From Streptococcus himalayensis (GTDB lineage: Bacteria; Bacillota; Bacilli; Lactobacillales; Streptococcaceae), in assembly GCF_001708305.1 (NCBI RefSeq), contig NZ_CP016953.1:639501-703500 (forward strand): 64,000 nucleotides of DNA. The letters run 5' to 3'. Each line of letters begins with the position of its first letter. Within the stretch, counting starts at the first letter, position 1. Position numbers and translations under genes: made by a program. Below the pieces are notes generated by a model. That model saw only the letters and a list, made by a program, of their open reading frames with translations. It was not told where the DNA came from and made no database searches. Below are positions 1-64,000 of this stretch, piece by piece.

Positions 1-833
1 ACTTTGCAGTTCAGCAGATGATGAAAGAGCATTTTCCAGACTATCCTACTTGCGAGCCTTTGCTAAAGGAGAGTATGGAGTTGGCAGCAATTCCTCTAGT
101 TGCTAAGGTGAGCCTGTTTGATACACTCGAGAGTTTATCAGAGACTATTAAGACTAATTATCCGAAGAAAATAGAGGAGTTGGGTCAGTATTATGGCTAT
201 CATCTCTATCGAACTCATGCAGAATGGGATGCGGATGAAGAAAAAATTCGGATTATTGATGGTCGAGATCGCATGCAACTTTTTGTCGACGGAAACTTTG
301 TTTCTACGCAGTACCAGACAGAGATTGGGGAAGACATCTTTGTAGCTGCTGAGCAAAAGAAGGAGCATAGGATTGATATTCTCATGGAAAATATGGGGCG
401 TGTCAACTATGGTCATAAACTTCTCGCAGATACCCAACGAAAGGGAATTCGAACAGGAGTTTGCAAGGATTTGCATTTCTTACTTGACTGGGAACAATAT
501 CCGCTTGAGTTGAAAACGATCAATCAGGTCGATTTTTCAAAAGACTGGCGAGAAAATCAACCTGCTTTCTATGCTTTTGACGTAAAATTGGAAGCGCTTT
601 ACGATGCTTATCTAGACCTGACTGGTTTCGGGAAGGGACTTGCTTTTGTCAATGGTGTCAATATCGGCCGGTTTTGGAAGGTCGGACCGACACTATCTCT
701 CTATATTCCACATGGCTTGCTCAAAAAGGGTGATAATCGTATTGTCATTTTTGAGACGGAAGGGGAATATCGAGAAACGATTCACTTTGTTAAAAAACCT
801 ATATATCAAAAAATAAAGGGGGAAAACTTATGA
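1..833 (+). CDS. bgaC: Beta-galactosidase (GH35, BgaC-like), 3' part only
   Basis: The reading frame is open to the left edge of the window, so this is the C-terminal ~277 residues of a longer protein; the first in-window ATG (18) is not its start. The sequence resembles the C-terminal beta-sandwich part of GH35 beta-galactosidases such as pneumococcal BgaC: FVDGNFVSTQ, MGRVNYG and the ending with FVNGVNIGRFW and LYIPHGLLKKGDN are typical of the galactose-binding-like domains. The catalytic TIM barrel lies outside. It would release terminal beta-1,3-linked galactose from glycans. It is followed by a PTS with an ATGA stop/start overlap (830-833), so hydrolysis and uptake are translationally coupled. 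The family call is fairly sure, the linkage specificity is inferred from the S. pneumoniae locus. Confidence 0.85.
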   Translation, partial: FAVQQMMKEHFPDYPTCEPLLKESMELAAIPLVAKVSLFDTLESLSETIKTNYPKKIEELGQYYGYHLYRTHAEWDADEEKIRIIDGRDRMQLFVDGNFVSTQYQTEIGEDIFVAAEQKKEHRIDILMENMGRVNYGHKLLADTQRKGIRTGVCKDLHFLLDWEQYPLELKTINQVDFSKDWRENQPAFYAFDVKLEALYDAYLDLTGFGKGLAFVNGVNIGRFWKVGPTLSLYIPHGLLKKGDNRIVIFETEGEYRETIHFVKKPIYQKIKGENL

Positions 834-1315
834 CAATTATAGGAACTCGTATCGATGGACGTTTGATCCATGGGCAAGTAGCCAATCTTTGGACTACTAA
901 ACTGAACATTTCTCGTATCATGGTTGTTGACGACGATGTGGTGAACAGTGATATTGAAAAATCAGGTTTGAAATTAGCCTGCCCACCAGGAGTAAAACTC
1001 TCTGTGCTAACCATCGAAAAAGCTGCTGCTAATATCCTAGCAGGGAAATATGACTCACAACGTCTCTTTATCGTTGCAAAACGTCCAGCTCCAATCTTGG
1101 GTTTGGTAGAACGTGGAGTTGCTCTTCCTGAGCTAAACGTTGGAAATATGTCTCAATCGCCTGAAACACGCTCAGTGACACGCTCAGTGAACGTTGTTGA
1201 TGAGGATATTCGTGTCTTCGATGAATTGAATGCCAAAGGCGTGAAATTAATTCATCAAATGGTGCCAGGTGACACCGCTAAAGATTTCTTACCTCTACTT
1301 GAAAAGGTAAGATAG
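830..1315 (+). CDS. gadV: PTS mannose-family IIB component
   Basis: Cytoplasmic phosphocarrier IIB subunit of a mannose/fructose/sorbose/N-acetylgalactosamine family phosphotransferase system, full length at 161 residues. The phosphorylated histidine is in the motif DGRLIHGQV (His14), close to the N terminus as in all members. It receives phosphate from IIA and passes it to the sugar during transport by IIC/IID. Its ATG overlaps the stop codon of the beta-galactosidase gene, and IIC, IID and IIA follow in order. The locus order bgaC-IIB-IIC-IID-IIA-agaS-...-galM matches the pneumococcal bgaC-gadVWEF region, which suggests Gal-beta-1,3-HexNAc or GalNAc as substrate; the exact sugar is inference. 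Confidence 0.9.
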   Translation: MTIIGTRIDGRLIHGQVANLWTTKLNISRIMVVDDDVVNSDIEKSGLKLACPPGVKLSVLTIEKAAANILAGKYDSQRLFIVAKRPAPILGLVERGVALPELNVGNMSQSPETRSVTRSVNVVDEDIRVFDELNAKGVKLIHQMVPGDTAKDFLPLLEKVR

Positions 1316-1359
1316 TATAGTCGTTCATAACATTTAAAAAATTTTTAGGAGGTTACATC

Positions 1360-2271
1360 ATGATTCAATGGTGGCAAATTCTTTTACTTACCTTGTACTC
1401 AGCTTATCAAATCTGTGATGAGTTGACCATCGTATCTTCAGCAGGTTCGCCTGTATTTGCAGGTTTCATTACAGGACTTGTTATGGGAGATTTGAAGACA
1501 GGTCTATACATCGGTGGTGCGCTTCAATTAGTAGTACTTGGGGTTGGTACTTTCGGTGGTGCGTCTCGTATTGACGCAACATCTGGTGCGGTTATTGCAA
1601 CAGCTTTCTCAGTTGCAAAAGGAATCGATGCTGAGCTTGCAATCTCAACGATTGCGGTACCAGTAGCAGCACTTCTTACTTATGCCGATATCCTTGGTCG
1701 TTTCTCAACTACTTACTTTGCTCACCGCGTGGATGCAGCCGTTGAACGCTTTGACTATAAAGGAATTGAACGCAACTACTTATTAGGTGCAATTCCATGG
1801 GCAGCTTCTCGTGCGCTTCCTGTACTTCTAGCTCTTGCCTTTGGTGGTGATTTCGTTCAAGCCATGGTTACAGCTATTGATAATGTGAAATGGGTCGCAG
1901 ATGGTTTGACTCTTGCAGCTCGTATGCTTCCAGGTCTAGGGTTCGCAATCTTGCTTCACTACCTTCCACTCAAACGCAATCTTCACTACTTAGGTCTTGG
2001 TTTTGCAATTACAGCAATATTGACAACTGTATTTGGTGGTCTTCAAACTCTTAGTGGTGCAGTTGGCACACTTGCAGGTGCCTACGATGAATCAGCAGAT
2101 GCTGCAATCGGTTTTGCCTCTTCAGCATTTGACAAAGGCCTTCCAATGATTGGTGTGGCTATCATCGGTATTGCTCTTGCTGTCCTTCACTACAAAAATA
2201 GCCAAAATGTAACAGTAGTGGCAGCGCCATCTAACTCAGAAAGTGGGGAAATCGAAGATGATGAAGTCTAA
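1360..2271 (+). CDS. gadW: PTS mannose-family IIC component
   Basis: Integral membrane IIC subunit (303 residues) that forms the sugar channel with IID. The sequence is hydrophobic throughout, with the family-typical start region (SAYQICDELTIVSSAGSPVFAGF) and glycine-rich segments such as GLYIGGALQLVVLGVGTFGGAS. A good Shine-Dalgarno sequence (TTTTAGGAGG) stands 8 bases before the ATG. The C-terminal tail is hydrophilic and acidic. The IID gene starts inside its last codons, so the two membrane subunits are made together. Confidence 0.9.
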   Translation: MIQWWQILLLTLYSAYQICDELTIVSSAGSPVFAGFITGLVMGDLKTGLYIGGALQLVVLGVGTFGGASRIDATSGAVIATAFSVAKGIDAELAISTIAVPVAALLTYADILGRFSTTYFAHRVDAAVERFDYKGIERNYLLGAIPWAASRALPVLLALAFGGDFVQAMVTAIDNVKWVADGLTLAARMLPGLGFAILLHYLPLKRNLHYLGLGFAITAILTTVFGGLQTLSGAVGTLAGAYDESADAAIGFASSAFDKGLPMIGVAIIGIALAVLHYKNSQNVTVVAAPSNSESGEIEDDEV

Positions 2272-3076
2272 TTACAAACTTACCAAAGAAGATTTTAATC
2301 AAATTAACAAACGTAGCTTGTTTACTTACCAACTTGGTTGGAACTATGAACGGATGCAAGGTTCTGGTTATCTTTACATGCTCTTGCCACAACTTCGTAA
2401 AATGTACGGAGATGGCACTCCTGAGCTAAAAGAAATGATGCAATTGCATACACAGTTCTTTAATACATCACCATTCTTCCATACGATTATCGCAGGGATT
2501 GACCTTGCCTTGGAAGAAAATGAAGGTGTGGCTTCTAAAGATGCGGTTAATGGTGTGAAAACTGGTTTGATGGGACCATTTGCTCCTATCGGAGACTCTA
2601 TCTTTGCGTCTCTTATTCCAGCAATTATGGGATCTATTGCAGCAACGATGGCTAAAGAAGGTGGAACCTTTGTCGGTATCCTTCTATGGATGGCTGTGGC
2701 AGTAGCTTATGATATCTTCCGTTGGAAACAGCTAGAAGTTGCCTATAAAGAAGGTACAAAACTTGTGACAACCATGCGTTCTACATTGACTGCTTTGGTT
2801 GATGCAGCGTCTGTTCTTGGGGTATTCATGCTCGGTGCCTTGATTGCAACCATGATTAACGTAGAAGTTTCTTGGCTTCCACACGTTGGTGAAAAAGCGA
2901 TTGACATTCAAGCTATGCTCAACAGCATCTTCCCACGCTTGGTTCCAGCTGTTATCACAGGAGGAATCTTCTGGTTACTTGGCCGTAAAGGTATGACTTC
3001 TACAAAAGCTATCTTGATTATCATTTGCGTAGCTCTTGGTTTATCAGCTCTTGGTCATTTTGCACTAGGAATGTAA
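2258..3076 (+). CDS. gadE: PTS mannose-family IID component
   Basis: Membrane IID subunit, the partner of IIC in sugar translocation (272 residues from this start). Family hallmarks are the N-terminal RSLFTYQLGWNYERMQGSGYLYMLLP, the FFNTSPFFHTIIAGIDLALEE segment and GLMGPFAPIGDSIF. The open frame extends to a GTG at 2243, but GGGGAA at 2245-2250 is a ribosome binding site for ATG 2258 (or 2261), so the ATG start is chosen. The gene overlaps the 3' end of IIC by 14 bases. IID has no phosphorylation site of its own. Confidence 0.9.
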   Translation: MMKSNYKLTKEDFNQINKRSLFTYQLGWNYERMQGSGYLYMLLPQLRKMYGDGTPELKEMMQLHTQFFNTSPFFHTIIAGIDLALEENEGVASKDAVNGVKTGLMGPFAPIGDSIFASLIPAIMGSIAATMAKEGGTFVGILLWMAVAVAYDIFRWKQLEVAYKEGTKLVTTMRSTLTALVDAASVLGVFMLGALIATMINVEVSWLPHVGEKAIDIQAMLNSIFPRLVPAVITGGIFWLLGRKGMTSTKAILIIICVALGLSALGHFALGM

Positions 3077-3086
3077 GAGGTTGTTT

Positions 3087-3491
3087 ATGAGCAAGCATTT
3101 AGTACTCGTTAGCCATGGTCAATTTTGTGAAGGATTAAAGCAAAGTACAGAGATGATTATGGGACCGCAAGATAACATTCATACCGTATCATTGCTACCA
3201 GCAGAAGGTCCTGAAGAGTTTCAAGAAAAATTCTTAGATACCATTAAAGAATTGGATGATTTTGTTGTCTTTGCCGATCTACTAGGTGGTACACCTTGTA
3301 ATGTTGTTAGTCGACTGATTATGGAAGGACAAGAAATTGATCTCTATGCAGGGATGAATATGCCAATGGTGATTCGATTCATCAATGATGCTCTTCTAGG
3401 AACAACATCACATTACCACGAAAGTACTTCCGAATATGTCCAATATGTCAATGAAATTTTAAATGGCATGGCCGACGATGAGGATGAATAA
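3087..3491 (+). CDS. gadF: PTS mannose-family IIA component
   Basis: Soluble IIA phosphocarrier (134 residues) that takes phosphate from HPr at a histidine in LVLVSHGQF (His10) and hands it to IIB. The ADLLGGTPCN motif is typical of the IIA-Man fold. A TTG six bases upstream is in frame, but ATG 3087 lies 6 bases after AAGAGG and is the better start. The protein ends in an acidic tail (ADDEDE). A rho-independent terminator follows at once, so the transport part of the locus ends here and agaS has its own control region. Confidence 0.9.
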   Translation: MSKHLVLVSHGQFCEGLKQSTEMIMGPQDNIHTVSLLPAEGPEEFQEKFLDTIKELDDFVVFADLLGGTPCNVVSRLIMEGQEIDLYAGMNMPMVIRFINDALLGTTSHYHESTSEYVQYVNEILNGMADDEDE

Positions 3492-3501
3492 ACATGATGT
3501 G

Positions 3502-3536
3502 GAAAGGGGCTGGGATTTCTAGTCCCTTTCTTTTTT
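3502..3536 (+). terminator. Rho-independent terminator after the PTS genes
   Basis: GAAAGGG pairs with CCCTTTC around a short loop at 3502-3530 and is followed by TTTTTT. It separates the PTS genes from agaS. Confidence 0.85.
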
Positions 3537-3670
3537 GAAATGATTTTGTTTACAGTTTTGATGGAACTTGTAGGCAAGATCTGGAAATCATGTGACAAAG
3601 GAGTGAGCAAGATTCGGTTCTAAGACGAATTGCTTTGAAGAAAATTTCTTTCAAGTAATTCAGACTCACT

Positions 3671-3715
3671 GAATATCAAAAATGTACAGGGTTCGTTTGT
3701 CTATTTTTGATATTC
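3671..3715 (+). promoter_or_regulatory. Perfect inverted repeat in the agaS leader
   Basis: GAATATCAAAAA at 3671-3682 is exactly complementary to TTTTTGATATTC at 3704-3715, with a 21-base spacer. It lies between the PTS terminator and agaS, about 50 bases before the agaS start. It could be an operator or an RNA hairpin in the leader; it is not followed by a real T-run, so it is a weak candidate as terminator. The remaining stretch to agaS shows no clear promoter. Confidence 0.5.
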
Positions 3716-3766
3716 TTTGAGGATGATTGGTGAACTTGCTCTTTTCATTTAAGGAGGAAATTTAAT

Positions 3767-4933
3767 ATGTTAAACTATTCTAAAGAAGAGTTGCTCCAGT
3801 TAGGAGCAGAAATTACGACTCGTGAAATTTACCAGCAACCTGATGTTTGGAAAGAAGCATTTGCTGCTTACAAGGATCATGTTCCAGCCATCGCCCAATT
3901 TTTGGCAGAAATTGCTGAAAAACATAGCTATATCAAAGTGATTTTGACAGGTGCAGGGACTTCTGCCTATGTAGGAGATACTTTATTACCTTACTTTACT
4001 TCGATTTATGATGAGCGTCAGTGGAATTTTAGCTCGGTTGCGACAACGGATCTTGTAGCTGGCCCGCTCAATCATTTCCAAAAAGAGGTGCCGACGGTGC
4101 TTGTATCGTTTGCACGTAGTGGCAATTCGCCAGAGAGTGTTGCTGCTGTGGATTTGGCTAAGGATTTGGTTGATGAATTGTATCAAATCACGATTACCTG
4201 TGCGGCAGATGGGAAATTAGCCCAACAAGCGCAAGGAGATGATAGAAATCTCTTGCTTTTGCAGCCAAGTCGTTCCAATGATGCTGGTTTTGCCATGACA
4301 AGTAGCTTTACTTCGATGATGTTGACAGCTCTACTCGTCTTTGATAAGGCAAATTTAGAAGAAAAAGAAGAGAAATTTGCGACCTTGTCTCGTTTGACTG
4401 AGGAAGTTTTAGGCAAGGATCAAGAAGTACAAGATTTAGTGGGATTGGATTTTGACCGTGTGATTTACTTAGGTGCTGGATCATTCTTTGGCCTAGCTCA
4501 CGAAGCTCAATTAAAAATCTTGGAATTAACCGCTGGGCAAGTGGCAACGATGTACGAAAGCCCAGTCGGTTTCCGTCACGGTCCTAAGTCTTTAATCAAT
4601 GACAATACAGTCGTTCTCGTCTTTGGTTCGAATAATGACTATACACGTCAATATGACCTTGATTTGGTCAAGGAAGTTGCTGGAGACAAGATTGCTCGTA
4701 AAGTGATTTACCTTGGTGAAAAAGTTGAAGAACTTGATGATGTTCATCAAGTGCCACTTGGGTGTGGTGGTGTCTTAAGTGATATTTACCGCGTCTTTCC
4801 ATATATCGCCTATGCTCAACTCTTTGCCCTTTTGACATCCTTGAAAGTGGAAAATAAACCAGATACTCCATCTCCAACAGGAACTGTCAATCGTGTCGTG
4901 CAAGGTGTGATTATCCACGAATTTTCAAAATAA
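3767..4933 (+). CDS. agaS: AgaS-type sugar isomerase/deaminase (SIS domains)
   Basis: Member of the SIS (sugar isomerase) family, 388 residues, two SIS domains: the first carries GAGTSAYVGDTLLPY (about residues 62-80) and SFARSGNSPES (about 113-123), the second GAGSFFGLAHEAQLKILELTAGQ (about 236-258) and ESPVGFRHGPKS. AgaS deaminates/isomerises galactosamine-6-phosphate to tagatose-6-phosphate. It is followed 20 bases later by tagatose-bisphosphate aldolase, which fits that pathway well. GGAGG sits 8 bases before the ATG. Tagatose-6-phosphate kinase and GalNAc-6-phosphate deacetylase are not in the window and must be supplied elsewhere. Confidence 0.92.
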   Translation: MLNYSKEELLQLGAEITTREIYQQPDVWKEAFAAYKDHVPAIAQFLAEIAEKHSYIKVILTGAGTSAYVGDTLLPYFTSIYDERQWNFSSVATTDLVAGPLNHFQKEVPTVLVSFARSGNSPESVAAVDLAKDLVDELYQITITCAADGKLAQQAQGDDRNLLLLQPSRSNDAGFAMTSSFTSMMLTALLVFDKANLEEKEEKFATLSRLTEEVLGKDQEVQDLVGLDFDRVIYLGAGSFFGLAHEAQLKILELTAGQVATMYESPVGFRHGPKSLINDNTVVLVFGSNNDYTRQYDLDLVKEVAGDKIARKVIYLGEKVEELDDVHQVPLGCGGVLSDIYRVFPYIAYAQLFALLTSLKVENKPDTPSPTGTVNRVVQGVIIHEFSK

Positions 4934-4953
4934 GCTAGAAAGAGGAAGAATAC

Positions 4954-5976
4954 ATGAAAAAATTAAGACTAACTGAAGGAAAACTTCGTCACTTGCAAAA
5001 CTTATCCGATGAAAATGGTGTTATTGGAGCCTTGGCGATTGACCAACGGGGTTCATTGAAAAAAATGTTGGCCAGTGGTAAGATTGAGACGGGTGAAGAT
5101 GGAATTGTCACCTTTAAGGAATTGATTTCAACAGAACTAACTCCGTATGCGACTTCTATCCTTTTGGATCCTGAATATGGGGTTCCAGCAAGCAAACTTC
5201 GTGCTGAAGGAGCTGGTTTGATTGTCGCTTATGAAAAAACGGGCTATGATGCGACAGAAGAAGGTCGTTTCCCAGATTTATTGCCAAATTGGTCTGCCAA
5301 ACGGATTAAAGAATTGGGTGGCGATGCGGTGAAAGTTCTTCTATACTATGATGTAGATGACAAACCTGAAATCAATGATGTCAAACATGCCTGGGTAGAG
5401 CGTGTAGGTAGCGAATGTGTGGCAGAAGATATTCCTTATTTCCTTGAAATCGTGACGTATGATGCGAGCGATGAAGATGTGAAGAGTGCGGCCTATGCCA
5501 AAGTGAAAGCCCACAAGGTAAATGAAGCGATGCGTGTCTTTTCAGATGCTCGCTATCAGGTAGATGTCTTGAAAGTGGAAGTGCCTGTAAATATGAATTT
5601 CGTGGAAGGCTACACTGCAGAAGGTGTCGAAGCTGTTCATACCTTGGATGAAGCAAAAGCTTTCTTCAAGGAACAAGCGGAAATTACTCACTTGCCATTT
5701 ATCTTCCTCAGTGCGGGTGTGAGTGCGGAGCTCTTCCAAGAAACCTTGAAAGTAGCTAAAGAAGCAGGTTCAAACTTTAATGGTGTGCTTTGCGGACGTG
5801 CAACTTGGAAAGACTCTGTAGATGTCTTTGCAAACGAAGGGGTAGAAGAAACTCGTGCATGGCTTGCTAGCGAAGGTCGCAAAAATATCGAAGATTTGAA
5901 CGCCGTTCTTGCAGATACAGCAGTGAGCTGGAAGGAAAAAGTGGAAGTTCCTTACGAGGACGTTCGCGGATTTTAA
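4954..5976 (+). CDS. lacD: Tagatose-1,6-bisphosphate aldolase
   Basis: LacD-family class I aldolase (340 residues) that splits tagatose-1,6-bisphosphate into dihydroxyacetone phosphate and glyceraldehyde-3-phosphate. The Schiff-base lysine is Lys207 in [12 protein letters not shown]-terminal [15 protein letters not shown] and the [13 protein letters not shown] region are typical. It is slightly longer than the usual 325-330 residues. It lies in the agaS transcription unit and completes the tagatose pathway for galactosamine or galactose-6-phosphate derived carbon. LacD can also serve as a signalling paralogue in some streptococci (LacD.1 of S. pyogenes); nothing here decides that. Confidence 0.92.
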
Positions 5977-6003
5977 TTTCTAAAAGCCAATCATAAACAG
6001 CAT

Positions 6004-6035
6004 AAGGGGTGTGGACAAAAGTCCTCTCTCCTTTT
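6004..6035 (+). terminator. Imperfect hairpin plus T-run between lacD and galM
   Basis: AAGGGGTGTGGAC at 6004-6016 folds on GTCCTCTCTCCTT at 6021-6033 around AAAA, with two T-T mismatches, followed by TTTT. It lies just before the galM ribosome binding site and probably acts as a partial terminator that lowers galM expression. Confidence 0.55.
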
Positions 6036-6053
6036 TGCCATAAAGGAGGAGTT

Positions 6054-7088
6054 ATGAGAGCCATTCGAGTAGATGTATTTGGACAGATCAATGGGCAAGA
6101 GGTTCACCGTTATCAGCTGGAAAATGAAGCGGGGTATCGTTTGTCTGTGATGAACTATGGTGCGACGATTTTGGAATATCAGGTGCCGGATCGATTGGGC
6201 ATGACTGCTAATATTATTGTAGGCTATGATTCTTTACAAGCTTACATCGGAAATAGTCCCAAGCATGGGGCTAGTATTGGGCCGGTAGCTGGGCGGATTG
6301 GTCAGGCTCAGTTTACCTTGCAGGGGGAAAGCTATGAGTTAGAGGTCAATCATGCGACTAACTGCAATCATAGTGGCTCTACTGGCTGGGATAGCAGTAT
6401 CTTTCAGCTAGAGGAAAAAAGCGATAAATCCGTGACTTTTTACCTAGAGCGACCTGATGGAACAGGTGGTTTTCCAGGCAATCTGAAGATTTGGGTGACG
6501 TATGGTTTGTCTGAAGAGGGTGAAGTTGAGGTATCTTATCAAGTGCAGACAGACCGAGATACCTTGATCAATCCGACTAATCATAGCTATTTTAACCTGA
6601 GTGGCAATGTGTTTCAGACAGTGGATGACCATGAATTAACGATTTATTCAAGAGGTGTTTATCCAGTGGATGAGGTCAGCTTGCCAGCTCTGCAGGTTGA
6701 TGGTCAGGCTGAGTTTGTTAAGAATTTGCAGACGGGAGTGGGTCTTGGGAAGGTATTTGCGTCGCAAGATCCGCAGATTGCTATTGTAAATGGTGGACTG
6801 GATCATCCTTTCTTGTTGGATAAGAGCAATCCAGTGGCAGTTCGTCTTTATCATCCTTCCAGTGGTCGAGAGTTGATTGTGCGGACAGATTGCCCTGTGG
6901 CTGTGGTTTATACGGCGAATTATCCTGATAATCATGGCGAAAATCGCCCTCTTCACAATGGAATTGCTCTGGAAATGCAACGCTTGCCGAATGCCATTCA
7001 TCGTCCAGAAAAAGAGCAGGTGATTTTGCGGGCTGGAGAGATTTTTACCAGTACGACGACCTACCAAGCTAGTGTTGTAACTGTTTGA
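6054..7088 (+). CDS. galM: Aldose 1-epimerase (galactose mutarotase)
   Basis: GalM interconverts the alpha and beta anomers of galactose and related aldoses in the cytoplasm. The 344-residue protein shows the family motifs NCNHSGSTGWD, NPTNHSYFNLSG (catalytic His), GGLDHPFLLD and the late catalytic Glu in ALEMQRLPNA. An in-frame GTG at 6009 would lengthen it, but TAAAGGAGGAG directly before ATG 6054 decides the start. The epimerase supports the beta-galactosidase that opens this locus. After it the strand holds no gene for 475 bases. Confidence 0.93.
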   Translation: MRAIRVDVFGQINGQEVHRYQLENEAGYRLSVMNYGATILEYQVPDRLGMTANIIVGYDSLQAYIGNSPKHGASIGPVAGRIGQAQFTLQGESYELEVNHATNCNHSGSTGWDSSIFQLEEKSDKSVTFYLERPDGTGGFPGNLKIWVTYGLSEEGEVEVSYQVQTDRDTLINPTNHSYFNLSGNVFQTVDDHELTIYSRGVYPVDEVSLPALQVDGQAEFVKNLQTGVGLGKVFASQDPQIAIVNGGLDHPFLLDKSNPVAVRLYHPSSGRELIVRTDCPVAVVYTANYPDNHGENRPLHNGIALEMQRLPNAIHRPEKEQVILRAGEIFTSTTTYQASVVTV

Positions 7089-7094
7089 GGATTT

Positions 7095-7200
7095 TATACT
7101 CGTCAACAATCAAAATCTGACCTTGTTAACTCACCTTGCTTCAACAGTTTAGCGGACTGTTGAGGGCTGGAAATAATCCTCGGCTAACCTCCGTTACCCC
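7095..7200. repeat. Degenerate intergenic repeat, copy A
   Basis: Contains ACTCGTCAA, ATCAAAATCT, GTTAACTCACCTTGCTT, AACAG...AGCGGACTGTT and GGAAATAA in that order. The same order and words recur on the opposite strand at 34604-34690 (copy B), and in decayed form at 24880-24960, 35855-35915 and 63740-63825. It has no coding potential. It directly follows galM within the 7089-7563 gap; the rest of that gap holds a terminator (7321-7370) and the ruvB promoter. Confidence 0.6.
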
Positions 7201-7320
7201 TGCGTTTTTTAGGACACAAGCTAGGCTCGTTTTATCTACACGAGTTTGGGAGAAAAAGATTTTCACGGTAGAAATTCTATAATTTCATATAGTATCTTTT
7301 ACTAAAATAGATACAAAAAG

Positions 7321-7370
7321 CGAACAAAGAGAGAGTTTTAAGATTTTAATTCCTCCTTTGTTCGTTTTTC
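7321..7370. terminator. Hairpin with flanking A and T runs
   Basis: CGAACAAAG at 7321-7329 pairs with CTTTGTTCG at 7356-7364, preceded by AAAAAG and followed by TTTTTC. It could work in either direction, and would insulate ruvB from galM transcription. Confidence 0.7.
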
Positions 7371-7528
7371 ACTTTTCTAATCAGATTTTTGTCCCAAACT
7401 CCTAGTCATATTTTGGTTTTTATAGAGTACTAGTTTAAATATCGAGCAGGGAGGAAGAGGTGCTGATTTTAAGGAAGTTAGGACAGGCCTTCTTCCTTTT
7501 TAAGGTGTTAAGGTGAAAGAGTTGCCCT

Positions 7529-7563
7529 TTGTCTGTCTCCCTCTTTTTTGCTATAATAGGTCT
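7529..7563 (+). promoter_or_regulatory. ruvB promoter giving an apparently leaderless mRNA
   Basis: TTGTCT (7529-7534), 17-base spacer, TATAAT (7552-7557) with the extended -10 TG one base upstream. The expected start of transcription, about 7 bases after the -10 hexamer, coincides with the A of the ruvB ATG at 7564. No Shine-Dalgarno sequence is present between promoter and ATG. Confidence 0.75.
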
Positions 7564-8562
7564 ATGAGTAGAATTTTAGACATGGAACAATTTGGGGATG
7601 AGGAAGTGGTCGAGCGGACCCTCAGGCCTCAATATTTACGTGAATACATCGGACAGGACAAGGTCAAGAACCAGCTTCAGATTTTTATTGAGGCTGCAAA
7701 GTTGCGAGATGAAGCCTTGGATCATGTGTTGTTATTTGGCCCACCGGGGCTTGGAAAAACAACCATGGCCTTTGTCATTGCCAATGAACTGGGGGTGAAT
7801 CTCAAGCAGACATCGGGGCCAGTTATTGAAAAAGCAGGTGACTTGGTGGCTATTTTAAATGACTTGGAGCCTGGGGATGTCCTCTTTATAGACGAAATTC
7901 ACCGTTTGCCCATGGCTGTGGAGGAGGTGCTCTACAGTGCTATGGAGGATTTTTACATTGATATTATGATTGGGGCTGGGGAGACGAGCCGCAGTGTGCA
8001 TTTGGATTTGCCTCCTTTTACTCTAATAGGAGCGACGACGCGTGCAGGGATGCTATCGAATCCTCTGCGAGCCCGTTTTGGGATTACAGGGCATATGGAG
8101 TACTATGCAGAAGCGGATTTGACAGAGATTGTTGAGCGGACGGCAGACATTTTTGAGATGGACATTACCCATGAGGCGGCGAGGGAATTGTCTCTGCGTA
8201 GTCGAGGGACACCTCGGATTGCCAATCGTTTGCTAAAACGCGTGCGGGATTTTGCTCAAATCAAGGGAAATGGCATGATTGATGAGGCCATGACTGATCA
8301 AGCTCTGACCATGCTTGATGTGGATCATGAGGGGCTGGATTATGTGGATCAAAAAATCCTCCGCACCATGATTGAGATGTACGGAGGAGGGCCAGTCGGC
8401 TTAGGGACCTTATCGGTCAATATCGCAGAAGAGCGTGAAACAGTTGAGGATATGTATGAACCTTATTTAATTCAAAAAGGGTTTATCATGCGAACTCGTA
8501 CGGGGCGCGTGGCGACACAGAAGGCCTATGAGCATTTAGGAATTGCCTATAAAGAAAAGTGA
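7564..8562 (+). CDS. ruvB: Holliday junction branch migration helicase RuvB
   Basis: ATP-driven motor of the RuvAB complex in recombination repair, 332 residues. Visible parts: [13 protein letters not shown] at the start, Walker [10 protein letters not shown], Walker B IDEIH, sensor [19 protein letters not shown], and the C-terminal winged helix ending in [13 protein letters not shown]. The frame stays open upstream to a GTG at 7513, but homologues start at MSRIL, which is ATG 7564. The promoter sits so close that the message seems to begin at this ATG. A nucleotidyltransferase-like gene follows with 6 bases between. Confidence 0.95.
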
Positions 8563-8568
8563 GAGACG

Positions 8569-9141
8569 ATGGAAAGAGAAGAAATCCTCCGCTGGTTTAG
8601 GGAAGACCCCTCTATCATGGAGATTTTAAGCATTATCCGCGATTTGGGGTTAAGGGATGCATGGTTATGTGCAGGTAGTGTGCGCAACTTTATCTGGAAC
8701 AGCCTATCTGGTCACTCAGCCTTTGATAGGACAACAGATGTGGATGTTATTTTCTTTGACCCAGATATTTCTTATGAGGAGACATGTGTGATAGAGGCAA
8801 GTCTCAAAGAAAACTACCCAGAATTTCTGTGGGAAGTGAAAAATCAGGTCTATATGCATGTTCATAGTCCTCATACGAAGCCCTATAAGAGCTCGCAAGA
8901 TGCGATGAGCCGCTACCCAGAGCGTTGCACGGCAGTTGGTTTGCGTTTGCTGAACAATGATGAGCTGGACTTGTTTGCACCCTATGGTTTGGAGGATATT
9001 GTGAATTTTCGCTTGCACCCCACTCCGCACTTTTTAGAAAATGATGCTCGTCTGGCACTCTATCACGAACGAATTAGCCAGAAAAATTGGGTCCAGAAAT
9101 GGCCGAGCTTACAAAAGAATACATTGATAAGAAAAATTTAA
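8569..9141 (+). CDS. Nucleotidyltransferase-family protein (DUF925-like)
   Basis: A 190-residue protein of the NTP_transf_6 type often found next to ruvB in streptococci. It has a polymerase-beta-like core: LCAGSVRNFIWN (about residues 33-44), then the metal-binding acidic pair in DVDVIFFDPD and a C-terminal half with SRYPERCTAVGLRL and ELDLFAPYGLEDIVNFRLHPTP. Substrate and role are unknown. It is probably co-transcribed with ruvB (start 6 bases after its stop). No signal or membrane segment is seen. Confidence 0.75.
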   Translation: MEREEILRWFREDPSIMEILSIIRDLGLRDAWLCAGSVRNFIWNSLSGHSAFDRTTDVDVIFFDPDISYEETCVIEASLKENYPEFLWEVKNQVYMHVHSPHTKPYKSSQDAMSRYPERCTAVGLRLLNNDELDLFAPYGLEDIVNFRLHPTPHFLENDARLALYHERISQKNWVQKWPSLQKNTLIRKI

Positions 9142-9155
9142 AAAATCAGAGAATA

Positions 9156-9188
9156 TTTAAGAAAAGTTTAAGCTGGGAAGGCTATAAT
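9156..9188 (+). promoter_or_regulatory. CiaR-type promoter of csRNA 1
   Basis: Direct repeat TTTAAG-N5-TTTAAG (9156-9161 and 9167-9172), then exactly 10 bases to TATAAT (9183-9188). This is the arrangement known for promoters activated by the response regulator CiaR in streptococci, where the repeat takes the place of the -35 box. Confidence 0.85.
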
Positions 9189-9194
9189 GAGGTC

Positions 9195-9287
9195 ACAAGT
9201 TAAGAAAACCTTAACTTGAACCCCTAAAAACTTTTCTTTTTCATAATAATCTCCCTATGAAGCCACCCAATTCGGTGGCTTTTTTTG
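9195..9287 (+). ncRNA. CiaR-dependent small RNA (csRNA), about 93 nt
   Basis: The predicted transcript starts about 9195. It begins with a perfect stem-loop (CAAGTTAAG / CTTAACTTG), continues with an unpaired segment TTTTTCATAATAATCTCCC-like (CTTTTTCATAATAATCTCCC) and ends with a terminator (AGCCACC 9260-9266, GGTGGCT 9274-9280, T-run). This is the csRNA layout: 5' hairpin, single-stranded anti-Shine-Dalgarno/anti-AUG stretch, terminator, within the known 87-151 nt size range. The stretch would pair with mRNAs that read GGGAG...ATGAAAAA and block their translation. Position just downstream of ruvB also fits streptococcal csRNA genes. A second member lies at 32334-32427. Confidence 0.85.
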
Positions 9288-9370
9288 ATTCCAAAATGCA
9301 GTGGTTAGTCTTGTTCTTTATAGAATATAATATATTTGAATAGGCATATTTTAAATAAAAATATAAAAAA

Positions 9371-9399
9371 TTTACATTTTTGTTCAAGAGTGATAGAAT
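9371..9399 (+). promoter_or_regulatory. Promoter of the PlcR/TprA-type regulator
   Basis: TTTACA (9371-9376), 17 bases, TAGAAT (9394-9399). The predicted start gives a leader of about 28 bases before ATG 9434. Confidence 0.6.
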
Positions 9400-9433
9400 A
9401 TACTATTGGAATGAAATAAGAAAGGTAGCAGTC

Positions 9434-10306
9434 ATGGGAACATTATTGGCAACTAGAATAAAAAGTAGAAGGAAAGAACTCCGGCTCTCTCAAAAAGAAT
9501 TAGCGGATGGGATTTGTCAGCAAGGTCAAATTAGCAGATTAGAGAAAGGGGAGTATACTCCGGGTTCGGAATTATTATACCAGTTAGCTAAGAGGCTTAA
9601 TGTAAGTATGGATTATTTTTTTGATGAACAAATTTTAAATGAATCAACAGAGCTTTTTGAGTTTAAAAAAATTGCTAAAGCATTCATATCTCAAAGAAAT
9701 TATGAATCGTTGGTTTATATCTATGAATTAGAGAAAGAAAAAAATCATCGTTTATCACTATCAGACAAAATTTATTTGGAGTGGGTTGGCTCTCTGGTTG
9801 ATTTTTATTTCTATAATAGAAAGGAGGAGGCAATAGAAAGACTAGAAGAAATAGTACAATCACTTGATAAATCTGATATTAACTTTTTTCAAATTTCAAA
9901 TACTCTTTTTAATTTCTACTATGATACAGAAAATCTAGCTAGATTTGATTTAATAAAGGAAGAGTTAAAAGCTCAAGTACATCAATTAAATTTAAATACA
10001 ATAGAGGAATTGGAGCTTTCAATAAAATTTAACTTTAATCTTAGTCGTTATTATTGGCTACAAAAAAATATTGAATTAGCTATCCAACAAGTAACAGCAA
10101 CTATTAAGCTATGCCAAGATTATCGAACAACTTATTTATTAGCAGATTTATTTTTATTATTAGGAAACATAAGTAAGAACTTTTCAAATCAAACAGAAGT
10201 TAAAAGATACTTTGAAACAGCATTTTTTTTGTATAAGAATTTAGATAATAATAAAGAGATGGCTTTAACGATAGAGCATTATATCTCAAATAATTTTCAA
10301 GATTAA
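9434..10306 (+). CDS. PlcR/TprA-type (RRNPP) peptide-responsive regulator
   Basis: Cytoplasmic transcription regulator of 290 residues. Residues 6-60 form an XRE helix-turn-helix (RIKSRRKELRLSQKELADG...ISRLEKGEYTPGSELLYQLAKRLNVSMDYFF), very like PlcR and TprA. The rest is helical and Asn/Leu/Tyr rich with TPR-like pairs, the pheromone-binding part of this family. ATG 9434 has AGAAAGG 8 bases upstream; the longer frame from TTG 9380 has none. A terminator and a small exported-peptide gene follow immediately, the receptor/signal pair arrangement of this family. It probably activates its peptide gene and the RiPP operon beyond. The region is AT-richer than both flanks, suggesting acquired DNA. 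Confidence 0.85.
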   Translation: MGTLLATRIKSRRKELRLSQKELADGICQQGQISRLEKGEYTPGSELLYQLAKRLNVSMDYFFDEQILNESTELFEFKKIAKAFISQRNYESLVYIYELEKEKNHRLSLSDKIYLEWVGSLVDFYFYNRKEEAIERLEEIVQSLDKSDINFFQISNTLFNFYYDTENLARFDLIKEELKAQVHQLNLNTIEELELSIKFNFNLSRYYWLQKNIELAIQQVTATIKLCQDYRTTYLLADLFLLLGNISKNFSNQTEVKRYFETAFFLYKNLDNNKEMALTIEHYISNNFQD

Positions 10307-10315
10307 GTACTGTAG

Positions 10316-10341
10316 CGACATTCAAAAGATGTCGTTTTTTT
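10316..10341 (+). terminator. Terminator of the regulator gene
   Basis: CGACAT (10316-10321) pairs with ATGTCG (10329-10334), then TTTTTTT. Confidence 0.8.
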
Positions 10342-10402
10342 ATTTAAAAAATACAAAGAGGTACATTGTAATAAAAAAAGACACATAAAAGCATTAAAAA
10401 TA

Positions 10403-10431
10403 TTGAAATTTTGTATTTTAAGTGATATTAT
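10403..10431 (+). promoter_or_regulatory. Promoter of the pheromone-like peptide gene
   Basis: TTGAAA (10403-10408), 17 bases, TATTAT (10426-10431). It stands between the regulator terminator and the peptide gene and is the likely target of the adjacent regulator. I could not find a textbook PlcR box. Confidence 0.6.
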
Positions 10432-10459
10432 AAATCTATAAAAAATAAAGGAGATTCTA

Positions 10460-10597
10460 ATGAAAAAAGTTTTGAAAAAGCTTATCGTTATTTCTTTGTT
10501 AGCTGGTTTCGTTTTATCTATTGGAAAAAGTGGAGTTAATAACATTAGACCAATGGGAGAAATTGACCCTGGCCCTGCTAATATTCATATGAATTAA
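10460..10597 (+). CDS. Short exported peptide, probable signalling pheromone precursor
   Basis: A 45-codon gene too short for routine calling. It has AAAGGAG 6 bases before the ATG. The product starts MKKVLKKLIVISLLAGFVLS, a basic and then hydrophobic Sec-type signal, followed by about 25 mostly polar residues ending in DPGPANIHMN. Size, signal, no cysteine and position right after a PlcR/TprA-type receptor match PapR/PhrA-like pheromone genes, where the C-terminal 5-10 residues re-enter the cell through the oligopeptide permease. The mature form is not known; the C-terminal heptapeptide PANIHMN is one candidate. An alternative is a small secreted or membrane peptide without signal role. Confidence 0.75.
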   Translation: MKKVLKKLIVISLLAGFVLSIGKSGVNNIRPMGEIDPGPANIHMN

Positions 10598-10938
10598 TTT
10601 CGATAAAATAATATAATTTTTTGTAAATCCGTGTTGTAGTTAAGAAGTTTGGGTTATTAGCACAGCGTTTAAATAGCAAAGTTTAATAAAATAGTAAAGT
10701 ATAGGTTTTTTATCAAGTTTTTTGAGAAATATATTAGGAAATACTTCGTACCAAAGGCAATGTTCTCTATATTTAAAGAACTAAAGAGTCCTATATCAAC
10801 ACAGAAAAATACAGAACTTGATATTATGATGATTAAGATAAGCTGCAAAAAAGTTTATCATAGTGATTGAACTTTTTTACTATTTTAATAATTATTACGG
10901 TTGTAGATGTAAGGATCTATTTTAGTGTGGGGAGGGCT
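10598..10938 (+). other. AT-rich intergenic region before the RiPP operon
   Basis: No convincing gene. A short open frame 10760-10870 (36 codons, start MFSIFKELKSP) lacks a properly spaced ribosome binding site, and its frame stays open upstream to 10673, so it may be a decayed gene end. A weak promoter candidate is TTGAAC at 10867 with AATTAT 17 bases later. The operon promoter must lie here. Confidence 0.4.
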
Positions 10939-12030
10939 ATGAAATTTCCATATTTTAAAAAACAGCTATCTTTAATACCATATGGTGAAAAGCTATCCAT
11001 TGGTGCTACTCCAGATTTTGCATTAGAGATAACTGATCAAAGTGGTTTAGTTTATGATATATTATGTAACTGTAATGGAATTAATACCATTGGTGATATA
11101 TACAACAAATTAAAATATAAATACAATGATTTAGATATTGAAGAAGTAATTGATATTACTGATAGGCTTTCAAGTTATCCTTTGATTCTCGAAGACTATG
11201 CATTAACAGTAGAGAGTTCATTGACTCCTAGAGAGATTGAACGCCATAGTCGTACAATGAATTTCTTATCAAATTTTGATTATCTTGGAACAGAAAAAGT
11301 TAATTACATGAAGAAAATTATAAGTTCTAATGTATTAATTATTGGGTTAGGTGGTGTAGGTTCCTCGTTAGCAATGAATTTAGCAGCTTTAGGAGTACAA
11401 AAACTTTATGGAGTAGATTTCGATAAAGTAGATTTATCTAATTTAAATAGACAATTATTATATTCTGAATCTGATGTGGGTTGTTTAAAATCTGAGGCGG
11501 CGAAGAAAAAATTAGATATGTTTGATAGTTCTATTCAGTTTACTACTTTTCAGTTAGAGATAACATGCATGGAGGATGTAGAAACGCTAATAAAAGAATA
11601 CAATATTGATTTTGTATTTTGTGCAGCAGATCAACCTTCAATCTGGATATATAAATGGATTAATGAAGCGTGTCTTAATACACAAACTGCATGGATATAT
11701 GGTGGAAATAGTGAAGCCTCCTCATATTTTCAAACAATCATTCCTAAAGAAACAAGTTGTTTTAACTGCCGAGAACTAAATTTAAAAGAGTTTTCGACTG
11801 AAGGTTACTTAAAATATACTGAAGTAAAAAATCATGGATATGCAACACAAAATAATTGTCTAGCAGCAACATCATCGTGTATTACTTCATTTATGATTTT
11901 TGACTTTATTAGATATATTACAAAATTTGAAACTCCTAGGGTTATTAATCAATTATTTACTTTGGACTATAGAGATTATACAATTTCTTATTTACCAGTG
12001 AAAAAAAATCAAATGTGTAATTGTAGATAA
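10939..12030 (+). CDS. E1/ThiF-like adenylating enzyme with PqqD-like N-terminal domain (RiPP maturase)
   Basis: 363 residues from ATG 10939, preceded by GGGGAGGG; an upstream TTG (10867) is in frame but lacks a site. Residues ~1-90 look like a PqqD/RRE-type winged helix (peptide clamp), as in MccB and PaaA. From ~125 a ThiF/E1 Rossmann fold follows: GLGGVGS (136-142), Asp160 for ribose, NLNRQ (168-172), CAADQP (228-233). Cys274/Cys277 and Cys360/Cys362 can form the structural zinc site. Such enzymes adenylate a carboxylate: the C terminus in MccB (microcin C) or a Glu side chain in PaaA (pantocin). No YcaO partner is seen, so a cyclodehydratase role is unlikely. The target is probably the 34-residue peptide encoded 67 bases downstream. 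Chemistry is inference. Confidence 0.85.
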   Translation: MKFPYFKKQLSLIPYGEKLSIGATPDFALEITDQSGLVYDILCNCNGINTIGDIYNKLKYKYNDLDIEEVIDITDRLSSYPLILEDYALTVESSLTPREIERHSRTMNFLSNFDYLGTEKVNYMKKIISSNVLIIGLGGVGSSLAMNLAALGVQKLYGVDFDKVDLSNLNRQLLYSESDVGCLKSEAAKKKLDMFDSSIQFTTFQLEITCMEDVETLIKEYNIDFVFCAADQPSIWIYKWINEACLNTQTAWIYGGNSEASSYFQTIIPKETSCFNCRELNLKEFSTEGYLKYTEVKNHGYATQNNCLAATSSCITSFMIFDFIRYITKFETPRVINQLFTLDYRDYTISYLPVKKNQMCNCR

Positions 12031-12044
12031 TAATTTTAATTTCT

Positions 12045-12060
12045 GTCCCTGGAGAGGGAC
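12045..12060 (+). promoter_or_regulatory. Short hairpin before the precursor gene
   Basis: GTCCCT (12045-12050) and AGGGAC (12055-12060) form a 6-bp GC-rich stem around GGAG, with no T-run after it. It lies in the ThiF-precursor gap and may mark an RNA processing or stability element that raises precursor mRNA over ThiF mRNA. Confidence 0.4.
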
Positions 12061-12097
12061 GTTAATCAATACTACACTTGTAGAAAGGAGAGAAAAT

Positions 12098-12202
12098 ATG
12101 AAAAATACAAAAAAGGAAACTAAAAAGATTGAAATTAGAGTGTTAGATTCAGTTGAGCTCACTAAGCGTGGCGGACGTAATACGATTAATCCAGAATCTT
12201 AA
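12098..12202 (+). CDS. RiPP precursor peptide, 34 residues
   Basis: A strong ribosome binding site (GAAAGGAGAG, 6 bases before ATG) drives a 34-codon gene. The peptide has a charged leader MKNTKKETKKIEIRVLDSVE and a distinct end LTKRGGRNTINPES. It has no signal peptide and no Cys. Arg24 and Arg27 in the end part are the natural targets for the arginase-like enzyme encoded next. A Gly-Gly pair (25-26) or the Thr22-Lys23 bond could be the leader cleavage point. Glu33 and the C-terminal Ser34 are possible sites for the adenylating enzyme. It lies between the ThiF-like gene and a strong hairpin, so it would be the most abundant product of the operon. Its identity as precursor rests on context and composition. 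Confidence 0.85.
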   Translation: MKNTKKETKKIEIRVLDSVELTKRGGRNTINPES

Positions 12203-12262
12203 TTAGTTTTATTATGAATTTTGTAAGTGCATACAAGGTTCTTTTATATACAAGAGAGAGAC

Positions 12263-12319
12263 TGGGACAAACTAGGATGAGCGCGACGCGTTCATCCTAG
12301 TTTGTCCCACTCCTTTTTT
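12263..12319 (+). terminator. 18-bp perfect hairpin with T-run inside the RiPP operon (partial terminator)
   Basis: TGGGACAAACTAGGATGA (12263-12280) is exactly complementary to TCATCCTAGTTTGTCCCA (12292-12309), loop GCGCGACGCGT, then CTCC and TTTTTT. The next gene starts 11 bases after the T-run with no separate promoter, so this is probably an attenuator setting a high precursor-to-enzyme ratio. The GAG.(T)GGGACAAA word also opens intergenic repeats at 24728 and 34393. Confidence 0.8.
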
Positions 12320-12329
12320 GGGGGATAAA

Positions 12330-13427
12330 ATGAAGATAAAAAAAGAATATATATCAGCTAGAAATATTGAGAATAATATTGAGTTATCAAACTTACAAAC
12401 AGGTCAAAAGATTATTGTAAATGAATACACTTATAATGTAATTTTGAAGATGGTTGAAGGTTCTTTTCATTATGAGGGTGCAGATGCTAGTGAAATAAAT
12501 TTAATTTTAAATTATTTACAGGAAATTAATCTAGTAGAATCTGATTTAAATTATAATCTTCCTCCGGTGATCAAATCAGAGATATTATCAAGTAATGTAA
12601 ATAATAACACTAATATTATATTTATCGGAGTTCCTTATGATGCTGGTTCTACGGGGACAACTGGCTCTAAAATAGCGCCGGAGTATTTTAGAAAATATTT
12701 TTCAGGAGTTTCAAATAGCTATAATAATCTCTTTATGGAAAATTGCGATTATCAATATAAAAGTAATATATTGGGTAGAGTAATAGATATTGGAGATATC
12801 CTTTATCTTCCGGGAGAATCTATAATGGATTTTCAGGACAGAGTAAAAGATGTCATATCATTAAATTCAAGTTCAAAAATCCTAGTTATGGGAGGAGATC
12901 ATTCAATTTCGTGTTCAATAGTTGAATCCTTATCAACTGACTCTAAACAAAATATAGTTTTTGTAAAATTTGATGCCCACTATGATTGTTCTGGAACTTT
13001 TAGAAAGCTTCCGTTAAATCATCACAATTATATTGAAAAAATTAGGGAATTTGAAGGAATTAATGAGATTATACATGTTGGAGTCAGAGAGCCAAAACTC
13101 CCATTTTATAATATTTGTGATGATAAAGTATTTAACGAATATGATGATTTTAAGGGATATTTTTCAAGAGGTGAGGTCAAAAATATCTATATCTCAATTG
13201 ATATTGATGTATTGGAGCCATTAAGAAATCCAGGTACCACCTATCAAGTTCCGGAAGGATTTGAAATTGATGATTTACTAAAATATTTAAAGTTATTAAA
13301 AAAACATAATATAGTTGGAGCTGACATAGTTGAATACAATCCATTGCTTGATAAAAATAATGTATCGCTTTACAATGTGAAAAAAATTTTTGAAAAATTA
13401 GTAGAAATAATGGAGTGTAGTCAATGA
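12330..13427 (+). CDS. Arginase-family enzyme with RRE-like N-terminal domain, probable peptide arginase
   Basis: 365 residues; ATG 12330 follows GGGGGA, a TTG at 12318 is rejected. Residues ~1-80 resemble a PqqD-like recognition domain (LQTGQKIIVNEYTYNVILKM..., then LNYLQEINLVE). From ~95 the ureohydrolase fold: GVPYDAGSTGTTG, GGDHS (188-192), DAHYD (215-219), SIDIDVLEP (289-297). All six manganese ligands are present: His191, Asp215, His217, Asp219, Asp291, Asp293; LNHHN (229-233) matches the substrate-side His. Free-arginine arginases and agmatinases lack the N-terminal domain. Peptide arginases such as OspR turn Arg in RiPP precursors into ornithine, and the adjacent precursor has Arg24 and Arg27. 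Its stop overlaps the next start (ATGA). Function is inferred, the fold is sure. Confidence 0.88.
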   Translation: MKIKKEYISARNIENNIELSNLQTGQKIIVNEYTYNVILKMVEGSFHYEGADASEINLILNYLQEINLVESDLNYNLPPVIKSEILSSNVNNNTNIIFIGVPYDAGSTGTTGSKIAPEYFRKYFSGVSNSYNNLFMENCDYQYKSNILGRVIDIGDILYLPGESIMDFQDRVKDVISLNSSSKILVMGGDHSISCSIVESLSTDSKQNIVFVKFDAHYDCSGTFRKLPLNHHNYIEKIREFEGINEIIHVGVREPKLPFYNICDDKVFNEYDDFKGYFSRGEVKNIYISIDIDVLEPLRNPGTTYQVPEGFEIDDLLKYLKLLKKHNIVGADIVEYNPLLDKNNVSLYNVKKIFEKLVEIMECSQ

Positions 13428-13948
13428 AGGCATTAATTATTTTAGATTGTCAAAATGGAATGTTTTCTAGAGGAAATTTTGAAGTTCTAAGAAACAATAT
13501 TTTGAAATTGCAAAATATTTTTAAATCGAACGGAGACATCATTATTAGCACAAAGCATATTGACAATGATAAAGAAAGTATTATTTATAGTGGAGATATA
13601 AGTGGACTTTTGGATGAGCAGCTATCAAAACTTTCCAATTTTATTATTGAAAAAGACTCTCCGAATATCTTCAAAAGTAAAGAATTGAATGATATTTTAT
13701 TAAATAATCAAATAAATGAAATTGTTATTACAGGTTTCAATGCTGAGTACTGTTGTCTATTTTCTGCAATTATTGCTTCAGATAGAGGTTATAAAGTTAC
13801 GTATATTGAAGATGCAACCGCAACGGTTAACAATGGTAATACCTATGACATGCAAGATTTAGATATTACTGATTTTGTGGGTTGTATATTGGATTGGTCG
13901 GGAGAAGTTGAGGTTTTATATTTTGAAGAGTTCAGCAAAAAAAATTAA
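13424..13948 (+). CDS. Isochorismatase-like cysteine hydrolase
   Basis: 174-residue protein of the isochorismatase/nicotinamidase superfamily. The Asp-Lys-Cys triad is visible: Asp8 (LIILDCQNG), Lys77 (EKDSPNIF) and Cys110 (TGFNAEYCCLFSA). Members hydrolyse amide, ureido or similar bonds in small molecules. The ATG overlaps the arginase-like stop codon, so the two are translationally coupled and probably work on linked steps. It might process a group made by the adenylating enzyme or arginase, or supply a small building block; the substrate cannot be told. It is rare to see this family inside a RiPP operon. Confidence 0.82.
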   Translation: MKALIILDCQNGMFSRGNFEVLRNNILKLQNIFKSNGDIIISTKHIDNDKESIIYSGDISGLLDEQLSKLSNFIIEKDSPNIFKSKELNDILLNNQINEIVITGFNAEYCCLFSAIIASDRGYKVTYIEDATATVNNGNTYDMQDLDITDFVGCILDWSGEVEVLYFEEFSKKN

Positions 13949-15074
13949 ATTCTTCTCAGACTTTGTGTGTAAAAAAGAAGGAGAGAATTCTTATATAGTT
14001 GGAAGAAGAAATTTAAATCGTTATATTGAAATTTCAGAAGATGCATATGAAATTATTAAATCAATAATGGAATTGGAGAATTTGGAATTAGTTAAGTATA
14101 AATTATTCTCTTTCTCTACTGATGAGATAGAAAATTTTATTAGTAAATTAGTTGAATTAAATTTTCTTGAAATATTCAATGGGGAATTGATTACGTCTGA
14201 AAATATTAATAAAAGAGGGATTAGTTTTCCATGGATTAGGCAAAGAGTACTGAAACGCATTTTTAACAAAGTGACTATTCTTGTATGGGTACTATATCTA
14301 AGTTATGTTTATTTGATTTTGATTCCTCAATTATCAGTTTCTTTGTTAGACTATTCAGATATCTTTTTTTCAAAATCTCTATTCATAACAACTATGACAG
14401 TCACAGTATTAGATTTTATTTTAGTAATGTTACATGAATTCAGTCATTTTTTATCAATTAGACTTCTTGGTGGAGAATTAGGTTTTATTGGTATAGGAAG
14501 AAGATTCTTTTATTTTGTTTTTGAGACTCGAATTGATAATATTTGGCTATTAGAAAAGCCGAAGCGTATACTAGTTTATTTGTCTGGGATACTTTGTGAC
14601 ATTACACTGTTATCATTTTTTATTTTAGTTGCAAATTTTACTAAAGTTCAGTTGTTTTATAATATATCAAAGGTTACAATACTCCTTCTAGTAGTTGGTA
14701 TAATTTTTGAATTTAAGTTTTATTTAAAAACTGATTTATATTTTGTTATAGCTGATATTATTGACTCTAGAAACTTAATGACAGACTCGCTTATGTTTAT
14801 AAAATCTTATTTTAAGCATAAAGGGATCTCGGCTGCATCTAAGTATTATAGTATTCTGATTGGTTTAGGATTAATAATTGAACTTTTTATTCTTGTTAAA
14901 GTAGGGATTCCAGCTAGTATATTAGCAGTCGTTCAAACTTATAATAATTTTATAAATGAAGAATGGGATTATTTTTTATCAAATTTAGTTGTTATTCTAC
15001 TCACATTTATTGAATTACTTATTGTAGGAATAATATTCTTTAAGGAGAAATTAAGTCAATCTAGTAATCTTTAA
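13923..15074 (+). CDS. M50-type membrane metalloprotease with PqqD-like N-terminal domain
   Basis: About 383 residues. Only TTG starts are available; TTG 13923 has GAGG 9 bases upstream, TTG 13908 and 13875 are alternatives, and all overlap the preceding gene. Residues ~1-90 look like a PqqD/RRE-type domain (NLNRYIEISEDAYEIIKSIM...FISKLVELNFLE). Then several membrane helices, the zinc motif HEFSH (171-175) inside a helix, and later FYLKTDLYFVIADI, whose Asp fits the second metal-binding element of site-2-protease/YydH-like enzymes. It probably removes the leader at the membrane or helps release the product. It is the last gene of the operon; no ABC transporter follows. Confidence 0.82.
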   Translation: MKSSAKKIKFFSDFVCKKEGENSYIVGRRNLNRYIEISEDAYEIIKSIMELENLELVKYKLFSFSTDEIENFISKLVELNFLEIFNGELITSENINKRGISFPWIRQRVLKRIFNKVTILVWVLYLSYVYLILIPQLSVSLLDYSDIFFSKSLFITTMTVTVLDFILVMLHEFSHFLSIRLLGGELGFIGIGRRFFYFVFETRIDNIWLLEKPKRILVYLSGILCDITLLSFFILVANFTKVQLFYNISKVTILLLVVGIIFEFKFYLKTDLYFVIADIIDSRNLMTDSLMFIKSYFKHKGISAASKYYSILIGLGLIIELFILVKVGIPASILAVVQTYNNFINEEWDYFLSNLVVILLTFIELLIVGIIFFKEKLSQSSNL

Positions 15075-15162
15075 AACGAATATCACTTGATTTTTTACTT
15101 GCTTCGTAATTAACTTTATTATGTCATTTTTGATTCGCAGAAAATCTGGTGAATTTCTCTTA

Positions 15163-15693
15163 TTACTCCAACATTTTTAGAAGAAAGTCCGCCATTTGGG
15201 TGGGGCTTTCTTTTTTGCCTCTGGCAATCCACATCTGGCAGACACCGAAAAAGGCATTGGTTAGATAGACATGGCTGTACTCTGTCTCAAGCGGGGAAAG
15301 GCACCTGCTACCAAATCGTTCTTGCAGATCCTCAGCCAACATAATCTGCAATTTATGGCGGAGAAAAGTCTGGATTTCCTTAGTACCATTTTCAGTCAAT
15401 AAGGCGGATAATAGGGCTTCTTGAGCAAGGAATTCAAAAACTTCCAGAATCGCTTGGTACTTGTCTTGGGAGTATTTATCAAAGATATATTCCAACTGGT
15501 GGAAGAGCTTTTCTTGGTAATGCTCAATCATATCATACTTATCGCGGTAGTGGGTATAAAAACTACTGCGGCTAATGCCAGCTGTCTCTGTCAGTTGCAC
15601 AGTGCTAATCTGATTAAAGGAATCATGTTTGAGGAGCTCGACCATGGCCTGCTCGATGATTCGCTTAGTTTTTTGACGTTTGTTACTTTCCAT
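15163..15693 (-). CDS. TetR-family transcription regulator
   Basis: 176 residues; N-terminal helix-turn-helix (RIIEQAMVELLKHDSFNQISTVQLTETAGISRSSFYTHYRDKYDM, residues 12-57) and a helical ligand domain like the TetR_C_8 type (FLRHKLQI, CQMWIARGKKESP). It is divergently arranged with the YhgE/Pip gene, which it most likely represses. An inverted repeat TAGAAT-N7-ATTCTA overlaps that gene's -10 box and is a candidate operator. Confidence 0.88.
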   Translation of the reverse strand: MESNKRQKTKRIIEQAMVELLKHDSFNQISTVQLTETAGISRSSFYTHYRDKYDMIEHYQEKLFHQLEYIFDKYSQDKYQAILEVFEFLAQEALLSALLTENGTKEIQTFLRHKLQIMLAEDLQERFGSRCLSPLETEYSHVYLTNAFFGVCQMWIARGKKESPTQMADFLLKMLE

Positions 15694-15748
15694 TAGTCTC
15701 CCCTTTTACACAAAAATGAACATCGTGTCTAAAATTAATGATTTCTAC

Positions 15749-15780
15749 TTGTGAAATTTTTTAGAATGAGTATAATTCTA
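15749..15780 (+). promoter_or_regulatory. Promoter and candidate TetR operator before yhgE
   Basis: TTGTGA (15749-15754), 16 bases, TATAAT (15771-15776). The inverted repeat TAGAAT (15762-15767) / ATTCTA (15775-15780) covers the -10 region. Confidence 0.6.
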
Positions 15781-15855
15781 TTATATCAAATATTTGGACA
15801 ATATGTGCAAAAAATGCCCTTTTGGGGTAGTCAACTATGAAATGGGAAGCGAAAT

Positions 15856-18633
15856 ATGTTTAAAGAGTGGAAAGCAATTTTAAAAAAACCAAGTTTTATC
15901 ATCATTATGGTGGGAATTTCCTTGATTCCGGCCTTGTATAATGTGATTTTTTTGAGCTCAATGTGGGATCCTTATGGGAAATTATCGGATTTACCCGTAG
16001 CGGTTGTGAATCAAGATCAGCCAGCGACCTTTAACGCCCAGACCTTGATGATTGGCGAGGATATGGTTGAGCAGTTGCAGAAAAATGATTCCTTGGATTT
16101 TCAGATGGTATCTGCAGAAGAGGCGAGAAAGGGGCTTGAAAAAGGGGATTACTATATGATCGTGACCCTGCCCAATGATTTGTCCGCAAAAGCGGCTAGC
16201 ATTTTGACAGATCAGCCAGAGGAGATGGTGATTGATTATCAAACATCTAGTGGACATAGTTTTATTGCGAGCAAGATGGGAGATTCCGCGATGGTATCGC
16301 TTAAACAGACTGTTGCTAATAATATCACCAACACCTATACGACTTCTTTATTTGACAGTATGGGAAATATTAAAGACGGGCTGGAAAAGGCTGCAGCTGG
16401 GAGCGGTCGTCTAGCAGAAGGTGGTAAGACCCTGCAGGCTGGCAATCAGACTATGGAATCTGGTTTGCAGACCTTAGCGGCCTCGACGATGACTTTTTCA
16501 GATGGGGCTCATCAATTACATACAGGGCTTGGCACTTATACATTAGGGGTGCAACAATTAGCCACAGGTCTTGATACTTTGTCTGGTGGGATGATGGCTT
16601 ATACGGACGGTGTGACTACTCTGTCTAGTGGAGTGTCAAGGCTAGCAGGAGGTGTGATGGCCTACACCCAAGGCGTTTCTGAGCTCTCTGCTGGCACCAA
16701 TCAATTGTCTGATGGGGTCACAGCTTATACGCAAGGGGTGGCAGATTTATCAGCTGGCTTGTTTCCTTATCTGCAAGGAGTGGGAAATCTATCTGGTGGT
16801 TTGGAGCAATTTTCTCCAAATCTCTCTCGTTATCTGCAGGGGGTGACAGCGGTCGCTAATGGTGCGAATCAGTTGAGTGCTACCTCTACTAACTTGACTG
16901 CTGGTGCCAATCAGCTTGTAGTCGGACTGGAAAGTTTGAAGACCGCAGTAGCAGATGCAGGAATAAAGCCCGAGCAGGCGCAACAGTTGCAGGCTTTAGA
17001 AGTAGCTCTGGGTCAGATTCAAGCAAGTCTGAGTCAACCTGTGAGTGCACCTGATGGGAATGGTCTTGAAGCCAGTTTAGCTACAATCGAAAGTCAGGCT
17101 GGTGTTATTGCTTCTAGTGCCCATGCAGAGCGTTCAGCCGTTTTAAACAGTGTAACAGCCACCAGTGCTTATCAGCATCTTTCTGAAGAAGAGCAGACCG
17201 AATTGAGCGCTGCGGTGCTTGGAACATCTAGCCAGATTGAAGCATCTGCCCAAGCTATTTTGGATTTGACGGGCAGTATCCGTGGACAATTGACTAGCTT
17301 ATCAAGTAGTGGAGCAAGCCTTAACGTTCAAGAAGCGAGTAGCGTGATTGAACAGACCAGAGGAGCTATTTCAGGAATCGTCGCTAGCACAGACCAGCAA
17401 GTAAACCTTCTAGCTGGCTTAGAAAGGGCGACAAAGGGGGCTACTTCCCTTTCGGAAGGCTTGACCACTTACACCCAAGGTGTATCAAGCGTGGCAGATG
17501 GTGCTGCGCAGCTTGTGGCGAATCACGAACAGCTCGCCCAAGGGGTTAACCAGTTAGAAATAGGAGCCAAGACCCTTGTCTCAAACAATGATAAATTGGC
17601 ATCTGGGGCAAACCAGCTAGTAGCGACCAATACTACTTTGAACGCTGGGATGGGAGCCTTGCAGGTAGGTAGCGCCACTCTGGTAGGAAAAAATACAGAA
17701 GTTCATAGTGGTCTTGATCAATTAGTGGAAGGCGCTACTCAATTAACCAGCAAAAATGGAGAGCTTTTATCAGGCTTGGGTCAACTAATGACAGGGACAG
17801 GCTTATTGAATCAAAATTCTGCTGCTCTCTTATCAGGAGCTACTCAATTAAGCGAGGGGGCGACACAAATTGCAGCAGGTTCAGGGAGCTTGGCTGATGG
17901 AAGTCAGCAGTTGGGGACAGGACTTGCTAGTCTTGTGACAGGAGCTGAGCAGTTGCAAACGGGGCTTGATACAGCTGATCAAACCCTCTCCACGGTGACA
18001 ACTGGTAAAAAGAATGCTGCTATCCTTGCCAATCCTTTGCAAACAAAGAAAACAGATAAGGACCATGTTGGCAAAAATGGGGTGGGCATGGCACCCTATA
18101 TGATTTCGGTTGCCCTTTTTGTCGCAGCAATCTCGACCAATATGATCTTTAGTACCTTGCCATCTGGTCGTGTACCGAAAAATCGCCTGGAGTGGTTCAA
18201 GAGTCGTCTTGAAGTCAATGGCGTCATTGCCCTGATAGCTGGTTTTCTCGTTTATGGAGCGGTGCATTGGATTGGCTTGACTGCCAACCATGAATGGGCA
18301 ACTCTCTGGTTGATTCTCCTTGCAAGCAGTACCTTTATGGCAGTGGTGACTAGCTTGGTTACGTGGAATAACAGACTGGGTGCCTTTGCGTCCTTGATTT
18401 TACTGCTCTTGCAATTGGCGTCAAGCGCGGGAACCTACCCATTGCAGTTGACGGATAAAGTATTTCAGGCTCTCAATCCATGGCTTCCTATCAGTTATTC
18501 TGTGGCAGGACTGCGGCAAACCATCTCCATGGGAGGACATATCGGTGGACAGGTTACAGTCTTATGCCTCATGCTGTGCCTAGCGATTGGTTTTGGTCTT
18601 GCAATCTATAAACCTCAATCAGGTGAAAAATAA
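15856..18633 (+). CDS. YhgE/Pip-family membrane protein with long Gly-Leu repeat region
   Basis: 925 residues. One N-terminal membrane segment (IIIMVGISLIPALYNVIFL), an extracytoplasmic N-domain with DLPVAVVNQDQ typical of YhgE/phage infection protein, a very long central region (~170-740) built of degenerate units of the type L..G...Y.QGV..LS.G, and about five membrane helices at the end. This is the ABC-2-permease-like architecture shared by Pip, YhgE and the T7SS protein EsaA. Pip of Lactococcus is a phage receptor; the native role is unclear. The central region carries over twenty repeat-like units and is compositionally low in complexity. It is controlled probably by the divergent TetR gene. 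A terminator follows. Confidence 0.85.
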   Translation: MFKEWKAILKKPSFIIIMVGISLIPALYNVIFLSSMWDPYGKLSDLPVAVVNQDQPATFNAQTLMIGEDMVEQLQKNDSLDFQMVSAEEARKGLEKGDYYMIVTLPNDLSAKAASILTDQPEEMVIDYQTSSGHSFIASKMGDSAMVSLKQTVANNITNTYTTSLFDSMGNIKDGLEKAAAGSGRLAEGGKTLQAGNQTMESGLQTLAASTMTFSDGAHQLHTGLGTYTLGVQQLATGLDTLSGGMMAYTDGVTTLSSGVSRLAGGVMAYTQGVSELSAGTNQLSDGVTAYTQGVADLSAGLFPYLQGVGNLSGGLEQFSPNLSRYLQGVTAVANGANQLSATSTNLTAGANQLVVGLESLKTAVADAGIKPEQAQQLQALEVALGQIQASLSQPVSAPDGNGLEASLATIESQAGVIASSAHAERSAVLNSVTATSAYQHLSEEEQTELSAAVLGTSSQIEASAQAILDLTGSIRGQLTSLSSSGASLNVQEASSVIEQTRGAISGIVASTDQQVNLLAGLERATKGATSLSEGLTTYTQGVSSVADGAAQLVANHEQLAQGVNQLEIGAKTLVSNNDKLASGANQLVATNTTLNAGMGALQVGSATLVGKNTEVHSGLDQLVEGATQLTSKNGELLSGLGQLMTGTGLLNQNSAALLSGATQLSEGATQIAAGSGSLADGSQQLGTGLASLVTGAEQLQTGLDTADQTLSTVTTGKKNAAILANPLQTKKTDKDHVGKNGVGMAPYMISVALFVAAISTNMIFSTLPSGRVPKNRLEWFKSRLEVNGVIALIAGFLVYGAVHWIGLTANHEWATLWLILLASSTFMAVVTSLVTWNNRLGAFASLILLLLQLASSAGTYPLQLTDKVFQALNPWLPISYSVAGLRQTISMGGHIGGQVTVLCLMLCLAIGFGLAIYKPQSGEK

Positions 18634-18635
18634 AG

Positions 18636-18660
18636 AAAAGAGCTCAGGAGAGCTCTTTTG
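18636..18660 (+). terminator. Terminator after yhgE
   Basis: AAAAGAGCTC (18636-18645), AGGA, GAGCTCTTTT (18650-18659). Confidence 0.85.
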
Positions 18661-18811
18661 GTTTCATGCTGAAAGATCGGTCGGTAATAGTTTTGCCTAT
18701 ATGTTTACGGAATTCAAACATGAATGGTATTGTCCTTCAGGAGAGATGTTAAGACGAGAGGGCGATTTAAAAAATCTTGGTAGCATGTTAGAGTTGTTTT
18801 GATAGGAAAGA

Positions 18812-19111
18812 CTATCTGCCAAAAGTCATACCAACACTGAGTAAACCTCGTCCAAGCTCTTGCTTGCTTTTTGCATAATAAGCGATTTTTTGGTAAAAAT
18901 TAGCTACTTCTTTGGACAAATGGGTGTTTTTGCGGATATTTTGAACAGCTAGTTGTCGGAGTTCTTCTGCCAAGTAAGGGATGAGCAGGCTCATATCTTT
19001 GTTTGGATGGGCTTGGTCCTTAAATCGGCGTAAAATCGCTCGTTCCTCTTCCTTGATAGTGGGATTTAGGATGAGATTGACTATTTCTGTGAGAAGGTCA
19101 TTATCAGTCAT
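18812..19111 (-). CDS. Bacteriocin-immunity-like protein (EntA_Immun type)
   Basis: 99-residue, highly charged helical protein (LLTEIVNLILNPTIKEEERAILRRFKDQ..., HLSKEVANFYQKIAYYAKSKQELGRG), resembling the four-helix immunity proteins that protect against pediocin-like bacteriocins. GGAGGAAAG stands 7 bases before ATG 19111; the longer frame to 19129 is not needed. The start lies inside the 3' end of the S66 peptidase gene (8-base overlap), so both are made from one message. No bacteriocin structural gene is seen beside it, so it may be a stand-alone immunity gene. Between its stop and the yhgE terminator only a short meaningless frame is left. Confidence 0.7.
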   Translation of the reverse strand: MTDNDLLTEIVNLILNPTIKEEERAILRRFKDQAHPNKDMSLLIPYLAEELRQLAVQNIRKNTHLSKEVANFYQKIAYYAKSKQELGRGLLSVGMTFGR

Positions 19112-20069
19112 CGTTTCTTTCCTCCACATGTACGGTCAGGGTCTTTGTATCAATGCTTACGGTCGCTCCAATGGTGACTGTAAAGAGGGGCTGAGTATGG
19201 GCAAAGTCCATGTCATAGATGACGGGTATGGTCTGTAAGACAGGGTATTTGTCTAGGATGTAAAGGAGAAGTTCTTCGGTCATTTCGCATTCTTTTGGGA
19301 AACGCCCGATGAGGACAGCCTTGGGCTCTGGGTAGGCTTGAAGGAGTGCTGCAAGAGCACGGTCAAAGTTGAAATAATCGTCTTCCTCAGCTTCTTCTAA
19401 GAGGAGGATGTAGTCCTTGTCTTGTGGTGCATAGGGCGTGCCACGAAGGAGCGAGAAGGTGGACAAATTACCACCGATAGCAGTAGCCTTAGCTTGTCCG
19501 TGGTTGTAAACTTTCCATTTGGTTTGATGAAAGGTCATTTCCGCATCCGGCAGATACCAAGCATTGCTCCCCCATTCCTTGCTTGGGGTCAAGTCATAGG
19601 AAGTCTGGGTCAGGGCTTTTAGCCAACTTTCTGTCTGATAGTCTTGGAGAGCTTTCATCTTAAAGCTAGAATAGGCTGGTCCCATATAGGTGTGCAGTCC
19701 AGTTTTTGCATAAATGGCATTGAGCAGGGCGGTTGTATCAGAATAACCACAGAAAGGCTTAGGATGAGCCTTAATCAGCTCATAATCCAGATAAGGCAAC
19801 AGTTCATTGCAGTTAAAGCCACCAATCGTGGTTAAAATCATACCCACGCTATCGTCTAAAAAGGCTTCGTGCAAGTCAGCTACACGACTGTCGATACTGG
19901 CTGAGTCTAGCATATCATGCTCATCGTAATGGCTTGAAAAGGATACCTGAAATCCAAGCCCTTCTAAACGCTCTTTGGCCGCTCGATTGGCTTCAAATCC
20001 ACCGATGCTCTCAATGGAAGAAGAGGGACTGACAACGCGAATATGGGCATTTTTAAGCAATTTTTTCAT
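19104..20069 (-). CDS. S66-family peptidase (LD-carboxypeptidase/MccF-like)
   Basis: 321 residues from ATG 20069; AAAGGAGG is 7 bases upstream, while the ATG at 20075 is too close to it. S66 features: VVSPSSSIES near the N terminus, ILTTIGGFNCNELLPYLDY, the nucleophile elbow FCGYSDTTALLNA (Ser110), IGGNLSTFSLLRGTPY, LLLEEAEEDDY (Glu) and DMDFAHTQP (His). Members are either muropeptide LD-carboxypeptidases or MccF enzymes that inactivate microcin-C-type aminoacyl-adenylates. The sequence has the MccF-like length and layout and no signal peptide. It is coupled to the immunity-like gene. Whether it relates to the adenylating RiPP enzyme 7 kb away is open. Confidence 0.82.
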   Translation of the reverse strand: MKKLLKNAHIRVVSPSSSIESIGGFEANRAAKERLEGLGFQVSFSSHYDEHDMLDSASIDSRVADLHEAFLDDSVGMILTTIGGFNCNELLPYLDYELIKAHPKPFCGYSDTTALLNAIYAKTGLHTYMGPAYSSFKMKALQDYQTESWLKALTQTSYDLTPSKEWGSNAWYLPDAEMTFHQTKWKVYNHGQAKATAIGGNLSTFSLLRGTPYAPQDKDYILLLEEAEEDDYFNFDRALAALLQAYPEPKAVLIGRFPKECEMTEELLLYILDKYPVLQTIPVIYDMDFAHTQPLFTVTIGATVSIDTKTLTVHVEERNDD

Positions 20070-20171
20070 TAGCATACCTCCTTTGATGTTTGTTTAGTAT
20101 ACTCCTTTTTCAGAGGAAATGCAAGGCTTTTCAGGCTGAAACTGTAGAATAGCTATTTTAAAAGTTTTGTA

Positions 20172-20218
20172 TTGAATATTTGCCCTATAAAATGGTAAAA
20201 TAGGTTAGATATTCTAAC
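20172..20218 (+). promoter_or_regulatory. Likely dlt promoter with palindrome at the start site
   Basis: TTGAAT (20172-20177), 18 bases, TAAAAT (20196-20201); TATAAA at 20186 is an alternative -10. GTTAGA-TAT-TCTAAC (20204-20218) directly after the -10 is a perfect inverted repeat and a possible operator or 5' hairpin. Confidence 0.45.
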
Positions 20219-20232
20219 AAAAGAGTGACTGA

Positions 20233-20367
20233 ATGATGAAAAAACATCCAATTATTTATAAGTTTTTAGGGCAGACCTTGCTGTATTTCGTGATTTTTCT
20301 GGCCCTATTGTACTTTTTTTCCTACCTTGGACAAGGTCAAGGTGGCTTTATTTACAATGAATTTTAG
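20233..20367 (+). CDS. dltX: DltX, small membrane protein of D-alanylation
   Basis: A 44-residue protein easily missed by gene callers: MMKKHPIIYKFLGQTLLYF..., one membrane helix and the conserved polar end with GQGGFIYNEF. DltX stands first in dlt operons of Firmicutes and is needed for D-alanine transfer to teichoic acids; its conserved C-terminal FIYNEF motif is thought to act at the outer membrane face with DltB/DltD. It ends 6 bases before dltA. ATG 20233 or 20236 may start it. Confidence 0.92.
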   Translation: MMKKHPIIYKFLGQTLLYFVIFLALLYFFSYLGQGQGGFIYNEF

Positions 20368-20373
20368 AGGTGT

Positions 20374-21924
20374 ATGGTGAGACAGTTGATGATAAAAGAC
20401 ATGATTGAAACAATTGAACAGTATGCGGCAACTCAGCCTGATTTTCCTGTTTATAATATCTTGGGCGAGGTGCATAGCTACCGTGATTTAAAGCAAGATT
20501 CGGATAGCCTTGCGGCAAAGATTGACAGTCTAGGTTTGCCTGAAAAATCTCCTGTCGTGGTCTTTGGTGGACAAGAGTATGAGATGCTAGCAACCTTTGT
20601 CGCCTTGACCAAGTCGGGTCATGCCTATATCCCGATTGATAGCCACTCGGCCTTGGAGCGCGTATCTGCGATTGTGGAAGTCGCAGAGCCTAGCTTGATT
20701 ATTGGGATTGCAGATTTTCCATTAGAAGTAGCGATTCCTCAGCTCAGCCTGTCAGAAGTCACAGCAATTTTTGAAGAGAAAAGACCTTATGAGCTGACCC
20801 ATTCGGTCAAGGGAGATGATAATTACTATATCATTTTCACATCTGGCACTACTGGTAAGCCAAAGGGGGTGCAAATTTCCCATGACAATCTGCTCAGTTT
20901 TACCAACTGGATGATTACCGATAAGGAGTTTGCGACACCAGAAAGACCGCAAATGCTGGCTCAGCCTCCTTATTCTTTTGACTTGTCGGTCATGTATTGG
21001 GCACCAACTCTGGCTCTTGGTGGCACTCTTTTTGCATTGCCAAGTAGCATGGCACAGGATTTCAAGAAATTATTTGCAACGATTTTGGAGTTGCCGATTG
21101 CGATTTGGACCTCAACCCCTTCTTTTGCTGATTTGGCGATGTTGTCTGAGGACTTCAACGCAGAGAAAATGCCGCAGATTACCCATTTCTACTTTGATGG
21201 TGAGGAATTAACGGTGAAGACAGCTCAGAAATTGCGTGATCGTTTCCCAAGTGCGCAGATTATTAATGCGTATGGTCCGACCGAAGCAACAGTAGCCTTA
21301 TCAGCGGTTGCTGTGACAGACGAGATGTTACAAACCCTTAAACGCTTGCCAATCGGTTATACCAAGGCGGATTCGCCAACCTTTATCATTGATGAAGCAG
21401 GCAATAAACTTCAGTTTGGTGAGCAGGGAGAGATTATCGTTTCAGGACCTGCTGTTTCAAAAGGCTACATGAATAATCCTGAAAAAACAGCAGAAGCCTT
21501 TTTTGAATTTGAAGGATTACCAGCCTATCATACAGGAGACGTTGGTTCTATGACAGCAGAAGGTCTTCTGCTTTACGGTGGTCGGATGGATTTCCAAATC
21601 AAGTTTAATGGCTACCGGATTGAATTAGAAGATGTATCTCAAAATCTCAACAAATCCCAGTATATCAAATCAGCAGTAGCGGTGCCACGCTACAATAAGG
21701 ACCATAAGGTACAAAATCTCTTGGCCTATGTCATTCTGAAAGAGGGTGTCCGTGAGCAATTTGAACGAGACATTGACATCACGAAGGCCATTAAGGAAGA
21801 CTTGGAAGACATCATGATGTCGTATATGATGCCGTCGAAATTCCTCTATCGCGAGAGCCTGCCTTTGACCCCAAATGGCAAGATTGACATCAAGGGCTTA
21901 ATCAGCGAGGTAAACAACCGATGA
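20374..21924 (+). CDS. dltA: D-alanine--D-alanyl carrier protein ligase
   Basis: Adenylation enzyme (516 residues) that activates D-alanine with ATP and loads it onto the carrier DltC in the cytoplasm. Core motifs of the acyl-adenylate family are present: [57 protein letters not shown] and the end [13 protein letters not shown] with catalytic Lys. Start at ATG 20374 with AGAGG nearby; ATG 20389 is a possible shorter start. dltB overlaps its stop codon by 4 bases. Confidence 0.95.
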
Positions 21925-23165
21925 TGGGCTTTGTCAACCAACTTCCGCATTTGGAACCCTACGGAGATCCGCAGTATTTTGTCTATCTGATTGCTGCGGT
22001 CTTGCCTATCTTTATCGGTCTCTTTTTTAAGAAGCGTTTTGCCTGGTATGAAGGGGTGGTCAGTCTAGCCTTTATTGTCTTGATGTTGACAGGAACGAGC
22101 CTAGCTCAACTTTTTGCCCTCTTCTTTTATGTCATGTGGCAAACTAGCTGGGTTTTCAGCTACAAATGGTATCGAGCGAAAAAAGATAATAAATGGGTCT
22201 TTTATCTTCATACGGCACTCGCTGTTTTTCCACTGTTTATGGTCAAGGTAACTCCAGCAATCTCAGGACATCAATCGCTCTTTGGTTTCTTGGGGATTTC
22301 CTATCTGACCTTCCGATCAGTCGGGATGATCATTGAATTGCGAGATGGGGTATTGACAGAATTTACGCTGTGGCAATTCGTACGCTTTTTGCTCTTTATG
22401 CCAACTTTCTCAAGTGGGCCGATTGACCGTTTCAAGCGGTTTGAAGCGGATTATACTGCAATTCCAGACAAGGATGAGTTACTGGACATGCTAGAAGTTG
22501 CAGTGCGTTACATCATGCTTGGCTTTTTATACAAATTCATTTTAGCCCATATTTTTGGGTCCATGATTTTGCCACCACTCAAGCAGTATGCCCTATCCCA
22601 AGGTGGCTGGTTTAACCTACCGACCTTAGGAGTGATGTATGCCTTTGGCCTTGACTTATTTTTTGACTTTGCAGGCTACTCTATGTTTGCTATTGCAATT
22701 TCTCATCTCATGGGGATTAAAAGTCCAAGAAACTTTGACAAGCCCTTTCTCTCTCGTGACCTCAAGGAATTTTGGAATCGCTGGCATATGAGCTTATCCT
22801 TTTGGTTCCGCGATTTTGTCTTTATGCGGCTGGTCATGGTTCTCATGCGCAATAAGGTTTTTAAAAATCGAAATACAACCTCAAGCGTGGCTTACATACT
22901 CAATATGCTAGTCATGGGCTTCTGGCATGGAGTGACCTGGTATTATATCGCTTATGGCCTTTTTCATGGTCTTGGTCTAGTAGTCAATGATGCTTGGCTT
23001 CGAAAGAAAAAAACGCTCAATAAAGAGCGCAAAAAAGCAGGGCTTGCCCCTCTCCCAGAAAATCGCTTGCTTCAAGCCTTAGGGATTGTGGTGACCTTTC
23101 ACGTTGTCATGTTGTCATTTTTAATCTTTTCTGGATTTTTAAATGACCTGTGGTTTAAGAAATAA
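21921..23165 (+). CDS. dltB: D-alanyl transfer protein DltB (MBOAT)
   Basis: Polytopic membrane O-acyltransferase, 414 residues, that passes D-alanine from DltC across the membrane. MBOAT signs: [51 protein letters not shown] and the catalytic His in [17 protein letters not shown]. It begins within the last codons of dltA (ATGA type overlap) and is followed by dltC after 12 bases. Confidence 0.95.
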
Positions 23166-24684
<1,519 letters not shown>

Positions 24685-24721
24685 ATAATTGAGAGAAAAT
24701 CGAGAAATCTATAAAGGAATT

Positions 24722-24757
24722 GAGGCTGAGACAAAAGTGTCCAGCCTCGTTTCTTTT
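24722..24757 (+). terminator. Terminator of the dlt operon, part of a dispersed repeat
   Basis: GAGGCTGAGACA (24722-24733) folds on TGTCCAGCCTC (24738-24748) followed by GTTTCTTTT. The same hairpin with the same following bases (ttatag-ttt-aca-tttgacgca) occurs at 34393-34460. Confidence 0.75.
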
Positions 24758-24969
24758 ATAGTTTTACAGTTTGACGCATATCCATCGTCAGGGGAGTGAC
24801 GATGGATACCTGAGCCCAGAAATCAAAAAGCGAGGTTTGCCTGTTTTGTAAAACGTTGCTCAATCAACAGTCTAATAGAAGAGGCTAACGAACAGTTCTT
24901 CGCTAGCCCCTATTTCCAAGCTTTCACAACCCTCCATTGTGAGAGCTAGTTAACATGCGGGGTAGGAGT
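24758..24969. repeat. Degenerate repeat mosaic upstream of the sortase fragment
   Basis: Shares TTTGACGCA, TTAAAAC/TTGTAAAAC...CAATCAACA and CTATTTCCAA...GTTAAC words with 34440-34690 in the same order. ATCCATCGTC...GACGATGGAT (24780-24806) is a further inverted repeat. No gene seen. Confidence 0.5.
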
Positions 24970-25362
24970 GGAGCGGGTACGATGAAACCTGAACAACAAT
25001 TAGGGGTTGGTAATTATGCACTAGCCAGTCATCATATCTTTGAGGGCGGTGACATTGCAAGACGGATATTATTTTCACCTCTCGTGAATGCTAAGGAAGG
25101 ACAGATGATCTATCTGACGGATAAGACCAATATTTACGTCTATAAAATTACGAGCATACAAACCGTCAATCCCTCACAATCTGAGGTAATGGACGACAAT
25201 CCGGATGGTAGTGCGGAAGTGACTTTAGTGACTTGCACGGACGCTGAGGCTTCAGGACGGTTGATCGTAAAAGGTGTACTAACGGAAAACGTGAGATACG
25301 AGGGATCACCCTATCAGGCGCACTTTGAAACGGCATACACTCGTGTAGAGTTACAGGAATAA
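24970..25362 (+). pseudogene. 5'-truncated sortase A gene (srtA fragment 1)
   Basis: About 130 codons matching the C-terminal half of class A sortases: GAGTMKPEQQLGVGNYALASHHIF (the region with catalytic His), IYLTDKTNIYVYKI, VTLVTCTDAEASGRLIV (catalytic Cys and Arg) and an end VELQE. The N-terminal membrane anchor and the first ~110 residues are missing; upstream is a repeat mosaic, not sortase sequence. An ATG at 24955 is in frame but would give a soluble, incomplete enzyme. The catalytic residues are intact, so the break may be recent or the 3' end may have been copied. A second, more decayed copy lies at 50469-50660. Confidence 0.85.
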
Positions 25363-25368
25363 AACAAA

Positions 25369-25397
25369 AAGAACTACATTAAGTTTGTAGTTCTTTT
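25369..25397. terminator. Convergent terminator between srtA fragment and the LysM-CAP gene
   Basis: AAAGAACTACA and TGTAGTTCTTTT pair around TTAAGTT; flanked by A's on the left and T's on the right, so it can serve both strands. Confidence 0.8.
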
Positions 25398-25406
25398 ATC
25401 ATTGTT

Positions 25407-27845
25407 TTAATTATTTGTAAATCCAATGGACATCATACTAATAAGGGCAACGTTGTCATCACTTTGACGTTCCAAAGAATGCGCACCACCCCATGAGTTA
25501 ACTGCGAAGTGGAAAGTTTTACCTTCTTGGTCGGCCATCATTGCACGATAATGACCTTTAGATGCTTTCCAACTTTCAAACATACTTTTCGCTAGCCAAC
25601 GTTCGTTTAAAATTTGAAATACACTTACATCGCCGAGGTAATTTAAAGCGTTTTCATTTACGAAGTCAAACATAGCACGTTCGTCTTTTGAATACACGGT
25701 GTGGAAACCACTACCATCCGGACGTTTGTGTTTACCACTTACATCAGCACCATAACGACTTGAACCATAGTGTGCCATTTCCTTCGAACGTTGAGTTGCG
25801 GATTTTTGGAGCACACTATTCTTACCATCGTAGACGGCTTTGGAAAGACCTTTACTTTCACGTTCAGCATTCAACAACTTGAGGAATTCTTCATTCAACT
25901 TATCAAGATCAATGTATTTCATCAATTTGTCAAGCTGCTCCTGTGAAAGGTTATTGGCGCTAGCATAATCCATTGCATAAGGGTTTTTACCATCGACATC
26001 CGCATTAGGGTCCAAACCTAGACGAATTTTTTCCTTTTCATCAAGTGACAGTTGTGCGAAGGTTAGGGCAGACTTAGGAAGTCCTTTATACCATGGAAGG
26101 TCGCGGCCAATCGCCACGTCATCGTCATTCAACAATACAGAAGAGCTAACAGGTGCCGCAGAACGAGTGTTCACGGCTGGAGCCACTGGTTGTACAGGCG
26201 TTGTCACTGCTGGTTCCACAGGAGCTGGAGCTGGTGTAACTACCGGACGTTTCTTCGTACCTTTGTAGATGATGGTGTTTTTCGCTTCCACACGTTCTAC
26301 GACACGACGAGAAACTTCCGTTTTTTGACCGGTCAAGCCACTCACATTGTACGTCACTTCGTAAACCACGTAACCATCTTTACCTTCTTCCGTACGAGTT
26401 TCACCTTCAAACAAGTTATTATCAAAAGATGTCACCGTACCATGTGAGATGTGGTCCGTGATACGACGTGTTTCCGTGGTATCTTTTGGAGCTTCAAAGC
26501 TACCAATTGCCACGATTTTCGCCACGGCTGGTCGGCTACTTACCTGTTTACGGTTGATTTCCTTACGAACACCCGTCTTAAGGTCAACTTCAGAGGTTAC
26601 TTCGTAAACATCCTCGCCATCCTTACCATTTTGAATGACCTTCATCTGACCTTTTGGAAGGGTCACATCATTGATAGTCGTTGTTTCAAATGGTGTAGTG
26701 CTCGTTACACGGTTCGTAACGATCTGGATGCGTTTCTTCGTACCGTATTTCACGACCTTGTTGACAAGGCTATTATCCGCTTGTTCATCAACCTTAAGAC
26801 GAGAAATTTCATCCCCCTTGTAGTTGTAGTTAACGACAAACTTAACGGTTAGAACACCATCTTTACCGTCAACGGCAACAACTTCATCACCTTCAAAGAG
26901 TGTGTCATCGGCTTCACGAATAGTGCTAAATGGAATTGGTTCTTTTTCGAAAACGTCACGACTTGACACAATCTTCATTGGGTCTTTTTCATCAATTTTA
27001 GATGCTGACGGTTTATCATTTGGTTCAAGTGGTACATTAACTTTAGGTGCTAATGGTTCACTAGGAACAGTCGGTTCAACTGGTTTAGGTAATCTATCAG
27101 GATCATTTGGTTCTGCATGAGATGGACTATAGACATAAGTTGGCTCATTATAAATCGGCACGTCAACTTTAGGTTTGTCAAAGATGTTATCACCATACTC
27201 GTCGATATGTGCGGGTTCAATTTTCATGACGCCATTAGCATACACACGAGCCATTGATTCCGAGCGAGCGCGGTCAACACCTGCACTTGGCATCGTGTAG
27301 TTTACGTTTAAAAGATAATGGGGTTTTAGCATATTCAGCACAGTTGTTTTTGGTGCCACTGCAGTTAGCTCATCAACGATGGCTTTCACACCACGGCTTT
27401 GTATGGCCGCTTTAGCACGCTCTGCCTTTTGTTCTTCCGTGATATTTTTCCAATCGCCGTCTTGCTCTTGAAGGACGGTCACGGATTTGTCCCCATTTTG
27501 GAAGGCGAGGATTTTATTTTCCGCATCGATATACAGCTGATGACCAGCGACAATCGCATGTGCATCGCCGATGTTATTGATGGATTGGAGGGCTTCTACA
27601 GAAATCCCAGAAGCAGCTGAAATGGCAGAAAGGGTATCTCCCCATTTAACCGTGTACATGTGGTTGGCAGCGACTTCTTTTTCCAAGTCTGCGCGAATCT
27701 CCGTCACCGAGCGAGCAGTCCACTCCTCTGCATGGACTTCTTCAGCAGAAGCAAAAGCAGCACCCCCCAAGGCAGCGATCATCGCTCCGACAAAGAGGAG
27801 TTTCCCTGTTCGTGTTTTACGAATCTTATAAATCGTGTTTCTCAT
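25407..27845 (-). CDS. Secreted LysM - three G5 - CAP domain protein
   Basis: 812 residues from ATG 27845 (GAAAGGAAAG upstream; GTG 27866 is rejected). Order: signal peptide (KIRKTRTGKLLFVGAMIAAL...ASAEEVHA), LysM domain (YTVKWGDTLSAISAASGISVEALQSIN, ~50-95), a spacer, a Pro-rich linker (~225-275), three G5-like domains (~290-545: FSTIREADDTLFEGDEVV, FETTTINDVTLPKGQ, ETRRITDHISHGTVTSF), a Pro/Val linker, and a C-terminal CAP/SCP domain (LNAERESKGLSKAVYD...GFHTVY...WGGAHSLERQSDDN). LysM binds peptidoglycan, and there is no LPXTG signal, so it is held by LysM or released. Function of CAP domains in bacteria is unsettled. Confidence 0.85.
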   Translation of the reverse strand: MRNTIYKIRKTRTGKLLFVGAMIAALGGAAFASAEEVHAEEWTARSVTEIRADLEKEVAANHMYTVKWGDTLSAISAASGISVEALQSINNIGDAHAIVAGHQLYIDAENKILAFQNGDKSVTVLQEQDGDWKNITEEQKAERAKAAIQSRGVKAIVDELTAVAPKTTVLNMLKPHYLLNVNYTMPSAGVDRARSESMARVYANGVMKIEPAHIDEYGDNIFDKPKVDVPIYNEPTYVYSPSHAEPNDPDRLPKPVEPTVPSEPLAPKVNVPLEPNDKPSASKIDEKDPMKIVSSRDVFEKEPIPFSTIREADDTLFEGDEVVAVDGKDGVLTVKFVVNYNYKGDEISRLKVDEQADNSLVNKVVKYGTKKRIQIVTNRVTSTTPFETTTINDVTLPKGQMKVIQNGKDGEDVYEVTSEVDLKTGVRKEINRKQVSSRPAVAKIVAIGSFEAPKDTTETRRITDHISHGTVTSFDNNLFEGETRTEEGKDGYVVYEVTYNVSGLTGQKTEVSRRVVERVEAKNTIIYKGTKKRPVVTPAPAPVEPAVTTPVQPVAPAVNTRSAAPVSSSVLLNDDDVAIGRDLPWYKGLPKSALTFAQLSLDEKEKIRLGLDPNADVDGKNPYAMDYASANNLSQEQLDKLMKYIDLDKLNEEFLKLLNAERESKGLSKAVYDGKNSVLQKSATQRSKEMAHYGSSRYGADVSGKHKRPDGSGFHTVYSKDERAMFDFVNENALNYLGDVSVFQILNERWLAKSMFESWKASKGHYRAMMADQEGKTFHFAVNSWGGAHSLERQSDDNVALISMMSIGFTNN

Positions 27846-28140
27846 ATCTTTCCTTTCTTTTTTCACATTCGATTACCGACATAGACATTTCTATAGACAC
27901 TAGCTCATTTTCTCTCCCGCCTCCTTTCCTTCATTCTTGTGAACAAATCACAAACGTTCCATTAAACGTTCGTTATTTGGAACACCTATAAATACAAAAA
28001 ATCCACCCCTTCAATGCCTGATAGCACTGATGGGATGGCTTCTACTTATCTTATTTTTAGGCTGTTTCGACAGACGAACGTTTATCGAAACATCTCAACA
28101 CCAATATTTTACCATAAAAAGATGGAAAATCAAGTTATTT
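27846..28140. promoter_or_regulatory. Region with repeated AAACGTTC sites and a TGTTTCGA inverted repeat
   Basis: Between the LysM-CAP gene and a serine recombinase. AAACGTTCC (27952), AAACGTTCG (27964) and, inverted, CGAACGTTT (28075-28083). The last lies inside a perfect inverted repeat TGTTTCGA (28063-28070) / TCGAAACA (28085-28092). Such clustered inverted half-sites are what a resolvase/invertase site looks like, or they are operator sites for the CAP gene. Confidence 0.45.
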
Positions 28141-28749
28141 TCATTGTTTTTTTGATTTCAACTCCACTTGATTGCGACAGATGACATTGTAAATCGTAGA
28201 GGTCGAAACCTGTACTTTTTTAGCAATAGCGCGGACGGAGAGCTCGTTTGCTTGGTAGAGGGCTATGATTTGTTCCTCTTTTTCCTTGCCAATGCCTTTA
28301 TTGCCCAGCTTGACCCCTTTTTCACGCGCCTTTTGCAGCCCCTCCTTGGTTCGCATGCAGATATTTTCCAGCTCCATCTCTGCCACATAGCCCAAAAGGA
28401 TACAAAGGAGCTTGCCTGTCGGGCTGGTCGTTTCGATATTTTCTTTGACGCTAATCAGAGAAATGCCATATCGATTGAAGTCTTCAATCATCGCAAGCAG
28501 CGTCAGCATCTTTCGAGTTAGCCGATCCAGCTTATAAATCATGAAGCTGACCTCTACGCCTGATTGACTGAGTTCCTTGGCAAGAGTGAGGGCTTCTTGG
28601 AGCTGGGGTCTATCATCGTCACTTCCAGACTGCTTTTCATAAAAGACCTTGTCACAGCTCTCTAGGGCCGAGCGTTGCACTTCCAGTCCCAATTCCTGCC
28701 GATTATCCATTGAACTTACACGTGCATATCCAATTCTTATCTTATCCAT
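28141..28749 (-). CDS. Serine recombinase (resolvase/invertase family)
   Basis: 202 residues. N-terminal catalytic domain with the nucleophile in IGYARVSSMDN (Ser ~11), IYKLDRLTRKML with the active Arg residues, and AEMELENICMRTKEGL; a C-terminal helix-turn-helix (SVRAIAKKVQVSTSTIYNVI) for DNA binding. This is the short resolvase/invertase type, not a large integrase. It has GGAGG before its ATG and no transposase beside it. It may be a relic of a transposon or plasmid, or an active site-specific enzyme on the sites just downstream. Confidence 0.9.
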   Translation of the reverse strand: MDKIRIGYARVSSMDNRQELGLEVQRSALESCDKVFYEKQSGSDDDRPQLQEALTLAKELSQSGVEVSFMIYKLDRLTRKMLTLLAMIEDFNRYGISLISVKENIETTSPTGKLLCILLGYVAEMELENICMRTKEGLQKAREKGVKLGNKGIGKEKEEQIIALYQANELSVRAIAKKVQVSTSTIYNVICRNQVELKSKKQ

Positions 28750-28802
28750 GTTATGGCCTCCTTGATATTCTCATCTATAGTGTAGAGGATTTTGCCAAAA
28801 AG

Positions 28803-28830
28803 AAAAAGCCCTTTGTCAAAGACAAAGAGA
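28803..28830 (-). terminator. Terminator after yitT
   Basis: On the minus strand CTTTGTC-TTT-GACAAAG followed by GGCTTTTT (plus 28805-28827). Confidence 0.7.
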
Positions 28831-28846
28831 TTTTGTGAGTGATTTT

Positions 28847-29788
28847 CTAGTTTTCTTCTTCGACAAAGCGGCCCAAGATATGGACATTGTCTGAGACTGA
28901 GACAAAGGCGTGGGGGTCTGTTTTTTGCATGATTTGCTTGAATTCTGCATATTCAGCCCGCGTGATGATGGTGATGAGCACGGCTTTTTGCTCATGATTG
29001 TAGGTGCCTTCAGCACCGTGAATCATGGTCGCTCCACGATGAAGCCGAGTATGGATTTTCTTAATCACTTGCTCGGGGTGATTGGTGATAATCATGGCCT
29101 GCATCCGCTTTTGCTTGGTAAAGACCGCATCTGTCACACGGCTAGAGACAAAAATCGTAATCATGGAGTAAAGGGCGTATTTCCAGCCAAAGGTCACCCC
29201 TGCAATCAGCATGATGGTGCCATTGACCAAGAGAGAGATACTGCCGACATTTTTTCCCGTACGCTTGCGAATGGTCAAGCTCACGATGTCTGTCCCGCCA
29301 CTCGAGATATTGGAACGCAGGGCAAAGCCAATCCCAGCACCCAAGACCACACCCCCAAAAAGGGCATTGATAATCGGGTCATTGGTCAAGGTCACCTCTG
29401 GCACCAGCTGGATGAAGAAGGAACTCATCGAAACCGTGATAAAGGTAAAAATGGTAAACTTGTGGCCAATCTGGTACCAAGCCAGCACCATCAAGGGCAG
29501 ATTGATGAGGTAAAAGGTCACAGAGACGGGCAGATTGACCCCTAAAAAGCGGCTGCTGAGCGCTGAGATAATCTGGGATAGACCCGTCGCCCCACTGGCA
29601 TAGACATGCCCAGGTTGAAAGAAGAAATTGACCGCCACTGCGGATAAAAAACCGTAGAGGATGGAAGCCGAAATCTTCTCATCATATTTCTCTTTCGAGA
29701 TGCTCTGGAGGACACGAAAGAGCTTAAACCGCCGTGTTCTTCGGCGCACTAGATAGCGAAAACGCCTGTATAATTTACTTTTCTTCAT
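28847..29788 (-). CDS. yitT: YitT-family membrane protein
   Basis: 313 residues; five to six membrane segments in the N-terminal 200 residues ([27 protein letters not shown]..., [26 protein letters not shown]) and a C-terminal DUF2179 domain ([49 protein letters not shown]). Function is not established; the family is widespread in Firmicutes. Its start overlaps the end of aspS by 14 bases, so expression is probably coupled to aspS. Confidence 0.88.
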
Positions 29789-31529
29789 GGCTTTCTACAT
29801 GTAGAGACAATTCGTCTAATTGTTTGGCAGATACAGGGCTTGGTGCCTGTGTCATTGGGTCTGAAGCCTTATTATTCTTAGGAAAGGCGATGACTTCACG
29901 GATATTTTCTTCGCCAGCAAGGAGCATGACAAAGCGGTCCAAACCAAGGGCTAGGCCTCCATGTGGTGGAAAACCGTAGTCCATGGCTTCTAGCAGGAAG
30001 CCAAATTGCTCATGGGCTTCTTCGTTTGAAAAGCCAAGAGCTTTAAACATCCGCTCTTGCAGGTCTTTTTGGTTAATCCGCAGGCTTCCCCCACCGAGCT
30101 CATAGCCATTTAGCACGATGTCGTAGGCAATGGCACGGACCTTACTCAAATCGCCTTCAAGCTCATGGCTGGTTTCTGCTTGTGGCAAAGTAAATGGATG
30201 GTGGGCACTCATATAGCGGCTTTCTTCCTCAGACCATTCAAACATTGGCCAGTCGACAACCCAAAGGAAGTGAAAGGCTTCTGTATCAATCAAGTCTAAT
30301 TCTTTAGCAATTCGTAAACGAAGAGCACCGAGCGTCGCATGGGCAACCTCTGGCGTATCGGCCACAAAGAGCACCAAGTCATTTTCAGCCAAGTCCAAAG
30401 CCTCTGTCAAGCTGTCTGACACAGCTGTTAGGAATTTCGCCACAGGGCCATTGAGACTGCCTTCTGTGTATTTGACCCATGCAAGGCCTTTGGCTCCATA
30501 CTGCTTAGCCTGCTCTGTCATCTTGTCGATGTCCTTGCGAGAATAGCGGTCCGCAGCATTTTTGACAACGATGGCTTTCACGACCGATGCTTCCGCAAAG
30601 ACTTTGAAGTCCAAGCCACGCACCAAGGCTGTCACATCTTGCAACAACATCTCAAACCGCGTATCTGGCTTGTCACTGCCGTAGAGATTCATCGCGTCAT
30701 CGTACTTCATCCGAGGGAAAGGTAGGCTCACTTCGATGCCCTTAGTATCCTTCATCACCTTGGCAATCAAGCCCTCAACGATGTCTTGAATTTCTTGCTC
30801 ATCTAGGAAAGACGTTTCCAAATCGACCTGTGTAAACTCAGGCTGACGATCTCCGCGTAAGTCCTCATCACGGAAACATTTGACGATTTGGTAGTAGCGG
30901 TCAAAACCAGCATTCATCAAGAGCTGCTTGGTGATTTGCGGACTTTGCGGAAGTGCATAGAAATGCCCTTCGTGAACCCGACTTGGCACCAAATAATCCC
31001 GTGCCCCTTCTGGCGTTGACTTAGACAGAAACGGGGTTTCCACATCGATAAACTCTAAAGCATCCAAATAATTGCGGATGCTGTGGGTCACTTTCGCCCG
31101 CAATTTGAGATTGTCCAGCATCTCTGGACGACGCAGGTCCAAATAACGGTAGCGAAGGCGTGTATCATCGCTGATTTCCACCCCATCCTTGATTTCAAAC
31201 GGCGTTGTTTTCGCTGTGTTCAGCACTGTGATGGCTGTCACATGCAATTCCACCTGACCAGTCGGCAACTTATCATTGGCTTGCTCACGCTGGGCTACAA
31301 GACCAGTCACCTCAAGGACATACTCACTACGCAAGCTCTCGGCTGTCTCCATGACACTGGCAGAAGCACTCTCTGGATTGATAACCAGCTGCATGATCCC
31401 TTCACGGTCACGAAGGTCAATGAAAATCAAGCCTCCCAAGTCACGACGGCGAGCAACCCATCCTTTCAAGGTAATTTCTTGACCGACATGTTCCGCCCGA
31501 ACACGCCCCGCATACATTGAACGTTTCAT
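29775..31529 (-). CDS. aspS: Aspartyl-tRNA synthetase
   Basis: Class IIb synthetase, 584 residues, charging tRNA-Asp. N-terminal OB fold ([29 protein letters not shown]), class II motifs [45 protein letters not shown] and [28 protein letters not shown]; the bacterial GAD insertion is present. Length is normal. It shares a message with yitT downstream; hisS lies upstream on the same strand but is separated by a csRNA and two small genes, so it is not one operon. Confidence 0.96.
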
Positions 31530-31609
31530 TCTTTTTTCTCCAAACTTTTATTTCTTCTCTCTATTTTACCATAAAAAATACCCAAAAGGAGCCGTCATTC
31601 TCTAAATTC

Positions 31610-31637
31610 TTGCAATCTATTTTGAAAGCAGTATAAT
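31610..31637 (+). promoter_or_regulatory. Promoter of the 62-residue membrane protein gene
   Basis: TTGCAA (31610-31615), 16 bases, TATAAT (31632-31637); AAAGGAGG then leads to ATG 31664. Confidence 0.7.
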
Positions 31638-31663
31638 GGAGAAAAATGCAAAGGAGGCTCTCG

Positions 31664-31852
31664 ATGCACACAAAATCTTGGCAAAAATATCTCGTTTTAC
31701 TTCTGATTTGGATCCTTGCGAGACGGATTTGGTTCGCCCTTAGTCATGGAGATGTTTTGTTTGATTGGCTAGGCGATTGGGCCATTCCTATGATTGCAGG
31801 GGTGAGCTATGGACTTTACAAACTCATCCAAAGCAAAAAAGGAACGAGGTAA
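31664..31852 (+). CDS. Small membrane protein, function unknown
   Basis: 62 residues starting MHTKSWQKYLVLLLIWILA; two hydrophobic stretches (YLVLLLIWILARRIWFAL and WAIPMIAGVSYGLYKLI) and a basic end. A clear promoter, AAAGGAGG ribosome binding site and a terminator overlapping the stop codon show it is a real single-gene unit. I do not recognise the family. Confidence 0.7.
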   Translation: MHTKSWQKYLVLLLIWILARRIWFALSHGDVLFDWLGDWAIPMIAGVSYGLYKLIQSKKGTR

Positions 31853-31873
31853 TCCCTCTCGTTCCTCTTGTCA
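31842..31873 (+). terminator. Terminator overlapping the small membrane protein stop codon
   Basis: GGAACGAG and CTCGTTCC pair around the stop codon region and are followed by TCTTG; a weak T-run. Confidence 0.6.
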
Positions 31874-31988
31874 GCCTGTGATAAACTTCAATCAGCGTTA
31901 TCTAGTCGTAAAATAGGAGCTAATCACCGTGTTTTAGCTTCTAATGCATGTATGGATAAAGGGGCTGGGCAAAAACTAGCTTCGAAAT

Positions 31989-32053
31989 AAAACCACACAG
32001 TGATTTCACACTTGAAAGCAATCAAGAAGTGAGAATGACAGTGTGGTTTTTGA
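31989..32053. terminator. Large imperfect hairpin between convergent small genes
   Basis: AAACCACAC near 31990 pairs with GTGTGGTTT near 32040, and inside CACACTT/AAGTGAG adds a second stem. A's before and T's after let it work for both converging genes. Confidence 0.6.
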
Positions 32054-32099
32054 TTTTTAGTGATTATAGAAGCCAAGTTCTTGGCAGTAGGAGTGTTTC

Positions 32100-32297
32100 C
32101 TACTCTTTTTTGTCCTCTTCTGGACGCAGCAATTCCAACATATAGCCGCCCACAAAGCGAACAAGGCCCGCTACCAAGCCTAAGAGCGGTGCCAAATAGA
32201 CATAGAAAAAATCACCGCGGATGATCCAACACAAGACCCCAATCAAGATAAATAGAACGAGCGCTTGGAGCACAGCTGCAAAAATTACCTGTTTCAT
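32100..32297 (-). CDS. Small membrane protein, function unknown
   Basis: 65 residues from ATG 32297, chosen because GGAGGAAAC lies 5-8 bases before it (two longer in-frame starts exist up to 32336). Two membrane segments (VIFAAVLQALVLFILIGVLCWII and YLAPLLGLVAGLVRFVGGYML) and an acidic-basic tail. TATAAT on the minus strand (32322-32317) directly after the csRNA terminator gives it a promoter of its own. Confidence 0.65.
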   Translation of the reverse strand: MKQVIFAAVLQALVLFILIGVLCWIIRGDFFYVYLAPLLGLVAGLVRFVGGYMLELLRPEEDKKE

Positions 32298-32333
32298 CGT
32301 TTCCTCCATTTTCCCTATTATACCGATTTCCCA

Positions 32334-32427
32334 CAAAAAAAGCCACCAGATTGGGTGACTTTTATGGGAGATTATTATGAAAAAGTTTAGGATTCTATCA
32401 AATAAAGTTAGGAGGTCTTTACTTGAT
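32334..32427 (-). ncRNA. Second CiaR-dependent small RNA (csRNA), about 94 nt
   Basis: Reading the minus strand, transcription should start near 32427. The RNA has a 5' stem (ATCAAGTAAAG / CTTTATTTGAT), an unpaired stretch TTTTTCATAATAATCTCCC identical over 19 bases to csRNA 1, and a terminator (AGTCACC / GGTGGCT) with a run of seven T's at 32340-32334. It belongs to the same family as the RNA at 9195-9287 and should share targets with it. Confidence 0.85.
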
Positions 32428-32433
32428 GGTCTT

Positions 32434-32466
32434 ATTATAGCGGTGCTAGCTTAAAATTTCCTTAAG
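32434..32466 (-). promoter_or_regulatory. CiaR-type promoter of csRNA 2
   Basis: On the minus strand: CTTAAG-N5-TTTAAG (32466-32450), 10 bases, TATAAT (32439-32434). Identical geometry to the csRNA 1 promoter. Confidence 0.82.
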
Positions 32467-32589
32467 CTTTTGTTGGGGAAAAAAACTTTTTTATCTAAGC
32501 ATCTTTGAAGGCTGGATAGTAGCTCTGACAGGGCTGTTTCTTGGCACTTGTAGGAGTAAATCAGCTATTTTTAGAATCTGTATTCATAC

Positions 32590-32748
32590 CATCACAAGTT
32601 CCTTAAAATAAGATAAATTTGCGAAAATTTCACAAATTTATCTTTCTAGGATGTTGAACAGTCAGTATCACAGAGGTCGCTTTGGTGAAATGCTCACACA
32701 TTAATCGTTTTTTAAAGCATTATGACATGGTGAATACAGGTTTTTAGT
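32590..32748 (-). repeat. Intergenic repeat flanking hisS, downstream copy
   Basis: On the minus strand it reads CCTGTATTCACCATGTCATA, ATGCTTTAAAA, ...TGTTCAACATCCTAG...AAATTTGTGAAATTTTC. The same words in the same order are at 34225-34345 on the plus strand, so hisS is enclosed by an inverted repeat pair of ~120-155 bases (roughly 70% alike by eye). It overlaps the end of hisS by a few bases. The 32467-32589 remainder shows no gene. Confidence 0.55.
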
Positions 32749-34021
32749 TTATTTTTTCAAAGATTTCTTTAAAATTCCCTGTTAGTTCAGCGAGGCTCAC
32801 CGTGATTTCTTCGCGTGTTTGATTGTTTTTAACCGTCACTTGACCTTGCTCGACCTCGCTGTCGCCAAGGGCGATAACTGTCTTCGCGTTGAGCTGATCA
32901 GCTGACTTGAACTGAGCCTTGAGTTTTCGACCTAAGTAATCTCGTTCCACCTTAAAGCCTTGATTGCGGAGGGCTTGGGTGATTTCCAAAGCCTTACCGT
33001 TCACTTCTTGCCCCAAAACAGCGATATACACATCCAGTCCTTGTGCCACAGGTAGTTCAACCCCTTGCTTGTCAAGAACGAGGAGCAAACGCTCCATTCC
33101 CATGCCAAAGCCAAAACCTGGTGTTGCCGGGCCGTCAAAATACTCGACCAAGCCATCATAGCGACCACCCGCACAGATGGTCAACTCACTGCCTGATACC
33201 TCCGTGATAAATTCAAAAATGGTGTGGTTGTAGTAGTCCAAGCCACGAACCATATTGGTATCAATAACGTAGGCAATTCCAAGACTATCAAGCATGGCAC
33301 GCACGCTATCAAAATGTGCCTGACTTTCCTCATCCAAATAATCCAAGATTGACGGTGCATTCTCAACTGCTGCCTTATCCTCTTTTTCCTTGCTATCTAG
33401 CACACGCAGCGGATTTTCCTCCAAACGGCGTTGGCTATCTTTTGACAAGGTCTCCTTCAACGGCGTTAAATAATCAATCAAGGCCTTGCGGTAAGCAGCA
33501 CGGCTAGCACTATTTCCCAAGGTATTCAAGTGCAGTGTAATGTTTTGAATGCCGATTTCCTTGAAGAATTGTGCCGCCATGGCAATGGTTTCCACATCTG
33601 TTGCAGGGTTGCTAGAGCCAAAGCACTCCACCCCAATCTGGTGAAATTCACGCAAGCGTCCTGCCTGTGGACGCTCATAGCGAAACATAGAGCCCATGTA
33701 GTACAATTTCACCGGTTTTTGGACTTCTGGTGCAAAAAGTTTATTTTCCACATACGAGCGGACGACTGGGGCTGTTCCTTCTGGCCGAAGCGTGATATGG
33801 CGGTCACCCTTGTCATAGAAATCATACATTTCCTTGCTGACGATGTCCGTCGTATCTCCGACCGAACGGCTAATCACCTCATAATGCTCGAAAATCGGCG
33901 TGCGAATTTCTTGGTAATTGTACTTGCCAAAGGTCTTACGGGCAAATGCTTCTACATACTGCCACTTGGCAGATTCTTTTGGTAAAATATCTTGGGTTCC
34001 TTTAGGTTTTTGTAATTTCAT
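32744..34021 (-). CDS. hisS: Histidyl-tRNA synthetase
   Basis: Class IIa synthetase, 425 residues, charging tRNA-His. Starts [13 protein letters not shown]; motifs [71 protein letters not shown] and [13 protein letters not shown], then the anticodon-binding domain ([11 protein letters not shown]...). Length is normal. It is flanked on both sides by copies of an intergenic repeat. Confidence 0.96.
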
Positions 34022-34102
34022 CCGTTTTTATCCTTTTCAGAGTGTCATTGTCCCTATTTTATCATATTTCAAGGAACAAGAAAAGCTAGAGTTTAGATTT
34101 CA

Positions 34103-34132
34103 TTGACAGACGATTAACCATTTTGCTATAAT
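34103..34132 (+). promoter_or_regulatory. Strong orphan promoter
   Basis: TTGACA (34103-34108), 18 bases, TATAAT (34127-34132) with an extended -10 TG. It is the best consensus promoter in this region, points away from hisS and has no gene within 600 bases. Confidence 0.75.
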
Positions 34133-34138
34133 AGAATT

Positions 34139-34205
34139 GTTCGAAAACTTGACGAATTACTGTTAAGCCGAGCAGGATAGCTGAGTTTTAATCTGCTCTT
34201 GTTTT
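34139..34205 (+). ncRNA. Candidate small RNA of about 67 nt
   Basis: From the predicted start of the orphan promoter to a hairpin GAGCAG (34170-34175) / CTGCTC (34193-34198) followed by TTGTTTT. No open frame of note is inside. It may be an sRNA or the attenuated leader of something lost. I do not recognise a family. Confidence 0.45.
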
Positions 34206-34224
34206 AACTTCCAAACAAATCTAA

Positions 34225-34345
34225 GAACCTGTGTTCACCGTGTCATAATGCTTTAAAAGACAATCTGTGATAATACTGGCTTTTCAACATCCTAGGAAGC
34301 TAAAATTGTGAAATGTTCACAAATTCTTCTTATGTTAATCAAAAT
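34225..34345 (+). repeat. Intergenic repeat flanking hisS, upstream copy
   Basis: GAACCTGTGTTCACCGTGTC, ATGCTTTAAAA, TTCAACATCCTAG, AAATTGTGAAATGTTCAC; inverted partner at 32590-32748. The terminal word also recurs, inverted, at 34704-34722 (GGTGTGAATACAGGTTCT). Confidence 0.55.
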
Positions 34346-34389
34346 CTAACTAAATAGCGAAATCGCAGATAGAACTAGAGGTTACGCTG

Positions 34390-34690
34390 GGGAGTGGGAC
34401 AAAAGTGTCCAGCCTCAATCCCTTTATAGATTTAACAATTTGACGCAGTAGTTGTCGGATTTTAAAACATTGATCAATCAACATTCTACAAATCGCGTCA
34501 ACCTTGCGGGGGTGGGAGTAACCTAATCGAGTGGCTTCGTTTAGCCCGAACTTAGAAAGAAGTGAGGATAATCGATTTCTACGAAATCACGATTTTTATC
34601 TCACTCCCTTATTTCCAACCTTCAACAGTCCGCTGGACTGTTAAAGCAAGGTGAGTTAACGACACCTAGATTTTGATTTTTGACGAGTAT
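34390..34690. repeat. Repeat mosaic, copy B
   Basis: Starts with a GAG.GGGACAAAAGTGTCCAGCCTC hairpin-type word like 24722-24748, then TTTGACGCA and CAATCAACA, and ends with TTCAACAGTCCGCTGGACTGTT and AGATTTTGATTTTTGACGAGTA, the reverse of copy A at 7095. It fills most of the 34022-34753 gap together with the orphan promoter and the hisS repeat. No gene seen. Confidence 0.6.
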
Positions 34691-34753
34691 GAAAGAGCCT
34701 ATGATGGTGTGAATACAGGTTCTAATAAAACAAAACTCCGCAGGAGGCATACT

Positions 34754-35287
34754 ATGGACACCTATTTTCTGGCTAGACCGAGCGAGAGCGATCTCCCTCT
34801 ACTGGAGAGGTTCAGGCAAGAATTTTTCAACAGCAAACAGCACCTCAATGGAGGAGCTCGCTTGGCAGACATGCAAGATTTATCCGCTTGGCTCGCTCAC
34901 ATTCGCCAGCAAGAAAAGCAAGCAAAACCAAATCGGGCTCCTTCTACGACCCTTGTCTTCAAGCGGCAAGGGCAAGCCAAAATCATCGGCATTGTCAATA
35001 TCCGCCATCATATAGAGCTGGATTATTTGAGAGATGTTACGGGTCATATCGGTTACTCGATTGCACCGAGCGAGCAAGGTCAGGGGCTTGCAAAACGTCA
35101 ACTGGCTCAGGCACTAGAGGTTTGTAAAGACATGGGACTAGACAGGGTTTTAGTCACTTGTGCGACCTGGAATACTGCCTCTCGTAAAACCATTCTAGCC
35201 CAGCCTCATTGCCACTTTGACGATAAACGACTGGCCCCCGATGGAGATACCATGGAACGTTACTGGATTGATTTGCCCAAAGACTAG
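34754..35287 (+). CDS. GNAT-family N-acetyltransferase
   Basis: 177 residues from ATG 34754 (CAGGAGG 6 bases upstream; the longer frame to 34673 runs into the repeat and is rejected). GNAT core: GGARLADMQDLSAWLAH, IIGIVNIRHHIELDYLRDVTGHIGYSIAPSEQGQGLAKRQLAQAL (acetyl-CoA loop) and the end DGDTMERYWIDL. It resembles uncharacterised streptococcal acetyltransferases of the RimJ/RimL type. The substrate is unknown. Confidence 0.8.
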   Translation: MDTYFLARPSESDLPLLERFRQEFFNSKQHLNGGARLADMQDLSAWLAHIRQQEKQAKPNRAPSTTLVFKRQGQAKIIGIVNIRHHIELDYLRDVTGHIGYSIAPSEQGQGLAKRQLAQALEVCKDMGLDRVLVTCATWNTASRKTILAQPHCHFDDKRLAPDGDTMERYWIDLPKD

Positions 35288-35397
35288 AGATTTTACCTAG
35301 ATTTTTTGATGATAATACGCTTTCACGCAAAAATGTCTTGCAAAAATGTCAGAATTATGAGAAAATAACACCAATTTAGCTCATAGGAGGGGATAGA

Positions 35398-35739
35398 ATG
35401 AGAGACGATATTCAGATAAATGACCGAGCTCTTCAGCTAAAAGACCAGCTGATTGAACGATTGGAGCGGATTTACGACCCTGATGTGGAGCTTGATATCT
35501 ATAACTTGGGCTTGCTCTACGAGATTTCCCTTGATGAAACGGGCCATTGCAAGGTTGTTATGACCTTTACCGATACGGCTTGTGAGTGTGCAGAGACTAT
35601 CCCGATTGAGATTGTAGACTCGCTCAAGCAGATTGAAGGCATTGAGAGTGTCACGGTTGAGATTACCTGGTCGCCTGCTTGGAAAATCACCCGCATTAGC
35701 CGTTTTGGCCGCATCGCCTTAGGCATTAGTCCCAGATAA
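35398..35739 (+). CDS. DUF59/MIP18-family metal-sulfur cluster assembly factor
   Basis: 113 residues. The DUF59 signature is clear: LERIYDPDVELDIYNLGLLYEI, then MTFTDTACECAETIPIEIV and the end VTVEITWSPAWKITRISRFGRIALGI. Relatives (PaaD, SufT, YitW) help iron-sulfur cluster assembly or transfer. TAGGAGGGGA precedes the ATG. It neighbours ilvD, an Fe-S enzyme encoded on the other strand; a functional tie is only suggestive. Confidence 0.85.
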   Translation: MRDDIQINDRALQLKDQLIERLERIYDPDVELDIYNLGLLYEISLDETGHCKVVMTFTDTACECAETIPIEIVDSLKQIEGIESVTVEITWSPAWKITRISRFGRIALGISPR

Positions 35740-35742
35740 AGG

Positions 35743-35783
35743 AAAACGAGGTTGGACACTAGAATTCCACCTCGTTTTATTAT
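35743..35783. terminator. Terminator after the DUF59 gene
   Basis: AAAACGAGGT and ACCTCGTTTT pair with a small loop, then ATTAT. Confidence 0.75.
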
Positions 35784-35849
35784 ATACTCATCCAAAATCA
35801 CAGGTAGCGAACCATCTGATACTCTCCAAAAATCTGACAAGGAAACGGA

Positions 35850-35915
35850 GCCGCAGCTAGAACTAGAGCCCAGCAAGGTATAACGACACTATTTTTGATT
35901 TTTGACGAGTATAAG
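35850..35915. repeat. Degenerate intergenic repeat, copy C
   Basis: Contains GCTAGAACTAGAGCCC, GCAAGGT, CGACA and TTGATTTTTGACGAGTATAA. Copy D at 63740-63825 has the same GTAGAACTAGAG, GCAAGGTGAGCTAGCGACAT and TTGACGAGTATAA order. Confidence 0.55.
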
Positions 35916-35952
35916 AAGTCGTAAATATGCTGACTTTTATGTGCATCAAGTG

Positions 35953-37659
35953 TTATCTCTTCCCTGTTTCTTCTGGTTTCCAGAAGTCTGTGACTGCTCC
36001 TTTAGAAGAAGAAGAGACAATATGAGCATATTTCCCGAGCACTCCACGGCTGTAAAGCGGTGGTAGTACTGTTTCTGCCTTGCGTTTTTCCAATTCTTCC
36101 TCAGACACACGCATGGTTAATTCTTTCGTATCCTGATCCACCACGACAATATCGCCATCACGAAGATAGGCAATTGGACCACCATCTTGAGCTTCTGGTG
36201 CGATGTGCCCGACAACCAAGCCATAAGTTCCACCAGAGAAGCGACCATCTGTCAAGAGAGCGACAGACTCCCCTTGCCCTTTTCCGACAAGGATAGAGGA
36301 GAGAGAAAGCATTTCTGGCATTCCCGGACCACCTTTTGGTCCCACATAGCGGACGACTACGACATCCCCGTCTACCACTTCGTCGCGAAGAACAGCATTT
36401 ACAGCGTCTTCTTCAGTATTAAAGACCTTAGCTGGTCCTTCATGCCGACGGACATTTACCCCTGAAACTTTGGCAACCGCTCCATCAGGTGCCAAGTTCC
36501 CATGAAGCACGATAAGAGGACCGTCTGCACGTTTTGGATGTTCAAGTGGCATAATGACTTTCTGGCCTGGTGTCAAATCTGGTGCGTCTGCTAAGTTTTC
36601 TGCCAAGGTCTTTCCTGTACAGGTCAAGCAATCGCCGTGCAAGAAACCACGCTCGTACAAGTATTTCATAACTGCTTGCACACCGCCGACATTGTACAAA
36701 TCTTGGAAAACATATTTTCCAGATGGTTTCAAATCAGCCAAATGCGGGACTTTCTCTTGGAAATCATTGAAGTCATCCAAGGTCAATTCTACATTTGCTG
36801 CATGGGCAATGGCTAGCAAGTGCAAAATCGCATTGGTCGATCCACCGAGTGCCATGACCACTGTAATGGCATTTTCAAAGGCCTTACGAGTCATGATATC
36901 CTTTGGATAAATGCCCTTTTCTAACAACTTCACAACGGCACGACCCGCTTCTTCGACATCCCGAGCCTTTTCAGGAGACTCCGCTGGGTGAGAAGAAGAA
37001 CCAGGCAAACTCATCCCCATAGCTTCAATCGCAGAAGCCATGGTATTAGCTGTGTACATACCCCCACAGCCTCCAGGGCCAGGGCAGGCATTGCATTCCC
37101 TGGCATAGACCTCTTCTTCAGTCATGTCCCCGTGATTCCATTTTCCAACGGATTCAAAGACGGACACGAGGTCAATATCTTGACCATCCAGATTTCCCGG
37201 TGCAATAGTTCCCCCATAGACAAAAATGGCAGGAATATCCGTATTGGCAATGGCAATCATGGAGCCGGGCATATTCTTATCACAGCCTCCAATAGCGACC
37301 AAGGCATCACAGTTATGACCACTGATCGCTGCTTCAATCGAGTCTGCGATAATATCTCTGGAAGGCAGAGAAAAGCGCATTCCAGGTGTCCCCATGGCAA
37401 TTCCATCTGCCACGGTAATGGTTCCAAACTGAACAGGCCAAGCCCCTTGCGATTGAACACCCTTTTTAGCCAATTTTCCAAAATCATGGAGGTGGATATT
37501 ACAAGGTGTATTTTCCGCCCAAGTCGAAATCACCCCGACAATCGGTTTTTCAAAATTTTCATCTGTCATTCCTGTCGCTCGTAACATCGCACGGTTAGGG
37601 GATTTGACCATCCCTTGGTAGATGTTACTGCGGATTCGAATGTCTTTTTTCTCTGTCAT
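35953..37659 (-). CDS. ilvD: Dihydroxy-acid dehydratase
   Basis: 568 residues from ATG 37659 (GGGAGGAAAG upstream; the ATG at 37686 is in frame but lacks a site). It dehydrates dihydroxy-acids to 2-oxo acids in valine, leucine and isoleucine synthesis. Iron-sulfur cysteines are visible in [30 protein letters not shown] and [12 protein letters not shown]; the C-terminal half has [20 protein letters not shown]. An extended -10 box (TGGTATAAT, minus strand about 37703-37695) lies upstream. It stands alone here, without other ilv genes. Confidence 0.95.
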
Positions 37660-37814
37660 CAGGCTTTCCTCCCAAGAATCATTCAAGTCTCTTTATTATA
37701 CCATATTTTTATCGTTTATAGGGAGATTTCTGGTTAAATTTTTTGAATATTCTGATTAAAATTGTCAGATAATAACAGATTTTCGCCAAAAACGAAAAAA
37801 ATTTGTCAAGTAAC

Positions 37815-37843
37815 TTTACTTTACAAAAGAAATGTGATATTCT
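37815..37843 (+). promoter_or_regulatory. rpmF-rpmG promoter
   Basis: TTTACT (37815-37820), 17 bases, TATTCT (37838-37843) with extended TG. Start predicted near 37850. Confidence 0.6.
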
Positions 37844-37849
37844 ATTACA

Positions 37850-38015
37850 GTTGGCGAAAGCCAAATGAATAGGATAGTCTTTCTATTTTCAGTTAGTGCG
37901 AGGCAATGCATCGCAGGCATAACTGGAGTTAAGCAAGATGCACTAATGACGTAATAAGTGAAAATAGACGGACTATGAAACTAAAACGAGCCTGGCTCGT
38001 CCATTACAACGGAGG
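37850..38015 (+). promoter_or_regulatory. Structured 5' leader of rpmF-rpmG
   Basis: About 175 bases with strong secondary structure: TTGGC-GAAA-GCCAA right at the start, then a long closing helix ATAGTC..CTATTTTCA (37874-37891) with TGAAAATAG..GACTAT (37959-37976), enclosing TTAGTGC (37993 minus 100, i.e. 37893-37899) with GCACTAA (37940-37946), and ACGAGC-CTG-GCTCGT (37986-38000) directly before GGAGG. This looks like a ribosomal-protein autoregulatory leader. I know no Rfam family that matches. Confidence 0.65.
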
Positions 38016-38025
38016 ATAGAAAGAA

Positions 38026-38208
38026 ATGGCAGTACCTGCACGTCGCACATCAAAAGCGAAGAAAAACAAACGTCGTACGCACTACAAATTGACAGCTCCA
38101 TCTGTCCAATTTGACGCAACTACTGGAGATTACTCACGTTCTCACCGTGTATCTTTGAAAGGATACTACAAAGGACGTAAAATCGCTAAAGCTGCAGCAG
38201 CTGAATAA
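38026..38208 (+). CDS. rpmF: Ribosomal protein L32
   Basis: 60 residues, [20 protein letters not shown]..., ending in [18 protein letters not shown]. It is the zinc-free form without the CxxC pairs, usual for streptococci. GGAGG precedes the ATG and rpmG follows after 15 bases, both part of the 50S subunit. Confidence 0.97.
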
Positions 38209-38223
38209 TAGAAGGGAGATACC

Positions 38224-38373
38224 ATGCGCGTAAATATTACACTTGAACACAAAGAATCTGGTGAACGCTTGTACCTTACTTCTAAAAACAAACGTAACAC
38301 TCCAGACCGTCTTCAATTGAAAAAATACTCACCAAAATTGCGTAAACACGTAATTTTCACTGAGGTTAAGTAA
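38224..38373 (+). CDS. rpmG: Ribosomal protein L33, cysteine-free form
   Basis: 49 residues, [21 protein letters not shown]... to HVIFTEVK. No Cys, so this is the zinc-independent paralogue type. GAAGGGAGA precedes its ATG. It shares the rpmF leader and promoter. Confidence 0.97.
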
Positions 38374-38510
38374 GGGTTTCATTACACGTCAATAGACGTC
38401 AAAATATTGATTTCATATGATTTTTGAAATTTTTTGAATTTCACTATATTACAGTAGAAATCAATAGAAACTCTACCTTTTAGATAAAAATATTGAAACG
38501 GATAACGATT

Positions 38511-38537
38511 AAACCGCTCTTACGAGTGGTTTTTTGT
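38511..38537 (+). terminator. Terminator after rpmG
   Basis: AAACCGCTC (38511-38519), TTAC, GAGTGGTTT (38524-38532), then T's. Confidence 0.75.
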
Positions 38538-38556
38538 ATACCACTAATTCCAATGC

Positions 38557-38584
38557 TTGCATTATTTTCTAAAAATGCTACAAT
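38557..38584 (+). promoter_or_regulatory. Promoter of the antisense RNA
   Basis: TTGCAT (38557-38562), 16 bases, TACAAT (38579-38584), extended TG. Confidence 0.7.
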
Positions 38585-38590
38585 AGCAGT

Positions 38591-38708
38591 AGAAAAGGAG
38601 TTGGTTTGCCGACCAACTCCCATGTAGAACCGTTAAAAAAACGGTGGCTTCATATATTAGATTATAATCTCGTCTACTTAGCCAAAAGTGGGGACGGGAT
38701 TATTTTTT
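38591..38708 (+). ncRNA. Probable type I antitoxin RNA, about 118 nt
   Basis: Starts after a good promoter, contains the stem GGAGTTGGT (38597-38605) / ACCAACTCC (38612-38620), a second stem CCGTT/AACGG, and ends in a terminator AATCTCGTC (38666-38674) / GACGGGATT (38693-38701) with a T-run. It converges on and overlaps the 3' end of a small holin-like toxin gene on the other strand, the usual layout of RatA/TxpA-type pairs. Confidence 0.7.
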
Positions 38709-38846
38709 ATCTCGAAGCAGAATTAAGGCAATCACAAATGTTAGTAGGCTGATGATAAAACCACCAAAACCTAACATTACTTGCAATGCTTCCGCAACTG
38801 ACAAGATGCTACTCCTTTCTAAGTGGATTTGCGTACTTACATTCAT
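38700..38846 (-). CDS. Putative holin-like toxin (Hol-Tox family)
   Basis: 48 residues: a short polar start with HLERSSILSVAEAL, then one hydrophobic helix (VMLGFGGFIISLLTFVIALILL) and the end RDKK. The ERRS-LSV-EAL-LM..FG.F...LL motif is the Hol-Tox pattern of Firmicutes. ATG 38846 has GAAAGGGGTGG upstream; a second site (AAAGGAG) and TTG at 38804 could start a 34-residue form. A promoter with extended -10 TGATATAAT (minus, about 38910-38902) precedes it. The opposing RNA would act on its 3' end. Such peptides depolarise the membrane when unchecked. Confidence 0.78.
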   Translation of the reverse strand: MNVSTQIHLERSSILSVAEALQVMLGFGGFIISLLTFVIALILLRDKK

Positions 38847-39009
38847 AAGCACCACCCCTTTCAAAATTTGTAGCCACCGTCTTCACTTTTCTACAGAATC
38901 TATTATATCATAAATTACAACTAACTCTTTTATCCTCATTCTCCAGAGATTGTTGGAATAGTTTGTTCTTTCCAACGATTGCTGAGAATATAAAAGCAAC
39001 TCCCGAATA

Positions 39010-39120
39010 TGTACTGACCCCCAAAAGTTGGACAATAAATTATTGCAAGGATTTAGTTCTGTACTGGACAAGGCTAAGTCCTTTTAATTTTACTTTAATG
39101 CGTTTGTTATTGTATGTGTC
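39010..39120 (-). mobile_element. IS3-family remnant (transposase 3' end plus terminal repeat)
   Basis: On the minus strand the last ~25 codons of an orfB transposase read YNNKRIKVKLKGLSLVQYRTK..., ending in a stop at 39040. They are followed by the element end with GTCCAACTTTTGGGGGTCA (39010-39034 region), an IS861/IS150-group type terminus. Everything upstream of the ~25 codons is lost. It sits in the otherwise gene-free stretch 38847-39291. Confidence 0.75.
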
Positions 39121-39134
39121 TCTTATTCCTACAA

Positions 39135-39163
39135 AACAAAAAAAGCAAGTCCAAAACTTGCTT
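39135..39163 (-). terminator. Terminator for the 83-residue protein gene
   Basis: On the minus strand AAGCAAGTTTTGGACTTGCTT forms a stem followed by TTTTTTT (plus 39132-39160). Confidence 0.7.
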
Positions 39164-39291
39164 AATGACCATTTACGTCATATATATATGAGATATAGTG
39201 GTAAAATATCCAATTTTCTTACGGTTAAATTCAATCTCATCAAAACAAGAACTATCTGCTCTCTCACTTGTTAAGTAGCGAGCAACCAATT

Positions 39292-39543
39292 TCAAGGTAA
39301 GAATGACTTGATTGTGTTTATTTGTCTACTATCATCAGTCGCCAGTCGCTCCTCACGGCTAATAAGATACCAATTAGAACGAATTTGCCTGTACTCAATA
39401 GCATTTTTTACAAAGTCCAACCAATACTCTTCAAACTCCGTCTCTCTCTTTTTCATTGTATCTAGTATTTTTTGATGATACTCCTGACATTTTTCAAATG
39501 ACAACGTTCCTTTTTCATCTAGAAATGTTTGATAAGAAAACAT
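39292..39543 (-). CDS. Hypothetical protein, 83 residues
   Basis: Starts MFSYQTFLDEKGTLSFEKCQ with AAAGGGG 6-8 bases upstream. Charged, mostly helical, soluble, with aromatic residues in EFEEYWLDFVKNAIEYRQIRSNWYLI. No family recognised. It lies beside a CPBP protease gene on the same strand and next to an IS remnant. Own terminator downstream. Confidence 0.55.
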   Translation of the reverse strand: MFSYQTFLDEKGTLSFEKCQEYHQKILDTMKKRETEFEEYWLDFVKNAIEYRQIRSNWYLISREERLATDDSRQINTIKSFLP

Positions 39544-39616
39544 AGCGTCCCCTTTTTACTATTTCATATAGATTACGATAAATATTTAAAAACCCAATGG
39601 ATAACTCAATGAGTTC

Positions 39617-40453
39617 TCATATCCGTTGTTTCTTTAATCTCCATGCGATAGCCGCTGAACCTAAAAGACAAACAAGTGGTGTGATAATAGAACCTGTAAG
39701 ACCTCCCTCTCCTCCGCTGATTAAAGGAACATCTTTTGAAATAATAATATTAATTAAAAAATTATCCTGCCATTTGGGACTGATATTAATGAAATATACC
39801 ATAATATTCCATATCACATGTCCCCAAGCGGCATTCCAGATAGAATCAGAACTTTCAGTAATGTATGCAAAGAGAATGGCTATGGCTACTGCACTAAAGA
39901 AAAACTGAGAGAATGTGGTAATTGTCCAGTTTGCATTGTCGTTTGGTAAGTGCACCAACGCAAAGATAATCGCTGTCCCAAAAGCAGCCCACCAAACTGA
40001 CAGTTTTTGACGAAAAAGTGGATATATTAAAGCATGAAATATCACTTCTTCCGTTACGGAACCAAGAAAACCAGTATAAATAATTCCACCGACGAAAGTT
40101 TCAACAAATGGGAAGTTCGTGCCAATAGCTCCTAATTTACCTCCAAGTAAAATTGCAATGATAGCTGTTACAATAAGTGGTAGCAAAGTGACCAATACAA
40201 CCCATTTCCAGTTAAAACTGACTCTTTTTAACCCATAAGCAGACGGATTATCTTTTAGAAAATATCGGATAATCAGATATGCTATTAATATAACAGAAAT
40301 ATTAACGAACGGCACAAAAACAAGAACACCTAAATTTTGATTATACTCAAATAATGGTACAAGCGGAAAACCTAGAATGATTTGCGTAGAAAATAATCCC
40401 AAAAGTCCGAGTAATGTAGCCGCAATAATTTTTCCCCATGATTGTTCTTTCAT
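39617..40453 (-). CDS. CPBP-family intramembrane protease
   Basis: 278 residues, about eight membrane segments. CPBP/Abi motifs: TEEVIFHALIYPLF (the paired Glu; the usual Arg of EExxxR is His here), ALVHLPND and the late WGHVIWNI. Such glutamic proteases (Rce1-like) are often linked to bacteriocin immunity or modification in lactic acid bacteria. No bacteriocin gene is next to it. It ends in a basic tail. The Arg-to-His change in motif 1 is a point to check. Confidence 0.82.
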   Translation of the reverse strand: MKEQSWGKIIAATLLGLLGLFSTQIILGFPLVPLFEYNQNLGVLVFVPFVNISVILIAYLIIRYFLKDNPSAYGLKRVSFNWKWVVLVTLLPLIVTAIIAILLGGKLGAIGTNFPFVETFVGGIIYTGFLGSVTEEVIFHALIYPLFRQKLSVWWAAFGTAIIFALVHLPNDNANWTITTFSQFFFSAVAIAILFAYITESSDSIWNAAWGHVIWNIMVYFINISPKWQDNFLINIIISKDVPLISGGEGGLTGSIITPLVCLLGSAAIAWRLKKQRI

Positions 40454-40641
40454 AAAATTCCTCTAATAAAAAATATTCAAAATATTTTCCATTTTACACC
40501 AATTATCACAAAAGTGTCAAGTTTTCTGAAATTTTTTGAATCAATCATCAAAAGTACCAAATCTCATTATCTTTTGATCAGACTGCCTATGAAATTCTCT
40601 GTAAAACAGGGGCTCCTAATCATTTTCTTTTATAAAAGCCC

Positions 40642-40670
40642 TTACATTTTCTGGATTTTTTTGGTATAAT
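40642..40670 (+). promoter_or_regulatory. Promoter of the formate/nitrite-type transporter
   Basis: TTACAT (40642-40647), 17 bases, TATAAT (40665-40670), with TG one base before. Confidence 0.65.
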
Positions 40671-40724
40671 CTTATATTGTGATAAACTTCTCAATTAGGA
40701 AATGGTAGAAAGATAGGAAACCGT

Positions 40725-41531
40725 ATGGCAGGACAAGATCAAGCATTGATGTACACAATCGATAAAAGTATCAAGAAAAAGGCTGACTTGATTGAAAGCA
40801 ACTATTGGGCGTATGCCCTTCGATCGATTTTTGCGAGTGTCTATCTGGCACTTGGGATTGCCATTGCGCTCTACACAGCAGACAAGCTCGAGCATGTGGC
40901 AGCAGGACTCGGGAAATTTAGCTACGGTCTCATGTTTGGCTGGGGGCTCCTTATGATTCTTTATATGAATGCCGAACTCGGTACATCAAATATGATGTAT
41001 ATGACGGTGGCAATGGCGCGCAAGGTTATTCCAACCAAAACAGCCCTGAAAATTCTAGCAACCTGTATTTTCTTTAATTTCGTTGGAGCGGTCTGCATCA
41101 CCTTGCTGCTCTCGCAAACAGCTCCTTTTTCTCTTGGGCATGTGGCACCTGATAGCTATCTTATCCAAGGAACCGTTGCTAAGATTGCTAAAAGTCCACT
41201 GACGCAGTTTATCGAAGGAATTTTTGCCAATGCAGTGGTCAATATTGCCGTCTTTGTCTTTCTAAAAATGAAAGACGATGCTGGAAAGGCGATTGCCGTC
41301 ATTTTCATCATTTTTATCTTTGCTTTCCTCGGCTTTGAGCACGTCATTGCCAACTTCTCAACCTTCTCCCTTGCCTTCTTTTCTAATGGTGGGCCTGTCG
41401 AAGGAATGACTGCCTTTTCTGTCCTTTCCAATTTCCTCTTCTCAGGACTGGGGAACTTTGTTGGAGGTGGCCTACTGATAGGTTTCCTATACCATTGGCT
41501 CAATCAGCAGTCAACGATTTATATCGATTAA
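40725..41531 (+). CDS. Formate/nitrite transporter family protein
   Basis: 268 residues with six membrane segments. FNT features: GLMFGWGLLMILYMNAELGTSNMMYMTVAMARK, NFVGAVCITLL, FANAVVNIAVFVFLKMKDDAGKAIAV and FEHVIANFSTFSLAFF followed by GLGNFVGGGLLIGFLYHW. Probably a channel for formate or a related small anion made in mixed-acid fermentation; the exact substrate is not fixed by sequence. A hairpin terminator follows. Confidence 0.85.
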   Translation: MAGQDQALMYTIDKSIKKKADLIESNYWAYALRSIFASVYLALGIAIALYTADKLEHVAAGLGKFSYGLMFGWGLLMILYMNAELGTSNMMYMTVAMARKVIPTKTALKILATCIFFNFVGAVCITLLLSQTAPFSLGHVAPDSYLIQGTVAKIAKSPLTQFIEGIFANAVVNIAVFVFLKMKDDAGKAIAVIFIIFIFAFLGFEHVIANFSTFSLAFFSNGGPVEGMTAFSVLSNFLFSGLGNFVGGGLLIGFLYHWLNQQSTIYID

Positions 41532-41536
41532 ATAAC

Positions 41537-41569
41537 ATCCTTCTCTTTTCGCAAGAGGAGGATTTTTTT
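41537..41569 (+). terminator. Terminator after the FNT gene
   Basis: ATCCTTCTCTT and AAGAGGAGGAT around TTCGC, then TTTTTTT. Confidence 0.85.
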
Positions 41570-41600
41570 GACACACAAATCTAGAAAATCTACAAAAAAC

Positions 41601-41629
41601 TTGAATTTTCAGAATATTTTTATTACTAT
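41601..41629 (+). promoter_or_regulatory. Promoter of the surface protease gene
   Basis: TTGAAT (41601-41606), 17 bases, TACTAT (41624-41629). AAGGAGA lies before ATG 41685. Confidence 0.55.
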
Positions 41630-41684
41630 AGAAAGACCAATATCTTTTCAAAAAGGTCTTGATTATTTTTTTAAGGAGAATCCT

Positions 41685-44600
41685 ATGAAGCAACAGCGTT
41701 TTTCATTACGCAAGTATAAGCTAGGTTTAGCTTCTGTTTTACTGGGGCTGGCTATCTTTTCAGCCGGTCATCCAGTATTTGCAGATGAGCTGGCAACTAG
41801 CTTTGCAAATGAAGAGATTGTCTCAAATTCAGCCGAGATAACCTCACCTTCAGCTGACATCCGTCAACCTGAAACAGCCACCCCTGAGCTAACACCTCCA
41901 GCGACAAATCTGGAAGCTCCCGTACCTGTTTCTGATACGACAGCTCTCACTACAAGAACGACTGTCGAAGAGCCCACTGCCACAGCTGCTCCATTGAGCA
42001 ATAGTAGCAATGAACTCATCCATGTACCGCCTGTCTGGAAGGAAGGCTATAAAGGACAGGGGACAGTTGTAGCGGTCATTGACTCTGGTTTGGATGTCGA
42101 ACACGATGTCCTTCATCTCTCTGATAGCTCGACTGCCAAATACAAGGATCAAGCTGCCTTTGAAGCGGTTAAAAAGGCTGCAGGGATTTCCTATGGAAAT
42201 TGGTACAATGACAAGGTCATCTTTGGCTATAACTATATGGAAAGCAATTCCAATATCAAGGAAGCTGAAGAAGGATCCCATGGGATGCACGTCGCAGGGA
42301 TCGCAGTCGGAAATCCAACCAAGCCAGATAGCAGTGGCGAGTACATCTACGGTGTGGCTCCAGAAGCGCAATTGATGTTTATGCGGGTCTTTTCCGATAC
42401 CAATAAAGGGACTGACGCTCCTCTTTACGTCCGTGCCATTGAGGACGCTGTCAAACTCGGGGCAGATAGTATCAATCTCAGTCTCGGTGGAGCAAACGGC
42501 TCTCTTATCAATGTGGGACCCGCTCTTGATGCGGCTATTGACCGAGCCAAAAAAGCTGGAGTCAGCGTTGTCATTGCTGCTGGAAATGACGGTGCCTACG
42601 GTTCTGGTCATGCCGCTCCCCTAGCGGAAAATCCAGACTATGGCTTGGTGGCTAGTCCATCAACCGCCTCAGGAGCCATCTCTGTTGCTTCTTACAACAA
42701 TTCAAACATCACCACAGAAGTTATGAATGTCATTGGAAATGATAGTAGCCTGCCTCTTTATCGTAGCAAGGTACCAGTGACCATCTCAGAAAGTGACCAA
42801 GATTTTGAAATAGGCAAATCCTATGACTATGTCTTTGCTGGACTTGGAAAAGAGGAAGATTTCGCAACTGTAGACGTAGCTGGAAAAATCGCTCTCATCA
42901 AACGTGGGGAAATCACTTTTATTGATAAAATCAAGCATGCCATTGCAAAAGGAGCAGTAGGTGCTCTCATCTTTAACAACCAAGATGAACCCAATCTCAA
43001 TATGAGCTTGGACAAGGAATCAAAAGCCATTCCAAGTGCCTTCATTCCTTTGAGCTTCGGTGAAGAATTGGTCAAAAATAACTATCAAATCCAATTTAAT
43101 AAACAAATGGGGCAAATCCCAAATCCTGCTGCGAAACAACTCTCGGATTTCTCCAGTTGGGGATTATCCGTCGATGGTGAGCTAAAACCCGATGTAGCAG
43201 CACCTGGTGGCGGTATTTACTCTTCGATCAATAATGGAAAATACGAATCCAAAAACGGAACCAGTATGGCTGCCCCTCACGTTGCTGGAGTTGCTGCTCT
43301 TGTCAAGCAAGCCTTACGAACCAAATACCCAACCAAAACACCCGAAGAAATCGAAAGCTTGATCAAAAACTTGATCATGAGCACCGCAAAACCGCATTTC
43401 AACGAGGAAACCAAAGCCTATACCTCTCCAAGACAACAAGGTGCAGGGCTGGTCGATACGCACGGTGCGATTTCCACTGACTTATATGTCACAGGAGCCA
43501 ATGGCTACGGAAGTCTGAGCCTTGGTAATGTTGGATCTACCTTCACTCTTCCCCTCATTCTGCACAATATCAGTGATCAAGATAAAACCCTTACCTACGT
43601 AACGGAGGTTAATACCGACACTGTCGAAGAAGGCCACATTACCTTGCAACCTCGCTCACTGGAGCAAATCAAGGGCGAAACCATCACGGTCAAAGCAAAT
43701 AGCAGCCTAGCACTTACAGTCACTGTGGATGCCAGCAAATTCCATGACGAACTCATCAAGGAAATGCCAAATGGCTACTACTTAGAAGGGTTTGTTCGTT
43801 TCCTTGACCAGGCTCAAGAAGAAGTTGTCAGCATTCCTTATGTAGGTTTTAAAGGAGAATGGCAAAATTTAGCTGTTCTCGAAAAATCAATCTACGAATT
43901 ACTCAAAGACAATCAAAACGGCTTTTACTTCGAGCGGGTAGATGATTATATGGCATTGGGAGATAGCGATGCAACGGCTCTTGTGACAGACAGTTCTGAA
44001 GACATCATTTCTCTAAACAAACGCGAAAAACGTGACCCGATTATTTTAGGAAGTCAACTCATTTCGCAAGGTGCTTCCCTAATCACCGTTGATGAAACTG
44101 GAAATGTCTTGCTCGCTTTTTCTCCAAATGATGACAAGAACCAGGATATTATTGGTCTCAAAGGTGTTTTTCTCCGCAATTACCGAAATCTCATCGCCAG
44201 CGTCTATGCAGCTGATGACCAGCTATTGGAGCATCCAATCTGGCAAAGTGAACCTGCCGAAGGAGATAAAACCTATTATTCTGGCAACCCAAGAAATAAA
44301 AAATCACGCATTATTGACGAAAGCATCTGGGATGGAACCGACCAAACTGGAAAATCTGTTCCAGAAGGAAGCTACAAATACGTGGTCCGCTATACGCCTC
44401 TTGTGCCTGGAGCAAAAGAGCAAATGGTCGCCTTTGATGTGATTGTTGACCGTCAATATCCTGTCATTACGACCGGAACATTTGATGAGAAGACCCGCAA
44501 CTTTACCCCTCGAACTGCTATTGAAGAGGGTGGTTCAGGAATCCGCAGCGAACAAGTCTTTTACTTGGCTGAGGGTGACGATGGGTTGACCTACACATCA

Positions 44601-47600
44601 TCAGAGGATGACAAAGAACATTATGATAACAAAGTGCCTATCCAACCAAATGAGGACGGTAGCTATACATTGCCAGAGGGCATTGAACTAGCAGAGGTCT
44701 TCTATACTGTAGAAGATCATGCTGGAAATAGACAAACACTTCCGCTCTCTGAGATTGTCCAAGCAGATAATCAATCTGGACGCGTGGAGATTCGTTTGAA
44801 GGACACGGAGGAAGGAGAAACTCTCAACACTTACTTCTCCTATCTCATTCGTGACACTGCAGGGAAAATCATTGACCCTGTTTTCACCCCAAATGGCCTT
44901 ATTAGCCTCCCATTTGGCGACTATAATGTAGAACTCTTTGCCTATGACAAGGATCATTTAAAATTAGTAAGTTCTAACATTCTGCCAATTCAGGTATCCG
45001 ATGAAAAGAGCTATGCGACGCTTGATTTCCTTGTTAAGCCACTCACTTGGGCTCCTGTGGATATTCAATTCAATCAAGCCACGCCTGAATCCCTTCAAGT
45101 TCGTCTGGAAGACACAGAAGGACGTAGCTTCCTACTCCCACTTGAGAAATATGTGGCCAATACCTACGGAAAAGATGTGCCGACAGGTCAGTATCAACTA
45201 GCGGTCACTTTGCCAGAAGGCTTGGAAATCTTGGAAGAGGTCAAAGAAGTCACTGTCACCCCGACTGGGGCAAACTTCCAACGTTTGACGATTATTGACA
45301 AACGTCCGCTCCTTTCCTTGCTTGAACAATTGGCACCTGTAACAGATCAAGCACTCTACTTCAATGCGTCAGCAGAAAAATTGACGGCCTTCCAAGAAAG
45401 TCTTGCGGCCGCTAAAGAAGGAGCTCACCAAAAACAAACTCAGGAAGTTTTGGATCAATTAACTGCCAAACTACAAGCTGCCTTCACAGCTTTGGATGGT
45501 AAGGAAACGGACTTCAGTAAACTTCAGGAAGCTCTGAACAACTACCGTCCCGTGGTCGCTTCTGCAAGCTACTTCAATGCTGATAGTGATAAAAAATTGG
45601 TTTACGATACCAACTACCGTATGGCTCAACTATTGGTGAATCAGGAAGGAATTACCCAAAAAGAAGTGGATGCTGGTTTGCAACAACTCTTGGAAGCTCA
45701 AGGAGCTTTAAATGGGCAACAAACAGACGCTCGTCGTTTGAAAGAGCTTGTCGGACAGGATCAAGAATTGAGAACAACTGCAGCGAGCTATGTATTTGCC
45801 TCAAATTCTAAGAAAGCTTCCTATGAAGCCAGTCTTGCCAATGCTAAGGCAATCTTGGCTGACCCAGCTGCTAGCCAAGAAGAGGTCAATCAAGCCCTTG
45901 CAGCTCTTGAAGCTGCCCTTGCAGACCTAGATGGACGACCTGCCAATACAGCAAACCTAGAAAACTTGGTCAAAGCTCAAAATACCTTCCAACAAACAAG
46001 TGCTTCGTTCCTATTTGCGACGGACTTAGCTAAAGACGACTACGCAAAAGCGATAGAAACTGCAAAATCAGTACTCGCAAAACCGTTGGCAAGTCAAGCA
46101 GAGATTGATGTAGCGTTCCATACGCTCAAACAAGCTGTAGAAAAATTAGATGGCGTAGAGCCTAGCAAGACTAACTTGGATGAACTCGTCAAAGCTCAAG
46201 GTACTTTCCAACAAACAAGTGCTTCGTTCCTATTTGCGACAGCTTCAGCCCAAAATGACTACGCAAAAGCAATAGAAACTGCAAAATCAGTACTCGCAAA
46301 ACCGTTGGCAAGTCAAGCAGAGATTGACGCGGCGTTCGATACGCTTAAACAAGCTGTAGAAAAATTAGACGGCGTAGAACCTAGCAAGACTAACTTGGAT
46401 GAACTGGTGAAAGCTCAATCTTCTTTCCAACAAACAAGTGCTTCGTTCCTATTTGCGACTGCTTCAGCCAAAAATGATTACGCCAAAGCGATAGAAACTG
46501 CAAAATCAGTACTTGCAAAACCGTTGGCAAGTCAAGCAGAGATTGACGCAGCGTTCAACATGCTGAAACAAGCGAAGGAAGAATTAGACGGCGTAGAACC
46601 TAGCAAGACTACCTTGGATGAACTGGTCAAAGCCCAATCTGCTTTCCAGAAAACAAGTGTTTCGTTCCTGTTTGCAACGTCTTCAGCCAAAGACGATTAC
46701 GCAAAAGCGATAGAAGCTGCAAAATCAGTACTCGCAAAACCATTGGCAAGTCAAGCAGAGATTGACGCGGCGTTCGATACGCTGAAACAAGCGAAGGAAC
46801 AATTAGACGGCGTAGAGCCTAGCAAGACTAACTTGGATGAGCTCGTCAAAGCTCAATCTGCTTTCCAGCAAACAAGTGCTTCGTTCTTGTTTGCGACTGC
46901 TTCAGCTAAAAATGATTACGCAAAAGCGATAGAAACTGCAAAATCAGTACTTGCAAAACCGTTGGCAAGTCAAGCGGAGATTGACGCGGCGTTCCATACG
47001 CTGAAACAAGCTGTAGAACAATTAGACGGCGTAGAGCCTAGCAAGACTAACTTAGATGAACTCGTCAAGGCTCAATCTGCTTTCCAACAAACAAGTGTTT
47101 CGTTCCTGTTTGCGACAGCTTCAGCTAAAGACGACTATGCAAAAGCTCTTGAAGCTGCAAAATCAGTACTTGCAAAACCGTTGGCAAGTCAAGCGGAGAT
47201 TGACGCAGCGTTCGATACGCTCAAACAAGCTGTAGAAAAATTAGACGGCGTAGAACCTAGCAAGACTAACTTAGATGAGCTTGTTAAATCTCAATCTGCT
47301 TTCCAACAAACAAGTGCTTCGTTCCTATTTGCGACGTCTTCAGCCAAAGACGACTACGCCAAAGCGATAGAAGCTGCAAAATCAGTACTCGCAAAACCGT
47401 TGGCAAGTCAAGCAGAGATTGATGCAGCGTTCGATACGCTGAAACAAGCGAAGGAACAATTAGACGGCGTAGAGCCTAGCAAGACTACCTTGGGTGAACT
47501 GGTGAAAGCTCAATCTGCTTTCCAACAAACAAGCACCACATTCCTATTTGCGACAGCTTCAGCCAAAAATGACTACGCCAAAGCGATAGAAACTGCAAAA

Positions 47601-47957
47601 TCAGTTCTTGCAAAACCATTGGCAAGTCAAGCAGAGATTGACGCGGCGTTCGATACGCTCAAACAAGCTGTAGAACAGTTAGACGGCGTAGAACCTCAAA
47701 CACAACCGATTATCATCGCAAAACCTGCTGGAAACCTAACAGTACTTGCAAAAAATCTGAAAAAGGTAAATACTTCTGTTCCTGCAGTACCTGTGGATCA
47801 GCAAACAGAGCACGCAAGTACACCTACATCCATCACTGCTCAAAAAACAACCCTACCAAATACAGGTAGTCAAACGATGGAAATCCTGCTTGTAAGCCTT
47901 GGATTTATCCTTCTTGGATTTACGGTTGTCCTCCAAAAACACAAGGAACAGCAATAA
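41685..47957 (+). CDS. Cell-wall-anchored S8 subtilisin-like protease (C5a peptidase-like) with FIVAR repeats
   Basis: 2090 residues from ATG 41685 (the frame upstream to 41568 is not used). Order: YSIRK-like signal (FSLRKYKLGLASVLLG), S8 catalytic domain with Asp133 (AVIDSGLD), His199 (SHGMHVAG) and Ser527 (NGTSMAAPHVAG), a PA insert between His and Ser, Fn3-like domains as in C5a peptidase/CspA, then about three diverged and eight nearly identical 73-residue FIVAR units (~1425-2007), a linker, and LPNTG with membrane anchor and basic tail. It cleaves host or bacterial proteins outside the cell and is linked to the wall by sortase A. The DNA of the repeats is homogenised, so copy number may vary. 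A terminator follows. Confidence 0.92.
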   Translation: MKQQRFSLRKYKLGLASVLLGLAIFSAGHPVFADELATSFANEEIVSNSAEITSPSADIRQPETATPELTPPATNLEAPVPVSDTTALTTRTTVEEPTATAAPLSNSSNELIHVPPVWKEGYKGQGTVVAVIDSGLDVEHDVLHLSDSSTAKYKDQAAFEAVKKAAGISYGNWYNDKVIFGYNYMESNSNIKEAEEGSHGMHVAGIAVGNPTKPDSSGEYIYGVAPEAQLMFMRVFSDTNKGTDAPLYVRAIEDAVKLGADSINLSLGGANGSLINVGPALDAAIDRAKKAGVSVVIAAGNDGAYGSGHAAPLAENPDYGLVASPSTASGAISVASYNNSNITTEVMNVIGNDSSLPLYRSKVPVTISESDQDFEIGKSYDYVFAGLGKEEDFATVDVAGKIALIKRGEITFIDKIKHAIAKGAVGALIFNNQDEPNLNMSLDKESKAIPSAFIPLSFGEELVKNNYQIQFNKQMGQIPNPAAKQLSDFSSWGLSVDGELKPDVAAPGGGIYSSINNGKYESKNGTSMAAPHVAGVAALVKQALRTKYPTKTPEEIESLIKNLIMSTAKPHFNEETKAYTSPRQQGAGLVDTHGAISTDLYVTGANGYGSLSLGNVGSTFTLPLILHNISDQDKTLTYVTEVNTDTVEEGHITLQPRSLEQIKGETITVKANSSLALTVTVDASKFHDELIKEMPNGYYLEGFVRFLDQAQEEVVSIPYVGFKGEWQNLAVLEKSIYELLKDNQNGFYFERVDDYMALGDSDATALVTDSSEDIISLNKREKRDPIILGSQLISQGASLITVDETGNVLLAFSPNDDKNQDIIGLKGVFLRNYRNLIASVYAADDQLLEHPIWQSEPAEGDKTYYSGNPRNKKSRIIDESIWDGTDQTGKSVPEGSYKYVVRYTPLVPGAKEQMVAFDVIVDRQYPVITTGTFDEKTRNFTPRTAIEEGGSGIRSEQVFYLAEGDDGLTYTSSEDDKEHYDNKVPIQPNEDGSYTLPEGIELAEVFYTVEDHAGNRQTLPLSEIVQADNQSGRVEIRLKDTEEGETLNTYFSYLIRDTAGKIIDPVFTPNGLISLPFGDYNVELFAYDKDHLKLVSSNILPIQVSDEKSYATLDFLVKPLTWAPVDIQFNQATPESLQVRLEDTEGRSFLLPLEKYVANTYGKDVPTGQYQLAVTLPEGLEILEEVKEVTVTPTGANFQRLTIIDKRPLLSLLEQLAPVTDQALYFNASAEKLTAFQESLAAAKEGAHQKQTQEVLDQLTAKLQAAFTALDGKETDFSKLQEALNNYRPVVASASYFNADSDKKLVYDTNYRMAQLLVNQEGITQKEVDAGLQQLLEAQGALNGQQTDARRLKELVGQDQELRTTAASYVFASNSKKASYEASLANAKAILADPAASQEEVNQALAALEAALADLDGRPANTANLENLVKAQNTFQQTSASFLFATDLAKDDYAKAIETAKSVLAKPLASQAEIDVAFHTLKQAVEKLDGVEPSKTNLDELVKAQGTFQQTSASFLFATASAQNDYAKAIETAKSVLAKPLASQAEIDAAFDTLKQAVEKLDGVEPSKTNLDELVKAQSSFQQTSASFLFATASAKNDYAKAIETAKSVLAKPLASQAEIDAAFNMLKQAKEELDGVEPSKTTLDELVKAQSAFQKTSVSFLFATSSAKDDYAKAIEAAKSVLAKPLASQAEIDAAFDTLKQAKEQLDGVEPSKTNLDELVKAQSAFQQTSASFLFATASAKNDYAKAIETAKSVLAKPLASQAEIDAAFHTLKQAVEQLDGVEPSKTNLDELVKAQSAFQQTSVSFLFATASAKDDYAKALEAAKSVLAKPLASQAEIDAAFDTLKQAVEKLDGVEPSKTNLDELVKSQSAFQQTSASFLFATSSAKDDYAKAIEAAKSVLAKPLASQAEIDAAFDTLKQAKEQLDGVEPSKTTLGELVKAQSAFQQTSTTFLFATASAKNDYAKAIETAKSVLAKPLASQAEIDAAFDTLKQAVEQLDGVEPQTQPIIIAKPAGNLTVLAKNLKKVNTSVPAVPVDQQTEHASTPTSITAQKTTLPNTGSQTMEILLVSLGFILLGFTVVLQKHKEQQ
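45955..47706 (+). repeat. Tandem array of eight 219-bp units
   Basis: The word GGCGTAGAGCCTAGCAAGAC or its one-base variants recurs at 46152, 46371, 46590 and on, always 219 bases apart, in frame (73 residues). Units differ at few positions, mainly in a short stretch (DLAKDD, ASAQND, ASAKND, SSAKDD), as expected of recent unequal exchange or gene conversion. Confidence 0.9.
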
Positions 47958-47990
47958 AGAATTTCATGTATCGATTAACATGAATCAAGA

Positions 47991-48020
47991 AAAAGACTGG
48001 GGAAATTCCCAGTCTTTTTG
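47991..48020 (+). terminator. Terminator of the surface protease gene
   Basis: AAAGACTGGG and CCCAGTCTTT with a short AT loop, then TTG. Confidence 0.85.
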
Positions 48021-48030
48021 TATTTCTGTC

Positions 48031-48086
48031 TTGACAAGGAGCATCAATAGGTATATAATTTATATATAAAATAATTATATATAAAC
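48031..48086 (+). promoter_or_regulatory. Promoter and candidate PadR operator
   Basis: TTGACA (48031-48036), 17 bases, TATAAT (48054-48059), a near-consensus promoter. TTATATATAA occurs twice with a 5-base gap just downstream (about 48060-48084), a palindromic pair suited to a dimeric PadR repressor. Confidence 0.7.
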
Positions 48087-48111
48087 ATTTTACATATAAG
48101 GAGGTGAGTCT

Positions 48112-48429
48112 ATGTATTTTCCCGTATCATCGACCTTGATTGAATTTCTAATCTTATCCATCGTGAAAAAGGAGGATTCCTATGGTTATGAGATTAGTCA
48201 AACGATCAAACTTATCGCGAATATCAAGGAGTCCACTCTCTATCCGATTTTGAAAAAATTGGAAAAAAATGACTTTTTGACCACTTATTCGCAAGAATAT
48301 CAAGGGCGTAAGCGAAAATACTACTCGATTACTCAAGAAGGAATCGAAGCATTAGCCGTCCAAGAGCAAGAATGGGAGAACTACACAGCGACCATCGCTG
48401 GGATTATCGAAGGGAGGATTCGCAAATGA
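48112..48429 (+). CDS. PadR-family regulator
   Basis: 105 residues with the PadR winged helix: LIEFLILSIVKKEDSYGYEISQTIKL and STLYPILKKLEKNDFLTTY, then YYSITQEGIEAL. GGAGGTGAG precedes the ATG. It probably represses its own operon through the palindromic AT-rich pair at the promoter. The stop overlaps the next gene's ATG by 4 bases. Confidence 0.9.
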   Translation: MYFPVSSTLIEFLILSIVKKEDSYGYEISQTIKLIANIKESTLYPILKKLEKNDFLTTYSQEYQGRKRKYYSITQEGIEALAVQEQEWENYTATIAGIIEGRIRK

Positions 48430-49022
48430 CACGAGACGACTATTTAGCAGAACTCAAAAAATACTTAAAAAAATTACCAGCCAAAGACTATGAAGAGGCG
48501 ATGGACTATTTCACCGAGTATTTCGATGAAGTCGGTCCAGAGGGCGAAGGGGCAGCCATGAAGGAATTAGGAACTCCGAAAGAGGCAGCACACGATGTCC
48601 TTCATAACTTATTAGAGGAAAAAGTCAATAGCGACGAGCCTGAACAGCAAAAACAGAGTTTCTTGATTGCTCTCTTAGCCCTCTTTGCAGCACCAGTAGC
48701 AATTCCGATGGCTATCGGCATTGCAGGTGGATTTATCGGCTTGATTTTAGGTATTCTAGCCATTGCCGCAAGCATTTGCTTTACGATTGGAGCCTTGAGT
48801 TTCACAGCCTTTCTAATCGGAGCCAGTCTGATTTGGGAGAGTTTTACGGTTCTCCTTGCCACCTCTAGCAGTGCTTTTGCTCTTGGTTTAGGCCTGGGCT
48901 TGTTTGCAATAGGTGCCGGGCTCCTAGCTTTCCTTGCTGACTTTTATATCATTAAAGGAAGCAAATGGACGCTCTTAAAAGTTATTCAATGGATTAGCCA
49001 AAGAAGGAGGAAAAACGCATGA
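48426..49022 (+). CDS. DUF1700-family membrane protein
   Basis: 198 residues from ATG 48426 (ATGA overlap with padR; the longer frame from 48372 is inside padR). A cytoplasmic helical start typical for DUF1700 (MTRDDYLAELKKYLKKLPAKDYEEAMDYFTEYFDE, GAAMKELGTPKEAAHDVL) and about four membrane helices. Found together with PadR and DUF4097 proteins as an envelope-stress-type module. Function unknown. Confidence 0.85.
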   Translation: MTRDDYLAELKKYLKKLPAKDYEEAMDYFTEYFDEVGPEGEGAAMKELGTPKEAAHDVLHNLLEEKVNSDEPEQQKQSFLIALLALFAAPVAIPMAIGIAGGFIGLILGILAIAASICFTIGALSFTAFLIGASLIWESFTVLLATSSSAFALGLGLGLFAIGAGLLAFLADFYIIKGSKWTLLKVIQWISQRRRKNA

Positions 49023-50080
49023 AAAAATGGAAATCCCTCGTATTTGCAACTGGTTTGATAGCTCTTGTTCTTGGCATGGCTTTAAGTGCTATCGGTATTC
49101 ACAGTGCAGGTTGGAATGATATTGAAACAGCTTATGGAAATGTGACTTCCACCGAAGATATTGCTGAAAAAGACAGCCAAACGATTCAAAAATTAGCCGT
49201 AGATCTGGATACCAAACATGTACTGATCGTTCCTTCCTTAGATGACCAAATTCATATCCGTTCAGTTGTGCCAAAAGATCAACAGAAACTAATTCGCCAT
49301 ACCATCACGAATGGCACCCTTTCCATCCATGAACAGACTCAGCAGAAACAGGATATAAAAATCTCCAGTGGTTTTGCTCCCTTGGTTGACCTCATACAGC
49401 ACATTCAAGAGCGAAACTACAATATTATTATCCAAATTCCCACAAGGGTAACTCTGGAATCTATCCATGCAAACGTCCTCCAAGGAGATATTGAATTTGG
49501 GAATATTTCCAGTCAGAAGATTATGGCTACTAGTGGCTCTGGCACGATCAAGCTTGACAGTACAAACTTCAAAAATGGAACTTTCACGGTTGATACGGGT
49601 ATCATTCGGCTTGAGGAAGTATCACTTAATCAGGCAAATATCCAGACAAGCGGTCGATTAGACATCTTTGATAGCAACCTTTCCAAAACACAGATCAAAG
49701 CTACGTACAATTCTGTATATATAAAAAATACCAAGCTCCTTGAAAGTACTGTCAGCAATCCAGATGACATGATTACTGTCTTTCAAGGACAGATAAATCA
49801 TAGCCAGCTCAGCACAGCAACGGGAGATATAGCCTTCTCGAATACAAGTTTCACGGGAAACAATACCATCACCAGCCAACAAGGTGATATTCAAGCTAAT
49901 CTTAGCCAAAAAGCACTCAAACGTCTGCATCTTCTTGCTGAAACCAAACAGGGAGAACTCACCCAACCTTCTGACCACATAACGGACTCTCCGATTTATG
50001 AACAGAAGGTAGAGCAAGCAAGTGGCAAGCTCACTCTTACATCTGACACTGGAGATATTCAGATTACCCTTGAAGATTAG
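49019..50080 (+). CDS. DUF4097-family membrane-anchored beta-helix protein
   Basis: 353 residues. An N-terminal membrane segment (LVFATGLIALVLGMALSAIGIHSAG) and a large extracellular domain of short beta repeats (LESIHANVLQGDIEFGNIS, IMATSGSGTIKLDS, ATGDIAFSNTSF, SQQGDIQANLS, LTSDTGDIQITLED), the DUF4097 adhesin-like right-handed helix. It starts 4 bases inside the previous gene. GGAGGAAAAACGC-ATGAAAAA at its start fits the csRNA core and makes it a possible csRNA target. Confidence 0.85.
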   Translation: MKKWKSLVFATGLIALVLGMALSAIGIHSAGWNDIETAYGNVTSTEDIAEKDSQTIQKLAVDLDTKHVLIVPSLDDQIHIRSVVPKDQQKLIRHTITNGTLSIHEQTQQKQDIKISSGFAPLVDLIQHIQERNYNIIIQIPTRVTLESIHANVLQGDIEFGNISSQKIMATSGSGTIKLDSTNFKNGTFTVDTGIIRLEEVSLNQANIQTSGRLDIFDSNLSKTQIKATYNSVYIKNTKLLESTVSNPDDMITVFQGQINHSQLSTATGDIAFSNTSFTGNNTITSQQGDIQANLSQKALKRLHLLAETKQGELTQPSDHITDSPIYEQKVEQASGKLTLTSDTGDIQITLED

Positions 50081-50087
50081 AAGAGAG

Positions 50088-50123
50088 TAGCAAAAAAGGA
50101 ATGCTCCCACTCCATTTTTGCTA
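50088..50123 (+). terminator. Possible terminator after the DUF4097 gene
   Basis: TAGCAAAAA and TTTTTGCTA enclose GGA...TCC. The T-run is inside the stem, so this is weaker than the others. Confidence 0.45.
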
Positions 50124-50316
50124 ATGATAATTGTTATCCTATCTGATGAGCTGGCGGTATTGAACTTAGGATGATAGGAGGGACGACCATAGTCGTGATA
50201 GAAAGACTAAAACAGCGCATCGTCCAGCTCATTTACGACCATTTCAATCGTAAACACGATATGGTTGGGTGGCAGACAAGAAGCAAGTTCTAGTGGTAAA
50301 ATGGTTTGATTTGTGT

Positions 50317-50322
50317 TATAGT
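50317..50322 (+). promoter_or_regulatory. Extended -10 of an orphan promoter
   Basis: TGTTATAGT (50314-50322): TG, one base, TATAGT. No good -35 is seen. Confidence 0.45.
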
Positions 50323-50328
50323 GGAGGT

Positions 50329-50423
50329 GCATGGGATAGCCTTTCTAATATTTTTTAGACAACTATATTTTACCAAGACTATCTCTATAAAGCAAAAGCA
50401 ACGGGCAAAACCGTTGCTTTTTT
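50329..50423 (+). ncRNA. Candidate small RNA of about 95 nt
   Basis: From the extended -10 to a strong terminator AAAGCAACGG (50395-50404) / CCGTTGCTTT (50411-50420) plus T-run. Inside, GATAG/CTATC and TCTAA/TTAGA can pair. No coding frame. The stretch 50124-50316 before it holds only a short meaningless frame. No RNA family recognised. Confidence 0.5.
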
Positions 50424-50468
50424 GTGTTGCGAGGACTTTTGGTCCAGGCTCATTTATGTAGTTTTTTC

Positions 50469-50660
50469 TTATTCTTGCAATTCTACATGAGTGTAAGCGG
50501 ATTCAAGGCAATCCTGATAAGGTGAGCCTTCCTATCTCACGTTTTCCGTTAATACATCTTTTACAATCAGTCGCCCTGAGGTCTCAGCATCTGAACAGGT
50601 CATGAGTGTTACTCTCAGCACTAGCGTCTGGATCACCTCAGATTACAAAGGGGTGACTGT
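50469..50660 (-). pseudogene. Decayed srtA 3' end (srtA fragment 2)
   Basis: The minus strand encodes CSDAETSGRLIVKDVLTENVR, a stop, EGSPYQDCLESAYTHVELQE, matching srtA fragment 1 (CTDAEASGRLIV...VELQE) at DNA and protein level. A one-base insertion before the Cys, a small deletion and an in-frame stop show it is dead. It lies downstream of no sortase and between a candidate sRNA and pulA. Confidence 0.85.
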
Positions 50661-50708
50661 CGCCATTGCGATTTTACAGAGTATCTGCGACGATGGTTTA
50701 AGTATTTC

Positions 50709-52766
50709 TTATTTTAATACCATCACCTGTTTGGCGGGTAGGACATAACGGTCTTGTTTTTCTTCTAATCCAACCGTTGGATAGCGCAGGATGAGTGTTT
50801 CTTGTTTAGGATTGTCATAGTAGATTTCTTCATTTGAGAAGTTGATGAGAATGGTGAGATGGTCGTTTTGAGTTTGGATGGTATAGCGGAGCAAATGTTC
50901 AGAGAGCCATTCGACTTGGCAAGCTTCTTTGATGTCATCTGCCGTTTCTAAGCTGAGGAGCGGATGAGCCTTCCGAAAGGCGATGAGTTCACGGATAAAA
51001 TCAACATCCTTTGCGTGTTTACAGATGCGAATCCAGTCAAGGTGATTGATAGAATCGGGGCTATTGTAGCTATTTGCGACTAGATTTTTTGTTCGAAAAG
51101 TCTCTTGTCCGCTGTGGATAAAGGGAACACCTTGAGCGAGTAGAACGATGTGAAGGGCCAAACGACTATTTGCATAGCGTTCTTCTTCGCTAAGATGAGC
51201 ATGTTTGAGTTTAAAGTAATCAAAGGCAGTCGCATCATCGTGACATTCGACATAATTGATTGCTTGCTGAGGACGGGTGAAATGCCCCTCCTCCAGTAGT
51301 CCGATATTGGCAGTTAGGATATTTTCCATCTGATAGATGGGAAGCTCTTTTGAAATCTTTTTTCCGTCTAAAATCGTTTCTTTGATAGTATCTCTGAAAT
51401 GGTCGCTGAAAAAACCATAGTCGGGGAGTTTATCCGCATTGAACTGATGAGCGAGTTGAGAAGGTTCCAAGCCTGTCGGCATTTGCCAGCCTTCTCCGTA
51501 GAGATAAATATTTGGGTAGATGGCCTTGAGATCGCTTGCGATTTCTGTCATTGTCTTTATATCCAGAATTCCCATCAAATCAAAACGAAAGCCATCAAAT
51601 CCGTAGAGCTCGACCCATTGCTTCAGAGATTGCTTGAGGTAAGAGCGAACCATAGCACGCTCACTGGCGACATCGTTGCCGCAGAAAGTTCCATTCGTCA
51701 GCTTGCGATTTTCATCATAGCGGAAAAAATAGCCAGGTACAATTTGTTCAAAAGCATAGGTACTTGCATTGTAAACATGATTATACACGACATCCATGAT
51801 AACGCTAATGTCTGCTTGATGATAGGCTGAGATGGCTCCTTGCAGTTCGATAATCCGGCTGTAGGGGTTATCAGGGTCAGTCGCAAAACTGCCATCAGGT
51901 AGATTGTATTGAACAGGGTCATACCCCCAATTATAGGAAAGCTCAGGGTGTTTTTCATCAACGCTACCAAAGTCATAAAGAGGCATGAGTTGGATATGGG
52001 TGATGCCCAGCTGTTTGAGATATTCCATACCGATGACCTGTTCCCCTATCCTTGGACTTTCGAGTAATCCCTGAAATTTTCCTGCCTGTGTAAAATTTGC
52101 TTCTTGTTGCATGGAGAAATCGCGTACACTCATCTCGTAAATAATAGCCTTGGTAGGTTTGACTTGATGTGCTACGCGTGAGATAGGTTGGCTGATTTTA
52201 TCCTTGTCAATGACAAAACTTCGTCCAGAATTTGCCTCAGAAGCAAGAGCGTAAGGGTCGTGGACCTCTCGCCATTCATTTTGAACTTTATGGAGATAGC
52301 TGTAAGCTTGTCCTTCAAAATCTCCTTGAAGAGTGGTTTGCCAGACACCTTTATCCCCACGAGAAAGCGGAAAACTTTGGCCTCCTAGGAGAATAAAGAC
52401 CTGTTCGGAAATCGGTGCCCAAAATCGAAAATGAGTTGAGTTTGGGGTATAGTTAGCTCCCAAATCATCGCCTTCATAAGCAAAGAGCTCATCGAAAATT
52501 GGTTGACGAATAATATCTCTAAGATTTAAGAAAGCCTTGTTGCGGTCTTGGTCATAAATCCAGTAAGGTGTGTCCAGCAAAAATTTTTCAGGACTTTGAA
52601 GAGTGAGGAGTACTTGCTTGTCCTTGTGGTGAACTTCTAGAAGTGACAAAGCTTGTTTTGGATTTTCAAGGCTAAAGACAAGATCATCAGAAAAGAAGGC
52701 CATGTCCATCTCGATACGGACAAGATCTTCACCATCTAAAAAAGCTTGAAATGTGCGGAAAACCAT
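50709..52766 (-). CDS. pulA: Type I pullulanase (GH13), intracellular
   Basis: 685 residues without signal peptide or wall anchor. After an N-terminal beta domain (HFRFWAPISEQVFILLGG, CBM48 type) the GH13 barrel follows: QLMPLYDFGSVDE, YNWGYDP, DVVYNHVYNAS, DGFRFDLMGILD (nucleophile Asp), YGEGWQ (acid Glu), YVECHDD and QGVPFIHSGQE. It cleaves alpha-1,6 branches in maltodextrins or glycogen so that MalQ and the phosphorylase can finish. It sits next to malR and the mal genes on the minus strand. Confidence 0.93.
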   Translation of the reverse strand: MVFRTFQAFLDGEDLVRIEMDMAFFSDDLVFSLENPKQALSLLEVHHKDKQVLLTLQSPEKFLLDTPYWIYDQDRNKAFLNLRDIIRQPIFDELFAYEGDDLGANYTPNSTHFRFWAPISEQVFILLGGQSFPLSRGDKGVWQTTLQGDFEGQAYSYLHKVQNEWREVHDPYALASEANSGRSFVIDKDKISQPISRVAHQVKPTKAIIYEMSVRDFSMQQEANFTQAGKFQGLLESPRIGEQVIGMEYLKQLGITHIQLMPLYDFGSVDEKHPELSYNWGYDPVQYNLPDGSFATDPDNPYSRIIELQGAISAYHQADISVIMDVVYNHVYNASTYAFEQIVPGYFFRYDENRKLTNGTFCGNDVASERAMVRSYLKQSLKQWVELYGFDGFRFDLMGILDIKTMTEIASDLKAIYPNIYLYGEGWQMPTGLEPSQLAHQFNADKLPDYGFFSDHFRDTIKETILDGKKISKELPIYQMENILTANIGLLEEGHFTRPQQAINYVECHDDATAFDYFKLKHAHLSEEERYANSRLALHIVLLAQGVPFIHSGQETFRTKNLVANSYNSPDSINHLDWIRICKHAKDVDFIRELIAFRKAHPLLSLETADDIKEACQVEWLSEHLLRYTIQTQNDHLTILINFSNEEIYYDNPKQETLILRYPTVGLEEKQDRYVLPAKQVMVLK

Positions 52767-52777
52767 AAGTTTCCTTT

Positions 52778-53764
52778 CTAATGTTCAATGATTTGGTGGG
52801 GGATGAGCTGGCGGTAGCAGATTTGCCGATTGTTTTTGGCATCGTTAATGATTTGTAAAATGGTATTAAAGGATGTTTGCCCCAGCTCTAAGGTATTGAT
52901 GTCGATGTGGGCAGCTAGATTTAGCTTTGGTCGAAGAGACGAGAAGGTCAAGACAGGGATATCGAGCTGAGCTTTTTCGAGGAATTTGCAGACCCCTTCA
53001 GCCAAGAGAGCATCAGTCGTGATAATGGCGTCTATGGCTGGATTGTGCTTGAGCAGACGCTTGGTAAACTGATAGCCCTTATCTTCTAGAAATTCACTGG
53101 CAAAGGCCACACGATGGCTGTCCAGTGAGAGGTTGTGCTCTAGCAGTGCTTCTTGGTAGCCTTGATAGCGGTCTTGGGTGACAAAGAGTTTTTTATTGCC
53201 CCCTAGAAAGGCGATGTGCTGGCAACCTTTTTGGATAAAGTAGGTCGCCGCATCAAACCCTGCTTGGATATTGTCATTATCGACCAGAGGGATGAAGGGT
53301 GAGAGGGATTTCCCAAGGATTAAAAAGGGGAACTGCTCCTCGCTGACCATCTGGACGAGCGGGTCGTCCTCTTGGGCATAGAGGAAAATCAAGCCATCCA
53401 CACGCTTGCCCATGACCATCTGAGAGATGGCTTCCATGCGTTCTTCCTCATTTTTCCCAGTGGCAATCTGGATGGCGTAGTGATGCTCAGCTGCAGCTTG
53501 GGCAATGCCCCGAAAGACCGATGGGAAAAAAGGATTTTGGTAAAAAATATCCGAATCATCAGGCAACACTAGACCGATGACCTGCGTGTAGCTGCTGACC
53601 AGACTTCTGGCATTGAGATTGGGGTGGTAGTTGAGCTCCTTCATCGCCTTGCGGACCCGTTTTTTAGTCTCCTCGCTAATGCTGGACTTATTTTGCACCA
53701 CACGGGTGACCGTTGAGGGAGAAACCCCAGCTACTTTAGCAACATCTTTGATGGTAACACGCAT
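52778..53764 (-). CDS. malR: Maltose regulator MalR (LacI family)
   Basis: 328 residues; N-terminal LacI helix-turn-helix (TIKDVAKVAGVSPSTVTRVVQNKSSISEETKKRV) and a periplasmic-binding-like sugar domain. In streptococci MalR represses the divergent malXCD and malMP genes; two identical operator-like sites (CGCAAACGTTTTC) flank the mal promoters at 58361 and 58571. It ends 11 bases before pulA and begins 9 bases after the DUF1189 gene on the same strand. Confidence 0.92.
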   Translation of the reverse strand: MRVTIKDVAKVAGVSPSTVTRVVQNKSSISEETKKRVRKAMKELNYHPNLNARSLVSSYTQVIGLVLPDDSDIFYQNPFFPSVFRGIAQAAAEHHYAIQIATGKNEEERMEAISQMVMGKRVDGLIFLYAQEDDPLVQMVSEEQFPFLILGKSLSPFIPLVDNDNIQAGFDAATYFIQKGCQHIAFLGGNKKLFVTQDRYQGYQEALLEHNLSLDSHRVAFASEFLEDKGYQFTKRLLKHNPAIDAIITTDALLAEGVCKFLEKAQLDIPVLTFSSLRPKLNLAAHIDINTLELGQTSFNTILQIINDAKNNRQICYRQLIPHQIIEH

Positions 53765-53773
53765 AAAAACCTC

Positions 53774-54583
53774 CTAATGACCCGATTTCTCATCGCGGAA
53801 CTGAGTTTTGTAAAATAAAATCACGAGATACAGGACAAATAAAATATTTTGACAGGTGACCATAGTGGTCATTGGTTGTCCTAATAGACCCAAAATAAGG
53901 GCAATCAGGGTTGGTACTCCTAAGCAATTGAGAGTAAAGTGGTAGCATTCCTTGACAGTTTGAAAAGAAAACAGTTTCGATTTTTTAGTCAAGTAAAGGA
54001 AAAAAGTTGCCCCAAAAACTATGATAAAAAAGTTTAAGGATAATAAAAAGGCAGATAGTCCCATTAAAAAGAGACTGACGGTCAAACGATTTTGCTGAAA
54101 CCAGTCTTGGTTAATCGCCTCTACCAAACTTTCCTTACTTTTTATGGCTTGGTTATCAATCGCTTGATAGGAGAGATTGGCCAAGCGTTTTCCTGCTTGA
54201 CTGATGATGAGCTGCTCAGGTTCAAAGGCCAGTGTTAGATTTTGTCCTAGCTGAGTGTTCTCTTTTCCAATATGGACATCGCCTGCAGGGCTCGTATGCT
54301 TACCTGAATTTCCTGTGTAATGTAGCTGATGATTGGCAATTTCTGTATGCTGTACAAAATCTTGCAGAACATCGTCCGTTAAAGGTTCAAAAACTTCTTC
54401 AATAAAGGTTGTAAGCGGATAAGACGTTCGATCAGCATGCTGAATGGATAGCGGAATGAGCATCAGTGCAATCAAAAAGACACTCGTAAAGAATAGTTGA
54501 AACCAGCTGAAAGATTTACGATTGGCAAAAGGGCGACGAAAACCCCAGATATTTGCAAAATAAGAAAACGGGTAAGGAAGCAT
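53774..54583 (-). CDS. malA: DUF1189 membrane protein (MalA-like)
   Basis: 269 residues with about five membrane segments and an extracytoplasmic loop (~40-165). The start MLPYPFSYFANIWGFRRPFANR and its place beside malR match streptococcal MalA and Bacillus YvdJ, DUF1189 proteins of maltodextrin loci with unclear role. About 200 bases, including a terminator, separate it from the permease gene. Confidence 0.82.
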   Translation of the reverse strand: MLPYPFSYFANIWGFRRPFANRKSFSWFQLFFTSVFLIALMLIPLSIQHADRTSYPLTTFIEEVFEPLTDDVLQDFVQHTEIANHQLHYTGNSGKHTSPAGDVHIGKENTQLGQNLTLAFEPEQLIISQAGKRLANLSYQAIDNQAIKSKESLVEAINQDWFQQNRLTVSLFLMGLSAFLLSLNFFIIVFGATFFLYLTKKSKLFSFQTVKECYHFTLNCLGVPTLIALILGLLGQPMTTMVTCQNILFVLYLVILFYKTQFRDEKSGH

Positions 54584-54762
54584 AGGCGTACTTTCTAATG
54601 TGAATGTAGTGTCAAGGAGGTTCGCAGATGAATGCTAGGAGAGAAGTCTGTTTTAAGTATAGTGAATGGAGAGAGGAATAGGACAAGGCAAGGGGCTGCA
54701 GAGAAAACCAGCGTTCATCAAAATGACTGAACGATGTTCAAATCCTTATGCAATTCACTATA

Positions 54763-54800
54763 AAAAACAGGGTGGGACAAGATTATCCCTTGTCGCCACC
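54763..54800 (-). terminator. Terminator overlapping the malD stop codon
   Basis: On the minus strand GGTGGCGACAAG (54800-54789) folds on CTTGTCCCACC (54781-54771 region), followed by CTG and TTTTTT. The left arm covers the last codons of the permease gene. Confidence 0.75.
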
Positions 54801-55622
54801 ACTTGTTAAGCCTGATACAAAGTTCTTTTGTAGGAAGAAGAATAAAATACAGATTGGAAGAGCGGTAAGGATAGCTCCAGCCGCAAAGAAAGCGATTTTG
54901 AGGTTTTTCACATCGCTGACAAACGTTCTAAGCCCAACGGCTACTGTGTAGTATTCTTTTTCACGCAGTAAGAAACTGGATAAGATATAATCTCCGAAAG
55001 GTCCCATGAAGGCCCATAGAGCCTGTACGGCAATCATCGGACGCACGAGTGGCAAGACGATTTGCCAGAAACGTCTGAAATGACCAGCTCCATCTAGCTT
55101 TGCAGATTCGTCAAGAGAAATCGGAACGGTGTCAAAGTAGCCTTTCATCAACCAAGCATTCATCGGAATTCCTCCACCAACGTAAATCAGGATAAGAAAC
55201 CAACTATGATTGAGGGCATTGAGCATGAGTGCCATCACAAAGAAGGCTGTCAAAGCTGCCATGGTTGGCACCATTTGAATAATTAAGAAGAAGACCAGAC
55301 TTTGTTTTCTTGCCAGAAAATTGTATCGGCTGTAAGCGTAACCAGCTAATACTACTATACTGGTTTGGACAATCATTGTCAAGAAGGCAATGATGAGGGT
55401 GTTTAGATACCAAGTCCCATAGAGGGTTTCAGAAAAGAGTTTACTAAAATTATCCAAGCTAAAATTGATATTAGTGTCCAGTTTAAAGGCCACGACGTTC
55501 CCTGTTTTAAAGGCCGATAAAATGGTAATCAAAATGGGATAGAGGATGATGACAGATAAAGCAACTAAGTAAAAGTAAGTCAAAAAATGACTGAAGCGAC
55601 GTTTTAATTTAACAGAATTCAT
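54783..55622 (-). CDS. malD: Maltodextrin ABC permease MalD (MalG-like)
   Basis: 279 residues from ATG 55622 (GGAGG 8 bases upstream; the ORF to 55667 overlaps malC). Six membrane segments; the EAA loop is [32 protein letters not shown], which docks to the ATPase. The ATPase (MsmK-type) is not in the window, as usual for streptococci where a shared ATPase serves several sugar importers. Confidence 0.93.
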
Positions 55623-55623
55623 C

Positions 55624-56919
55624 TTATACATCCTCCATTTCAAAAGCGTGTAATTTCTTGAAGGCAATCATGGAAATGGAAATGACAATGAGAGAGATAA
55701 TCAAGGTTACAGCTGCTGCCATAGAGTATTGCGGAGCTGTTCCTGTTGTTAGACGATAGATCCATGAAATCAAGATATCCGTTGAACCAGCTCCTCCTCC
55801 GACACTACCAGGACCACCCCCATTAAAGAGGTACATAATAGAGAAATTATTAAAGTTAAAGGTGTATTGGCTGATGAGTGTTGGTGCTGCAACAGCGAGA
55901 ATCATTGGGAAGGTAATATTGCGGAATTTTTGCCATGCATTTGCCCCGTCGATATAAGCTGCTTCGTAAAGATCATTTGGAATGGATTGCAAAATACCAA
56001 GGGTCAACACATAGATATAAGGAAATCCTAACCAACCTTGCATCATAATCAGAGCTACCTTGGTCCAAGTGGGATCTGTTTTCCAAGGAATGATATGCCC
56101 GTTTAGGAATGGTAAGACCTTACCCAGTAGTGGGATAACCTGAGTATTGATAGCTCCGATACTGTCATTAAACATATTGCTAAATGTCAAGATGGTAATA
56201 AAAGCCGGTACAGCCCAAGGAAGAAGGAAGATAACCCCAAATATGCGTTTTCCTTTTATGAAAGGTTGATTGGCCACGATAGCGGTAAAGATACCAATGA
56301 CGATTTGTACCGTTGAGGCAGCAAGTGCCCAAATGATTGTCCAAGAAAGAACAGAGCCAAAGGCACTGCGGAAGGTACTTAAACGCCAAATATTGGAAAA
56401 GTTGCTAAAGCCAACCCAATCCAAGAGCTTGGTCGGTGGCAGGTGCTTAAAGTCATAATTCGTAAAAGCGATGAGGAGTGTCACCACCACTGGAAAGATG
56501 ATGGCAGCTGTCATAGCGATGTAAGAAGGAATGATGAGGAGATATGGAAAACCATTGCTGTAAATTTCCTTCCCCATATCTGAAAGAGTGATAGGGACTT
56601 TGAACCCATCATTCCATCGTTTGGCAACTATGTAGGCATCTTTTAGATTTAAGGCGTAAAAAATGCCATAAACTACCACTAAAATCAAATGGAAAGAACC
56701 GCGGATCAACATAAATAAGGAATTGTCGCGAAACGGTCGTGTTCCCAAGGTTATTAGCCCCGCTAGTTCTGGGGCTGCAATAGCGACTAGGTAAATCAGA
56801 AAAACGAGTGTGACACCAAGGAAAATCAGCCCTTTTGCCCTTTGTTTATTATAGATTTGTCCAAGTCCTGGAATGAAGGAGAGCCATAATGCTTTGTTTG
56901 GATTTTGTTGTGTCGTCAT
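55624..56919 (-). CDS. malC: Maltodextrin ABC permease MalC (MalF-like)
   Basis: 431 residues from ATG 56919 (CAAAGGAG upstream; the frame to 56961 is rejected). N-terminal [17 protein letters not shown] insertion typical for MalC, then the permease core with about eight helices and the EAA loop [29 protein letters not shown]. It pairs with MalD; the genes are separated by one base. Confidence 0.93.
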
Positions 56920-57055
56920 AAAAATCTCCTTTGGGAAATCTTGATGAGCCTTAAAAGGCAATCATCAAGAGAGATAAGCAAGATAAAGAGAAGACCCGAC
57001 TGGGAGTGCCTATCGAGTCTCATCTGCTATCTACCATCCTAGCGGTTAGTCAGGA

Positions 57056-58315
57056 TTATTTGTCACCAAATTTTTGTTCAATGGTGTCTTTAATCAATTT
57101 AACAGCATCTTCAGCAGCAGTTTTAGCATCTTTTTTACCACTGACAGCATCAAAGAGCATTGTTTTTGCTGGATCCCAAATGGTACTCATTTCAGAGATA
57201 TTTGGCATTGGATGAGCAGCCTTGAATTGTTGAATAACAGCACTAGTTAGCTCATCATTTTTACCTTCTGCATAGGTACGAGCTTCTGTATTTGCTGGGA
57301 TTTCATTTGTCGCATCATAAAAAGCTTTTTGTTGTTCAGTTGTTGTCAAGAATGAGACAAATTTTTGAGCTAATTCTGGATTTTGGCTGCCTGCAGGGAT
57401 GACCCAAGCTTTTCCTCCGCCAAAGGCTTCATAATTTTTACCATTTGGAAGAGTTGGGATGGTTGCTACTCCATAGTTAATTTTTGCATCCTTAAAGGCA
57501 GAAGCCTTCCAAGGCCCATCAATAATCGCAGCCGTTTTTCCTTCTTGGAATTGAGTTTGGATTAAGTTTCCTGCACCTTCAGCATCTTGCATTCCTTTTG
57601 GCCATTTTTCGTACCAAGTTTTAGCGTATTCGACACCTTTAATGGAGCCTTCGTTAGCAAGACCGACATCTTTAGGATCTTTTCCGTTATCTCCAAAGAC
57701 ATAGCCTCCATTACCAGCTAAGAGTCCGTAAGTATAGTAGAAGTTTGTCCAGTCTGCAAGAAAGGCAGTGGTTTTTCCATTTTCTCCTGCAAAGTTGTAT
57801 TTACTATCTTTTGCAAGTTCCTCAACTTCTGCGAATGTTTTTGGTGCTTCAGAAATCAAATCCTTATTATAGTACATTACCAAAGTTTCAATAACAGCAG
57901 GAGCACCGTAAGTAGTTCCACCGACGGTTACGAGAGATTTCGTTGTATCATCCGCCATTCCTTCTTTTTCTAGCTTAACTTCAGCTAGTTGACCGTCTGT
58001 TCCAAGGCTACCTACACGGTCGTATGGAGACATCATCACATCGGGTGCCTTGCCGGATTGATTATCAAGCGAAAGGTTTTCTAGGCCGGTTAACTGATCT
58101 CCAGTTTTGATTGTTACCTTTGCACCACTTTCTTTTTCGAATGCTGCCGCTGCTTTTTCAGCGTATGCCTTGTACTGTTCTTCAACGTAGAAAGTCAGAC
58201 TTTTGCCGTCACCTCCAGCATTATCAGTGGATTTTCCTCCACAAGCAACTAGCATCAAGCTAGCCAAACCAACAGTTCCAAGAACTGCAGCACTTCTAAA
58301 CAATCTATGTTTCAT
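57056..58315 (-). CDS. malX: Maltodextrin-binding lipoprotein MalX
   Basis: 419 residues. Lipobox LMLVACGG with Cys25 for lipid attachment; then a type 1 sugar-binding fold (TFYVEEQYKAYAEKAAAAFEKESGAKVTIKTGDQ, ...FGGGKAWVIPAGSQNPELAQKF...). It captures maltose and maltodextrins outside the cell and hands them to MalCD. First gene of the malXCD unit, with promoter and MalR operator at 58361-58415. Confidence 0.94.
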   Translation of the reverse strand: MKHRLFRSAAVLGTVGLASLMLVACGGKSTDNAGGDGKSLTFYVEEQYKAYAEKAAAAFEKESGAKVTIKTGDQLTGLENLSLDNQSGKAPDVMMSPYDRVGSLGTDGQLAEVKLEKEGMADDTTKSLVTVGGTTYGAPAVIETLVMYYNKDLISEAPKTFAEVEELAKDSKYNFAGENGKTTAFLADWTNFYYTYGLLAGNGGYVFGDNGKDPKDVGLANEGSIKGVEYAKTWYEKWPKGMQDAEGAGNLIQTQFQEGKTAAIIDGPWKASAFKDAKINYGVATIPTLPNGKNYEAFGGGKAWVIPAGSQNPELAQKFVSFLTTTEQQKAFYDATNEIPANTEARTYAEGKNDELTSAVIQQFKAAHPMPNISEMSTIWDPAKTMLFDAVSGKKDAKTAAEDAVKLIKDTIEQKFGDK

Positions 58316-58360
58316 GAATGTATTCCTCCTAAAGAAAATATAAGAAATGAGAGTAGTTTA

Positions 58361-58415
58361 CGCAAACGTTTTCTTAAACTATAATCAGTATAGCAAAAAA
58401 AGAAAACGGTTGCAA
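58361..58415 (-). promoter_or_regulatory. malX promoter with MalR operator
   Basis: Minus strand: TTGCAA (58415-58410), 17 bases, TATACT (58392-58387). CGCAAACGTTTTC (58361-58373, plus) lies just downstream of the -10, where a repressor blocks. The site also resembles a catabolite-responsive element half. Confidence 0.8.
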
Positions 58416-58533
58416 GGATTTTTTGAAAAATTTTTTAAAAAAGTTTAGAAGCATTTTCTAGTGTATTTTATAGTTGAAAAACATAGAAAAAACATAGGTT
58501 TCTTAAAAAATTTGGAAAAAATTATAAAAACGG

Positions 58534-58583
58534 TTGCACTTCTCCCTGTTTTGAGATATAATCAAATCAACGCAAACGTTTTC
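58534..58583 (+). promoter_or_regulatory. malQ-glgP promoter with MalR operator
   Basis: TTGCAC (58534-58539), 17 bases, TATAAT (58557-58562); the same 13-base CGCAAACGTTTTC at 58571-58583. The two promoters of the 58316-58629 gap mirror each other, so one repressor controls uptake and breakdown. The AT-rich middle shows nothing further. Confidence 0.8.
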
Positions 58584-58629
58584 ATGAAAATCAAACGCTT
58601 GTTGAATAGACTACTATTGAGGTGATGAT

Positions 58630-60141
58630 ATGAAAAAACGACAAAGTGGCGTTCTCATGCACATTTCTTCCCTTCCAGGGAAATATGGGATTGGCTCTTT
58701 TGGCAAAAGTGCCTACGAATTTGTGGACTTTCTAGTGCGGACCAAGCAACGCTATTGGCAGATTTTGCCCTTAGGGACGACGAGCTATGGAGACTCTCCC
58801 TACCAGTCTTTCTCAGCTTTTGCGGGAAATACGCATTTTATCGATTTTGACCTCTTGATTGAGGCAGGACTGTTGACAGGAGAAGACTTGGCAGGCCGTG
58901 ATTTTGGGGACAATCCTCATCAGGTAGATTATGCCAAAGTCTTTGAAGAAAGACGGCCGATTTTGGAGAAAGCCGTTCAAAACTTCCTATCCAGAGGAGA
59001 CTTGGCAGACTATGAGCGTTTTGTCGCTGATAACCATGCTTGGTTAGAGGTATTCGCGGAATACATGGCCATTAAAGAGCATTTTGGCTTATTGGCTTGG
59101 ACCGAGTGGCCAGACGAGGCAGCTCGCAGACGCGATACCGCTGCACTGGATGCCTACCGCAGAGATTTGGCAGACAAGCTGACCTATCACCGTGTTACCC
59201 AATATTTCTTCTTTAGCCAATGGCTGGCCTTGAAAGCCTATGCCAATGAGCGTCAGATTGAGATTGTGGGAGATATGCCGATTTATGTGGCGGCAGATAG
59301 CTGCGAAGTCTGGTCCCAGCCTCAATTTTTCAAAACAGATGAGGTCGGTCGTCCGACCGCTGTCGCAGGCTGTCCACCAGATGAATTTTCTGCCACAGGT
59401 CAGCTTTGGGGCAATCCAATCTACGACTGGAAGGCCATGGATGAAGATGGCTACCGCTGGTGGATTGACCGCTTGCGGGAAAGCTTTAAGATTTATGACG
59501 TGGTGCGTATTGACCATTTCCGTGGCTTTGAGTCTTATTGGGAAATTCCAGCGGATTCGGATGTGGCTTCGACTGGTAAATGGGTCAAGGGTCCAGACTA
59601 TGCCCTCTTTAAGGCTGTAAAAGAAGCCTTAGGAGATTTGAACATCATCGCAGAAGACCTCGGCTTTATGACCAATGAAGTCATTGAATTGCGGGAAAAA
59701 ACAGGCTTCCCAGGGATGAAAGTTACCCAATTTGCCTATAATCCAGACGATGAAAGCATCGATAGCCCACACCTAGCACCGAATAACTCGGTCATCTACA
59801 CAGGTACTCATGATAATAATACCGTGATGGGCTGGTACAAGGATGAGATTGATGATAAGACCCGTTCCTACATGGCACTTTACACCAATCGAAAAGAGTA
59901 CGAAACAGTGCCTCATGCTATGCTTCGCACCATTTTTAGCTCCGTCAGCTACATGGCCATTGCGACCATGCAGGATTTATTGGAGTTAGATGGCTCTGCT
60001 CGCATGAATTTGCCATCTACGATTGGTGGCAACTGGGCATGGCGGATGACAGCAGACCAATTAACCCCAGAGATTGAGGCAGAGTTGCTCAGCTTGACTA
60101 CGACCTACCGTCGGATCAACGAAGGCATCTCAAACAACTAA
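58630..60141 (+). CDS. malQ: 4-alpha-glucanotransferase
   Basis: 503 residues of the GH77 family (MalM/MalQ). Start [22 protein letters not shown], then [51 protein letters not shown] (nucleophile Asp), IAEDLGFMT (acid Glu) and [13 protein letters not shown]. It rearranges maltodextrins into longer chains and glucose, feeding the phosphorylase 16 bases downstream. GAGGTGATGAT precedes the start. Confidence 0.95.
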
Positions 60142-60157
60142 AAAAATGGGAGAAACT

Positions 60158-62419
60158 ATGTCAAACTTACAAGAATACATAAAAAAGCAGTATCATAAAG
60201 ACTTAGCGACTTGTAGCAATGAAGAGCTGTATGTGGCTCTGCTAAACTACACCAAGGATTACAGTGCCACCAAGCCTGTCCATGACAGCAAGAAAAAACT
60301 ATATTACATCTCGGCAGAATTTTTAATCGGAAAACTCTTGTCCAACAACCTCATCAACCTTGGCTTGTATGAGGCAATCAAGCAAGAACTTGCTGCGGCA
60401 GGCAAGGATTTATTAGCCGTGGAAGAAGTAGAGTTAGAACCTTCCCTTGGTAATGGGGGCTTGGGGCGTCTAGCAGCTTGCTTTTTAGATTCGATTGCGA
60501 CCCTTGGTTTAAATGGCGATGGCATTGGCTTGAACTATCATTTTGGGCTTTTCCACCAAGTATTGCAAAACAACCAACAAACCACGGTGCCTAATTTCTG
60601 GCTGTCTGAGCAAAATTGGCTGCTGAAGTCAGAGAAATCCTACCAAGTGCCCTTTGCCAACTTTACATTGACGTCAACCTTGTACGATATTGATGTACCA
60701 GGTTATAAGACCGAAAAGAAAAATCGCCTACGCTTATTTGACCTTGATTCAGTGGATGCGGGTATTATTCATGATGGGATTGACTTTGATAAGACAGATA
60801 TTGCACATAACTTGACCCTCTTTCTCTATCCAGACGATAGTGACCGTCAAGGGGAATTGCTCCGCATTTTCCAACAGTATTTCATGGTGTCAAACGGTGC
60901 CCAGTTGATTTTAGAAGAAGCACTTGAAAAGGGAAGTAATCTTCATGACTTGGCAGACTATGCCGTTATTCAAATCAATGACACACACCCATCGCTTGTC
61001 ATTCCAGAAATGATTCGCTTACTGACAGAGCGTGGGATTGAGTTTGAAGAGGCGGTTCAGATTGTCAAGCAAATGACAGCCTATACCAACCATACGATTT
61101 TGGCAGAAGCACTTGAGAAGTGGCCGATGGATTTCTTGGAAGAAGTCGTACCGCACTTAGTGCCGATTATTCGGGAGTTGGACCGCCGCGTCAAAGAAAC
61201 TTATAGCGATGCTTCTGTGCAAATCATTGATGAGTATAACCGCGTGCACATGGCCCACATGGATATCCACTACGGTTACAGTGTCAACGGAGTTGCAGCT
61301 CTTCATACAGAAATCTTGAAACATTCTGAACTCAAGGCTTTCTATGATATTTACCCTGAGAAATTTAACAATAAAACCAATGGCATTACCTTCCGCCGCT
61401 GGCTCATGCATATCAATCCTCGTCTGTCTAGCTATATCGATGGCTTGATTGGACGAGATTGGCATCATGACGCAACGAAATTGGAAGAGTTGCTGAGCTT
61501 TGCTGGTAAGAGCGAGGTCAAAGCAGAGCTGGAAAACATTAAGGCCCACAACAAACGCAAGCTCGTTCGCCATCTGAAAGAGCACCAGCATGTGGACATC
61601 AATCCAAACTCCATCTTTGATATCCAAATCAAGCGACTGCACGAGTACAAGCGTCAGCAGATGAATGCACTCTACGTCATCTATAAATATCTGGACATCA
61701 AGGCAGGCCATATCCCAGCCCGCCCAGTGACCGTTTTCTTTGGCGGAAAAGCGGCACCAGCTTACACCATTGCTCAAGATATCATTCACTTGATTCTGTG
61801 CTTGTCTGAGGTTATCGCCAATGACCCAGACGTAGCTCCACACTTGCAGGTCGTGATGGTTGAAAACTACAATGTAACTGCGGCTAGTTTCCTCATTGCT
61901 GCTGGAGACATCTCAGAGCAGATTTCCCTTGCTTCCAAAGAGGCGTCTGGCACTGGAAATATGAAATTCATGCTAAATGGTGCCTTGACTTTGGGAACAT
62001 CAGACGGAGCCAATGTAGAAATTCACGAATTAGTCGGCGATGAGAATATTTATATCTTCGGGGAAGATAGTGAAACCATTATCCAGCACTATGCTAAGAG
62101 TGATTACATTTCACGCGATTACTACGAACGCGAAGCAATTAAACCTTTAGTAGACTTCATCGTGAGTGATCCCCTCAAGGCTGTTGGCCAAGTTGAACGC
62201 TTGGAACGCTTGTACGATGAATTGCTCCATAAGGACTGGTTTATGACCTTGATTGACCTAGAAACCTACATCGCAACTAAAGAACACATGCTCCAAGATT
62301 ATGAAGATAGGGACAGTTGGTTGGAGAAAGTCTTAGTCAATATCGCTAAAGCAGGTTTCTTCTCAGCCGATCGCACCATCGCCCAATATAATGAAGACAT
62401 TTGGCATTTGGGAGAATGA
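60158..62419 (+). CDS. glgP: Glycogen/maltodextrin phosphorylase
   Basis: 753 residues from ATG 60158 (GGGAGAAA upstream; an ATG at 60146 is in frame). It releases glucose-1-phosphate from alpha-1,4 glucans with pyridoxal phosphate bound to the Lys in [25 protein letters not shown]. Other motifs: [59 protein letters not shown] and [15 protein letters not shown]. In streptococci also called malP. Terminator at 62446. Confidence 0.95.
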
Positions 62420-62445
62420 TAGGGACAACCAGCATGGATAACAAT

Positions 62446-62474
62446 AGCAAGTTTTTAAAAGCTTGCTATTTTAA
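62446..62474 (+). terminator. Terminator after glgP
   Basis: AATAGCAAG and CTTGCTATT enclose TTTTTAAAAG, followed by TTAAT. Confidence 0.75.
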
Positions 62475-62527
62475 TATAATTGGTTTATAATACAATCAGA
62501 TATTTCATAGAAATGGAGGCAAGTTTT

Positions 62528-63046
62528 ATGAAAAAGAAACCGATTTATTTGTATGTGTTGCTCGCGATGTCTAGTCTACTCACGTTGTGGGGTGCTCTAG
62601 GTCAGTTTACAACCACACCAGATAGCGTGATAGGCGTTATCAAGGAATCCTATCAAAAGCAGAATATCCCCGAGACGCAGGTGGAGGAGTTTCTAAAGCT
62701 TTTTCGCAAGACCACAGAGTTTGACTTGAATACAGCCCATAAAGTGTTTGTAGTGGTGAGTTTGCTCTTACTCTTTGTCGCCCTATTTCTGCTGATTAAA
62801 AAGCGTCTTTTGCAGGCCAATTTGACCTACCTTGGTTATTTGCTTCTCAAAATACTCTTTATGATCTATAATTTTGTCGGCAAAAATGCCCTTATTCGTT
62901 CCGTTCAAACCAGTAATTCAGCACTCATCGAAGGAACTATTCAGCTCAATCGCATGAGTTCTATCATAGGAATTGTGTTTGTTTTCATTCCGATTAGCTT
63001 GGTTCTCTATAAGTTATGGCGGCAGCAAAAGGCAGTGGAAGAATAG
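62528..63046 (+). CDS. Membrane protein, function unknown
   Basis: 172 residues from ATG 62528 (GGAGGC 9 bases upstream; ORF to 62480 rejected). Four membrane segments (YLYVLLAMSSLLTLWGAL, VVVSLLLLFVALFLLI, LGYLLLKILFMIYNFV, IIGIVFVFIPISLVLYKLW) with a charged loop between the first two. No family recognised. Ends in a charged tail. Confidence 0.7.
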   Translation: MKKKPIYLYVLLAMSSLLTLWGALGQFTTTPDSVIGVIKESYQKQNIPETQVEEFLKLFRKTTEFDLNTAHKVFVVVSLLLLFVALFLLIKKRLLQANLTYLGYLLLKILFMIYNFVGKNALIRSVQTSNSALIEGTIQLNRMSSIIGIVFVFIPISLVLYKLWRQQKAVEE

Positions 63047-63079
63047 CTCGTTTATAATAGGAATAGCCATAGTAAATAA

Positions 63080-63108
63080 TTGACAAAAAACATCTATCGC
63101 TTTAGAAT
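63080..63108 (+). promoter_or_regulatory. nrdI promoter embedded in a terminator hairpin
   Basis: TTGACA (63080-63085), 17 bases, TAGAAT (63103-63108). The hairpin ACATCTATC (63090-63098) / GATAGATGT (63118-63126) with T-run spans the spacer and -10, so one DNA stretch both ends upstream transcription and starts the next. Confidence 0.65.
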
Positions 63109-63131
63109 TTTAAGAGTGATAGATGTTTTTG
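63087..63131 (+). terminator. Terminator overlapping the nrdI promoter
   Basis: ACATCTATC and GATAGATGT with an AT-rich loop, followed by TTTTTG. A's precede the left arm. Confidence 0.65.
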
Positions 63132-63149
63132 TTATAGAATGGAGAAAAG

Positions 63150-63608
63150 ATGAACATATCCCTTGTATATATTAGCCTTAGTGGCAATACAGAGAGTTTT
63201 GTAAAGCGGTTAGCGACTTATTTAGAAACCAAGCACCCAGATGTTGAAATCGAACGAGTGAATATTAAAGAGATGGTCAAGTATGACCAGCCTTTTTACC
63301 ACATGACAACTCCCTTTGTCGCCTTTTTACCGACCTATCTCGAGGGTGGCAATGGGCTAGACAATGGAGATGTGGAAATTTTGACCAATGATTTGGGGCG
63401 TTTTATCGCTTTTGAGCAGAATTATGAGCATTGTTTGGGGATTGTCGGTTCGGGCAATCGCAACTTTAACCACCAGTACTGCCTAACAGCCAAGCAGTAT
63501 GCCGAACGCTTTGGCTTTCCAGTCCTTGATACCTTTGAATTACGCGGCATGCAAGACGATATCAAACGCATTGGGCAAAGGATTGAAACCTTGTATGGCT
63601 TGGTGTGA
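63150..63608 (+). CDS. nrdI: NrdI-like flavodoxin
   Basis: 152 residues. FMN-binding loop [15 protein letters not shown] near the start, then [12 protein letters not shown] and [38 protein letters not shown]. NrdI supplies the oxidant that builds the dimanganese-tyrosyl radical of class Ib ribonucleotide reductase. No nrdEF/H genes are beside it. GGAGAAAAG precedes the ATG. This is the stand-alone NrdI type of streptococci, somewhat more diverged than operon-encoded NrdI. Confidence 0.82.
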
Positions 63609-63618
63609 GAAAACACCT

Positions 63619-63647
63619 AAAAAAGAGCAGGAAACTGCTCTTTTTTA
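63619..63647. terminator. Terminator after nrdI
   Basis: AAAAAAGAGCAG, GAAA, CTGCTCTTTTTT; symmetrical, so it may work for both strands. Confidence 0.88.
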
Positions 63648-63739
63648 GTATGAGACTTGTTCGGAAAGCTTCAATTTTGAAATACAAGCAGTTCAAAAAC
63701 TCATTCCTACTGTCGGGGTTGATGCACTATAACAATTAA

Positions 63740-63825
63740 AATCTGACTAGGCAAGGAAATCACAGGTAGAACTAGAGTTCCGCAAGGTGAGCTAGCGACA
63801 TCAGATTGACGAGTATAAGATTACC
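63740..63825. repeat. Degenerate intergenic repeat, copy D
   Basis: ACAATTAAAATCTGA, GGTAGAACTAGAG, GCAAGGTGAGCTAGCGACAT and TTGACGAGTATAAG, the same order as copy C (35850-35915), between the convergent nrdI and argS. Confidence 0.55.
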
Positions 63826-63849
63826 TAAGCGAGTTTCTGAACCAATCTA

Positions 63850-64000
63850 TTACATTTTCTCTGGTGCTTCTACGCCAAGTAAGCGGAGAGCTTCTTTGAG
63901 AACGACACCTGTTGCATAGCTGAGGGCTAGGCGGCTCTCTCTTTCTGGACTGTCATCCAAAATCCGTGTGTGAGCATAGTATTTATTGAAACTTTGAGCC
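63850..64000 (-). CDS. argS: Arginyl-tRNA synthetase, C-terminal end only
   Basis: The minus strand runs open to the right window edge and ends with [49 protein letters not shown] and a stop at 63852-63850. This is the anticodon-binding DALR end of class Ia arginyl-tRNA synthetase. About 50 codons are in the window. Confidence 0.92.

Follow-up and report, generated by a model that had tools for sequence, protein, structure and literature searches.

The AT-rich island at positions 9434-15074 of the window (the whole 64,000-nucleotide stretch of Streptococcus himalayensis DNA analysed here) carries what is, judged from its sequence, a ThiF-type RiPP system with an enzyme set that we did not find described. 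The original prediction, an undescribed RiPP cluster combining an E1/ThiF enzyme, an arginase, an isochorismatase-like hydrolase and an M50 protease, is supported by the gene order and by a conserved precursor. Text searches for ThiF together with either arginase or isochorismatase brought up no paper, and arginase, isochorismatase, ornithine and M50 are all absent from the main text of both the ind paper and a ThiF-RiPP review. As no description of the enzyme set was found, the product would count as a bacterial peptide of a new type. We favour, at somewhat short of even chances, a conserved cassette in which the arginase would turn arginine into ornithine, the RRE-bearing ThiF enzyme would activate a carboxylate, and the ornithine amine would close a macrolactam.

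Organization of the island

The seven genes, all on the plus strand, run in the order regulator, pheromone gene, ThiF/E1-like enzyme, 34-residue precursor, PF00491 arginase, isochorismatase-like hydrolase and M50-type protease, and family model matches confirmed the positions and families that had been claimed for them. The island is indeed AT-rich, with a G+C content of 25.7-30.7% in 1-kb steps from 9001 to 15000 against 36.5-48.8% in the five 1-kb steps on either side, and the cassette is mobile-looking. Among the seven, family searches found neither an exporter nor a radical SAM protein.

The proposal that these genes form a single operon is less secure. Both gene overlaps on which it was built (13424-13427 and 13923-13948) are real, but a terminator-like hairpin follows the regulator (10314..10336, plus strand), 341 bp lie between the pheromone gene and that of the ThiF enzyme, and precursor and arginase are separated by a hairpin of 22 pairs with a T-run (12263..12309, plus strand). 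It is this strong internal hairpin that weakens the single-operon claim. The stretch that holds it (12200-12335) has a z-score of -10.6, and the counterpart at locus L029 has a hairpin and T-run in the same place with another sequence (z -4.8); the window hairpin is likely an attenuator between precursor and arginase. A small hairpin 5' of the precursor (GTCCCTggagAGGGAC, 12045..12060, plus strand) has identical letters in L029 and is weak (z -1.5 in the window and -1.4 in L029), and in P0003 it is read through in the tail of the ThiF gene.

The regulator (290 aa, 9434..10306, plus strand) is of the PlcR/TprA (RRNPP) type, with matches to HTH_3 (E 4e-13) and, over residues 5-271, to PlcR (2qfc; phmmer E 1.5e-11). 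The L029 copy is 77% identical, and relatives at 66% identity are found in L125 and L126, the latter upstream of another ThiF gene (L196). Next comes an exported peptide of 45 aa (10460..10597, plus strand), a PapR/PhrA-type precursor with the C-terminal end EIDPGPANIHMN; copies were seen in L002 and L029 (EIDPGPANSYVK) and in L196 (EIDPGPANIIRR). The S. thermophilus PapR Sthermo_1 ends in GIDPGPANIMVK (PMC12445099). The peptide is very probably a quorum pheromone, since its tail EIDPGPAN parallels GIDPGPAN of the S. thermophilus PapR/TprA-like pheromone; it has the shape, too, of the VDLGLAD and LDVGKAD tails of streptococcal quorum systems. In the TprA/PhrA and PapR/TprA-like systems, too, a pheromone gene with a conserved C-terminal motif comes after a PlcR-type regulator, the likeness here running through PlcR and the pheromone tail. 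Unlike in the known TprA/PapR systems, the pair in the window precedes an arginase-type ThiF cassette, which the regulator and its pheromone would turn on in response to cell density.

The precursor peptide

The predicted precursor (MKNTKKETKKIEIRVLDSVELTKRGGRNTINPES, 34 aa, 12098..12202, plus strand) consists of a leader-like part, KIEIRVLDSVELT, and a core-like part, KRGGRNTINPES. Being short and without a family match above cut-off in the family searches, it could be a chance ORF beside metabolic genes, with no RiPP system present at all. This reading is extremely improbable. In the window, S. cuniculipharyngis, Alkalibacterium and a Macrococcus armenti plasmid, which make up four lineages, the five genes from ThiF to protease follow one another in the same sequence, the small ORF occupies the same place in each, and over the last 20 codons the window and Alkalibacterium differ at 14, of which 13 changes are silent and 1 is a replacement; together, these point to more than chance. 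In all four arginase lineages read, the genes stand together beside the conserved small ORF rather than apart, in keeping with the original prediction.

Fifteen precursor columns are invariant across the four lineages, among them R24, R27, N28, E33 and S34, and all four peptides share VELTKRGGRN and a C-terminal Glu-Ser. Position 29 is not conserved, being Thr in the window and Glu in Macrococcus, where the core, RNEVGES, is one residue shorter, so that the ring size would differ. An adjacent, conserved precursor is typical of ThiF RiPPs, yet the residues that mark the known products were not seen: none of the four precursors has the C-terminal Asn of microcin C, the Glu-Glu pair of the pantocin A core, a Cys that could attack an activated Glu as in the GRC thiolactone, or any Trp, which enterofaecin and ind carry near the C-terminus.

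The ThiF-like enzyme

The adenylating enzyme (363 aa, 10939..12030, plus strand; PF00899 E 1.1e-49) has a predicted N-terminal RRE. PF00899 was found in all 14 ThiF members compared. Their profile matches MccB (5e-37) and PaaA (1e-34), the latter from profile position 4 on and thus across the PaaA RRE, consistent with a fused recognition domain. By Pfam, this domain is seen as a weak PqqD match in 4 of the 14 members and as PaaA-like_N in 2, the window protein having neither. R171, K184 and D231 are invariant across the alignment and were matched by order only to the ATP-site residues R167, K180 and D225 of EnfB; R171 and K184 fall at the SNINRQ...GKNK positions of PaaA. An RRE-ThiF fusion adjoining a short precursor is common to the window and to the ThiF-like adenylyltransferase RiPPs microcin C, pantocin A, GRC thiolactone, enterofaecin and ind indolylamide. 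In the enzymes of this type characterised so far, a carboxylate is adenylated and then attacked by a nucleophile, which is a backbone amide in enterofaecin, the peptide indole in ind and a thiol in GRC (PMC12250964, PMC12150305). The nucleophile used by ThiF enzymes therefore varies.

MccB is the best solved-structure match of the enzyme and shares its CxxC-type cysteines. The product might thus be microcin C-like, with a nucleotide added at the C-terminus and a hydrolase serving self-immunity. An Exiguobacterium plasmid relative, with three tandem 20-residue ORFs that carry a C-terminal Asn, fits such a product. The microcin C immunity protein MccF belongs to the Peptidase_S66 family, and a Peptidase_S66 gene lies 4 kb past the island (19104-20075, minus strand). 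However, the named model closest to this gene, muramoyltetrapeptide carboxypeptidase, scores below its cut-off, the stretch held in common with S. cuniculipharyngis stops short of the gene, and none of the seven island proteins matches families linked to MccD, MccE or MccF. The C-terminal residue is Ser in all four precursors, whereas MccB modifies a C-terminal Asn (PMC12250964). The adenylated product of the original prediction is disfavoured on this ground, and we regard a microcin C-like product as very unlikely.

The arginase

The predicted peptide arginase (365 aa, 12330..13427, plus strand; PF00491 E 7.6e-40) retains H191, D215, H217, D219, D291, D293 and E335 in all eight members compared, and also when the Macrococcus row is included. 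The first six, which from aligned arginases we take to be the metal ligands, are those expected of a PF00491 ureohydrolase. At its N-terminus the protein carries an additional domain, some 70 residues long, that lies outside the coverage of the solved relatives and is predicted to form three strands and two helices (block pLDDT 72-91); this domain is absent in P0127 and short in Macrococcus. Pfam found PqqD in none of the eight members, and the hhalign score of this domain's profile exceeds the best of 16 decoys by a narrow margin against the protease RRE (20.5 vs 16.2) and is not above decoys against the ThiF RRE (14.9).

Peptide arginases are known, among them the PF00491 enzyme KgrD of enteropeptin, and in landornamide the ornithines remain free (PMC12703449). 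The window enzyme shares the ureohydrolase fold, the metal ligand set and a RiPP context with KgrD/OspR-type arginases, and PF00491 with KgrD, which was compared by description. It lacks PF12640, the family of the OspR type (0 of 8 members, all 8 matching PF00491), and differs further in its extra N-terminal domain, its ThiF partner and the lack of a radical SAM gene among the seven.

The hydrolase and the protease

The isochorismatase-like cysteine hydrolase (174 aa, 13424..13948, plus strand; PF00857 E 1.3e-20) keeps D8, K77, C110 and C111 in all four members compared, giving an Asp-Lys-Cys triad in which either Cys of the pair may be the nucleophile. It forms a distinct subfamily: 38 of 39 matches, some of them partial, are at least 41% identical, and among 284 genomes of the genus it was seen only alongside the cassette. 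The lactamases MhIHL and SttH, which share PF00857 and an Asp, a Lys and a Cys pair at triad-like positions, fall outside this subfamily. Lactam opening by isochorismatase-like enzymes is known (PMC11702664, PMC5353710), although a streptothricin review treats that of SttH as a probable side activity.

It could be argued that the arginase and the hydrolase act on small metabolites such as arginine, agmatine or amides, for immunity or supply, leaving modification of the peptide to the other two enzymes, ThiF and protease. The closest solved sequences are agmatinases for the arginase and an N-carbamoylsarcosine amidase-related protein for the hydrolase, and the closest named models are likewise agmatinase (128 bits) and biuret hydrolase or nicotinamidase. 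All these scores are under the curated cut-offs, however (174 bits for agmatinase; 33 vs 370 for biuret hydrolase; 30 vs 174 for nicotinamidase). The extra domain of the arginase and an invariant core Arg that tracks this enzyme also speak against such a role, which we consider unlikely.

The M50/site-2-type membrane metalloprotease (383 aa, 13923..15074, plus strand) has a TTG start, a HEFSH motif and a predicted N-terminal RRE. Its model matches, all under cut-offs, are to M50 (weak, E 0.052), a daptide protease model (7.5e-7) and the YydH/LiaK RiPP metalloprotease (8.1e-6). H171, E172 and H175 of the HExxH motif and T270-D271 are invariant in 11 of 11 members, as in M50/site-2 proteases, D271 presumably being the third metal ligand. 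The RRE gives a PqqD match in 5 of the 11 members, the window protein not among them; the top matches of the predicted structure are RRE proteins (E 0.018 or worse), with SpoIVFB among the weak matches. Compared with the ThiF RRE by hhalign, it scores 23.8 against 14.5 for the best of 16 decoys, and 19.4 against 14.1 in the reverse direction.

Distribution and the wider ThiF+M50 family

Of 189 ThiF loci, 10 carry both arginase and hydrolase; these 10 come from the four lineages and include some repeats, and the remaining 179 have neither gene. Loci of at least 9 kb hold 108 distinct arginase-free ThiF stretches. Wherever the arginase was read at a ThiF locus, the hydrolase was present too. Precursors of the form MKIxAKKVExVRTT are found at ThiF+M50 loci of Brevibacillus formosus, Bacillus, Metabacillus and others. 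These loci share with the cassette the ThiF type (26-34% identity), the M50 protease and a leader of 13 residues that is much alike, but have neither arginase nor isochorismatase. The cassette leader resembles that of this wider family: 31, 9, 21 and 339 of 20,000 shuffled sequences score at least as high as the four cassette precursors, two of which are near-identical. Its scores (2.4-15.5 bits) nonetheless lie below all leave-one-out scores of the wider-family leaders (19.9-38.9), so the link is distant.

An Arg behind the leader is present in all four arginase-type precursors and in 1 of 16 distinct arginase-free precursors, which came from 12 of 50 ThiF+M50 loci without arginase; the sole exception is Actinomadura L045, and many wider-family leaders themselves contain Arg (VRTT). 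This pattern bears on a further reading, somewhat less likely than the favoured one, in which neither chemistry depends on the other. Here the arginase would leave free ornithines as tailoring, as in landornamide, and the ThiF enzyme would use a backbone amide (as in enterofaecin), a Ser/Thr hydroxyl or the Asn side chain. The varied nucleophiles of known ThiF enzymes fit it, as does a wider family without arginase and mostly without core Arg. Against it stand the association of Arg with the arginase and the variable position 29, which leave Asn28, Lys23, the backbone and Ser34 itself as invariant core candidates.

Proposed mechanism and implications

In the macrolactam reading, the leader (KIEI..LD.VELT) would dock in strand form onto the recognition domains that ThiF enzyme and protease each carry. 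The arginase would convert Arg27, and possibly Arg24, to ornithine, the ThiF enzyme would adenylate either the carboxylate of Ser34 or the side chain of Glu33, and the ornithine amine would attack the activated carboxylate to give the macrolactam. The M50 protease would then cut off the leader, freeing the product. The hydrolase may cleave an amide, by opening the ring for self-protection, by trimming it or by deamidating Asn28. Co-occurrence is our sole reason for taking the ornithine amine as the nucleophile, a role that Lys23, the backbone or a Ser or Asn side chain could fill as well. A fuller version, offered tentatively, is an "unmask-and-tie" RiPP class in which a dedicated arginase would take the guanidine off a conserved Arg and so bare the ornithine amine, the ThiF enzyme would form an ornithine-bridged macrolactam around RN...ES, and a co-evolved isochorismatase-like lactamase would act as editor or immunity factor. 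The much wider, uncharacterised ThiF+M50 family would be the source from which leader, ThiF enzyme and RRE-fused intramembrane protease were inherited.

In the texts consulted, ThiF-type RiPP enzymes couple the activated carboxylate with a nucleophile that the peptide itself already supplies. Making the nucleophile first would, if true, be a new principle, and an enzyme that does so would be a usable tool for ring closure. The cassette would also tie a streptococcal pheromone dialect, EIDPGPAN, to a specific product, and it draws attention to a ThiF+M50 family, large and uncharacterised, which can be recognised by its leader and tested with one precursor and two enzymes.

A conserved cassette within an island

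The same gene order, ThiF-like enzyme, small ORF, arginase, isochorismatase-like hydrolase and M50-type protease, is common to four loci: the window, the Streptococcus cuniculipharyngis locus L029, the Alkalibacterium olivapovliticus locus L180, and the locus L139 on the Macrococcus armenti plasmid pJEK46-1, whose gene table omits the small ORF. Proteins of L029 are 90% (ThiF), 80% (arginase), 89% (hydrolase), and 82% (protease) identical to those of the window. Among the database relatives, P0001 and P0122 (S. suis) come from contigs of equal length, as do P0005 and P0127, and likewise P0006, P0126, and P0225, a circumstantial hint of shared contigs. Among 189 fetched loci with a ThiF match (152 distinct ThiF stretches), an arginase was found at 10, which represent four lineages, some fetched repeatedly; the hydrolase was found at the same 10, and neither gene at the remaining 179 (tblastn, E 1e-4). 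As 73 of the 189 loci are shorter than 5 kb, the absence of an arginase there says little, and 108 distinct arginase-free ThiF stretches lie in loci of at least 9 kb. An OspR-type identity of the cassette arginase was rejected by Pfam family comparison of arginase members. The N-terminal domain of this arginase is at most a candidate RRE; the structure comparison of the protein aligned mainly residues 80-365 and barely included the N-terminal part, with one Foldseek row (9fek_G) extending over 369 columns at a poor rmsd of 12.9.

Some isochorismatase relative is present in 135 of 284 genomes of the genus, and the cassette type (E <1e-94) is restricted among them to the window's genome and S. 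cuniculipharyngis, the best match after these standing at 9.4e-20. For more distant contexts of the cassette, 80 genomes of one family gave no match at E 1e-70. Four hydrolases of cassette type from the database searches (P0213, P0215, P0217, and P0218; 67-75% identity) each represent 63 to 2,534 member sequences, which may mean that the hydrolase, or the cassette as a whole, is frequent in some microbiome. A virus or phage origin was rejected: scans of viral contigs gave 10 ThiF loci (best-segment identity 25-53%) and no arginase relative, and phage records gave seven partial ThiF matches of about 30-33% identity. The Mammaliicoccus sciuri plasmid pWHA07 encodes a distant arginase (27%; L200:6941-8080) that sits with a PLP enzyme, an ABC transporter, a GNAT gene, and several hypothetical proteins; this may be another peptide-arginase cluster.

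In the window, seven plus-strand genes form an AT-rich island (9434-15074) flanked upstream by RuvB and NTP_transf_6 genes and downstream by TetR-type and YhgE/Pip genes. The flanking nucleotidyltransferase gene is present in 22 of 41 genomes and adjoins ruvB at 9 of 11 loci inspected, at none of which does the TetR or YhgE gene lie within the 1.5 kb covered. DNA similarity to the S. cuniculipharyngis locus spans 9435-10598 and 10918-15068 (blastn), and none was detected outside the island, a confinement which argues that the block moves as one unit. About 4 kb past the island, on the minus strand at 19104-20075, lies a Peptidase_S66 gene, of the LD-carboxypeptidase family that includes the microcin C immunity protein MccF, and a second dip in G+C (0.35-0.36) occurs at 38001-41000.

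The precursor and its leader

The four cassette precursors (MKNTKKETKKIEIRVLDSVELTKRGGRNTINPES, MKDSKKETKKIEIKVLDSVELTKRGGRNTINPES, MVIQVKVLDEVELTKRGGRNTINPES, and MKIEIVQLNEVELTKRGGRNEVGES) share M1, I11, L16, V19-N28, E33, and S34 without exception. The untagged window precursor, which contains three Arg, has a calculated [M+H]+ of 3913.165. Across the 34 codons of the window gene (12098-12202), comparison with S. cuniculipharyngis gives 23 identical, 8 silent, and 3 replacement codons, and the last 20 codons compared with Alkalibacterium give 6, 13, and 1, respectively; this excess of silent over replacement changes indicates selection acting on the peptide itself. The core residues of the four precursors rule out membership of the microcin C, pantocin, GRC, and enterofaecin/ind groups.

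Small ORFs such as MKIQAKKVESVRTTAVAA also occur at ThiF+M50 loci that have no arginase. The 50 such loci were screened with a regular expression for the leader, one that fails to match the window precursor; it returned 16 distinct peptides at 12 of them, with alternative starts merged and each peptide counted once. A 13-column profile built from the 13 distinct leaders of these peptides selects KIEIRVLDSVELT and the corresponding segments across the four cassette precursors, at 2.4-15.5 bits versus 19.9-38.9 for the family in leave-one-out scoring; 31, 9, 21, and 339 of 20,000 shuffles reach the cassette scores. Scores below the range of the family point to a distant kinship. On this comparison, the core would be KRGGRNTINPES, with both Arg24 and Arg27 inside it. 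Alternatively, cleavage after GG would leave the core RNTINPES. Two C39-peptidase genes lie elsewhere in the genome, but ELTKRGG departs by one residue from the canonical double-glycine spacing, and export of that kind was set aside. In 15 of the 16 wider-family peptides Arg is absent behind the leader, the sole exception being Actinomadura L045 (TGDRQNNT), and many carry Arg inside the leader itself (VRTT).

Several relatives of this system vary in architecture. The ThiF enzymes P0007, P0008, and P0010 (also P0009 and P0012), one with Cytobacillus massiliigabonensis as its named source, end in tails of their own, for example LKGGETNENHYQSTK, that are similar to the KRGGRN core; these may be precursor-enzyme fusions. 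Locus L190, from a Bacilli genome (G700), combines two ThiF genes with four precursors bearing MKIQAKKVE. On the minus strand of the Exiguobacterium plasmid pE73 (L140:6545-6840), three tandem small ORFs with one shared translation, MKTVVIKKNSVRAKVVLGYN, adjoin genes for a ThiF enzyme and an O-methyltransferase; the C-terminal Asn of the ORFs recalls microcin C.

Control of expression

The island regulator (9434-10306) is PlcR-like by sequence comparison, and the 45-residue pheromone peptide (10460-10597) ends in EIDPGPANIHMN. A 2025 survey of salivarius-group streptococci gives a PapR/TprA-like precursor ending in GIDPGPANIMVK in strain JIM8232, from whose C-terminus a peptide was reported in the supernatant (PMC12445099). 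In shape, the tail of the island pheromone matches VDLGLAD and LDVGKAD, two pneumococcal pheromones (PMC5436883). A related regulator and pheromone also precede a different ThiF gene: at L196:3473-5864, the regulator is TprA-like (66% identical), the pheromone ends in EIDPGPANIIRR, and the two are followed by a 321-residue ThiF gene and, downstream, a transporter-like ORF of 415 residues.

Between precursor and arginase, a plus-strand hairpin at 12263-12309 folds with 22 pairs, the stretch scoring z -10.6; at the matching position, L029 has a different hairpin (z -4.8). The recurrence of unlike hairpins at one place suggests attenuation, by which the precursor would be kept in excess over the downstream enzymes. 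A small hairpin upstream of the precursor (GTCCCTGGAGAGGGAC, 12045-12060) is identical in S. cuniculipharyngis; the ThiF frame of P0003 (Streptococcus k-628) apparently continues into this hairpin, giving a VPGEGR tail.

Proposed chemistry and novelty

Characterized RiPP enzymes of the ThiF type activate a carboxylate by adenylation, and a nucleophile then attacks it (PMC12250964, PMC12150305). Peptide arginases, including the PF00491 member KgrD, form ornithine in RiPPs (PMC12703449). Combining these two chemistries, the ornithine amine made by the arginase would be a natural nucleophile for the ThiF-activated carboxylate. Such a role would fit the conservation of the Arg and of the C-terminal Glu-Ser, neither of which varies, and the partnership with an amide-hydrolase family. 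Isochorismatase-like enzymes are described as opening lactams (PMC5353710, PMC11702664), although the review PMC11702664 considers this activity of SttH probably a secondary one.

In open-licence PMC text, no literature joining ThiF-type RiPPs with an arginase or isochorismatase was found. The main texts of the ThiF-RiPP review (PMC12250964) and of the ind paper make no mention of arginase, isochorismatase, ornithine, or M50, that of the peptide-arginase paper (PMC12703449) lacks the word ThiF, and a 2026 Rgg/RaS-RiPP review mentions neither arginase nor ornithine. The supplements of ThiF or RRNPP papers may hold the system as an unlabelled node, and the cassette may represent a new form of ThiF-type RiPP system.
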